From Desulfarculus sp. (GTDB lineage Bacteria; Desulfobacterota; Desulfarculia; Desulfarculales; Desulfarculaceae), in the NCBI GenBank assembly GCA_016218705.1, contig JACRDC010000013.1, positions 1 through 37,034 of the forward strand: DNA of 37,034 bases, read 5' to 3'. This document shows, piece after piece, positions 1 to 37,034 of the stretch. Below the pieces are notes generated by a model. It ran no database searches, was not told the DNA's origin, and was given only the letters and a program-made list of their open reading frames with translations. Made by a program: the position numbers and the translations under genes. The first letter of the stretch is position 1. Every line of letters starts with the position of its first letter.

Positions 1-140
1 TTTGCCCGGCCTCCCGGGCGCTTTCGCGCCCGGCGGGCCATTCCCCGGGGTCCCCAAGCAAACGCAGTTTGCTTGGGGTGGATCCATGGCCCGCATACCA
101 AGTTGCGATCAAACTACTCGTTTGATCGCAACTTGGTATA
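1..140 (+). repeat. Left copy of a ~140-bp three-hairpin element (inverted relative to the right end)
   Basis: Three stem-loops lie in a row. Hairpin A (14-33) has an 8-bp stem CCGGGCGC with loop TTTC. Hairpin B (52-78) has a perfect 12-bp stem with arm CCCCAAGCAAAC and loop GCA, and is enclosed by an outer 9-bp stem pairing 33-41 with 86-94. Hairpin C (95-139) has a perfect 20-bp stem with a 5-nt loop. The reverse complement of the last 139 bases of the window is nearly the same sequence with the same three hairpins. No coding sequence is visible in it. It looks like a REP/MITE-type dispersed palindromic element; no transposase is nearby. Bases 4-19 can also form an alternative GCCCGG/CCGGGC hairpin that competes with hairpin A. 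Confidence 0.85.
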
Positions 141-209
141 AACGGGTCGGGTGAGGCCCTTCCCCGCCCGAGGGCCGGCGGCTCCCGCTGCCAGGGCGCC
201 AAAAACGAA

Positions 210-298
210 GACGGGCGGGTATAAACCCCGCCCCTACATTAAGGCAACGAAAAAAATGTCTTTTCTTGATGTAGGGGCGGGGGTTATCCCCGCCCGTC
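210..298. repeat. Inverted pair of GTAGGGGCGGGG-type palindromic repeats downstream of fliW
   Basis: Arms 211-239 and 269-298 are near-perfect inverted copies around an AT-rich loop, and each arm is itself a partial palindrome (GGGCGGGG...CCCCGCCC). A related single copy lies at 34405-34438. It follows the fliW stop codon. On the minus strand the loop contains a run of seven Ts, so the structure may also end the flgF-fliW transcript. Between this repeat and the left terminal element (141-209) I see nothing recognisable. Confidence 0.7.
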
Positions 299-341
299 CT
301 GATTTTATGCAGCGCGGCCAAGGGCGGCTGGCGGCGGCCAC

Positions 342-794
342 CTATTTCTTGAGGCCCTGGCGCAGCGACCAGCGGGGGTCTTCCAGGATGATCTGGGCGG
401 CCAGACGGTTTTGCAGGTTGATGACCAGGGGGGCCTTGAAGTTGGCGGTCATGTTCTCGGGGGTGCCCTGGGGGATGGTCACCACCACCCAGACCTGGAT
501 GTGGCGCACGTCGCCCACCTGCAACAGCTTGGCGTCGTTGTCGCTCAGGGCCAGTTGGTAGTGGGGGTCGAAGACCAGGGGGTCCATGATGACGAAGGCC
601 AAATCGCCCCGGTCCAGGCTTTGCAGCCAGTGGAAGGGCGAGCCCGGGCGGTGCTCCAGGATGACGTAGCGGGTCAGGCGGGGGAAGCCCACCATGCCGT
701 GGGGCAGGTTGAGCACGCGCTCGGCCGGCACCTCGATCTGGCCGAAGCGGGTGGTCTCCACGGTCAGCGAGGCCTGTCCCTGGTGCTCAGGCAT
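342..794 (-). CDS. fliW: Flagellar assembly factor FliW
   Basis: This is a cytoplasmic protein of 150 aa, the usual FliW length. In the family, FliW binds flagellin and, when free, binds CsrA allosterically and relieves repression of flagellin mRNA. FliW-like features are the N-terminal strand 'TRFGQIEV', the 'LPHGMVGFPRLTRYVIL' segment, the 'WLQSLDRGDLAFVIMDP' core and the C-terminal 'NFKAPLVINLQNRLAAQIIL' segment. The start overlaps the csrA 3' end by 8 bp, so the two are probably translationally coupled. It is the last gene of the flgF-to-fliW run. No flagellin gene lies in the window, so its main partner must be encoded elsewhere. Confidence 0.93.
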   Translation of the reverse strand: MPEHQGQASLTVETTRFGQIEVPAERVLNLPHGMVGFPRLTRYVILEHRPGSPFHWLQSLDRGDLAFVIMDPLVFDPHYQLALSDNDAKLLQVGDVRHIQVWVVVTIPQGTPENMTANFKAPLVINLQNRLAAQIILEDPRWSLRQGLKK

Positions 795-1032
795 CGGGGT
801 CCTCGCTTTGCAGGATACGGCTCAGGGCGTCCAGGTCCACGGCCTGGGCGGCGCTTGCCTGCTGGTTGGCCTCCTTGATCTTGGAGAAGATCTCCTGGCG
901 GTGGATGGGGGTGTTGGCCGGGGCGCTGATGCCCAGGCGCACCTGGCGGCCCTTGACCTCCATCACGCTGACCGTGATGGAGCCGTCGCCGATGGCGATG
1001 CTCTCGCCCACCTTGCGGGTCAGTATCAGCAA
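787..1032 (-). CDS. csrA: Carbon storage regulator CsrA (TTG start)
   Basis: This is an 81-aa RNA-binding post-transcriptional regulator. It begins 'MLILTRKVGESIAIGD', the CsrA signature, followed by 'VMEVKGRQVRLGISAP' and the 'IHRQEI' segment. The core matches the family, and the 20-residue C-terminal tail is somewhat long. The start codon is TTG and no strong Shine-Dalgarno sequence precedes it, which suggests low or regulated translation. In family members paired with FliW, CsrA represses flagellin mRNA. Gene order is flgL-csrA-fliW, with csrA 53 bp after flgL. Two GGA-containing repeats just upstream (1054-1075) could be autoregulatory sites. Confidence 0.95.
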   Translation of the reverse strand: MLILTRKVGESIAIGDGSITVSVMEVKGRQVRLGISAPANTPIHRQEIFSKIKEANQQASAAQAVDLDALSRILQSEDPDA

Positions 1033-1053
1033 GTGGCCCCCAGTGCCTGCGCT

Positions 1054-1075
1054 GGTCTCCGGCGGCGGTCTCCGG
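1054..1075 (-). promoter_or_regulatory. Tandem GGA motifs in the csrA leader (possible CsrA autoregulatory sites)
   Basis: On the minus strand the nonamer CCGGAGACC occurs twice at a 13-nt period, 22-35 nt upstream of the csrA TTG start, within the flgL-csrA gap. CsrA dimers bind GGA motifs, often in pairs near start codons. The repeat is seen directly; binding is inferred. Confidence 0.4.
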
Positions 1076-1085
1076 CGCCGGTCGC

Positions 1086-2978
1086 CTAGATGTAGTCGGC
1101 CAGGCTGCGGCCCATGACCATGGCCGTGGCCTGCAAGGATGCCTGGTAGAGGGTCTGGTACTGCTGGAGGCCGATGGCCACCTGGCTGATGTCGGCCGAT
1201 TCCACCCGGGCCAGCCGGTCTTTCAGTTGCAGGTTGTCGCTGCTGAGCAGGTTGTCGCGCACCTCCAGGCGGTTGAGCTTGGCGCCCACATCACCGGTGT
1301 ATCTTAGCAGGTTGGTGCGCACGGCGGCAAGGCTGGTGAGCATTTCCTGGCTCTCGGTCTGGCCCTGGTTGTATTGCTGCAGGGTTAGGTCCCAGGAGTC
1401 GCCGTCCATGAGGGTGCCGCCGGCGTTGAGCCTTAGGGTCATCTCGCCGGGCGGGTTGAGGCTCAGCACGTCGGTCGGCGCGTCGCCCGAGCCGGTGAAG
1501 GTGACGCTACCCCACTGGGGCACGCGGTTCTGGTCCAGGTAGGTGTAGGTGACCATCACCGGCTGGCCGGCCGTGGGCGTGGCCGGGGTGGCGATGTAGG
1601 GCGGGGCGCCCACGGTGGCCGAGCCGGCCAAGGGCAGGGCCTGGCCGGGGGTGTAGGCGGCGTCCACCAGGTTGACCACGGCGGCCGGCGGGTTGGGTGG
1701 CACGGCCCCCAGGTTTTGCAGGGTCACGCTGTTGCCGGCGCCAGTGCCGTTGACCACCACCGTGGTGGCGGTCCAGCCGGGGCCGGAGCTGTCGAACCAC
1801 TCGTAGTTGACGGTCATGGGGTTGGCCACCGAGGGCACCCCTCCGGCGTAGCCCGCGTCCACCGTGAAGTTGCGGTAGGCGGCGCGGCTGGCCGCCGTGG
1901 AGTCGGACTGGATGGGCCCGCCGGTATGGAACTTGTAGGCCCGGTACTGGGCGTCGTCCCAATCGCCGCTGACCTTGAGGTCGGCGGTGCTGGCCAGGTT
2001 GTTGCCCGTGGCCGGCACGGCCTCGAAGTAGGCCTGGGTCTTGCTGTCCTTGTCCAGGGCGTCCTTCCAGTTGGTCAACTGATCCAGGAGGTTGTTCCAG
2101 GCCCCGCCGCTGTTGCCCTCGGCCCCGAAAATCTGCTGCAGGGTGTGGTTGAAGGACATGCGGTTTTCCTGGGAGAGATTGGCCTCCATAACCTCGGTGT
2201 TGCCGTGCTGGCGCCCCACGGCCAAGGTGTACTGCTCGCCGGCCACAAAGCTTGAGCCGTCGGCGTAAAAGGTCACTCCGTCGCCCAGGGCCAGGGCGTT
2301 GCCGCTGCCGGTGCCGGTGAGGGTCACCGTGCCGCTGATGGCGCGGCCGAAGTCGTCCACGTAGGAGTAGTCCACGTCCATGGGGTTGAGGGCCGATGGC
2401 ACCCCGCCAGGGTAGGCCGCGTCCACGGTCAGGGTGATGTTGCGGCTATAGAGGCCGGTGTAGGTGCCCTGGCCGTAGAGGCGTCCGCCGCCGGTGTGGC
2501 TGCCCACCAGGGCGGCCGGGGTCTCGGCCAGTATCTGACCCGAGACCGTCTGGCTGTCGGTGCGGGTGCCGCCGAAGATGTAACGGCCGTTGACCTGGGT
2601 GTTGCCCATGGCGATCAGCTCGTCCAGGATGCCCTGGATGTCAATGGCCAGGGCGCCCCGCTGCTCGGGGGTGTAGGTGCCGGTGGAAAGCAGGTTGGCC
2701 TTGGTCTGGGCCTGGTGAAGGAGGTCCACCATGCCCTGCAGGGTGGACTCGGACTGCTTGAGCCAGTCCTTGACCGCGCCCACGTTGCTGGTGTACTGGG
2801 TCACCTGCTCCAGGGTGCGCTGGGAGAACTGGCTGGTGATGGAGCCCACGGGGTCGTCGCTGGGGTCGTTGATGCGCTTGCCGGTGGAGGCCTGGGCGTT
2901 GGCCTCGGCGTAGCCGGCGCGCATGCGCATCAGCTCCTGCAAGGTCTGGCGGTAGAGCATCTGCTGGCTGACGCGCAT
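1086..2978 (-). CDS. flgL: Flagellar hook-filament junction protein FlgL with inserted repeat domains
   Basis: FlgL is the second hook-associated junction protein (HAP3), exported by the flagellar type III system and placed between FlgK and flagellin. The N-terminal D0/D1 helices (1-135, 'MRVSQQMLYRQTLQELMRM' and 'STGKRINDPSDDP') and the C-terminal helices (about 540-630, ending 'YQTLYQASLQATAMVMGR') are typical. At 630 aa it is far longer than the usual 300-420. The extra middle part holds three related beta-rich segments (about 179-253, 369-420, 434-533) with the shared pattern 'VDAxYxGGVPSxxNPMxVxY' and 'TGxGxGN', probably surface-exposed Ig-like domains. It lies 6 bp after flgK, with an AGAGG ribosome site. 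Confidence 0.93.
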   Translation of the reverse strand: MRVSQQMLYRQTLQELMRMRAGYAEANAQASTGKRINDPSDDPVGSITSQFSQRTLEQVTQYTSNVGAVKDWLKQSESTLQGMVDLLHQAQTKANLLSTGTYTPEQRGALAIDIQGILDELIAMGNTQVNGRYIFGGTRTDSQTVSGQILAETPAALVGSHTGGGRLYGQGTYTGLYSRNITLTVDAAYPGGVPSALNPMDVDYSYVDDFGRAISGTVTLTGTGSGNALALGDGVTFYADGSSFVAGEQYTLAVGRQHGNTEVMEANLSQENRMSFNHTLQQIFGAEGNSGGAWNNLLDQLTNWKDALDKDSKTQAYFEAVPATGNNLASTADLKVSGDWDDAQYRAYKFHTGGPIQSDSTAASRAAYRNFTVDAGYAGGVPSVANPMTVNYEWFDSSGPGWTATTVVVNGTGAGNSVTLQNLGAVPPNPPAAVVNLVDAAYTPGQALPLAGSATVGAPPYIATPATPTAGQPVMVTYTYLDQNRVPQWGSVTFTGSGDAPTDVLSLNPPGEMTLRLNAGGTLMDGDSWDLTLQQYNQGQTESQEMLTSLAAVRTNLLRYTGDVGAKLNRLEVRDNLLSSDNLQLKDRLARVESADISQVAIGLQQYQTLYQASLQATAMVMGRSLADYI

Positions 2979-2984
2979 GCCAGT

Positions 2985-4730
2985 TTACCTCTTGGTGTTC
3001 AGGAGGGTTTGCAGCATTTCGTCGGCCACGCTTATCATCTTGGCCGCCGACTGGTAGGCCCGCTGGTACTGGATCATCTTGATCATCTCTTCGTCCAGGT
3101 TGACGGCGCTGACCTGGTCGCGCATGTTCTGCAACTGGGTGTTGGCCGATTGGGCGAAGGTCTGGCTGTCCTCGGTATTGGCGATGTCGGAGCCCAGACT
3201 GGAGGCGAAGGAGATCACCGCCTCGTTGAAGGTCTGGGTGCCGCTGGCCATGGCATCCAGATCCTTGAGGTCGGCCAGGTCCAGGGCGTTGCTGTTGTCG
3301 CCCACGGCCTGCTCGCCGCTGGCCAAGAGCCGGCCGGCGGCGATGCGGGCCACGTCGGCCTGCACCAGGGCGTTGACCCCCAGGTTGCCGGCGTTGTAGC
3401 CATCGAAGAAGGTGTTGATGCCCATGGCCGCCAACAGCCCGCTGGTGTCGTTGGCAAAAGAGAACTCGATGCCGCCCGTGGCGTGGAAGCGCAGTTGCTG
3501 GCCGTTCTCCACCGTGGCCACCGGGTTCAGGCTGGCGTTCAGGGTGGGGTTGATGACGGCGTTGATCTTCTGGGCCACGGCGGTGATGTGGTCGTTGGGG
3601 TCCACGTTGACCGTGTAGGAGCGGCGGGTGCCGGCCTCGTATACCCAGACGGTCAGCGAGCCCGATTGAAGCTGGTCCTTGAAGGGCAGGGTGTTGGTGG
3701 ATGCGTTGAGGGCGGTCTGGTAGTCCACCGACTTGTAGGTGCCGGTAACGTCGGTGAACTTGGTCTGGCCGGTGCCCTGGCTGTGCTGGAAGTTGACCTC
3801 CCAGACCAGGTTCTCGGTCAGCTCATCCATGAAGTCCTGCATGCCTTGCAGGTCCTCGTCGCGCACCTTGAGCCAGGCCCCCAACTCGCCGCCGGTGATC
3901 TGGGTGGTGCCCAGGACCTGGTTGGTGCCGGTCCACACCACCTGCTTGTCGGTGTAGCCGGTCATCTCCTGGAAGGCCAGGGGATCGGCGTCGCCGCTGC
4001 GGGGGTAGTTCTCCTGAACCAGCACCGCGCCCTGGCCGGTGAAGATGCTCACCGAGCCCTTGCCGTCCTCGAACCACTGGATGTTGAGCTTCTGCGACAG
4101 GTCCTCGATCTGGCGCTGGCGCTCGTCGCGGAAGTCGTTGGCGGCCTTGCCCATGGCCTCGGTGGAGATGATCTTGGAGTTGAGGTCGGCGATGCGCCGG
4201 CAAATCTGGTTGATCTCGGTGACGCCCGCACCCAGGTAGCCGTTGAGGTCGCGCTTCACCTGGGCCAGGTCCTGGCTGATGGTGTTGAGGCGGCTGGCCA
4301 GGTTCTGGGCGCTCTCGCGCACGGCCTGGCGCACCGCGGTGGACTCGGAGTTGAGGGAAAGCTGCTGCCAGGCGTTGAAGAAGCTGGTGAGCGACTTTCC
4401 CAGGCTGGAATCGCCGGCCTCGTTGTCCAGGGCCTCCAGGCGCTGCAACTGGGACAGGCGGCTGTCGTAGTAGCCCATCTGCGTGGACTTGTCGGTGATC
4501 TGCTGCTGGATCAGCTTGTCCACGTGCTGGATGACGTTGGCCACCTTGACGCCGTTGCCGTACCAGCCCTCGGAGGCGAACTGGGCACCGCGGGTGGCCA
4601 GCACCGTCTCCTGGCGGGAGTAGCCGGCGGTGTTGACGTTGGCCACGTTGTGGCTGACCGTGTCCAGGGCGCGCGTGTTGGCGTGCAGGGCCCAGCGCGA
4701 GATATCCAGCATGTTGTATATGCCGGGCAT
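2985..4730 (-). CDS. flgK: Flagellar hook-associated protein FlgK (HAP1)
   Basis: FlgK is the first hook-filament junction protein, exported through the flagellar secretion system. The N-terminal rod/hook motif is clear: 'ALHANTRALDTVSHNVANVN' followed by 'TAGYSRQE'. The C-terminal helix 'NLDEEMIKMIQYQRAYQSAA' is the conserved polymerisation segment. Its 581 aa are within the family range. A GGGAGG ribosome site precedes the ATG and overlaps the flgN stop region (4-bp intergenic gap), so flgN, flgK and flgL form one unit. FlgN is the expected chaperone for FlgK and FlgL. Confidence 0.96.
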   Translation of the reverse strand: MPGIYNMLDISRWALHANTRALDTVSHNVANVNTAGYSRQETVLATRGAQFASEGWYGNGVKVANVIQHVDKLIQQQITDKSTQMGYYDSRLSQLQRLEALDNEAGDSSLGKSLTSFFNAWQQLSLNSESTAVRQAVRESAQNLASRLNTISQDLAQVKRDLNGYLGAGVTEINQICRRIADLNSKIISTEAMGKAANDFRDERQRQIEDLSQKLNIQWFEDGKGSVSIFTGQGAVLVQENYPRSGDADPLAFQEMTGYTDKQVVWTGTNQVLGTTQITGGELGAWLKVRDEDLQGMQDFMDELTENLVWEVNFQHSQGTGQTKFTDVTGTYKSVDYQTALNASTNTLPFKDQLQSGSLTVWVYEAGTRRSYTVNVDPNDHITAVAQKINAVINPTLNASLNPVATVENGQQLRFHATGGIEFSFANDTSGLLAAMGINTFFDGYNAGNLGVNALVQADVARIAAGRLLASGEQAVGDNSNALDLADLKDLDAMASGTQTFNEAVISFASSLGSDIANTEDSQTFAQSANTQLQNMRDQVSAVNLDEEMIKMIQYQRAYQSAAKMISVADEMLQTLLNTKR

Positions 4731-4734
4731 GGCC

Positions 4735-5229
4735 CTAGACCTCCCGGGCCAGCATGCGCGGCGCCGCCGGCCCCAGGCGGGCGCCCATGGCCCCGCTGGC
4801 GTCGTAGGCCTGGGGCCGGCCCTGGCCGGCCAGGATGCCCAGCAGATGCTCCACGGTGTCCAGGGCCTCCTCCACGAAGGCCTTGTTGCTGGCCGAGGCC
4901 ATGGCCAGGCGCTCGGCCAGGGCCTGGGCCTTGACGAGCATGGTGCGATAAGGGCCGCGCTCCTCGGCGGGCAGCATCTCGCCCAGATCGCGCAGGCGCA
5001 AGGGGTGCTCCGGGTCCGGGGAGATGCGCGCCATGGCCAGGCGGCGCATCTCCTGCACCTTGGCCAGGCGCTGGGCCAGCATGAGCTTCTGCTCGGCGCA
5101 GGCCAACAGGCCCTCGTGGCGCCCGGAGAGCAGCACGCCGCGCTCCTGCTCCACCACGGCCATCAGCTCGCGGTAGCAGCCGATCTCCTCCTCGATGCGC
5201 TCTCTGATCTCTTGCACGTCGCTGTTCAT
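4735..5229 (-). CDS. flgN: Flagellar export chaperone FlgN
   Basis: A 164-aa cytoplasmic protein predicted to be mostly helical, with the heptad-rich N-terminus typical of FlgN ('IRERIEEEIGCYRELMAVVEQE', 'LLACAEQKLMLAQRLAKVQEMR'). FlgN family proteins keep FlgK and FlgL soluble and deliver them to the export gate. Family sequence conservation is low, so the call also rests on position directly upstream of flgK. It starts 62 bp after flgJ with a hairpin between them; the expected neighbour flgM is absent from this gap. Confidence 0.8.
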   Translation of the reverse strand: MNSDVQEIRERIEEEIGCYRELMAVVEQERGVLLSGRHEGLLACAEQKLMLAQRLAKVQEMRRLAMARISPDPEHPLRLRDLGEMLPAEERGPYRTMLVKAQALAERLAMASASNKAFVEEALDTVEHLLGILAGQGRPQAYDASGAMGARLGPAAPRMLAREV

Positions 5230-5247
5230 GGCCTCGTCCTCTCCAGG

Positions 5248-5269
5248 GCGCCCGCTGGAGCGCGGGCGC
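5248..5269. other. GC-rich hairpin in the flgJ-flgN gap
   Basis: GCGCCCGC (5248-5255) pairs perfectly with GCGGGCGC (5262-5269) around a 6-nt loop. No T-tract follows on the minus strand, so it is not a standard intrinsic terminator. It may be an mRNA-processing or attenuation structure that sets the level of flgN-flgK-flgL. Confidence 0.45.
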
Positions 5270-5290
5270 TATAACATTGAGCCGCGCCCC

Positions 5291-6166
5291 CTAGGTGGCC
5301 AGGTTGAGCCCCTTGGCCAACAAGGGCTGGGGGTCCACGGCCTGGCCCAGGCCGTCGCGCACCTCGAAGTGCAGGTGGGGGCCGGTGGCCAGGCCGGTGC
5401 TGCCCACCTTGCCCAGATCCTGGCCCTGCTTGAGGGCCTGGCCGGCCTTGACCCCCGTGCTTTGCAGGTGGGCGTAGTAGGTGCTGCCGCCGCCCGGGTG
5501 GTCCACGATGACCAGGTTGCCGTAGTCGCCGGCGGCCCCGGCGAAGCTGACGACCCCGGCCTTGGCCGCGCTCACCGGGGTGCCGGCCGGCGCGGCCAGG
5601 TCCAGGCCGTTGTGGGCGCGCTCCTCGCCGGTGATGGGGTGCTCGCGCTCGCCAAAGGTGCTGCTGACCACGCCCTGCACCGGCATCTGATACTCGCCCA
5701 GGCTGGCCGCGCCGGCGGGGTAGCGCCCGGCGGGTGGGATCAGGCCCTTGACCGTGGGCGCCGGCGTGGCCGGCAGGGTGCTGGTCAGGGGCGGGGCCAG
5801 GCCGGGGCTGGGCAACTGGCCCGAGGGGCGCTGCACGCGCTCGCGGCTGAGCTGCTTTTCCAACATCTGGGCTATACCCATGGAGCGGCCCTTGACGCTA
5901 CTGTCGGCCACCGCCTGGTCCAAGAGGTCGGTGAACATCTGCTCGGCCTGGCCGCCGTTGATGAGCCCGGCCTTGGGCACGGTCTTGCGCATCTCCTTCC
6001 ACAGCGTCTTGAGGAACTGGGCCTCGAAGAGCTGGCAGGCCTGGCGCAACTTGGCCTGCTCGCGCAGGCGCGTCTGGGGGTCCAAGGCCTTGGCCTTGGC
6101 CAGGGCCGCGGGGCTGGCCGCACCGGCGGTCTGGGGGTTGGCGTCCATGGGGTCGCTGCCGCTCAT
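5291..6166 (-). CDS. flgJ: FlgJ-type rod-binding protein fused to an M23 peptidoglycan endopeptidase
   Basis: The N-terminal half (about 38-108, 'ACQLFEAQFLKTLWKEMRK' ... 'MGIAQMLEKQL') is the FlgJ rod-cap/rod-binding domain. After a Pro-rich linker (112-150), residues 160-285 form a lysostaphin-type M23 peptidase with the zinc-site motifs intact: H185-x3-D189 and H264-x-H266, with H233 as the further catalytic histidine. In enteric FlgJ the C-terminal enzyme is a glucosaminidase, so a different hydrolase class does the job here. Role: cut the peptidoglycan layer so the rod can pass. It follows flgI and precedes flgN. No signal peptide is seen, consistent with export through the flagellar channel. 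An ATG at codon 7 is an alternative start. Confidence 0.9.
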   Translation of the reverse strand: MSGSDPMDANPQTAGAASPAALAKAKALDPQTRLREQAKLRQACQLFEAQFLKTLWKEMRKTVPKAGLINGGQAEQMFTDLLDQAVADSSVKGRSMGIAQMLEKQLSRERVQRPSGQLPSPGLAPPLTSTLPATPAPTVKGLIPPAGRYPAGAASLGEYQMPVQGVVSSTFGEREHPITGEERAHNGLDLAAPAGTPVSAAKAGVVSFAGAAGDYGNLVIVDHPGGGSTYYAHLQSTGVKAGQALKQGQDLGKVGSTGLATGPHLHFEVRDGLGQAVDPQPLLAKGLNLAT

Positions 6167-6189
6167 GTGCGTATCAGGCTCCCTAGGCC

Positions 6190-7320
6190 CTAGAGGATTT
6201 CCAGGTCGGCCTGCAGGGCGCCGGCCGCCTTGATGGCCTGCATGATGACGATCAGGTCGCGGGGGGTGGCGCCCAGGGCGTTCAAGGCCTTGACCACGTC
6301 GCCGATGGAGGCCCCCTGATTCAGCACCGCCAATGACTTCTTCTGCTCGCCCACCTCCACCTGGGTGCGCGGCACCACCACGGTCTGGCCGCCGGGGGCA
6401 AAGGGCAGGGCCTGGCTGACCTGGGGGGTCTCGGTGATGCTGATGCTAAGCGCCCCCGAGGCCACGGCCACGGTGCTGATGCGCACGCCCTCGCCCATGA
6501 CCACGGTGCCGGTGCGCTCGTCAATTATCACCTTGGCCGACATGTCGGGGGTGATCTCCAGGGACTCCAGCTTGGCCATCAGCGTCACCGGGTCGTTGGC
6601 CCCGTGCAGGGGCAGCTCAATGCGCACCGTGGAGGGGTCCAGGGCTAAAGCGTTCAGCTCGGGCAGGGCCTGCTTGATGCGGCTGGCGATGCGGCTGGCG
6701 TTGGTGAAGTCCGGGGTGTCCAGGTTGATGGTCAGCCCCCGCTCGTCGGCGAACTGGCGGGGCAGCTCGCGCTCCACCAGGCCGCCCCGGGGCACCCGCC
6801 CCACGGTGGGATGGTTCTTGCTCACCGTGGCCGCCTCGCCGCCGGCGCTGAAGCCGCCCACGCTCACCGGCCCCTGGGCCACGGCGTAGATCTGGCCGTC
6901 CAGGGCCTTGAGCGGCGTGACGATCAGCGTGCCGCCGGCCAGGCTACTGGCGTCGCCCAGGGAGCTCAGGGTCACGTCCAGGCGGGCGCCGTTGCGGGCA
7001 AAGGCCGGCAGGTCGGCGGTGACCATCACCGCGGCCACGTTCTTCACCTTGACCTGGTCGGGAGTCACCCGCACGCCCATGCGGGTGAGCATGTTGGCCA
7101 GGCCCTGGGTGGTGAAGGTGGTGGAGCTCTTGTCGCCGGTGCCGTTCAAGCCCACCACCAGGCCGTAGCCGATGAGCTGGTTGCCGCGCACCCCGCGGAT
7201 GGACGCCATGTCCTTGATGCGCACGGCCAGGGCCGGCTCGCTAAAGGCCAGCGTCAGGAGGGCGGCCAGGGTCAGGGCGGCTAGGGTCTTGGCGCGCATG
7301 TTCTTGCCCTTTCGTGCCAT
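6190..7320 (-). CDS. flgI: Flagellar P-ring protein FlgI
   Basis: This periplasmic protein forms the P-ring around the rod in the peptidoglycan layer. It has a Sec signal peptide (hydrophobic stretch about 9-27, cleavage likely after 'PALA' near residue 32). The mature start 'VRIKDMASIRGVRGNQLIGYGLVVGLNGTGD' is the FlgI hallmark, and the C-terminal 'LNALGATPRDLIVIMQAIK' is also typical. Its 376 aa match the family. A second ATG at codon 8 has a better-spaced AAAGGG ribosome site and could be the true start. It lies 6 bp after flgH, in the ring-gene order flgA-flgH-flgI. Confidence 0.97.
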   Translation of the reverse strand: MARKGKNMRAKTLAALTLAALLTLAFSEPALAVRIKDMASIRGVRGNQLIGYGLVVGLNGTGDKSSTTFTTQGLANMLTRMGVRVTPDQVKVKNVAAVMVTADLPAFARNGARLDVTLSSLGDASSLAGGTLIVTPLKALDGQIYAVAQGPVSVGGFSAGGEAATVSKNHPTVGRVPRGGLVERELPRQFADERGLTINLDTPDFTNASRIASRIKQALPELNALALDPSTVRIELPLHGANDPVTLMAKLESLEITPDMSAKVIIDERTGTVVMGEGVRISTVAVASGALSISITETPQVSQALPFAPGGQTVVVPRTQVEVGEQKKSLAVLNQGASIGDVVKALNALGATPRDLIVIMQAIKAAGALQADLEIL

Positions 7321-7326
7321 CAGCCC

Positions 7327-8037
7327 CTAGAAGGGCCACACGTGGTCCAAGAGCCGGGCCAGCCAGCCGGGCTGCTGCTTGTCGCTGAGCACCCCGCGGC
7401 CGGTGTAGTGGATCTTGGCGTCGGCCAACTGGTCGCTGGTCACGGTGTTCTTGGTGGTGACGTCGGCCGGGCGCACGGTGGCCGAGAGCACGATGTACTG
7501 GGTCTCGCCGTTGACCCTAAGCTCGCGGGAGCCCTTGACCAGGAGGTTGCCGTTGGGCAGCACCTCCATCACCGTGCAGCCGATGGAGCTGGTCATGGTG
7601 TCTTCCTTGGTCAGCTCGGCGGTGGCGTCGTGCTTGGACTGGAAGTTGGCCTGCACCAGGTTGGAGGGGGTCTTGTTGTCGCCGCGCTGGGGCGGGAACT
7701 GGGCCTCGTAGCCCATGAGGTAGGGGATGCCGGCCACGTAGGTGTTCTTGCGCTCGGCCTTGGAGTCGTCCTTCTTCTTGGCCTTGCTGTTCTCCACGAT
7801 CTGCACGGTAATCAGATCGCCCACCCGGCGGGCGCGCAGATCGTTGTACAGGTCGGTGCCGGCGTCCAGGAACAAGGAGCCCGTGACCTTCTGCTGGCGG
7901 CGCATGTTCTCGTAGGGGTCGGGCGGAGGCGTTATCTGGGCCTTGGGGTCGAAGGCCCCGGGGCTGGTGGCGCAGGCCGCCGAGAGCGCCAGGGCCGCCA
8001 GGATGATCGCCGTGGATATGGTGCGCGCAAGCTGCAT
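7327..8037 (-). CDS. flgH: Flagellar L-ring lipoprotein FlgH
   Basis: This outer-membrane lipoprotein forms the L-ring. The N-terminus carries a lipoprotein signal with a lipobox ending at Cys22 ('LSAAC'). The FlgH core is present: 'SLFLDAGTDLYNDLRARRVGDLITVQIVE' and the C-terminal 'SDQLADAKIHYTGRGVLSDKQQPGWLARLLDHVWPF'. Its 236 aa are normal. An L-ring implies a Gram-negative envelope. It is followed after 6 bp by flgI and preceded by flgA. Confidence 0.97.
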   Translation of the reverse strand: MQLARTISTAIILAALALSAACATSPGAFDPKAQITPPPDPYENMRRQQKVTGSLFLDAGTDLYNDLRARRVGDLITVQIVENSKAKKKDDSKAERKNTYVAGIPYLMGYEAQFPPQRGDNKTPSNLVQANFQSKHDATAELTKEDTMTSSIGCTVMEVLPNGNLLVKGSRELRVNGETQYIVLSATVRPADVTTKNTVTSDQLADAKIHYTGRGVLSDKQQPGWLARLLDHVWPF

Positions 8038-8047
8038 GACAAGCCTC

Positions 8048-9025
8048 CTAGAAGTCCACCTCGACCGTGCCGCTGTCCACCACCTTGCCCCAGACCCCCC
8101 GCTTGGAGGCCAGGTTCACCAGGCGTATGCGGCTGTTCAAAAAGCCGGTCTGCTCGGCCTTGCCCTTGGCCGAGACCTTGATGCCCTGGCCGTTGAAGAT
8201 CATGGTCACCACGTCGCCGGTGTGCACCAGGGGGGCCTGCTCCAGGCGGCGGCTGTCCAGGGGCGCGCCGGCGGCCACGGGCAGGCGGGTGCGGTAGCCG
8301 GCCAACTGGGCGGGCTCTGAGACCACGCCCGGGCCGGCCTCGCCCAGGTTGACCCGGCGGACCTCCATGTCCTCGGGGGTGAGCACCTGGCCGGCCATCA
8401 GGGGCCGGGCGGCCACCACCACCTGGCCGTAGAGGTCCACGCTGCCCACCACCCGCACCTGGGCCTCCTTGATGCCGTCCACGTAGACGTCAATGGTCAC
8501 CGGCACCCGGCCGCTGACCTCGCCCACCTGGCCGGTGAGGATGCGGGCCTGGCTGGAAAGCTGGCCGGCGGGCAGGATGAGCTCGCGGCTGGTGACCACG
8601 TCGTGGATGTCGGCCTGGCGGGCCTTGGGTCCCAGGCGCTCGGCCACGGCCTGGTGATAGAGCTTCTCCAGGTCCTGGTTGGTGAGCCGCTGGCTGGCCC
8701 GCTCCACCACCACCTGCTCGGGGATGAAGACGCTCACCCCGGGGCCCAGGTTGGCCTGGCGCACCAGGGAGCGCAGGCGCAGGCCCGGCACCGTGGTCTG
8801 GCGGCCCAGGGCCGGCGACTGGCCCAGGCTGATCTGCCGCAGGCGCTCGGACAGGGCTGGGCCCATATCCTGGTAGGGGGCGGCCAGGTCCAAGAGGGTC
8901 AGGCGGGCGCCGCTGACCTGGACGCTGGCGGCGAAATTGAGCACCTCCGCCGCCGGGGCCGGGGCCGGCCAGGCCCAGAGGGCCAGGGCCAGGACCGTCA
9001 TCGCCATGGTGCCGTGGTGCTTCAT
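8048..9025 (-). CDS. flgA: Flagellar P-ring assembly chaperone FlgA
   Basis: A periplasmic chaperone that helps FlgI assemble into the P-ring. It has an N-terminal signal peptide (hydrophobic 8-20, cleavage near 'APAPAAE', about residue 26) and a C-terminal SAF/ChapFlgA domain with 'VVAARPLMAGQVLTPEDMEVRRVNLGE' and 'VHTGDVVTMIFNGQGIKVSAKGKAEQTG'. At 325 aa it is longer than enteric FlgA (about 220) and has an added N-terminal region, as in several delta-type proteins. It lies between flgG and flgH. Confidence 0.92.
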   Translation of the reverse strand: MKHHGTMAMTVLALALWAWPAPAPAAEVLNFAASVQVSGARLTLLDLAAPYQDMGPALSERLRQISLGQSPALGRQTTVPGLRLRSLVRQANLGPGVSVFIPEQVVVERASQRLTNQDLEKLYHQAVAERLGPKARQADIHDVVTSRELILPAGQLSSQARILTGQVGEVSGRVPVTIDVYVDGIKEAQVRVVGSVDLYGQVVVAARPLMAGQVLTPEDMEVRRVNLGEAGPGVVSEPAQLAGYRTRLPVAAGAPLDSRRLEQAPLVHTGDVVTMIFNGQGIKVSAKGKAEQTGFLNSRIRLVNLASKRGVWGKVVDSGTVEVDF

Positions 9026-9052
9026 CTTGTCCGCTCCCCTTTTGGCCTAGCC

Positions 9053-9835
9053 CTAGCGCTTGACGTTGTTGGCCATCTGCAACATCTGGTCGGCGGTCTG
9101 CACCGACTTGGAGTTGGCCTCGTAGGCCCGCTGGGCCACGATCATGTTGACCATCTCGTCCACCACGCTGACGTTGCTCATCTCCAAAAAGCCCTGGGCC
9201 ACGGTGCCGAACTCGCCCACGCCGGGGTTGCCCTCGGTGGCGGCGCCCGAGGCCGGGGTGGGACGGAAGAGGTTCTTGCCGATGGCAAACAGCCCGGCGG
9301 GGTTGGGGAACTTGTAGAGGGTGAGCTGGGCCTGGCTCAGCACGTTGCCGGTGGCGCCCAGGGCGGTGATCTGGCCGCCGGGGTCAATGGTCAGGCTGGT
9401 GGTGCCGTCGGGCACCGTGAACTGGGGTTGCAGGGGGTAGCCGTCGGAGTTGACGATCACCCCGTTCTGGTCCAGCTTGAAGGCCCCGGCCCGGGTGTAG
9501 ACCTCCTCGTCCACCTTGAGCACCTTGAAGAAGCCCTTGCCCTCGATGGCCATGTCCAGTTGGTTCTCGGTGTTCTGGTAGTCGCCCTGGCTGAAGAGCT
9601 TCTGGATGGCCACCGGCTTGACGCCCAGGCCCACCTGCACGCCGGTGGGGATCATCTGGCCAGCGGCGGACTGGGCGCCCGGCTGGCGCAGGGTCTGGTA
9701 GATCAGGTCCTCGAAGTCGGGGCGGCTCTTCTTGAAGCCGGTGGTGTTGACGTTGGCCAGGTTGTTGCTGATGACGTCCATGTTCAGTTGCTGGGCGCCC
9801 ATGCCGGTGGCCGCGGTCCAAAGACTGCGCATCAT
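9053..9835 (-). CDS. flgG: Flagellar distal rod protein FlgG
   Basis: The main distal-rod subunit, exported by the flagellar system. The N-terminus '[20 protein letters not shown]' followed by '[15 protein letters not shown]' and the C-terminal '[22 protein letters not shown]' are diagnostic. Its 260 aa is the standard length. A strong AAGGAGG ribosome site 10 nt before the first of two tandem ATGs supports this start. It is paired with flgF upstream (33-bp gap). Confidence 0.97.
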
Positions 9836-9868
9836 GGCCTTATATCCTCCTTAAACCCATCGCCTCGG

Positions 9869-10567
9869 CTAGGCCACCCGGCCCACCTGGTTGATGGCCT
9901 TGCTGTCTATGTCCTGCACGGTCTGCATCACCTTCTGGAATGACTCGAAGGAACGGAAGCTGGCGATCATCTGCACCATCTCGGCGACCACGTCCACATT
10001 GGAGGTCTCCACGGCCCCCTGGGTCAGGGTGTAGTCCTTGGCCGTGGTGGTGGCCGGCGTCTTGCCGTCCTCGGTGCCGAAGAGATTGGCGCCCTCCTTG
10101 AGCAGGGCCTTCTTGTCGGCCGCGTCCACCACCTCCAGGGTGCCCACCTGCTCGGTGCCCTGGGTGATATTGCCCTTGGGGTCAATGCTCACCTGGCCGC
10201 CCAGGGGGTTCAGGGTGATGGGCGATCCCCCCGCGCCCAGCACCTTCAGGCCCTGGGAATTGACCAGGGTGCCGTTGGCGAGCATCTTGAAAGAGCCGTC
10301 GCGGGTTAGCCGGATGCCCTTGTCGGTCTGCACCCGGAAAAAGCCCTCGCCGCCGATGGCCACGTCCAGGACATTGTCGGTGGGGTTGATGGAGCCCTGG
10401 CTATGCACGCTCCTGACCTCGCGGCTCAACACCTCGCTGAAGACGGGACGGTCGGCCTTGAAGCCGGTGGTGTTGACGTTGGCCAGGTTGTTGCTGATGA
10501 TGTCCATGTTGTGCTGCTGGAGCAGGGCGGCACGGGAGACATCTATCATTCCTTGGTCAAAGGGCAT
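9869..10567 (-). CDS. flgF: Flagellar rod protein FlgF
   Basis: A proximal-rod component of the FlgF/FlgG family. The rod motif '[21 protein letters not shown]' lies near the N-terminus, and the C-terminal segment 'NVDVVAEMVQMIASFRSFES' is present. The reading frame is open 19 codons further upstream (to 10624), but I chose the ATG at 10567: it has an AGAGG ribosome site at 7-nt spacing and starts at 'MPFDQGMIDVS', as rod proteins do. That gives 232 aa, close to the usual 240-250. It is first in the flgF-to-fliW block, with a promoter candidate about 90 bp upstream. Confidence 0.93.
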   Translation of the reverse strand: MPFDQGMIDVSRAALLQQHNMDIISNNLANVNTTGFKADRPVFSEVLSREVRSVHSQGSINPTDNVLDVAIGGEGFFRVQTDKGIRLTRDGSFKMLANGTLVNSQGLKVLGAGGSPITLNPLGGQVSIDPKGNITQGTEQVGTLEVVDAADKKALLKEGANLFGTEDGKTPATTTAKDYTLTQGAVETSNVDVVAEMVQMIASFRSFESFQKVMQTVQDIDSKAINQVGRVA

Positions 10568-10653
10568 GTGGCAACCTCTACCGCTGGAGTTAAGGGACTC
10601 GCCCGGTATGGTTGCAACCTTCATGCCACCCTTCGGAGGTCCGCCCGGGCGGG

Positions 10654-10680
10654 ATTATACAGGCCAACTAGATGATTTTA
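10654..10680 (-). promoter_or_regulatory. Candidate promoter for the flgF operon
   Basis: On the minus strand a perfect TATAAT (10654-10659) lies inside the only AT-rich stretch of this gap, with TAAA 17 nt upstream (10677-10680). The -35 hexamer of a sigma-70 promoter is poor. The TAAA plus ATAA spacing loosely resembles a sigma-28 promoter but misses the GCCG part. The class is unresolved. Confidence 0.4.
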
Positions 10681-10698
10681 TTAGATGTGGTTCGTGGT

Positions 10699-10729
10699 GC
10701 CCCGGCGGGGGCCCTTGGCGGGCCGGGGC
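10699..10729. other. GC-rich hairpin between the SwrB-like gene and flgF
   Basis: GCCCCGGC (10699-10706) pairs perfectly with GCCGGGGC (10722-10729). It lies just downstream of the SwrB-like gene stop and upstream of the flgF promoter candidate, so it could mark the 3' end of the long fli/flh transcript. No T-tract follows. Confidence 0.35.
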
Positions 10730-10778
10730 GGCCTCCAAGGTCTTGGCGCCCGGCCCTTGACGGCGGGGAAGTTCTTGC

Positions 10779-11267
10779 CTAGCTCTGGCCGGTGAGCCCC
10801 AGCACCAGCTCCACCTCGCCCCGTGGCCGGCCGGTGGCGCTGGCGATCTCCTGGGCGCTCTTGCCCTGGCCGGCCAACTGGAGCACCAGGGCGCGGAAGT
10901 CCTGGCCGCCGGGGCTGGCCGCCGGGGCGGCCGGGGGGACGGGAGTCTGGGCCGGGGCTGGGGCTGGGGCTGGGGCCTGGCTGGGGGCCTGGGCACGCGG
11001 GGGGTTCTTGATCTGGCTGACCATGGCCTGCAAGTGGGCGATGCGGTCATCCAGGGTCTTCAGGGTGGTGCCCACCAGCTCGCGCTTCTCGGCCAGCAGG
11101 CGGTCGAAGTCCTGGCTTAGGCGGGCGGCCTCGGCGATGAAGCGTTGCAGGTCGGCCGGGGTGGCCGGCCGGGAACCGCTCCCTCCCCTGAGGCGCCACA
11201 ACAGCACCCCCAGGCCGGCCAGCAAGACCAGGTCCAGGGCCAGTTGCGGCCACCACAGCCAGTCCAT
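10779..11267 (-). CDS. SwrB-like membrane-anchored coiled-coil protein
   Basis: A 162-aa protein with one N-terminal membrane segment ('WPQLALDLVLLAGLGVLLW'), a charged helical region likely to form a coiled coil ('FIAEAARLSQDFDRLLAEKR', 'LKTLDDRIAHLQAMVSQIK'), a Pro/Ala-rich linker, and a C-terminal helix-turn-helix-like segment ('VLQLAGQGKSAQEIASATGR' then 'PRGEVELVLGL'). This order of parts matches Bacillus SwrB, which promotes flagellar type III export activation, and short proteins at similar places in flagellar operons. Homology is inferred from architecture only. The ATG overlaps the stop of the 107-aa gene by 1 nt; a GTG one codon upstream is possible. Confidence 0.65.
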   Translation of the reverse strand: MDWLWWPQLALDLVLLAGLGVLLWRLRGGSGSRPATPADLQRFIAEAARLSQDFDRLLAEKRELVGTTLKTLDDRIAHLQAMVSQIKNPPRAQAPSQAPAPAPAPAQTPVPPAAPAASPGGQDFRALVLQLAGQGKSAQEIASATGRPRGEVELVLGLTGQS

Positions 11268-11590
11268 CACACCACCACGTCCAGCACGCCGCCGCCCCCG
11301 GGGGTGGCGGGGGGCTCCTCCGGGGGTTGGCCTGGCTTGCGGCTGGCGCCCCGGCGCTGGGGCTGGGGTGGGGACTGCCCAGCGCCGCGCTGGTCGGCGC
11401 GCACCCTGTTCTGGGCACCGGCGCGGTCGGAGCGCTGCACCGAGGCGCGCTCGTGGCGCTGTTGGCGCAAGGCCTCGGCGGCGGCGGCCATCTGCTGCTG
11501 CTCGCCGGCGCGCTGCACCACCTCCTGCAGGCGGCTGACGTCGCCGGACTGCTGGATCACCTGGGGCAGGTTGATGGCGCCGTCGCCCAT
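11267..11590 (-). CDS. Small conserved-position flagellar-operon protein, function unknown
   Basis: A 107-aa protein rich in Gln, Arg, Ala and Pro. The N-terminal half is probably helical ('VSRLQEVVQRAGEQQQMAAA'), the second half is a Pro/Gly-rich low-complexity tail, and it ends in a short hydrophobic 'GGGGVLDVVV'. I do not recognise a named family. It is likely real: it fits exactly between fliL (31 bp) and the SwrB-like gene (1-nt overlap), in the operon direction. No membrane segment or signal peptide is visible. A cytoplasmic accessory role in flagellar export or regulation is only a guess from position. Confidence 0.6.
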   Translation of the reverse strand: MGDGAINLPQVIQQSGDVSRLQEVVQRAGEQQQMAAAAEALRQQRHERASVQRSDRAGAQNRVRADQRGAGQSPPQPQRRGASRKPGQPPEEPPATPGGGGVLDVVV

Positions 11591-11621
11591 GTTGAACCTC
11601 GGTCTGGCCGCCCCCCGGGGG

Positions 11622-12419
11622 CTAGCCGGTTATCACGAAATCGGTGAAGCGCACCTGGGTTATCACCTCGGCGCCCAGGTAGTGGTTAAGCTCGGTCTTG
11701 ATCTGGGTCTCCAGCAAGTGCTTGGTGCGGGCGCTCTTGATCTCGTCGGCCGGGCGGTCGCGCAGCAGGCGGTAGATCAGATCGCGCATGGCCACCTTGC
11801 GGGGATTCAGGAGGTCCCGCACCTTGGGGTCGCCCACCTCCAGGCTCAGGGAGATCAGCAGCAGCCGCCCGCCGTCCTTGCTCTTGAGCAGGGGCACCAG
11901 GAAGGGCTCCAGCTTGTAGTTGAGCTCGGGACGCGCCTCGGGCGGCTTCTCGGCCGGGGCCTCGGCCGGCAGGCTGGCCAAGGGGGCCTGCGCGGGCGCG
12001 GGGGCCGGGGCCGGCTTCTTGAGGTAAAGCCAGGCGCCCACCGCGCCCACGGCCAGGAGGGCCACCCCGGCGCCCAGGCCCAGGAACAGGCCCAGGCGCT
12101 TTTTGGGGGCCGGGGCCTCCTCTTCCGTGGGGGCCTCCACGGGCATGGCCGCCAGGCTGGGGGCCTCGCCGGCCAGGTCCACCTCCACCTCGGGGGGCGG
12201 GGCCTGGGGGACGGGCATCTCCAGGATGGGCAGGTCGGCCTTGTCCAGCTCGACCTTCTCGCCGGCCCCCCCGGGCACGGGGCCTTCCTCGCGGTCCAGG
12301 CGGCGCTCGATCTCGGCCAGCACGTCCTCGTCAAAGGCCTCGGCCATGACCTGGCTCTGGTCCAGCACCTTGCGCCGGGGCTCCTCCTCCTTGCCAGGCG
12401 TGACCAGGGGTATTTCCAT
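11622..12419 (-). CDS. fliL: FliL-family basal body protein with a long cytoplasmic N-terminus
   Basis: This inner-membrane protein of the FliL family surrounds the stator in known systems and supports torque. A single membrane helix lies at about 109-133 ('LGLFLGLGAGVALLAVGAVG'). The periplasmic FliL domain follows (about 165-265), with 'YKLEPFLVPLLKSKDGGRLL' and the terminal 'TQVRFTDFVI'. Unusually, about 108 residues of acidic, Pro-rich sequence precede the helix, whereas most FliL have 15-30. It is the second FliL in the window (the other is at 23205-23756). It sits between cheY and the small unknown gene. The 121 bp upstream hold no clear promoter. Confidence 0.88.
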   Translation of the reverse strand: MEIPLVTPGKEEEPRRKVLDQSQVMAEAFDEDVLAEIERRLDREEGPVPGGAGEKVELDKADLPILEMPVPQAPPPEVEVDLAGEAPSLAAMPVEAPTEEEAPAPKKRLGLFLGLGAGVALLAVGAVGAWLYLKKPAPAPAPAQAPLASLPAEAPAEKPPEARPELNYKLEPFLVPLLKSKDGGRLLLISLSLEVGDPKVRDLLNPRKVAMRDLIYRLLRDRPADEIKSARTKHLLETQIKTELNHYLGAEVITQVRFTDFVITG

Positions 12420-12540
12420 GCCAGATCAGTCTCCGCGGCCAGAGCGGGTCTGCCCGCGCCCGCCGCCGTATCCCACTGGAGGTGGCCGCCACCGGGACCC
12501 CAAGGCCGCCGTCACCAGCCGCCCGCGGCCGGCCCGCCGC

Positions 12541-12921
12541 CTAGGGGAATATCTTCTCGATCTTCTCGCTCAAGGTCTCGGCGGTGAAGGGCTTGACGAT
12601 GTAGTTGCTCACCTTGGCCTTGACCGCCTCCAGGACGTTCTCCTTCTGGGCCTCGGCGGTGACCATGAGGAAGGGCAGGTCCTTGAACTCGTCGTGGCTG
12701 CGCACCCACTTCAAGAGCTCCAGGCCGCTCATGTTGGGCATGTTCCAGTCGCTGATTACGAAGTCAATGCGCTCGCTTTCCAGCTTGCGCACCGCGGTCT
12801 GCCCGTCGTCGGCCTCCACGATGTTCTCGAAGCCCAGTTGGCGCAGGATGTTCTTGACGATTCGCCGCATGGTGGAAAAGTCGTCCACCACCAGGACCTT
12901 CATTTTGGTATCAACTGGCAT
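12541..12921 (-). CDS. cheY: Chemotaxis response regulator CheY
   Basis: A single receiver domain of 126 aa with all active residues: acidic pair D13/D14, phosphorylation site D58 ('[10 protein letters not shown]'), T88 and K110 ('IVKPF'). In known systems phospho-CheY binds the EIDALL-type motif at the N-terminus of FliM and changes rotation; the FliM here has such a motif. '[16 protein letters not shown]' is typical of chemotaxis CheY rather than generic receivers. It lies 22 bp after fliA in the export/regulation operon, a common delta-proteobacterial arrangement. No other chemotaxis gene is in the window. Confidence 0.95.
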
Positions 12922-12943
12922 CGCTCTCTCCGCGCCTTAAGGG

Positions 12944-13708
12944 TCAGGCGGCCGCCACGTCGCGCAGACGGGCCCGCAATCGCAGGATGGCCTTGGTGTG
13001 CATCTGGCTGATCCGGGATTCGGTGTAGCCCAGGACCTCGCCAATCTCCCTCATGGTGAGTTCATCATAATAATACAATGATACCACCAATTTTTCCTTT
13101 TCGGGCAGGCCCTCGATGGCCGAGGCCACCGCCCGCCTGAGCTCGGCCAGACCCAGTTGGGTCAGGGGGTCCTCGTTGTCCTCGCGCCCCAAGGCCTCCA
13201 GCACCTGCTCCGAGTCCAAATTGGCCAGGGGGCTGTTCTGGTCGTCCAGGCTGAGCAGGTTGACCCCCTTGACCTCGTCCAGTAGGTGAAAGAACTCCTC
13301 CAGGCTCACGCCCAGGGCCTGGGCCACCTCCTCGTCGCTGGCGGCCCGGCCCAGTTGGCTCTGTACCTTGTGGTAGGTGTCCTCCAGCCTGCTGGACTTC
13401 TTGCGCACGCTCCTGGGCACCCAGTCCATGGCCCTGAGTTCGTCCAGGATGGCGCCCCGGATGCGGAACTCGGCGTAGGTCTTGAACTTGACGTTCTGAC
13501 GCGGATCGAACTTGTCCACGGCGTCAATCAGGCCCAGCACCCCGGCGCTGTAGAGGTCCTCCAGGGGCACGTGGGAGGGCAGGCGCATGGCTATGCGTCC
13601 GGCCACGTAGCGGATGAGCGGCGTGTGCTCCAGGATCAGGGCCTCGCGCTCCGCCGCGTCGTAGCCAGCCTTGCTGGGTCTGGGGTCCTTGTCGGTGTAG
13701 CCGTTCAT
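12944..13708 (-). CDS. fliA: Flagellar sigma factor FliA (sigma-28)
   Basis: An RNA polymerase sigma factor of the FliA/WhiG type, which transcribes late flagellar genes such as flagellin. Region 2 is clear ('HVPLEDLYSAGVLGLIDAVD' then 'KFDP'), and region 4 ends in the helix-turn-helix 'MREIGEVLGYTESRISQMHT'. Its 254 aa are standard. In most bacteria it is held by FlgM; no flgM is present here. It follows flhG after 145 bp that hold no recognisable promoter, and cheY follows. The ribosome site (AGGGG) is unusually close to the ATG. Confidence 0.96.
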   Translation of the reverse strand: MNGYTDKDPRPSKAGYDAAEREALILEHTPLIRYVAGRIAMRLPSHVPLEDLYSAGVLGLIDAVDKFDPRQNVKFKTYAEFRIRGAILDELRAMDWVPRSVRKKSSRLEDTYHKVQSQLGRAASDEEVAQALGVSLEEFFHLLDEVKGVNLLSLDDQNSPLANLDSEQVLEALGREDNEDPLTQLGLAELRRAVASAIEGLPEKEKLVVSLYYYDELTMREIGEVLGYTESRISQMHTKAILRLRARLRDVAAA

Positions 13709-13853
13709 GTCCCCTGGCCGTGTGACCCCTGGCGCCCCCCGCCTTGTCCGCCCGTGTGCCTCCCACTACCACCTCGGCCTCCCGGCCGAAGCCCCGCGCC
13801 GCCGGCCCAGGGCATTCCGCTCCCTGGCGGCCCGGCGGACCTGTGAATGGATG

Positions 13854-14720
13854 TTACGACATCTCCACCAGTCTGCGCCAGAAGAACTTGATGTTGCCGT
13901 CGCCCTGGTCCATGGGAGTGCGCAGGAAGGCCTTGGCCAACTGCTCGATGCCCCGGGCCGCCAGCGAGTTGGGAAAGGCCTCCAAGAGGGCCCGCTGCTG
14001 GATCACCGCCTTGCTCACCGCCGGGTCGGAGGGGATGAACCCCAGGTAATCTATGGACAACCCGCCCAGGAAGTGGTCGGCGGCCATGGAGAGCTTGCGG
14101 TACACCGCCTTGGCCTCGGCCTCGTTCTTGACGTTGTTGACCACCAGCTTGAAGCGCCGCTCCTGGTGCTGGGTGTAGAGCACCTTGATCAGCGCGTAGG
14201 CGTCGGTGAGGCTGGTGGGCTCGCCGGTGGCCACCACCAGGCGGTCCTGGGCGGCCAGGTTGAAGTACAAGACCGTGTCGCTGATGCCGGCGGCCGTGTC
14301 AATTATCACCAGGTCGGCCAAGGTCTCGAAGGAGTCCAGCTCCTGCAAAATGAGGAGCTTCTCGTCGCTGGAGAGATTGGATAGCTCGCTGACCCCGCTG
14401 GCCGCCGGCAATATCTGGATGCCGCCCGGCCCCTCCACCAGCACCTCCTGGATGGTCTTGCTGCCATTGAGCACATCGCCGATGGTGTAGGCCGGGTTGA
14501 GACCCAGCACCACGTCAACGTTGGCCAGACCCAGGTCGGCGTCTATTATCAGCACCTTGCGCCCCAGGCGCGCCAAGGCCAGGCCCAGGTTGACCACCAC
14601 GCTGGTCTTGCCCACGCCGCCCTTGCCGCTGGTGACGGTCAGGGTGCGCAGGGGTAGCGCGGGGGCCTTGGGCAGCCGTCTCTGGGCCGCCAAACGCCTT
14701 AGGGATTGAGCCTGGTCCAT
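13854..14720 (-). CDS. flhG: MinD-like ATPase FlhG (FleN), flagellar number regulator
   Basis: A cytoplasmic/membrane-cycling P-loop ATPase that limits flagellar number and works with FlhF. The deviant Walker A 'SGKGGVGKTS' is at residues 31-40, followed by 'VLIIDADLGLANVDVVLGL' (switch I/Walker A' region) and 'LVIIDTAAGIS'. The extreme N-terminus 'MDQAQSLR' fits the DQAxxLR motif known in FlhG to stimulate the FlhF GTPase. Its 288 aa are typical. It starts 15 bp after flhF, as usual for the pair. In polar flagellates FlhG also acts on FleQ-type activators; a FleQ-like site is seen upstream of this operon. Confidence 0.95.
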   Translation of the reverse strand: MDQAQSLRRLAAQRRLPKAPALPLRTLTVTSGKGGVGKTSVVVNLGLALARLGRKVLIIDADLGLANVDVVLGLNPAYTIGDVLNGSKTIQEVLVEGPGGIQILPAASGVSELSNLSSDEKLLILQELDSFETLADLVIIDTAAGISDTVLYFNLAAQDRLVVATGEPTSLTDAYALIKVLYTQHQERRFKLVVNNVKNEAEAKAVYRKLSMAADHFLGGLSIDYLGFIPSDPAVSKAVIQQRALLEAFPNSLAARGIEQLAKAFLRTPMDQGDGNIKFFWRRLVEMS

Positions 14721-14735
14721 GGGGGGTCTCCTTGC

Positions 14736-15836
14736 TCAGCTCGTTTGCAGGCCGCCGCGGGGCGGCAACAGCCGTTTGGCCAGCCCCTCGCGGGTGGCCT
14801 CCTCCAGGTCGTCGGGCACCCTCTGGCCGTTGGCCAGGTAGCTCACCGGCCGTCCGCTTTTCACCACCAGGTTGAGGATGGGGCCGAAGGTGCGGGTCTC
14901 GTCCAGCTTGGTGAAGATCAGGCTCTGGGGCTCGAAGATGCCGAAGCCCTCCAGGGCCAGCTTGAGGTCGGCGCCACGGGTGGGGCAGGCCAGCACCAGG
15001 TGGCACAGCGTGCGCGGCACCCCGGCCAGCACGGCCTTGAGCTCGGCCAGGTTCTCCTGGTCGCTCTGGGAGCGCCCCACGGTGTCCACCAGCACCAGGT
15101 CGCGGTCATTAAGCTCGGCCACGGCCTGGGCGTACTCCGCCGCCGTGGCCGCCACCTTGGCTGGCAGGTCCATGATGCGGCCATAGACCATGAGCTGCTC
15201 CGGGGCGGCGATGCGAAAGGTGTCCAGGGTGATGAGCCCCACCTTGAGCCGGTGCTTGAGGCCGTAGGTGGCGGCCAACTTGGCCACGGTGGTGGTCTTG
15301 CCCACGCCGGTGGGACCCACCAAGGCCCACACCGCCGGGCGCTCGGTCCCCAGGCGGGGGCCAGGGCTGACCTGCAAGAGCTTCTTGAGGCGGATGGCCA
15401 GCCGGGGCAAGAGGTTCTGGCCGCCCGGCGCCGCCAGGTCGCCCAGAAGCTCGGCGATGATGGCCGGGTCCACCTCCTGCTCCATGAGATGGGTGTAGAG
15501 GGGGGCCACCTCGGGCCGGGCCGCGAAGCCGCCCGCCGCCTCGCTCATAACCAGGTGGCGGGAGACCAGGCCGGAGAGGCCGTCCACGCGCCGGGCCAAG
15601 TCCTCCAGGCCGGGACCGGCGGGGGCCGGGTCAGGGTCCGGCGCCGGGGCCGCCTGGGGCTCCGGGGCGCCGCCACCAGCCGCCGCGCTGAGGGCCTGGT
15701 CCATCGCCGCCGAGATCTCCACCCCGCCGCCGGGCAGCCGGCCGGTGGAGAGGATCACCGCGTCGGGCCCCAGGCTCTGGCGCACCTGGCGCATGGCCTG
15801 GGCCATGGTGGGGGCCGTGAAGCGCATCACCCGCAT
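14736..15836 (-). CDS. flhF: SRP-type GTPase FlhF, flagellar placement
   Basis: An SRP-family GTPase that recruits early flagellar parts to the pole. It has a basic N-domain ('MRVMRFTAPTMAQAMRQVRQ'), an Ala/Pro-rich linker, and the NG domain with G1 'GPTGVGKT' (174-181), 'DTFR' (205-208), G3 'DTVGRS' (251-256) and G4 'TKLDE' (309-313). Its 366 aa are within range. The start has a GGAG ribosome site at 7-nt spacing. It is separated from flhA by 183 bp filled with palindromic repeats, and is tightly linked to flhG downstream. Confidence 0.95.
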   Translation of the reverse strand: MRVMRFTAPTMAQAMRQVRQSLGPDAVILSTGRLPGGGVEISAAMDQALSAAAGGGAPEPQAAPAPDPDPAPAGPGLEDLARRVDGLSGLVSRHLVMSEAAGGFAARPEVAPLYTHLMEQEVDPAIIAELLGDLAAPGGQNLLPRLAIRLKKLLQVSPGPRLGTERPAVWALVGPTGVGKTTTVAKLAATYGLKHRLKVGLITLDTFRIAAPEQLMVYGRIMDLPAKVAATAAEYAQAVAELNDRDLVLVDTVGRSQSDQENLAELKAVLAGVPRTLCHLVLACPTRGADLKLALEGFGIFEPQSLIFTKLDETRTFGPILNLVVKSGRPVSYLANGQRVPDDLEEATREGLAKRLLPPRGGLQTS

Positions 15837-15882
15837 GAGGCAACTCCGCCAATACCCTCAGGGGCAGACCATTCCTTATTGA

Positions 15883-15973
15883 CCCTCTCCCCCACTGGGG
15901 GAGAGGGAAGGGTGAGGGGGATTTTTCTTAGGGCACCCCTCACCCCAACCCTCTCCCCTGAAAGGGGCGAGGG
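15883..15973. repeat. REP/BIME-like cluster of three palindromes between flhA and flhF
   Basis: Three stems lie in a row. CCCTCTCCCCC (15883-15893) pairs with 15897-15907 around loop ACT. GGGTGAGGGG (15910-15919) pairs with 15936-15945. CCCTCTCCCC (15949-15958) pairs with 15964-15973 with one mismatch. The composition (CCCTCACCCC, CTCTCCCC...GGGGAGAG) is of a type seen dispersed in many proteobacterial genomes. It occupies most of the flhA-flhF gap and may trim or stabilise the mRNA. Confidence 0.8.
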
Positions 15974-16019
15974 GGGTAAGAGCGCCTTTGCGGGCTGAGT
16001 CAAGCTTTCTGCCATTGCC

Positions 16020-18134
16020 CTAGGCCCCCAGCTTTATGGTGCCCACCGAGTGGACGTTCATGTCCGTGACCAGCTCGTTGTGGCTAAGCACCGACAGGGT
16101 GGGCACGAAGCGCTCCACGATGCGCCGGAAGTGGCGGCGCACCACCGGCGAGCACAAGACCACCGGCGGCTGGGCCAACTGGCCGAAGGCCTCGATCTGG
16201 CGGTTGAGGCCGGTGATGATCTTTTGCACCTTGTCCGGGTCCACGGACAGGTAGGTGCCGTGGTCGGTCTGCTGGATGCCGGCGGTGATGACGTCCTCCA
16301 CCCCCGGGTCCAGGGTCAAGACGTGCAGGTCGCGCACCCCCGGTCCCATGATGGACTTGAGTATGCTGCGCGCCAGCTTCTGGCGGCAGTACTCGGTGAG
16401 CACGTCCGGGTCCTTGGTGAGAATGGCGTAGTCGCACAGGGTCTCGCCGATGGTCAAGAGGTCGCGGATGCTTACCCGCTCCCTGAGCAGGTTTTGCAGC
16501 ACCTTCTGCACCCCCCCCAGGCTCAAGAGGCCCAAGAGCTCGTCCACCACCTTGGGGGTGGTCTTCTTGAGGTTCTCCAAGAGGCGGCTTACCTCCTGGC
16601 GGCCCAAGAGCTCGTCGGAGTGGGAGCGGATGACCTCGGTGAGGTGGGTGGCGATGACCGTGGAGAGGTCCACCACCGAGTAGCCCGAGAACTGGGCCTC
16701 CTCGCGGCGGCCAGCGGGTATCCACAGGGCCGGCAGGTTGAAGGCCGGCTCCCGGGTGGGTATGCCCTCGAGGGCCTTCTTGGCGTCGCCGGGGTCCATG
16801 GCCAGGAAGTAATCTATCATCAGCTCGCCGTGGGCCACCTCGTTGCCCTTGATGAGCATGGAGTAGCCGCCGGGCTTGAGCTGCAAGTTGTCGCGCACGT
16901 GCAGGGGCGGCACCACGATGCCCATCTCCAGGGCCAGTTGCTGGCGGATGGAGCGGATGCGCTCCAACAGGTCGCCGTTCTGCTCCTCGTCCACCAGGGG
17001 GATGAGACCGTAGCCCACCTCCAGCTCCAGCACGTCCAGGGGTAAAAGGGCCTCCACCTGCTCCGGCCCGGGCGGGGGCGGGGCCGGCCGGGTGGCCTGC
17101 TCCATGAGCTCGCGGCCGGCGGCGGCCTTCTGGGCCTTCATCAGCACGTAGGCCAGGCTGCTCACCCCGGCGCCCAGCACCATGAAGGCGATGTGGGGCA
17201 GGCCCGGCACCAGGCCGAAGCAGAAGACGATGCCGCCGGCGATGCCGATGGCCTTGGGCTGCATGGAAAACTGCTTGGTGAACTCGCGCCCCAGGGAGAG
17301 GTCGCTGGCGGCCCGGCTGACCATGATGCCGGCCGCCGTGCTGATAATCAGCGCCGGTATCTGGGTGACCAGGCCGTCGCCCACGGTCAGCACCACGTAG
17401 GTGGCCCCGGCGGTGGCGAAGTCCATGCCCTTTTGCAGCATGCCCACGGCCAGGCCGCCCAGGATGTTGGTGATGACGATGATGATGCCGGCGATGGCGT
17501 CGCCACGCACGAACTTGCTGGCGCCGTCCATGGAGCCGTAGAAGTCGGCCTCGCGGCTGATCTCCTTGCGGCGGGAGCGGGCGTCGTCTTCGTCTATCAG
17601 GCCGGCGTTCAGGTCGGCGTCAATGGCCATCTGCTTGCCGGGCATGGCGTCCAGGGTGAAGCGGGCGCTCACCTCGGCGATGCGCTCGGCGCCCTTGGTG
17701 ATGACGATGAAGTTGATGATGACCAGGATGACGAAGACCACCAGGCCCACGAAGTAGTTGCCGCCCACCACGAACATGCCGAAGGCCCGGATGACCTGGC
17801 CGGCGGCCGCCGTGCCCTCGTCGCCGTGCAGGAGCACCAGGCGGGTGGCGGCCACGTTCAAGGACAGGCGGAAGAGCGTGGTGACCAGCAGCACCGAGGG
17901 GAAGACCGAGAAGTCCAGGGGCTTAAGGGTGTACATGCCGGTGAGCAGTATCACCAGGGCGAAGGTGATGTTGAAGGCCAGCAGTATGTCCAGCAGGAAG
18001 GTGGGCAGGGGCAGGATCATCACCACCAGGATGGCCACCACGCCGGCGGCCAGGCCGATCTCCGAGATGTTGCCCGCCTCCAGCTTGGGCAGGGTGAAGG
18101 CCCTGCGGGGGGCGTCTTGCGCTGCCTGGGCCAT
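16020..18134 (-). CDS. flhA: Flagellar type III export gate protein FlhA
   Basis: The major export-gate protein: about eight N-terminal membrane helices (about 24-330) and a large cytoplasmic domain that docks chaperone-substrate complexes. The conserved FHIPEP-family loop is present ('AEVSARFTLDAMPGKQMAID' and 'ADLNAGLIDEDDARSRRKEI'), and the C-terminus ends 'HNELVTDMNVHSVGTIKLGA'. Its 704 aa are standard. The start is supported by a strong AAGGAGG site at 7-nt spacing. It follows flhB closely, giving the common fliOPQR-flhB-flhA export order. Confidence 0.98.
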   Translation of the reverse strand: MAQAAQDAPRRAFTLPKLEAGNISEIGLAAGVVAILVVMILPLPTFLLDILLAFNITFALVILLTGMYTLKPLDFSVFPSVLLVTTLFRLSLNVAATRLVLLHGDEGTAAAGQVIRAFGMFVVGGNYFVGLVVFVILVIINFIVITKGAERIAEVSARFTLDAMPGKQMAIDADLNAGLIDEDDARSRRKEISREADFYGSMDGASKFVRGDAIAGIIIVITNILGGLAVGMLQKGMDFATAGATYVVLTVGDGLVTQIPALIISTAAGIMVSRAASDLSLGREFTKQFSMQPKAIGIAGGIVFCFGLVPGLPHIAFMVLGAGVSSLAYVLMKAQKAAAGRELMEQATRPAPPPPGPEQVEALLPLDVLELEVGYGLIPLVDEEQNGDLLERIRSIRQQLALEMGIVVPPLHVRDNLQLKPGGYSMLIKGNEVAHGELMIDYFLAMDPGDAKKALEGIPTREPAFNLPALWIPAGRREEAQFSGYSVVDLSTVIATHLTEVIRSHSDELLGRQEVSRLLENLKKTTPKVVDELLGLLSLGGVQKVLQNLLRERVSIRDLLTIGETLCDYAILTKDPDVLTEYCRQKLARSILKSIMGPGVRDLHVLTLDPGVEDVITAGIQQTDHGTYLSVDPDKVQKIITGLNRQIEAFGQLAQPPVVLCSPVVRRHFRRIVERFVPTLSVLSHNELVTDMNVHSVGTIKLGA

Positions 18135-18146
18135 GCCTAGGCCTCC

Positions 18147-19253
18147 TTATCCCAGGGCGCCCCGGCCCTGGTGGGCCTGGAGCACCTCTTGTTGACGGTC
18201 CTTGCCGCGGTACACATGGGCCAGAATGGTGGCCACGGCCTCGTAGAGGTCATAGGATATGGACTGGCCCACCTCCACCTGCTTGTACAGGGACTGGGCC
18301 AGCGCCTTGTCCTCGATGATGGGCACGCCGGCCTCGGCGGCGATCTGCTTGATCTTGAGCGCGATGCGGTTCATGCCCTTGGCCACCACCTGGGGGGCCT
18401 CCATCTTGCCGGGCTGGTAGGCCAGGGCCACGGCGTAGTGGGTGGGGTTGGTGACCACCACGTCGGCCTGGGGGATGGCGCCCATCATGCGCTTCTTGGC
18501 CGCCTCGCGCTGGATGGAGCGGATGCGGCTCTTGACCATGGGGTCGCCCTCGGACTGCTTGAACTCGTCCTTGACCTCCTGCTTGCTCATCTTCAGGTTC
18601 TTCTCGTAGTCGTACTTCTGGTAGGCCCAGTCCAGGAGCGACAGCACCAGCATGGCCAGCACGCAACGCCAGAAGATGCGGAAGCAGACCCCCACCAGGT
18701 AGACCATGGAGGCCGTGAGGTCCATGTCGCCCAGGCGGGGCAGGTTGTCCCACTCGCCGGCCACGGTGTGGTAGGCCACCCAGCTCACGATCAAGAGCTT
18801 GGCCACGTTCTTGAACATGTCCACCACGGTGCGCAGGGAGACCCAGCGCTTGAAGCCCGAGAGGGGGTCTATCTTCTTGAGGTCGGGCATCAGCCGCTTG
18901 GGCGCCATGATGAAACCCACCTGGGCCAGGTTGCTAAGCAGGCCGGCGGCCACCACGGCGATCATCACCGGTGCCATGACCTTGAAAAAGAACACCCAGA
19001 CCGTGAGGCTCAAGTTGCCCATCTCGGCGCTGTCCAGGCGCACCTGGGCGGCGTTCATCAGGATGTGGCGCAAAAAATCGCTGGTCTGGTGGTAGATGTA
19101 GCCGCCGAAAAGGTACAGGGAGCCCAGGCCGGCCATGAGGACCGCCACGCTGGCCAGCTCGGCGCTCTTGGCCACCTGGCCCTTCTCGCGGGCCTTCTGC
19201 CTGCGCCTACTGGTCGGTTTTTCGGTCTTGTCCTGGGCGCCCTTGTCCGGCAT
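18147..19253 (-). CDS. flhB: Flagellar export switch protein FlhB
   Basis: This export-gate protein switches substrate class from rod/hook to filament after self-cleavage. It has four membrane segments (about 35-55, 85-110, 145-165, 185-210) and a cytoplasmic domain carrying the autocleavage motif N269-P-T-H. The N-terminal 'KTEKPTSRRRQKAREKGQVA' is a hallmark. Its 368 aa are normal. FliK, which triggers the switch, is encoded at the head of the cluster. It lies 4 bp after fliR. Confidence 0.97.
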   Translation of the reverse strand: MPDKGAQDKTEKPTSRRRQKAREKGQVAKSAELASVAVLMAGLGSLYLFGGYIYHQTSDFLRHILMNAAQVRLDSAEMGNLSLTVWVFFFKVMAPVMIAVVAAGLLSNLAQVGFIMAPKRLMPDLKKIDPLSGFKRWVSLRTVVDMFKNVAKLLIVSWVAYHTVAGEWDNLPRLGDMDLTASMVYLVGVCFRIFWRCVLAMLVLSLLDWAYQKYDYEKNLKMSKQEVKDEFKQSEGDPMVKSRIRSIQREAAKKRMMGAIPQADVVVTNPTHYAVALAYQPGKMEAPQVVAKGMNRIALKIKQIAAEAGVPIIEDKALAQSLYKQVEVGQSISYDLYEAVATILAHVYRGKDRQQEVLQAHQGRGALG

Positions 19254-19257
19254 GGCC

Positions 19258-20034
19258 TCACATCGCCTTCAAGAGTGAATTGAGCATCGGCCCCAGGCCC
19301 TCGAAGACCCGGGCCATCAGTGGCACCAGTATGCCCAGGGTGAGCGACAAGAAGATCATGCCCACGGTGATGGTCACCGGAAAGCCCACGACGAGAATGT
19401 TCATCTGGGGCACGGTCTTGGCCACCACGCCCATGGCCACCTGGGTGAAGAGCAGGGCCCCGATCACCGGGGCGCCGATCTTGATGCTCAGGACAAACAT
19501 CTGGGTGGTCATGGCCATGAACTGCTCGAAGAGCCCCCGGCTCAAGGAAAAGCCGCCCGGCGGCACCACCGCGAAGCTGTCGGCCAGGGCGCGGAAGAAG
19601 TGCAGATGCCCGCCCACGGCCAGGAAGGCCAGAAGCGCCATGGTGTAGCAGAACTGGGCCACCACCGCCACCTGGCCGCCGCCCATGGGGTCGAAGACGT
19701 TGGCCACCGCGAAGCCCATCTGGAAGCCGGCCAACTGCCCCATGATCTGCAGGGAGGTGAGCAAGAGGCGCACCACCATGCCCAGGATGGCCCCGATCAT
19801 CAGCTCGCCCACGGCCAGGAAGGCCATTTGCCACATATCCCGGGGCAACAGGGCAGGGTCAATCTTGACCACCGGGCTGATTAAGATGGCCAGGGACAGG
19901 GCCAGGCCGGCCTTGACCATCTCGGGCACGTTGGGCGAGCCGAAAAAGGGCAGCGTGGCGATCAAGGCCGCCGAGCGCAACAGCACCAGCAGAAAGCTGG
20001 CCACCTGCTCGAGGCTGAAATCGCCGAAGGGCAT
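19258..20034 (-). CDS. fliR: Flagellar export gate protein FliR
   Basis: A polytopic membrane protein of the FliPQR core channel. It has six hydrophobic segments, starting with 'FLLVLLRSAALIATLPFFG' and including 'GELMIGAILGMVVRLLLTSL' and the C-terminal 'MIFLSLTLGILVPLMARVFE'. The frame is open to a TTG at 20049, but a GGAGG ribosome site lies between that codon and the ATG at 20034, so I start at 'MPFGDFSLEQV', giving 258 aa, a standard length. It follows fliQ by 16 bp. Confidence 0.95.
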   Translation of the reverse strand: MPFGDFSLEQVASFLLVLLRSAALIATLPFFGSPNVPEMVKAGLALSLAILISPVVKIDPALLPRDMWQMAFLAVGELMIGAILGMVVRLLLTSLQIMGQLAGFQMGFAVANVFDPMGGGQVAVVAQFCYTMALLAFLAVGGHLHFFRALADSFAVVPPGGFSLSRGLFEQFMAMTTQMFVLSIKIGAPVIGALLFTQVAMGVVAKTVPQMNILVVGFPVTITVGMIFLSLTLGILVPLMARVFEGLGPMLNSLLKAM

Positions 20035-20050
20035 GGACCTGGCCTCCAAC

Positions 20051-20320
20051 CTAACGGATGTACTGCGGAAAATCGGTAAAGACCCCCGCGGTGTAGACCA
20101 TGAGCTTGTTGAGCATCCAGGGGCCGAACATGAGTAGCCCGGCCAGCACGGCCAATATCTTGGGCACGAAGGTGAGTGTCATCTCCTGGATCTGGGTCAC
20201 GGCCTGGAAGATGCTGACCAACAGGCCCACGATCATGCCCAGGCCCAGCATGGGCAGGCTGAGCAGCAGGGTGATCTCCACGGCGCTCTTGGCGAAGCCC
20301 ACTATGAACTCGGGCGTCAA
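20051..20320 (-). CDS. fliQ: Flagellar export gate protein FliQ (TTG start)
   Basis: A small 89-aa export-channel protein with two membrane helices ('EITLLLSLPMLGLGMIVGLL' and 'ILAVLAGLLMFGPWMLNKLM'). The conserved 'SIFQAVTQIQEMTLTFVPKI' loop between them is diagnostic. The start codon is TTG, with a GGGGAG ribosome site at 8-nt spacing. The start agrees with the usual 'MTPEFIV' beginning. It lies 76 bp after fliP, an unusually large gap in this block. Confidence 0.96.
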   Translation of the reverse strand: MTPEFIVGFAKSAVEITLLLSLPMLGLGMIVGLLVSIFQAVTQIQEMTLTFVPKILAVLAGLLMFGPWMLNKLMVYTAGVFTDFPQYIR

Positions 20321-20396
20321 TTACTCGTCTCCCCGCTGGGGCGCGCCGGCCCGCCCGTGGTGGTGGTTTTGACCGGCCCGGCCCATCGGCGCCTCC

Positions 20397-21158
20397 CTAG
20401 AAAAAGCTCTTAACCAGCGATCCCACCAACAGATACCAGCCGTCCACCAGCACGAAGAGCATCAGCTTGAAAGGCAGCGAGACCATCACCGGCGGCAGCA
20501 TCATCATCCCCATGGAAAGCAAAACCGAGGCCACCACCATGTCTATGACCAAAAAGGGCACGTAAAGCAGAAACCCTATCTCAAAGGCGGTCTTGAGCTC
20601 GCTGATGACAAAGGCCGGGATGAGGCTGGTGATGGGCACGGCCTGGGCGTTGGCCGGGCGCTCCTCGCCGGCGATGCGCATGAACAGGCCCAGGTCCTTC
20701 TTGCGGGTCTGGCGCAGCATGAACTCCTTCATGGGCTTGCCGGCCTCCTCCAGGAACTGCTGCTGGCTCATCTTGCCCTCCATGAAGGGCGTGAGCGCCT
20801 TGTCGTTGACCTGGTTGAAGACCGGGGCCATGATGAAGAAGGTGAGGAACAGAGACAGGCCCACGATGATCTGCGTGGGGGGAATCTGCTGGGTTCCCAG
20901 GGCGTTGCGCAGCAGGGAAAAGACCACGGCCAGGCGGGTGAAGCTGGTCATCATTATCAGGATGGCCGGGGCCAGGGTCAGCACGGTCAAGAGCAGCACC
21001 ACCTGCAAGGCGGTGGAGACCTGCTCCGGCCCCTGGGCCGGCGTCAGCCCCAGGCTGATGGAGGGCAGCTTGAGGGGGGCCTCGGCGGCCAGGGCTGGCC
21101 AGGCGGCCAGGGCCAGCAGCGCGCAAGTGGCCGCCAGGACAACCCACGGCCTTCTCAC
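20397..21158 (-). CDS. fliP: Flagellar export gate protein FliP
   Basis: Core subunit of the FliPQR channel. I place the start at the GTG at 21158, which overlaps the fliO stop by 4 nt (GTGA) and has an AGGAGG ribosome site at 7-nt spacing. The frame stays open much further upstream, but that part reads through fliO in the wrong frame. The result is 253 aa, the usual size, with an N-terminal signal peptide as in other FliP. Family motifs: 'LTLAPAILIMMTSFTRLAVV', 'RNALGTQQIPPTQIIVGLSL', 'FVISELKTAFEIGFLLYVPF' and 'MMMLPPVMVSLPFKLMLFVL'. Confidence 0.97.
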   Translation of the reverse strand: MRRPWVVLAATCALLALAAWPALAAEAPLKLPSISLGLTPAQGPEQVSTALQVVLLLTVLTLAPAILIMMTSFTRLAVVFSLLRNALGTQQIPPTQIIVGLSLFLTFFIMAPVFNQVNDKALTPFMEGKMSQQQFLEEAGKPMKEFMLRQTRKKDLGLFMRIAGEERPANAQAVPITSLIPAFVISELKTAFEIGFLLYVPFLVIDMVVASVLLSMGMMMLPPVMVSLPFKLMLFVLVDGWYLLVGSLVKSFF

Positions 21159-21601
21159 GGCTTTTCCTCCTGGGCCCCGGCGGCGGCCTTCTTGAGGGCC
21201 TGGCCGAAGCCGCCCCGGCCGGCGCCGAGGCCCCGCACCTGCTCCGGGTCGTCTATGGTAGCCAGAAGATTGACGTTTTGCTCGGCCAGCCCCAGCACCA
21301 GCACCCGGCCGGCCACCTCCACCAGGGCCACGCCCTTCTTGGGTCCCAGGGGTAGCCGCCCGATGAGGCGCAGGCCGCCGCCGGCGGCTCCCGGCATCTG
21401 GCCGGGCAGGAAACGCCGGATGAGCCAGTACAGCCCCACCAGCACCGCCAAAACCAGGGCCAGGGCCGCCAGCATCTTGACGATGGCGCCGGTGAGGTCG
21501 CCCTGGGGCAGGGCCGGGGCCGCCGCCTCCTGGGCCAAGGCCAAACCAGCCCAACAGACGGCCCCCAGGCCGGCCAGCAGGCCCTTCAGCGGGGTGCGCA
21601 T
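21155..21601 (-). CDS. fliO: Flagellar biosynthesis protein FliO
   Basis: A 148-aa membrane protein that helps FliP assemble. It has an N-terminal signal-like hydrophobic segment ('LLAGLGAVCWAGLALA') and one membrane helix ('IVKMLAALALVLAVLVGLYW'), followed by a cytoplasmic domain with 'GGLRLIGRLPLGPKKGVALV' and 'GRVLVLGLAEQNVNLLATI', typical of FliO. The protein is poorly conserved in general, but length, topology and place before fliP agree. It overlaps fliP by 4 nt and is separated from fliN by 165 bp containing a palindromic repeat. Confidence 0.9.
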   Translation of the reverse strand: MRTPLKGLLAGLGAVCWAGLALAQEAAAPALPQGDLTGAIVKMLAALALVLAVLVGLYWLIRRFLPGQMPGAAGGGLRLIGRLPLGPKKGVALVEVAGRVLVLGLAEQNVNLLATIDDPEQVRGLGAGRGGFGQALKKAAAGAQEEKP

Positions 21602-21635
21602 TTGGTGCTTCCTTGTGTCATGCGATCAATCCCCT

Positions 21636-21661
21636 GGCGGGTTACGCTGCGCCAACCCGCC
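21636..21661. repeat. GGCGGGTT palindromic repeat in the fliN-fliO gap
   Basis: GGCGGGTT (21636-21643) pairs perfectly with AACCCGCC (21654-21661) around a 10-nt loop ACGCTGCGCC; a GCCCTACA flank follows. Sequences of this form are widely dispersed palindromes in bacterial genomes. The rest of the 165-bp gap (21602-21766) shows no promoter or gene I can support. Confidence 0.6.
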
Positions 21662-21766
21662 CTACACGCTGGTTCCACTTTTCGCCGCGAGCCCGCCACG
21701 GGAGCCGCCAGCCTTGGCTTGTCCAACCACCCCACCCGACCCGTATACGCCCGCCGCGGCTCGCGG

Positions 21767-22114
21767 CTAGCCGAGGGACTTGACGCGCTCGATGGGGCTG
21801 ACGATGTCGGTCAGGCGCACGCCGAACTTCTCGTTGACCACGACGACCTCGCCGCGGGCGATGAGCTTGCGGTTGACCAGGATCTCCAGGGGTTCGCCGG
21901 CCAGCTTGTTCAGCTCGATGACCGAGCCCTGGCCCAGTTGCAACAGGTCGTTGATGAGCATGGAGGTACGCCCCAGCTCCACGGTGACCTCCAGGGGGAT
22001 GTCCAGGATAAAGTCAATGGAGTGGGCGCCCTTGCCCTCGCCCTCGCTGGGCTCGCCGAACTCCTCCAGGGCGCCGCCCGAGGCGTCCCCCGCGTTGTCC
22101 CATTCCTCGGCCAT
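21767..22114 (-). CDS. fliN: Flagellar motor switch protein FliN
   Basis: C-ring protein of 115 aa. After a short acidic N-terminus, residues 35-115 are the SpoA domain: 'ILDIPLEVTVELGRTSMLIN', 'LLQLGQGSVIELNKLAGEPL' and 'NRKLIARGEVVVVNEKFGVR' followed by 'LTDIVSP'. An AAGGAG ribosome site at 8 nt supports the start. It lies 93 bp after fliM; that gap holds a weak GCCCCCG/CGGGGGC hairpin. Confidence 0.97.
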   Translation of the reverse strand: MAEEWDNAGDASGGALEEFGEPSEGEGKGAHSIDFILDIPLEVTVELGRTSMLINDLLQLGQGSVIELNKLAGEPLEILVNRKLIARGEVVVVNEKFGVRLTDIVSPIERVKSLG

Positions 22115-22207
22115 GTCTTTCGCTCCTTAGAATTAGGCCCGGACCGCCAACCGCGTCCGTGGGAATTGCCGATAGGCCCGCGCCCCCGCTGGGCAGGCCT
22201 CCGGGGG

Positions 22208-23176
22208 CTAGACGAAGCTTTCCACCTTGAAGGCCTTGTTGCCCCGGGACATGCCGGCGCGGCCCTTGAACTTGGGCACGCCCTCCACCATGGCCACCAG
22301 GGCCTCGTTGACGTCCTTGTCCAGGGGCAGGACGTCGCCCACCGTGAGTTTGAGCAGGTCGCCGCTGCGCAGCATGGCCCGGCCCAGCTCCACGGTGACG
22401 TCCACCTGGGCCTCCCTGAGCTGCACGCGGAAGCGGCGCATCCACTCGTGGTCCACCTCCAACTGGTCGCTCTGGAAGCCGGCGTAGAGCTTGGAGCGGA
22501 TGGGTTCCACCGTGGAGTAGGGGATGCACACGGTGATGGTGCCGGCGGTGTGCTCCATCTCCAGCTCGAACTTGACCACGATGACCACGTCGGAGGGCGG
22601 CACGATGGAGGCGAACTGGGGGTTTATCTCGGTGCGCTGGTAGACCATGGAAAGCTCGTGCACCGGCTTCCAGGCCTGCTCCATGTCCTTGAGCGACATC
22701 ATCACCACCTTGCGGGTGAGCTGCTGCTCGATGGCCGTGAAGTCGCGCCCCTCTATCTTCACCTCGCCGCCGCCGGCCCCGCCGAAGAAGGTCTCCACCA
22801 GGTTGAAGACCAGCTTGGATTCCAAAACGAAGATGGCATGGCCGCGCAGGGGGTCCATCTTGAAGATGTGCAGGCTGGTGGGCACGGGCAGCGAGCGCAT
22901 GAACTCGCCGAACTTGACCATGTCCACGCTGGTGGTGGTCATGTCCACGATCTTGCGCAGGGCGCTGCTCAGGGTGGTGCGGAACAGGCGGGCGAAGCGG
23001 TCGTTGATGATCTCCAGGGTGGGCATGCGGCCGCGTATGATGCGGTCCTGGTTGGTCAGGTCGTAGACCACCACCCCGTCGGCCCCGGGGCCGGCGTCGG
23101 TCTCCACCTCGATTTCGCCGCCGCTCATGCCCTTTAATAGGGCATCCACCTCGTCCTGGCTAAGTATCTTGCTCAT
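22208..23176 (-). CDS. fliM: Flagellar motor switch protein FliM
   Basis: C-ring protein that receives phospho-CheY and sets rotation direction. The N-terminal 'MSKILSQDEVDALLKGM' contains the CheY-binding EIDALL-type motif (VDALL). The middle domain follows ('MPTLEIINDRFARLFRTTLS', 'FGEFMRSLPVPTSLHIFKMD', 'FFGGAGGGEVKIEGRDFTAI'), with a C-terminal SpoA-like domain ('VTVELGRAMLRSGDLLKLTV', 'GDVLPLDKDV'). Its 322 aa are standard. It sits between fliL and fliN, as in many operons. Confidence 0.98.
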   Translation of the reverse strand: MSKILSQDEVDALLKGMSGGEIEVETDAGPGADGVVVYDLTNQDRIIRGRMPTLEIINDRFARLFRTTLSSALRKIVDMTTTSVDMVKFGEFMRSLPVPTSLHIFKMDPLRGHAIFVLESKLVFNLVETFFGGAGGGEVKIEGRDFTAIEQQLTRKVVMMSLKDMEQAWKPVHELSMVYQRTEINPQFASIVPPSDVVIVVKFELEMEHTAGTITVCIPYSTVEPIRSKLYAGFQSDQLEVDHEWMRRFRVQLREAQVDVTVELGRAMLRSGDLLKLTVGDVLPLDKDVNEALVAMVEGVPKFKGRAGMSRGNKAFKVESFV

Positions 23177-23204
23177 GGGCCTGTCCCCGCCTTTTAGCCC
23201 GGGC

Positions 23205-23756
23205 CTACTGGATGACGAACTCGCCGAAGTACAGGGCGTGCACCTGGCCGGCGCCGCCCAGGGTGTTGTTGATTATCTTGAGCACCTCGTTGCGCAGCTT
23301 GATCTTGCCGGCCACCGGGCTGATGTCGTTGAAGGTCTTGCTGCTGAGCAGAAGCAGGATGGAGTCGCGAATCTGGGGCATGCGCGTCTCCAGTTCCTTC
23401 TTGAGCTTGTCGTCCTTGACCTCCAGGCTGACCGTGAGCTTGAGGTAGCGCTTGCCGCCGGGGTCGGCCAGGTTGACGATGAAGGGCTCCAGGGCAAAGG
23501 GCGGGGTGGCCTTCTCCTCCTTGCCATGGGCGTCCTTCTTCTTCTCTTCCTTCTTTTCTTCCTTGCCCGCCTCGGCCTTGCCCTCGGCGGCCGGGGGGGC
23601 GTCGGGCTTGGCGAAGAAGAACTTGTAGGCCGCGAAGCCGCCGCCGCCCAGGATCAACAGGGCGCCCACGCCCATGATTATCAGCTTGATGAGGCCGGAC
23701 TTCTTCTTGCCCTCCTCGGTCCCCTCGGCACCGGCCTTTACTTCTTCTTCGGGCAT
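23205..23756 (-). CDS. fliL: FliL flagellar basal body-associated protein
   Basis: Classic FliL layout in 183 aa: short cytoplasmic N-terminus, one membrane helix (about 22-46, 'GLIKLIIMGVGALLILGGGG'), a Lys/Glu-rich linker (65-82) and the periplasmic FliL domain ('FALEPFIVNLADPGGKRYLK' ... 'VHALYFGEFVIQ'). In known systems FliL rings surround the stator units. It opens the long fliL-fliM-fliN...cheY operon behind the sigma-54 promoter at 23859-23874, with a strong AAGGAG ribosome site. It is a paralogue of 11622-12419 and closer to the common FliL form. Confidence 0.95.
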   Translation of the reverse strand: MPEEEVKAGAEGTEEGKKKSGLIKLIIMGVGALLILGGGGFAAYKFFFAKPDAPPAAEGKAEAGKEEKKEEKKKDAHGKEEKATPPFALEPFIVNLADPGGKRYLKLTVSLEVKDDKLKKELETRMPQIRDSILLLLSSKTFNDISPVAGKIKLRNEVLKIINNTLGGAGQVHALYFGEFVIQ

Positions 23757-23858
23757 GGAGCGCTCCTTTTAATGCGGCCACGGGTCAAGGTTGCACGGCC
23801 AACGGCGGCGGGGCGCGCGCCGGGGCCTGGGGGGCCAAAGGGCCTCTCCCAGGGTCAC

Positions 23859-23874
23859 AGCAAGGGCCGTGCCA
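23859..23874 (-). promoter_or_regulatory. Sigma-54 promoter of the fliL-fliM operon
   Basis: The minus strand reads TGGCAC-GGCCC-TTGCT, a full match to the RpoN -24/-12 consensus TGGCAC-N5-TTGCW. Transcription would start near 23849, giving a leader of about 93 nt before fliL. It is the only promoter of this quality in the 307-bp gap (23757-24063). Confidence 0.85.
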
Positions 23875-23911
23875 GCGGCCCCGGGCGAGGCCGTCGCACA
23901 TTAGCGCGTTA

Positions 23912-23924
23912 TATCAGCATATTG
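23912..23924 (+). promoter_or_regulatory. IHF-type site between enhancer and sigma-54 promoter
   Basis: TATCAGCATATTG fits the IHF consensus WATCARNNNNTTR at every fixed position and lies in the AT-rich part of the gap, centred about 70 bp upstream of the predicted start. IHF bends DNA to bring an activator to sigma-54 polymerase. The match is seen; binding is inferred. Confidence 0.6.
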
Positions 23925-23979
23925 TCTTGGAGGCGCCCGCGGGGGGGCAACCCGGCCGCATCGTCAAGAATGCGTCATG

Positions 23980-23993
23980 GTCAATAGATTGAC
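23980..23993. promoter_or_regulatory. FleQ-box-like palindrome upstream of the fliL sigma-54 promoter
   Basis: GTCAATAGATTGAC is a perfect 6-2-6 inverted repeat and differs by one base from GTCAATAAATTGAC, the form of site reported for Pseudomonas FleQ. Two further GTCA half-sites lie at 23963 and 23974. It is about 106 bp upstream of the -24 element, a normal enhancer distance. No FleQ-type activator gene is in the window. Confidence 0.6.
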
Positions 23994-24013
23994 AGAGGCG
24001 GGGCCAGGGCGGA

Positions 24014-24049
24014 CCCCGCCCCGCCCCCGGCGGTGGGGGCGGGGCGGGG
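24014..24049. other. Very stable 15-bp GC hairpin after flgE, with a G-quadruplex motif
   Basis: Bases 24014-24028 pair perfectly with 24035-24049 around a 6-nt loop, 15 bp downstream of the flgE stop. On the plus strand 24035-24055 holds four G-runs of 4-5 separated by single bases. It has no T-tract, but its place suggests a transcript end or processing point between the fliK-flgD-flgE and fliL operons. Confidence 0.6.
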
Positions 24050-24063
24050 GTGGGGTGCGGAGG

Positions 24064-26397
24064 TTAGCGCTTGAGGTTGATGAGCTCGGCCAGCATCTCG
24101 TCGGTGGTGCTGATGGTCTTGCTGTTGGCCTGGAAGGCGCGCTGGTAGTTGATCATCTTGACGAATTCCGCCGCCAGGTCCACGTTGGACTGCTCCAGGG
24201 CGCCGGATTCCACCTGGCCCACGCCGGCCTGGCCGGGGCGGTTGACCACCGGGGAGCCCGCCGCCAGGGTGGCGGCCCACAGGTTCTCGCCCTCGCGCTG
24301 CAGGGCCTCGGCGTTGAAGAAGTTGGTGAGCACCACCGCCCCCAGGGTTTGCAGGGTGCCGTTGCTGAACTGGCCGGTGATGAGCCCGTCGCGGGAGATG
24401 TTCAGGGATTGCAGGGTGCCCCGGGGGGCGCCGTTTTGGTAGAGGTAGAAGGTCTCGCTGGAGCCCGCCGACTGGGTGGAGGCGCTGGCCGCGTCGGGCT
24501 TGAAGCTGATGACGATCTCCTGGTTGGGCGTGGCGCCGGTGAAGCTGAAGGCAAAGGTGCGCTTGCCCTCGGTCTCGCTGGTGGGGCTGCCCTCGGCGTT
24601 GGCCGCGAACTCGGTCTGGTTCCACAGGGCGAAGTTGAGGCCCTGGCTGGCGCCCAGGGTGTCGGTGGTGGCGATGGTGAGGGTCTGGCTGGCGCCGGTG
24701 GTGGTGCGCTGCAGGACCAGGGAGGAGCTGCCGTCGGTGTTCAGCGCCGTGGTGGCCTGCACGCCGGTGGCCGTGGAGTCGGCCAGGCCGCCGCGCATGT
24801 GGGTGGTGGGCACGACGGTGCCGGTGCCGGTGCCGGTGATGGTGTAGTTGTATTGGCTGCCGTTGTTGTCGGCGGTGATGACGATCTGGGTGCCGTCCAC
24901 CCGGGCGGTGACCAGGGGCGCCAGGATGGCGTTGGCGTTGATGGCGTCGCGGATGTTGGCCAGGGTGCTGGCGGCGGTCCAGGTGACGGTGGTGCCGTTG
25001 ATGGTCACCGAGCCGGCGTTGCCCACGCCGGGGATGAAGATGCCTTGGGAAGCCTGGCTGGCGCCGTTGATGGTGTTGATCGCGTCGCCCATGGTCCACT
25101 GGGCGTCAGTGCCGCCGGTGAGCCAGTTGGCCGAAGCCACGGGGCTGACGGTGTAGGTGGAGCCGCCATCGGCGAAAATCTTCAGAGTGGGGTTGGCGCC
25201 GGTTGTGTCCACCACGGCGAAGAAGTTGGTGTTGGCGCCGGTGTCGGCATTGATGGCCGCGGCCAGGGCCTGGGCGGCGGCGTTGGCGCTGGCCACGGCG
25301 CCGCTGGTGTAGGTGGTGCCGCCGATGACGATCTGCATGGTGGCGGGCCAAACGCCGCCCGTATTCATGGACATGGACCACGCGGTCTCGTAGGTCTGCT
25401 GGCTGCCCTGGCCGGTGAAGCTCAGGTTCTCGCCGATCCTGTTGCTGACGACCGTGCCGGTGCCGGCCGTGGGGTCGGCCACGCTGGCCCGCGACTGATA
25501 GATGTCGCGGGTGGCGGCGGCGCCGTTGAAGTAATCGGTGGTGCCCAGCAGGTGGCCGTCGGTGTCGAAGCACAGATAGAAGGTGTTGTCGGGCTTGGCC
25601 GTGGGCACCGGGGTGAGGGTGCCGTCGTCGTTCTCATACATGCTCACCCGCCAGACCGTGGCCGTGCCGGTGGGGGTGACGGTGGGGGCGTCGGTGAGCT
25701 TCTGGAAGTAGAGCGAGAGGTTGTGGGCCACGCCCAGGGAGTCGTAGACCCGGCTGGAGGTGGTGTAGTTCCAGGTGTCCAGGTCGCTGGGGTTGAGGCC
25801 GGTGGTGTGGGCGAAGGTCTTGGTGTCCTCGGCGTCCAGGTTGACGCTCAGGTCCAGGGCCGTGGTGGGGATGGCGTCGGACTGCTGGGTGATGATGCGC
25901 AGATCGGTGGGCAACTGGGTCAGGTTGCCCTCGCTGTCCACGTTGTAGCCCTGCAGGCGCAAGCCGTTGGGGTTGACCATGTAGCCCTCCTTGTCCAGGA
26001 GGAACTGGCCGGCGCGGGTGTAGTACAGGCCGCCCACGTTGCCGGTGCTGGTGGTCTGGCTGGTGTTGGTGGCCCCGGTGCCGGTGACCGTGGAGACCCG
26101 GCGCACCCCGAAGAAGCCCTTGCCGTTGATGGCCAGGTCGGTGGAGACGTCGGTGGTCTCCAGGGAGCCCTGGGTCATCATGGACTGCACGTTGAGCACC
26201 CGCGAGCCGGTGCCCACCTGGTTGGAGACCGCCCCGCCGCTGGACAGCGAGTGCACCATGATGTCGCCGAAGTTGGAGCGCGAGGCCTTGAAGGCGTGGG
26301 TGCTCAGGTTGGCCACGTTGTCGGCCACGCTGCTTAAGGCCCGCCCGTGGGCGTTGAGGCCGGCGACGCCGGAATACATGGCTGAAAGCATGCCCAT
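24064..26397 (-). CDS. flgE: Flagellar hook protein FlgE, enlarged
   Basis: The hook subunit. The N-terminus ('GMLSAMYSGVAGLNAHGRAL' then 'SSVADNVANLSTHAFKASR') and C-terminus ('EFVKMINYQRAFQANSKTIS') are typical of FlgE. At 777 aa it is much longer than the enteric 400 aa. The extra part is about 353-535, Thr/Ala/Gly-rich, with segments resembling the flagellin hook IN motif ('GSVTINGTTVTWTAASTLAN' plus 'IRDAINAN', and 'ARVDGTQIVITADNNGS'). The insert probably forms outer surface domains. An AAGGA ribosome site precedes the ATG. The 120-bp gap to flgD shows no promoter. Confidence 0.95.
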   Translation of the reverse strand: MGMLSAMYSGVAGLNAHGRALSSVADNVANLSTHAFKASRSNFGDIMVHSLSSGGAVSNQVGTGSRVLNVQSMMTQGSLETTDVSTDLAINGKGFFGVRRVSTVTGTGATNTSQTTSTGNVGGLYYTRAGQFLLDKEGYMVNPNGLRLQGYNVDSEGNLTQLPTDLRIITQQSDAIPTTALDLSVNLDAEDTKTFAHTTGLNPSDLDTWNYTTSSRVYDSLGVAHNLSLYFQKLTDAPTVTPTGTATVWRVSMYENDDGTLTPVPTAKPDNTFYLCFDTDGHLLGTTDYFNGAAATRDIYQSRASVADPTAGTGTVVSNRIGENLSFTGQGSQQTYETAWSMSMNTGGVWPATMQIVIGGTTYTSGAVASANAAAQALAAAINADTGANTNFFAVVDTTGANPTLKIFADGGSTYTVSPVASANWLTGGTDAQWTMGDAINTINGASQASQGIFIPGVGNAGSVTINGTTVTWTAASTLANIRDAINANAILAPLVTARVDGTQIVITADNNGSQYNYTITGTGTGTVVPTTHMRGGLADSTATGVQATTALNTDGSSSLVLQRTTTGASQTLTIATTDTLGASQGLNFALWNQTEFAANAEGSPTSETEGKRTFAFSFTGATPNQEIVISFKPDAASASTQSAGSSETFYLYQNGAPRGTLQSLNISRDGLITGQFSNGTLQTLGAVVLTNFFNAEALQREGENLWAATLAAGSPVVNRPGQAGVGQVESGALEQSNVDLAAEFVKMINYQRAFQANSKTISTTDEMLAELINLKR

Positions 26398-26517
26398 CGT
26401 TTGATTCCTTTCTGTTGCGCCACCCGGTCCCGGGGGCCTGGCTGCCGCGGTTCCACCCGCTTGAAGCCGCCGACTTGATTTCTGTCCCGCGCCGCCCCGT
26501 GGCGGACGCCTGGTTGC

Positions 26518-27294
26518 TTAACTGCTCAACCCCAACAGGCTCTTGATGTAGGCCAGGGCGCTGTCGCTAAGCGACGAGCTGCTGGAGTCGCTGGTCTGGC
26601 TGCTGGCCGTCTTGGTGGTGACCTGCTTGACCGCCACCACCTTGTCCAGGGCCACGGTGTTGCTGCCCACCATCAGGTAGCCCTTGCCGTCGGTGCCCTT
26701 CTTGTAGCCGGTCACCTGGGCCGTCATTTGCTGATCGCTGACCTTCACGGCGTTGCCCTGGCTGTTGGTGGCCACCACGTAGAGGGTGTAGGTGCCGTTG
26801 GGCGCCACCTTGCCGGCGTCTGTGTAGCCGTTCCACTGGAAGTCGTGGGCCCCGGCGGTCTGCTGGCCCAGGTCCTTTTCGTAGACCGTCTGGCCGCTGG
26901 AGTTCTGCACGATGACCTTGACCGAGGCGGCCGAGGCCAGGGTGTAGCTGGAGCCGCTGACCTGGTCGTCGGTGGCCAGGATCTGGTTGCCGCTGAAGGT
27001 GACGGCCTTGCCCAGGTAGCCCAGGGCCTGGGACTGGGCCAGAGCGTCGGGCAGGGAGCTGATGCCCTCCAGGGACTTGTTGATCTTGGTGAGCTGCTCC
27101 AGGCTGCTGAACTGGGCCAACTGGGCCGTGAACTGGGTGTTGTCCATGGGGTTCAGGGGGTCCTGGTGGGTCATCTGGGCCATGAACATCTTGAGGAAGG
27201 CGTCCTGGCCCATGCCGGTGGTGTTGCCGGTGGTCTTGGCCGTGGTGGTGCTGGAGTCGTATACCTGGCCGGTATAGGTGGGGCTGATGGCCAT
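26518..27294 (-). CDS. flgD: Flagellar hook cap protein FlgD
   Basis: The hook-capping scaffold needed for FlgE polymerisation, exported and lost once the hook is done. The N-terminal FlgD signature 'DAFLKMFMAQMTHQDPLNPM' followed by 'DNTQFTAQLAQFSSLEQL' is clear. The middle has an Ig-like fold segment ('HDFQWNGYTDAGKVAPNGTY'). The C-terminus has a Ser-rich tail that is not usual. Its 258 aa are normal. A strong AGGAGG ribosome site overlaps the fliK stop, so fliK and flgD are coupled. Confidence 0.95.
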   Translation of the reverse strand: MAISPTYTGQVYDSSTTTAKTTGNTTGMGQDAFLKMFMAQMTHQDPLNPMDNTQFTAQLAQFSSLEQLTKINKSLEGISSLPDALAQSQALGYLGKAVTFSGNQILATDDQVSGSSYTLASAASVKVIVQNSSGQTVYEKDLGQQTAGAHDFQWNGYTDAGKVAPNGTYTLYVVATNSQGNAVKVSDQQMTAQVTGYKKGTDGKGYLMVGSNTVALDKVVAVKQVTTKTASSQTSDSSSSSLSDSALAYIKSLLGLSS

Positions 27295-27305
27295 GGGCCT
27301 TCCTC

Positions 27306-29129
27306 CTAGGCGAAAAGATTGATGCGGCCGCTGGCGGCGGTCTGGCCGGCCAGGACGGCCTCGGCGGACTCCAGGCCCTCCAGGGGGTCCGCGGCGCCGC
27401 CGCCCTGCCCCCCAGCGCCCTGGCGGCGCCGGCCGAAGCCGCTCTGGGCCTGGGCCTCCTGGCGCTGGGCGTCGGGGTTGACCATGATCTCCACCCGCTC
27501 CACCTTGAGCCCCTGCATGTCCAACTGCTGCTTAAGCTGGTCCAGGCCGCTCTCCAGGATGTTCTTGGCGGCCACGGTGTCGGTGAGCATGGTGGCCTTG
27601 ACCACCCCGTCCTTGACGGTCAGCTCCAGGCTCACCTCGCCCAGGCTGGGGGGCTTTAGCTCCAGGCGCAGGCTGTTCTCCTGGCGGGCCACCATCTGGG
27701 CCATCTGCTGCCCCACCTGGCGCACCACGTAGCCCGGCAGCACCGAGCGGGCGGGCAGGGCCTCGTCGGCCTGGGTCAGGCCCTGGCTCAGGGCGCCCAG
27801 ATCGGAGCCGGCCTGGGCCTGGGCCACCGGCCGGGGGGTGGCCGCCTGGGGCGCCTCGGCCTCGGCCAGCGCCTCGCCGGCCGCCGCCGTGCCCTGGCCG
27901 CCCGCGGCCTTGGCCTGCCCCTCGGCCTGGCTGGCGGCCAGCTCGTGGGAACCGGCCAACACCTGGGCCGCCGTCTTGGAGGCCAGGACCTGGGCCCCGG
28001 CCATCTGGGGCGCCTGCTCCAGGCCGCCGTCCTGGCCTTGCAGGGCTTGGCGCAGCATGGCCGCTAGCCCCAGGCCTTGGCCCAGGGGCAGGCCCTGTGG
28101 GTTGTTCTGTCCCAGGGCCAGGCCCTGCTCGCCGCCCTGGCCCAAACCCTGGCCATTGAGGGCCGCCTCGGCCTGCTCATAGGCCTGCTGCCAGTGGCGG
28201 GACAGGGACTGGGTCTGGCTGGCCACCTGGGCCTCGATCTTCTGTAGGGTCTGGATGACCTTGGCCCGCAGTTGGTCGGCCCCGCCGGCCTTGGATTGGC
28301 CGTTCTTGGCCAGTAGCAGGCGGCTGGCCAGGTCCTCCAGGCTCTGCCCCAGGCCCTGGTCCTGGCCCTGGGCGGCCACGGAGAACAGGGCCAGCACCGC
28401 CTGGGGCGTGGTGCGCCCCTGGCTGTCGGTGGCCCGGCTCACCAGGCCTTGCACCTGGGCCTGCTCCAGGCCCAGGCGGCCCAGGAGGTCGCGCAGGATG
28501 CCCTGGTCCACGCTCTTGGTCTGCTGGGGGTCGGCCTGGGCCAGCAGCCCCGGCAGGCCCTGCACCACCAGCTTTTCGCCCTGACGGGGCAGGTTGTCCA
28601 TGAACTGCTGTATCTTGTCCTGGTCCAGGCCCAGGTCCTTGAGCACCTGGGTCAGCAGGGGCGCATCCTCCTGGTTGAGGAGCAGTTGGGTGCCCTGGGT
28701 TGGCAGGTACTGGGATAGATTGGCGAAAAGCGCCCCCAGGTTCACGCTGCCGTCGGGGTTGCTGGCCCGGTCCATGAGCTGGCGGGCGTCCTGGAGGCTG
28801 TAGCCCGACTGCACCAGCACCCGCTCCAGCTTGTCGCGGTCGGCGGCGGCCACCTGGCAGTTGTCCAGGGACTGGCCGCTCTGGCGCAGGGCGCTGCCCA
28901 GGCGCTGGATGGGGGTTTCCTGGGCGGTCAGGGTATCGTTGGTCGCGGTCTCGGCCGGGGCCACGCTGGCGCTGGCCTGGGCCGTGGCCGTCTGCCGGCC
29001 GGACAAGCCGGCCTGGGTGAGTTGGGCCATGATCTCTTCGAAGGGGCTGCCCGAGCCCCCCCGGCGAACGCCCTTGAAGGCGGTGTTGAGGGTCTGGCCG
29101 GGGTCTAGGGCGCTGATCTGAGGTTGCAC
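27306..29129 (-). CDS. fliK: Flagellar hook-length control protein FliK
   Basis: FliK is the molecular ruler and export-switch trigger, acting on FlhB. The final part holds the conserved hook-length domain ('NSLRLELKPPSLGEVSLELT' then 'VKDGVVKATMLTD'). The rest is Gln/Gly/Ala-rich low-complexity sequence, normal for rulers. The frame is open to a GTG at 29162, but a sigma-54 promoter would start transcription near 29159, so I use the GTG at 29129, which has a GGAGG site at 5-nt spacing; this gives 607 aa, long for the family (about 400). Hook length scales with ruler length in known systems, so a long hook is possible. Confidence 0.88.
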   Translation of the reverse strand: MQPQISALDPGQTLNTAFKGVRRGGSGSPFEEIMAQLTQAGLSGRQTATAQASASVAPAETATNDTLTAQETPIQRLGSALRQSGQSLDNCQVAAADRDKLERVLVQSGYSLQDARQLMDRASNPDGSVNLGALFANLSQYLPTQGTQLLLNQEDAPLLTQVLKDLGLDQDKIQQFMDNLPRQGEKLVVQGLPGLLAQADPQQTKSVDQGILRDLLGRLGLEQAQVQGLVSRATDSQGRTTPQAVLALFSVAAQGQDQGLGQSLEDLASRLLLAKNGQSKAGGADQLRAKVIQTLQKIEAQVASQTQSLSRHWQQAYEQAEAALNGQGLGQGGEQGLALGQNNPQGLPLGQGLGLAAMLRQALQGQDGGLEQAPQMAGAQVLASKTAAQVLAGSHELAASQAEGQAKAAGGQGTAAAGEALAEAEAPQAATPRPVAQAQAGSDLGALSQGLTQADEALPARSVLPGYVVRQVGQQMAQMVARQENSLRLELKPPSLGEVSLELTVKDGVVKATMLTDTVAAKNILESGLDQLKQQLDMQGLKVERVEIMVNPDAQRQEAQAQSGFGRRRQGAGGQGGGAADPLEGLESAEAVLAGQTAASGRINLFA

Positions 29130-29168
29130 TGGCTCCTCCCTGAGCGTGATGGTGCTGACCACCCGGGA

Positions 29169-29184
29169 AGCAAGCCTGGTGCCA
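29169..29184 (-). promoter_or_regulatory. Sigma-54 promoter of the fliK-flgD-flgE operon
   Basis: The minus strand reads TGGCAC-CAGGC-TTGCT, a full match to the -24/-12 consensus. The predicted start near 29159 leaves a leader of about 30 nt with a GGAGG ribosome site before the GTG at 29129. An AT-rich stretch (29194-29231) lies directly upstream; I see no FleQ-like palindrome in it. Confidence 0.85.
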
Positions 29185-29236
29185 TCCGAGGACGGAAATA
29201 ATTAGGTGCGTATTTGCGGTTGGTTACAAAAGAGGA

Positions 29237-29257
29237 CCCCGCCCGGTCCGGGCGGGG
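29237..29257 (-). terminator. Possible terminator or insulator hairpin upstream of fliK
   Basis: CCCCGCCCGG (29237-29246) and CCGGGCGGGG (29248-29257) form a perfect palindrome. On the minus strand it is followed by TCCTCTTTTG, a weak T-tract. It would stop minus-strand transcripts before they reach the fliK sigma-54 promoter. The rest of the 316-bp divergent gap holds the fliK promoter, a possible 15-codon ORF and a weak TATAGT (29397-29402) that could be a plus-strand -10. Confidence 0.35.
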
Positions 29258-29322
29258 GGGGTAAGTTTTGCCAGGGACGGCAAGGGCGGGCGGCTGTATT
29301 TTTTGCCCAGGAGGCCGGCGCG

Positions 29323-29370
29323 ATGCGCGCCCTTCGCCTGGTTTATCGGCCCGCCCGGGCCGGGGCTTGA
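29323..29370 (+). CDS. Possible 15-aa leader peptide upstream of the sugar operon
   Basis: An ATG with a full AGGAGG ribosome site at 8-nt spacing opens a 15-codon frame (MRALRLVYRPARAGA). Its 3' half can form a CGGCCC/GGGCCG hairpin (29347-29362), and a run of six Ts follows at 29374-29379, 76 bp before the CMP-sugar synthetase start. The order of ribosome site, short frame, hairpin and T-run recalls an attenuator, but the hairpin is short and not adjacent to the Ts. It may be chance in GC-rich DNA. Confidence 0.25.
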   Translation: MRALRLVYRPARAGA

Positions 29371-29445
29371 GGGTTTTTTCATGTGGGCGGGGGCGGTATA
29401 GTTGTAGAATTCCCTGACCAAGGCACGCGGGACGAAAGGCGGGGC

Positions 29446-30180
29446 ATGGGCGGCGAACCCCAGGGGCAAGACGACAACGGCCAGGTGCTGGCCCTCATCA
29501 CGGCGCGGGGAGGCTCCAAGGGCCTGCCGCGCAAGAACCTGCTGCCCCTGGCCGGCCGGCCTCTTATCGCCTGGAGCATCAAGGCCGCCAGCGAGGCCGC
29601 CTGCCGGCCCCGGGTGGTGGTCTCCACCGATGACCCGGAAATAGCCCAGGCCGCCCGGGACTGGGGGGCCGAGGTGCCCTTCCCGCGCCCGGCGGCCCTG
29701 GCCCAGGATGACTCGCCCCATATTGACGTGATCCTGCACGCCGTGGCCTGGCTGGAGCAGAACCAGGACTACCGGCCGCGTTGGGTGCTGTTGTTGCAGC
29801 CCACCTCGCCCCTGCGCGAGGCGGGGGACATTGACGACGCCCTGGCCCTGGCGCGCGCGCGGGGGGCCGACTCGGTGGTGAGCGTGCAAAAGGCCCCCGG
29901 CCATCCCTACCTCATGCACACCCTGGACGAGCAGGGGCGGCTACGGCCCTTTCTGCCCACCCCGCCGGGCTACCTGCGCCGCCAGGACCTGCCGGCCGTC
30001 TACGCCCTCAACGGGGCCATCTACCTGGTGAGCCGGGAGAAGCTGCTCGGCCGCCCGGCCCTGCTGGACCAGGGCACCCTGGCCCTGGTCATGCCGCCGG
30101 AGCGCTCCCTGGACGTGGACACGGCCTGGGACCTGCGCCTGGCCCGCCTGGTGCTGGAGGAGAAACATGGCCGGGCCTGA
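29446..30180 (+). CDS. CMP-nonulosonate-type cytidylyltransferase (NeuA/PseF/LegF family)
   Basis: A 244-aa nucleotidyltransferase that activates an acidic sugar with CTP. The signature 'ITARGGSKGLPRKN' (18-31) is the nucleotide-binding motif of CMP-sialic, pseudaminic and legionaminic acid synthetases. 'LLLQPTSPLR', 'YALNGAIYLV' and 'DVDTAWDL' also fit. The frame extends upstream, but I start at the ATG with an AAAGG site. It overlaps the epimerase gene by 14 bp. The exact sugar cannot be told. Next to flagellar genes, flagellin glycosylation is a fair guess; lipopolysaccharide or capsule is equally possible. No matching synthase (NeuB/PseI/LegI) is in the window. Confidence 0.85.
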   Translation: MGGEPQGQDDNGQVLALITARGGSKGLPRKNLLPLAGRPLIAWSIKAASEAACRPRVVVSTDDPEIAQAARDWGAEVPFPRPAALAQDDSPHIDVILHAVAWLEQNQDYRPRWVLLLQPTSPLREAGDIDDALALARARGADSVVSVQKAPGHPYLMHTLDEQGRLRPFLPTPPGYLRRQDLPAVYALNGAIYLVSREKLLGRPALLDQGTLALVMPPERSLDVDTAWDLRLARLVLEEKHGRA

Positions 30181-31384
30181 GAGGCGCGCGGGCGGTCCAG
30201 GGGCACCCGCGCCCAGGCGCATCGGGGTGGTCACCACCTCGCGGGCCGACTATGGCATCTACCGCCCCCTGCTGCGCGGCATCCTGGCCGAGCCCGGCCT
30301 GGAGCTTCTGCTCATCGTCTCGGGCATGCACCTCTGCCCCCGCTTCGGGCTGACGGTGACCGAGATCGAGGCCGAGGGCCTGCCCATCGCCGCCCGCGTG
30401 GAGACCCTGCTGGAAGGCGACACGCCCCTGGACGTGGCCGGCTCCCTGGGCCTGGCCGTGGGGCGCCTGGCCCCGGTGCTGCACCAGCTCGGGCCGGACC
30501 TGCTTCTGGTCCTGGGCGACCGCTTCGAGATGTTCGCCGCGGCCTGCGCGGCGGCGCCGCTCAAGCTGCCCCTGGCCCACCTGCACGGCGGCGAGCTGAC
30601 CCAGGGAGCCCTGGACGACGCCTTCCGCCACGCCATGACCAAGCTCAGCCACCTGCACTTCGTGGCCACCCGGGAGTACGCCCACCGGGTGACGCAGATG
30701 GGCGAGGAGCCCTGGCGGGTGACGGTCTCCGGGGCCTTGGGCCTGGTCAACCTGGAGGCCATCAAGCCCCTGGACCGGGCCGCCCTGGAGGCCCGCCTGG
30801 GCCTGGCCCTGGAGCCGGCCCCCCTGCTGGTCACCTTCCACCCCGAGACCCTGGCCGCCGCCACGCCCCTGGACCAGGCCGAGGAGCTGCTGGCCGCCTT
30901 GGCCGGCCAAGCGCGGCCCCTGGTCTTCTCCCTGCCCAACGCCGACGCCGGAGGGGTGGCCCTGGCCCGGCGCTTCAAGGAGTTCGTGGCCGCCCGGCCC
31001 GGCGCGGTCATCGGCGACAACCTGGGCACCCAGGCCTACTTCAGCCTCATGGACATTTCGGCGGCCATGGTGGGCAACTCCAGCAGCGGCATCATCGAGG
31101 CGCCCTCCTTCAAGCTGCCGGTGGTGAACATCGGCACCCGCCAGGACGGACGCCTGCGGGCGGCCAACGTCATTGACGTGCCCTGCCAGCGCCAGGACAT
31201 AGCCCAGGGCCTCGAGAGGGCCTGTTCGCCGGCCTTCCGGCAAGGGCTCGACAACCTGGTCAACCCCTACTGGCGGCCCGACCCCGTGGGCGCCATCCTG
31301 GGGCGCCTCAAGGCCGTGGACCTGGGGCCGGGGCTCATCAACAAACGTTTCCACGACCTGGCCCCGGAGGAGGAGCAGCCATGA
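30167..31384 (+). CDS. neuC: Hydrolysing UDP-N-acetylglucosamine 2-epimerase (NeuC/LegG type)
   Basis: Releases UDP from UDP-GlcNAc or a UDP-diNAc-bacillosamine-like sugar while inverting C2, making the ManNAc-type precursor of nonulosonic acids. After a basic 17-residue lead, 'RIGVVTTSRADYGIYRPLL' is the NeuC start. 'LGDRFEMFAAACAA', 'HLHGGELTQGALDDAFRHAM' and 'GNSSSGIIEAPSFKLPVVNI' followed by 'GTRQDGR' are close to the family signatures. Its 405 aa are slightly long. It overlaps both neighbours (14 and 4 bp), so it is strongly coupled. The NeuC form, not the WecB form, is favoured by 'SRADYG'. Confidence 0.9.
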   Translation: MAGPERRAGGPGAPAPRRIGVVTTSRADYGIYRPLLRGILAEPGLELLLIVSGMHLCPRFGLTVTEIEAEGLPIAARVETLLEGDTPLDVAGSLGLAVGRLAPVLHQLGPDLLLVLGDRFEMFAAACAAAPLKLPLAHLHGGELTQGALDDAFRHAMTKLSHLHFVATREYAHRVTQMGEEPWRVTVSGALGLVNLEAIKPLDRAALEARLGLALEPAPLLVTFHPETLAAATPLDQAEELLAALAGQARPLVFSLPNADAGGVALARRFKEFVAARPGAVIGDNLGTQAYFSLMDISAAMVGNSSSGIIEAPSFKLPVVNIGTRQDGRLRAANVIDVPCQRQDIAQGLERACSPAFRQGLDNLVNPYWRPDPVGAILGRLKAVDLGPGLINKRFHDLAPEEEQP

Positions 31385-32037
31385 ACGACCAGGCCCCGCG
31401 CTGCCTGCTCTTGGGCGGGGGCGGCCACGCCCGGGTGCTGATCGACGGACTACTGGAATCGGGCGCGGCCCGGCCGGTGGCCATCCTGGACTCCGATCCG
31501 GCCAAGCAGGGCACAGACATCTACGGCGTGCCGGTGCTGGGCGGCGACGACAGGCTGGCCGAGGTGGTGGGCCAGGGGGTGCGCCACTTCCTGGTGGGCC
31601 TGGGCGGCGTGCGCCACAACCAACCCCGCGCCCGTCTCTTCGCCCAGGGCCTGGCCGCCGGGCTCACCCCCCTGACCTTCAGGCACCCCACGGCCTTCCA
31701 ATCGCCCCGGGCCGTGGTGGGCCAGGGCTGCCAGCTCTTTCCCCTTTGCGCGGTCAACGCCGGGGCCAGCCTGGGGCAGAACGTCATCGTCAACAGCCAG
31801 GCCCTGGTGGAGCATGACTGCCAGCTCGCCGACCACGTGCACCTGGCCAGCGGCGCCCGCCTGTGCAGCACCGTGCGCGTGGGCACCGGCGCCCATATAG
31901 GCGCCGGGGCCGTGGTCAAGCAACTGGTCACCATCGGGGCCTGGGCCGTGGTGGGGGCCGGGGCGGTGGTGCTGGCCGACGTGCCCGCCGGCGCCTTGGT
32001 GGGCGGGGTGCCGGCCCGGCCCCTGGGCCAGCCGTGA
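31381..32037 (+). CDS. neuD: NeuD/PglD-type sugar O- or N-acetyltransferase
   Basis: A 218-aa protein. The N-terminal Rossmann-like part begins 'CLLLGGGGHARVLIDGLLES', the mark of NeuD/PglD. The C-terminal half is a left-handed beta helix of hexapeptide repeats ('AVVGQGCQLFPLCAVNAGAS', 'VRVGTGAHIGAGAVVKQLVT'), with the probable catalytic histidine in 'VEHDC'. It would acetylate a nonulosonic acid or its amino-sugar precursor. It overlaps neuC by 4 nt (ATGA) and gmhB by 1 nt. Confidence 0.87.
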   Translation: MNDQAPRCLLLGGGGHARVLIDGLLESGAARPVAILDSDPAKQGTDIYGVPVLGGDDRLAEVVGQGVRHFLVGLGGVRHNQPRARLFAQGLAAGLTPLTFRHPTAFQSPRAVVGQGCQLFPLCAVNAGASLGQNVIVNSQALVEHDCQLADHVHLASGARLCSTVRVGTGAHIGAGAVVKQLVTIGAWAVVGAGAVVLADVPAGALVGGVPARPLGQP

Positions 32038-32609
32038 TGGCCAAGCGCTACGTGCTCCTGGACCGCGACGGCACCATCATGGCCGACCGCCACTACCTGA
32101 GCGACCCGGCCGGCGTGGAGCTGCTGCCCGGGGCGGCGGCGGGCCTCAAGGCCATGCGGCGCCTGGGGCTGGGCCTGTTGATGGTCAGCAACCAGTCTGG
32201 CCTGGGCCGGGGCTATTTCAGCGAGGAAGACCTGTGGGCGGTGCACCAGCGCCTGCGCCAGCTCTTGGCCGCCGAGGGCCTGCACCTGGACGGGGCCTAT
32301 TATTGCCCCCACGCCCCAGAGGAAGGCTGCGCCTGCCGCAAGCCGGCCCCGGGGCTGGTTGAGCAGGCGGCGGCGGAGCACGGCTTCGACCCCAGCCAGT
32401 GCTTTGTCATCGGCGACAAGCGGGCCGACGTGGAGATGGGCCGGGCCGTGGGGGCGGTGAGCATGCTGGTGCGCACCGGCCAGGGGCGCCAGCAGGAGCT
32501 GCTGCCCGGGCCGGCCCCCCACCACGTGGTGGACAGCCTGGAGCAGGCGGCCCAGGTCATCGCGCGCCTGCTGGATGACGCTCCCCCGCCCCGGCGGAGC
32601 GGCCCATGA
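32037..32609 (+). CDS. gmhB: D,D-heptose 1,7-bisphosphate 7-phosphatase (GmhB family)
   Basis: A HAD-superfamily phosphatase of 190 aa. The nucleophile motif 'LLDRDGT' (D9, D11), 'NQSG' and 'GDKRAD' (D127, D131) are intact. The zinc loop C90-x-H92...C98-x-C100 followed by 'RKP' is specific to the GmhB branch. GmhB makes heptose-1-phosphate for ADP- or GDP-heptose. The frame runs further upstream, but the ATG that overlaps the neuD stop by 1 nt starts exactly at the domain. Its presence in a nonulosonate-type cluster suggests a heptose in the same glycan, or simple co-location. Confidence 0.88.
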   Translation: MAKRYVLLDRDGTIMADRHYLSDPAGVELLPGAAAGLKAMRRLGLGLLMVSNQSGLGRGYFSEEDLWAVHQRLRQLLAAEGLHLDGAYYCPHAPEEGCACRKPAPGLVEQAAAEHGFDPSQCFVIGDKRADVEMGRAVGAVSMLVRTGQGRQQELLPGPAPHHVVDSLEQAAQVIARLLDDAPPPRRSGP

Positions 32610-34384
32610 AACCCGCCCGCCACCGGCCAGGGCCGGACCAGGCCATTACCCAGGCGGCCCCGCCCCCGGGCGCGGCCAGCCCCCTGCTGGCCGCCGCCCT
32701 GCTGGCGGGCATGGTGGCCCTGGCCGCCGCCCTGGCCCTGCCCCTGTTCCTCGGGAACCCCAACCTGGGCTCCGACTCCCTGCGCTGCCTACTGCCCATG
32801 CACAACTTCATGGCGGGCCAAGGCTACACCATCTCCGGCGCCGCCCACCTCACCTACCCGCCGGGCTTCGGCATCCTGGCCTACCTGGTCTTCCTGCTGG
32901 CGCGCGACATCGAGATGTCGGGCATGATCGTCAACCTGGCCTCCTACCTTTTGCTGACGCCCCTGCTCTATCTCTGCGGCCGCCAGGCCTTTGGCCGCGC
33001 CGCCGGGCTCCTGGCCGCCTTCTGGGCGGCCACGGGTCCCTACTACCTCAAGTACTCCTGGGTCAACTTCACCGACCTGCCCTTCGCGGTCTTTCTGCTG
33101 CTCAGCTTTTATCTATGCCTACGCCTGCTGGAGGGCGGGGCCGCGCCCTGGCGGGGCCTGCTCCTGGGCCTGGGCCTGGGCTATGCCTACCTGGTGCGGC
33201 CCGAGGGCTTCCAGATCGCTGGGCTGGTGATGGCCGGCCTGGGGCTGTTGGCTCTCTTGGCCTGGCGGGGTCACCCCTGGGCGCCGCCGGCCTGGCCTAG
33301 GGCTCCCCGGGTCCTCTTGGCGCCGCTGTGGGTGGGACTGGCCTTCATGCTGCTGGCCGGCCCCTATCTGCTCTTTCTGCACGAGCACACCGGCCGCTGG
33401 ACCATCTCCACCAAGTTCCGCCAGACGCTCATCGTCTACGGCGAGGGCGTGGTGGATGGCTTCGACACCCGGGCCATGGAGCGCCGCGAGGCCTCGCCGC
33501 TGTTGAACGAGGCCGTGCCCTTGAGCATGCCCGGCTACATCCGCCAGCAGGGCTGGAAGTTTCCCCTGCGGGTCTGGCGCAACCTGCTGGACGAGGCCCG
33601 GCTGCTCGTCAAGATGGCCTACCCCGCCCTGCCGCCGGCCCTGGTCCTGGGTCTGTGGGCCTTGGTCCGCCGGCGCCGCGGCCAACCAAAACAGACGGCC
33701 GCGGACCCCTGGCCCGCCCCCCGGGGGCTCTACCTGGCCGGGGCCATGCTGGTCTTCGTCAGCCCCCTGGCCGGGCTCTTGATCTTTTACATCAACGACC
33801 GCTTCCTCCTGGGCTACTCGCTCTTCGGCCTGCTCCTCTTGGCTGGTCTCAACGCCTGGCTGCTGCGGCGCCTGCTGCCGCCGGACCGGCAGATGCTGGG
33901 CCTGGGTCTGGTGGCCCTGGCCGGGCTGCTCAGTGTCAGCGGCCTGGGCCAGGCCCTGTGGCCGGGCCTGCCCCGCCCGCTGCGGCCGCCCCTGGCGCTG
34001 ACCGAGGTCCTGGCCGAGCGCCACGCCAACGCCGGGGTGCGCGCCGCCGGGTTGTGGCTGAACCGCCAGGGGATGGGCGGGGGCAACTTCGTGGTGGCCG
34101 GGGTCAAAAAACTGGAGACCTTCATCTTCTACGCCAAGGGCCAGGACCCCAACGTGGGCCTGCCCCTGGCGACCCTCCAGGCCTCCCACACCCTGGAGGA
34201 GGTGGCGGCCATGCTCAAGGAAGGCCGGGCCGATTTCCTGATGTTGGACCAGCACTACGTGCACAGCTACCCCGCCCTGCGGCGGCTGTGGCAAGACCCC
34301 GGCCTGGCCGATGGCCTGGGGATCAAGCTGTGGCACGCCGACCCCGGGGGGCGCTTCATGCTCTTCAAGGCGGCGGGGCGCTAG
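32606..34384 (+). CDS. GT-C-like polytopic membrane glycosyltransferase (GT39/ArnT-like)
   Basis: A 592-aa integral membrane protein with about ten hydrophobic segments from residue 25 to about 450, followed by a soluble C-terminal region of about 130 aa. The first periplasmic loop contains an acidic motif (D57 in 'LGSDSLRCL') and 'YPPGFG', as in lipid-linked-sugar-dependent GT-C enzymes of the PMT/ArnT type. The donor is probably a polyprenyl-phosphate sugar; the acceptor is unknown. The ATG overlaps the gmhB stop by 4 nt. It could be the transferase that uses sugars made by the preceding genes, but CMP- and UDP-sugars are not direct GT-C donors. Confidence 0.65.
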   Translation: MKPARHRPGPDQAITQAAPPPGAASPLLAAALLAGMVALAAALALPLFLGNPNLGSDSLRCLLPMHNFMAGQGYTISGAAHLTYPPGFGILAYLVFLLARDIEMSGMIVNLASYLLLTPLLYLCGRQAFGRAAGLLAAFWAATGPYYLKYSWVNFTDLPFAVFLLLSFYLCLRLLEGGAAPWRGLLLGLGLGYAYLVRPEGFQIAGLVMAGLGLLALLAWRGHPWAPPAWPRAPRVLLAPLWVGLAFMLLAGPYLLFLHEHTGRWTISTKFRQTLIVYGEGVVDGFDTRAMERREASPLLNEAVPLSMPGYIRQQGWKFPLRVWRNLLDEARLLVKMAYPALPPALVLGLWALVRRRRGQPKQTAADPWPAPRGLYLAGAMLVFVSPLAGLLIFYINDRFLLGYSLFGLLLLAGLNAWLLRRLLPPDRQMLGLGLVALAGLLSVSGLGQALWPGLPRPLRPPLALTEVLAERHANAGVRAAGLWLNRQGMGGGNFVVAGVKKLETFIFYAKGQDPNVGLPLATLQASHTLEEVAAMLKEGRADFLMLDQHYVHSYPALRRLWQDPGLADGLGIKLWHADPGGRFMLFKAAGR

Positions 34385-34404
34385 AAGCGGGCGATTTCTG
34401 TTTT

Positions 34405-34438
34405 AATGTAGGGGCGGGGGAACCCCCTCCCCTGCATT
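34405..34438 (+). repeat. Single copy of the GTAGGGGCGGGG palindromic repeat after the sugar operon
   Basis: AATGTAGGGG (405-414 of this kilobase) pairs with CCCCTGCATT (one G-T pair), with an inner GGGGG/CCCCC stem and one mismatch. It begins 21 bp after the glycosyltransferase stop and shares AATGTAGGGGCGGGGG with the repeats at 210-298. No T-tract follows, so any terminator role is weak. Confidence 0.65.
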
Positions 34439-34501
34439 GAGATCGCGCCAGCCAACTGCTTCTTGGCTTCCGGGTGGCGGGGCGCGAGGGGCGATCCGTG
34501 A

Positions 34502-34551
34502 TATAAAGGCAGGACCGGCGGGGATGCACTCCGTCCCCGCCGCCGCCGGTC
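34502..34551 (+). promoter_or_regulatory. Candidate -10 and structured leader of ruvB
   Basis: TATAAA (34502-34507) is a possible -10, with no good -35. A hairpin follows: GACCGGC (34513-34519) with GCCGGTC (34545-34551) and GGGGA (34520-34524) with TCCCC (34534-34538), leaving a 6-nt bulge. If the -10 is right the mRNA would begin at the hairpin. The rest of the 213-bp gap holds the repeat at 34405-34438 and nothing else I recognise. Confidence 0.3.
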
Positions 34552-34597
34552 AGGCGTGGGAGAACTAGTTGAGGCCAGGCGTGACGAAAGGCAGGGC

Positions 34598-35635
34598 ATG
34601 ACCCCCCACGACGATCCCCTCTCCTGCCGCCTGGTGGACGGCGGCCCCTGCGCCGAGGACCAGGTGCTGGACAGCTTAAGGCCCCTGCGCCTGGCCGACT
34701 ATGTGGGCCAGGAGGAGGCCAAGGCCAACCTGAGCGTCTTCATCGCCGCCGCCCGCCAGCGGGGCGAGGCCCTGGACCACGTGCTCCTGCACGGCCACCC
34801 CGGCCTGGGCAAGACCACCCTGGCCCACATCCTGGCGGCCGAGCTGGGGGTGGGCATCACCGCCACCAGCGGCCCGGTGCTGGAGCGCCCCGGCGACCTG
34901 GCCGCCATCCTGACCAATTTGCAGCCCCGCGACGTGCTCTTCGTGGACGAGATACACCGTCTCAACCATGTGGTGGAGGAGGTGCTCTACCCGGCCATGG
35001 AGGACTTCCACCTGGACCTCATCATCGGCCAGGGACCCAGCGCCCGCACGGTCAAGCTGGACCTGGCCCCCTTTACCCTGGTGGGGGCCACCACCAGGGC
35101 CGGGCTCATCACCCCGCCCTTGCGCGACCGCTTCGGGGTGCAGGTGCGGGTGGACTTCTACACCCCCCAGGAGCTGGCCCTCATCGTGAATCGCTCGGCG
35201 CGTATCCTGGGCCTGGACATGGACCCGGAGGGCGCCCTGGAGATCGCCCGGCGCTCGCGGGCCACCCCGCGCATCGCCAACCGCCTGCTTAAACGGGTGC
35301 GCGACTTCGCCCAGGTGGAGGCAGACGGCCGGGTCAGCCGGGAGCTGGCCGACTACGCCCTGGGGCGTCTGGGGGTGGACAACTCGGGGCTGGACCGCCT
35401 GGACCGCGAGCTGCTCTCCACCATCATCCAGAAGTTCGACGGCGGGCCGGTGGGCCTGAGCAACCTGTCGGCCGCCGTGGGCGAGGAGGCCCAGACCCTG
35501 GAGGAGGTCTACGAGCCCTACCTGATCCAGCAGGGCTTCCTCAAGCGCACCCCCCAGGGCCGGGTGGCCACGGCCCGGGCCTACGAGCACCTGGGGCTCA
35601 AACCCAGCCGGGGGGCGCAGGACCGGCTGTTTTAG
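34598..35635 (+). CDS. ruvB: Holliday junction branch-migration helicase RuvB
   Basis: An AAA+ motor that, with RuvA, drives branch migration of Holliday junctions in recombinational repair. Walker A 'GHPGLGKTT' (66-74), Walker B '[10 protein letters not shown]' (113-122), sensor 1 'GATTRAG', the arginine-finger region 'LRDRFG', and the C-terminal winged helix ('[20 protein letters not shown]') are all present. I start at the ATG at 34598, giving 345 aa, the family length; the frame is open 14 codons further up. ruvA and ruvC are not adjacent in this window. Its leader shares GACGAAAGGC and GGGCATG with that of the sugar operon. Confidence 0.98.
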
Positions 35636-35732
35636 AATTTCGCCCCCCCACGTGCCCCTTGCCCGCCCCCATCCAGGCGTAATAGCCTTGTGGAAGACGT
35701 TATTTTGGTAGCCGCGCCAGCCGGAGGGCCCC

Positions 35733-36896
35733 GTGACCATCCGCCGCCGCCTCAAGAAGGCGCCCCGCCGCCAGGGTCCCTACCGGGCCTCGCCAGCCTC
35801 CCGCGCCCTGTTCCAGAACGTCATCGAGGCCATGAGCGACGGCATGATGATTATTGACCGCCAGGGCCACATAAGCGTGGTCAACCAGGCCCTGGGCCGG
35901 ATGCTGGGCCTGGAGCCCCAGGCCATGTTGGGGCGGGGCTGGGCCGAGTTGTTCTTTGATGGGCGCGGCGAAAACGACGCCTTCAACGACGTGGTGCTGG
36001 AGGGGGTCCAGCAACAGGCCTGCCACCAAAACTGCCAGGTGACCTATCACCCGCCCCAAGGCCCGCCCCGGGAGCTTATCGTCACCACCGACCTGCTGCT
36101 GGACCAGACCAGCCAGGACCGCGTGGTCATGGGCATGCTGGCCGTGTTCAAGGACGTCACCGAGATCAAGGCCCTGCACCGCCGCGAGCAGGAGCTTATG
36201 CAGAAGAGCCAGCGCCTGTACCAGGAGAAGCTGGAGGGGCTGGGCCGCCTGGCCCTGGCCGTGGCCCACGAGATCAGGAACCCGGTGATGAGCATCGGGG
36301 GCCTCAGCCTGCGCTTGTTGGGCCAATGCGGCCCGGAGGGGCGGCAGTCCCAGTACCTTGAGCGCATCATTTCCAGCAGCCGCCGCCTGGAGCATATCGT
36401 GGCCCAGGTCAGCGACTACGCCGACCTGCCCACGCCCCGGCCGGCGCCCCTGGAGCTCTTGCCCTGGCTAATGGGCCTGGCCGGGCACTACCGCGGCCGC
36501 GCCCAGGAGCAGGGGGTGCGGCTGGTTGGCCCCCAGGCCACGGCCGGGCTGGAGGGGCTCAAGGCCCCGGCCGACCCCAAGCTGCTGGGCCGGCTCATGG
36601 CGGCGCTGCTGGAGAACGCCCTGGAGGCCATGCCCCAGGGCGGCGAGCTGCGGCTGGACCTGACCCGGCGGGCCGGCCCGGGCCGGGCCGTGATAAGCGT
36701 CTCCGACACGGGCCGGGGCGTTGATCCCGGCGACCTGCCCTATATCTTCGACCCCTTCTTCACCACCAAGGCCGCCGGGGTGGGCATGGGCCTGGCCATG
36801 GCCAAGCGCATCGCCGAGGACCACGACGCCGTGCTGGCCGTGGACAGCGCGCCGGGCCAGGGCGCCACCTTTAGCCTGAGCCTGCCCTTGGAGTAA
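35733..36896 (+). CDS. Soluble PAS-domain sensor histidine kinase
   Basis: A 387-aa cytoplasmic kinase without membrane segments. A PAS domain (about 24-145) starts 'IEAMSDGMMIIDRQGHISVV' and is followed by a short coiled-coil linker. The HisKA H-box 'VAHEIRNPVMSIGG' carries the phospho-acceptor H179. The ATPase domain has N-box N295 ('LLENALEAMPQGG'), G1 'DTGRGVDPGD', F-box 'FDPFFTTK' and G2 'GVGMGLAMAK'. The GTG start has a GGAGG site. The layout resembles NtrB/AtoS/FleS-type kinases that act on sigma-54 activators, so it could govern the flagellar promoters here; no response regulator adjoins it in the window. The 97 bp upstream hold no clear promoter. Its stop codon runs into the right-end repeat. 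Confidence 0.9.
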   Translation: MTIRRRLKKAPRRQGPYRASPASRALFQNVIEAMSDGMMIIDRQGHISVVNQALGRMLGLEPQAMLGRGWAELFFDGRGENDAFNDVVLEGVQQQACHQNCQVTYHPPQGPPRELIVTTDLLLDQTSQDRVVMGMLAVFKDVTEIKALHRREQELMQKSQRLYQEKLEGLGRLALAVAHEIRNPVMSIGGLSLRLLGQCGPEGRQSQYLERIISSSRRLEHIVAQVSDYADLPTPRPAPLELLPWLMGLAGHYRGRAQEQGVRLVGPQATAGLEGLKAPADPKLLGRLMAALLENALEAMPQGGELRLDLTRRAGPGRAVISVSDTGRGVDPGDLPYIFDPFFTTKAAGVGMGLAMAKRIAEDHDAVLAVDSAPGQGATFSLSLPLE

Positions 36897-37034
36897 TACC
36901 AAGTTGCGATCAAACGAATAGTTTGATCGCAAGTTGGTATGCGGGCCAAGAACCACCCCAAAAAAGCCGCGCTTTTTTGGGGACCCCGGTGGATGGCCCG
37001 CCGGGCGCGAAAGCGCCCGGGAGGCCGGGCAAAA
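36896..37034 (-). repeat. Right copy of the ~140-bp three-hairpin element
   Basis: In reverse complement this matches the left end of the window. Hairpin C (36896-36940) has a 20-bp stem with one mismatch. Hairpin B (36956-36982) has a perfect 12-bp stem with arm CCCCAAAAAAGC, enclosed by an 8-bp stem (36941-36948 with 36994-37001). Hairpin A (37001-37020) has 8 bp. It starts within the TAA of the histidine kinase gene, so the element abuts that gene without spacing and could act as its transcript end. Confidence 0.85.

Follow-up and report, generated by a model that had tools for sequence, protein, structure and literature searches.

The matched base changes that distinguish the terminal hairpins of this contig from each other reflect real covariation, and that covariation belongs to a family of REP-like hairpins carried by a MITE. 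Taken as a whole, the observations are best explained by a REP-like family that extends across the genus, travels as a passenger in the MITE, and is read as a fold, an explanation that we regard as reasonably probable. The window analyzed here is the entire contig C28, 37,034 bases of a draft Desulfarculaceae genome (4.2 Mb in 126 contigs; G000 below). Its gene content is mainly a flagellar cluster, and its FlgK shares 95% identity with that of a MAG labeled Desulfarculus sp. and 55% with that of Desulfocarbo indianensis. The genomes compared include a sister genome (G003) and a member of another genus of the same family (G006), and the search for the hairpin pattern covered G000 together with 98 relatives. 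Nothing specific on repeats in Desulfarculus was found in the literature.

The Hairpins at the Two Contig Ends

Both ends of the contig fall within copies of one dispersed repeat, the MITE, and this is the probable reason that the assembly broke off at these points. The two copies are separate, lie in opposite orientation, and are each cut by the contig end; they are not the two ends of one element. In the left copy, the small hairpin of interest, hairpin B, occupies 52-78 (CCCCAAGCAAAC-GCA-GTTTGCTTGGGG, stem type B1) and is preceded on the forward strand by a GGGGT tag (47-51), common to the free-standing hairpins described below, and followed on the same strand by TGG (79-81), a shared border motif. 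Its counterpart in the right copy occupies 36956-36982 (CCCCAAAAAAGC-CGC-GCTTTTTTGGGG, stem type B2). Both have a perfect 12-bp stem, and their arms differ at positions 7 (G/A), 8 (C/A), and 11 (A/G), with each difference matched in the opposite arm, exactly as the sequence-only reading that preceded this analysis had described. Folded as RNA, the left hairpin reaches -19.1 kcal/mol and the right one -16.6 kcal/mol, values equaled by 0 of 200 and 3 of 200 shuffles, respectively, and the left-end region as a whole folds far better than its shuffles.

What these three differences represent is another matter. The sequence-only reading had counted them as three covarying pairs, but B1 and B2 are subfamilies of some age, both numerous in G000 and both present in G003. 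Given that both types occur in the sister species, the three changes amount to one lineage split and not to three local events, and either that split predates these species or there has been exchange between copies.

A Multi-Hairpin MITE with TNA Target Duplications

Queried against its own genome, the left window end yielded about 40 long matches, and one TIR arm gave more than 100 on each strand, since a hairpin contains this arm two times, in inverted orientation. Complete copies, found in contig interiors, comprise hairpin C, an outer stem (GCGGGCC..GGCCCGC), and hairpins A, E, and D. They are non-coding, dispersed over many contigs, 123-326 bp in size (mostly 161-241 bp), and bounded by TACCAA..TTGGTA with imperfect TIRs of ~18 bp (TACCAAGTTGCGATCAAA / TACCAATATGCAATCAAA). 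The 3-bp flanks are identical in 55 of 74 nonredundant full copies, and all of these read TNA (TAA 18, TGA 14, TCA 12, TTA 11); N is spread over the four bases, with a chance match at that position expected in about 26%. By these features, the large repeat is a MITE that duplicates a TNA target.

Read from the left contig end, the truncated copy begins with the remaining arm of hairpin E (1-11), followed by hairpin A (15-32, CGGGCGC-TTTC-GCGCCCG), arm 1 of the outer stem (33-41, GCGGGCCAT), which borders the slot occupied by hairpin B, arm 2 (86-94, ATGGCCCGC), and, on the reverse strand, terminal hairpin C with the TIR TACCAAGTTGCGATCAAA (95-139). The TAA at 139-141 is the target duplication to be expected by the rule from other copies, its partner flank lying beyond the contig end. 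At the right end, the last gene of the window, a histidine kinase-like ORF (35733-36896), ends in a forward-strand TAA at 36894-36896 that is both its stop codon and the TNA duplication of the MITE. Hairpin C follows on the forward strand (36896-36940), with one unpaired change (GCAAG for GCAAC), and then come outer stem arms 1 (36941-36948, GCGGGCCA) and 2 (36994-37001, TGGCCCGC), hairpin A (37002-37019), and the start of hairpin E, which the contig end cuts.

The right end of the window is one instance of an observation that can be made more widely, namely that a gene's stop codon often serves as the TNA target, in which case the duplication restores the stop codon. Of 78 cases, 16 have a stop codon no more than 3 nt from the MITE border, and 14 of the border distances pile up exactly at the duplication.

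In being short, non-coding, intergenic, highly folded, present in about 100 copies, and equipped with TIRs and a target duplication, the element resembles the bacterial MITEs that have been reviewed (PMC10969869). It differs from them in being a chain of separate perfect hairpins whose loops hold further REP-like hairpins, in a target duplication that is often a stop codon, and in that a search for DDE_Tnp_1 genes found no parent transposon. That search found no such gene in G000, itself a draft genome, and no autonomous transposase with the TIRs of the MITE; the DDE_Tnp_1 genes of G002 and G006 were considered as parents and set aside, as they have no convincing TIRs. Two loci of another relative (L283 and L284, G001) carry tandem relatives of the MITE that depart from it in their hairpin D (GGCAAAAAGTACATGGATGTACTTTTTGCC).

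Hairpin B as a Passenger

The MITE carries hairpin B as a passenger and not as an intrinsic part, because many MITE copies have an empty slot, in which the outer stem encloses only a 6-nt loop of ATGGAT or ATGGAC (GCGGGCC-ATGGAT-GGCCCGC). About 24 such copies exist in the own genome and 12 in G003, alongside others that contain one hairpin or two. In some copies the loop of hairpin E likewise contains a second member of the family, this one with an ACAAAGC stem. Across the genus, the stem types that occupy the slot number at least four: AAGCAAAC, as at the left window end, AAAAAAGC, as at the right, AGCCAAC, and AGCCAGGC.

This variety raises the question of how the two window ends came to differ. 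Stem types may have been swapped as whole cassettes, by gene conversion or by re-insertion of other family members into the slot, and not changed pair by pair, an account that we consider plausible while giving it somewhat less than even weight, and that is compatible with the preferred explanation since it addresses only this one difference. The occurrence of B1, B2, AGCCAAC, and AGCCAGGC types in one slot with similar flanks speaks for exchange, as do mosaic flanks, in which a B2 stem is joined to a B1-type right flank, and no stem intermediate between B1 and B2 was seen in any MITE slot. However, matched changes also separate orthologous free-standing sites, and exchange shuffles existing diversity while leaving the origin of different perfect stems unexplained.

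A Hairpin Family across the Genus

Outside the MITE, perfect hairpins share the layout GGGGT-[CCCC-arm-loop-arm-GGGG]-TGG. A strict pattern (GGGGTCCCC-N-GGGGTGG) matched 80 times in G000, 38 in G003, 29 in G002, 14 in G006, and 3 in G001; control patterns gave 0-3 matches per genome (0-1 in G000), and the remaining relatives of the 98 stood at the control level. The hairpins of G006 occur in tandem, some of them inside a GCGGGCC..GGCCCGCC frame that is without the MITE ends. Free-standing copies often form head-to-tail arrays with a period of 37-41 nt and, at about ten or more loci, where genes were called by a simple codon-usage script and not taken from annotation, the arrays start 0-5 nt past a stop codon in the sense of the gene (for example, TAG-CCACCCC.. 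and TAG-AGCACCCC..). Enrichment of TAG at array starts was not significant (8 of 9 versus a background of 59%, p = 0.066).

Comparisons of orthologous sites show both turnover and drift. The end of an ftsY-like gene carries a hairpin in G000 that is absent from the orthologous ends in G001, G002, G003, and G005, and a second locus gives the same picture, which implies that hairpins are gained or lost between species. Where the site is filled in both genomes, contig C15 of G000 and C9 of G003 show two-sided differences (AAAAAATC versus AAAAATCC and AGGAAAGC versus AAAAAAGC), the arms at C10/C43 differ by a one-sided change, and a third site, common to G000, G003, and G001, has mostly kept its stems.

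Covariation in the Family and in the MITE

Among 38 distinct 35-mer stems, counted as sequences and not as events, 97.1% of pair cells hold standard pairs and 60 cells are changed on both sides. The covariation score of 0.355 stands against 0.158 +/- 0.013 after shuffling (0 of 500 shuffles as high) and at most 0.152 for slid structures; the four C-G pairs adjoining the tag are uninformative, as the search pattern fixes them. The covariation check over hairpin copies for which the sequence-only reading had called is thus strongly positive. A second count took 64 MITE-borne hairpins, each scored against the consensus of its own stem type, and found changes in 16 of 1484 stem cells (1.1%), 23 of 205 loop cells (11.2%), and 48 of 384 cells of the 5' linker (12.5%). 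The outcome that would have spoken against the sequence-only reading, unpaired substitutions in the stem at the rate of the loops, is therefore not seen. Because the cells share ancestry and p-values overstate their independence, the Fisher p of 2e-12 for stem versus loop is indicative only.

The claim that the fold and not the sequence is kept holds for the hairpin B family, where covariation bears it out, and applies much less to the MITE in its entirety. MITE hairpins C, D, E, and A show 347 one-sided and 14 two-sided changes in G000, although the latter exceed the 3.9 expected under independence, and in MITE hairpin D stem changes exceed loop changes. Within the stem types of hairpin B, 14 changes are one-sided and 1 is two-sided.

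Likeness to REP Elements and the Search for a Partner

REP elements, with their RAYT (TnpA-REP) transposases, are known as GTAG- and CGTC-tagged families (PMC3733652, PMC8266576). The hairpin B family resembles them in its short, perfectly paired hairpin, which has a G-rich tag immediately 5' of it and C|T at the 3' border, in its many extragenic copies that cluster and lie near gene ends, in its subfamilies with differing stems, and, with its 80 strict matches in G000, in being an extragenic palindrome of 20-40 nt in high copy. Two defining features of REPs are absent: the tag is GGGGT, neither GTAG nor CGTC, and there is no adjoining RAYT gene linked to the same hairpin. Tandem units run head to tail and do not alternate, unlike those of BIMEs. 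The tag is one letter off a GGGGWSAS motif reported for the TIRs of other Y1 genes (PMC3733652, PMC8266576), and a few copies read GGGGTCAC and fit it.

The suggestion that a TnpA-REP (Y1) transposase would be found in this genome was not borne out, as no intact gene of this kind was found in G000, only an IS200-like Y1 remnant (C126), and the remnant was rejected as a source because no GGGGT-type hairpin lies beside it. Sister genomes do possess RAYT-like genes (NF047646 E-values down to 7e-19, yet below the curated cut-off), and those of G003, G005, and G008 are flanked by other hairpins. In G003 the flanking REP is GTGG-CCCGGACAAC-TT-GTTGTCCGGG, and GTGG-tagged matches number 30 in G003, 11 in G000, and 9 in G002, with near-palindromic sites counted on both strands. 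A REP/RAYT system thus exists in the genus, and hairpin B has no link to it: no GGGGT-tagged hairpin was found beside the Y1 genes examined in relatives, and the RAYT-like genes of these relatives, flanked by other REPs or by none, were rejected as its owners. Contig C3 of G006 holds three further RAYT-like Y1 genes within 10 kb of one another (L276, at about 85-95 kb), and no REP is evident next to them.

Why Pairing Is Kept

In light of these observations, hairpin B would be a member of a genus-wide REP-like family seated in the loop of a larger, multi-hairpin MITE. The MITE itself would be mobilized by a DDE transposase, whereas the small hairpin would be recognized as a folded single strand through its end motifs and stem. 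Were recognition to depend on end motifs and stem, the sequence of the arms could drift while pairing stays, and copies with broken stems would be lost or would fail to spread. Consistent with this, the ten-fold deficit of stem changes together with the scarcity of two-sided changes suggests that broken stems are lost; it seems that something reads the fold, or else that spreading is confined to perfect copies. The most likely reader, proposed here tentatively and by analogy, would be an HUH (Y1) enzyme acting in trans, favored by a layout (5' tag, perfect hairpin, and C|T 3' border beside stop codons) that is that of RAYT substrates. The balance of mismatches on the GGGGT strand (23 G-T versus 10 A-C, p = 0.035) leans weakly toward this strand as the folded one. 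Given that it is antisense to the neighboring gene, this argues against a role in mRNA and fits a reader of single-stranded DNA.

Selection at the level of RNA is an alternative that we think unlikely. Here, the hairpins would be 3'-UTR structures that protect or regulate the mRNA end past the stop codon, one of which the MITE picked up. The gene-sense arrays directly after stop codons, the far stronger conservation of stems than of loops, and the covariation across stems would all follow. Covariation of paired positions does not, however, separate RNA from DNA hairpins, and species differ in whether a given stop codon has the hairpin, while MITE copies carry it in any context. The gene-sense strand has 10 G-T and 23 A-C mismatches, the reverse of what RNA wobble predicts, so that this asymmetry, weak in itself (p = 0.035), points in the wrong direction for a sense transcript and was discarded as proof of RNA. 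Likewise, TGG on one strand and ACCCC on the other come directly after the stem, which has no U-tract and hence forms no intrinsic terminator, and an Rfam search of the window gave no match to a curated family at the gathering threshold.

Rather improbable is a REP-like family that has no linked RAYT and spreads as a folded single strand, landing preferentially at stop codons and in the loops of other hairpins such as those of the MITE, its stems drifting because nothing but end motifs and fold is read.

Somewhat more doubtful again is an explanation that dispenses with function. Template switching during replication, a documented mechanism, copies one arm of a hairpin onto the other and produces matched multi-base stem changes in one step and without selection (PMC8794818). 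Among the eight one-pair steps that link perfect stems, five are of the transversion type and lack a G-T intermediate, as this mechanism would have it, and it would also account for the excess of two-sided changes in the MITE hairpins. It leaves unaccounted for a stem rate ten times lower than that of loops and the near absence of two-sided changes within the types of hairpin B: if the roughly 150 missing stem changes had been corrected in this way, about half should appear as two-sided. Since so few do, correction alone is insufficient for the constraint on the stem, though template switching may help to make new stem types.

Finally, chance palindromes or an assembly artefact, which the location of both features at contig ends might suggest, can be rejected as having next to no likelihood, because dozens of copies lie in the interiors of other contigs and in four other genomes where pattern controls give 0-3 matches per genome.

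The family offers dozens of perfect hairpins, a natural series in which the arms differ and the borders stay the same, at both empty and filled orthologous sites. Such a series allows a direct test of an old question, namely whether matched changes in stems arise by selection on the fold, by an enzyme that copies only folded strands, or by template switching. It also presents a case of mobile hairpins lodged in the loops of a second mobile element, where insertions of either sort are found at stop codons.

Further Repeats

Several other repeats were observed in passing. A 42-nt inverted repeat, 86% paired, lies at 202-306 in the window, between the left MITE and a fliW-like gene (GACGGGCGGG..CCCGCCCGTC); it is a different structure, dispersed or terminator-like. 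At three loci in the own genome (L067, L088, and L113), a separate palindromic repeat with the arms ATTGCTTCGTCGC.. and ..CTCGCAATGAC encloses hairpins of the family that are of the AGCGGGC- or AGGCAAGC-type. The AGGCAAGC hairpin also lies in the loop of a composite repeat (GGAGAAAGCCAT..ATGGCTTTCTCC), about 130-220 bp long, that occurs in G000 and G003 (L328, L331, L305, L311, and L317).
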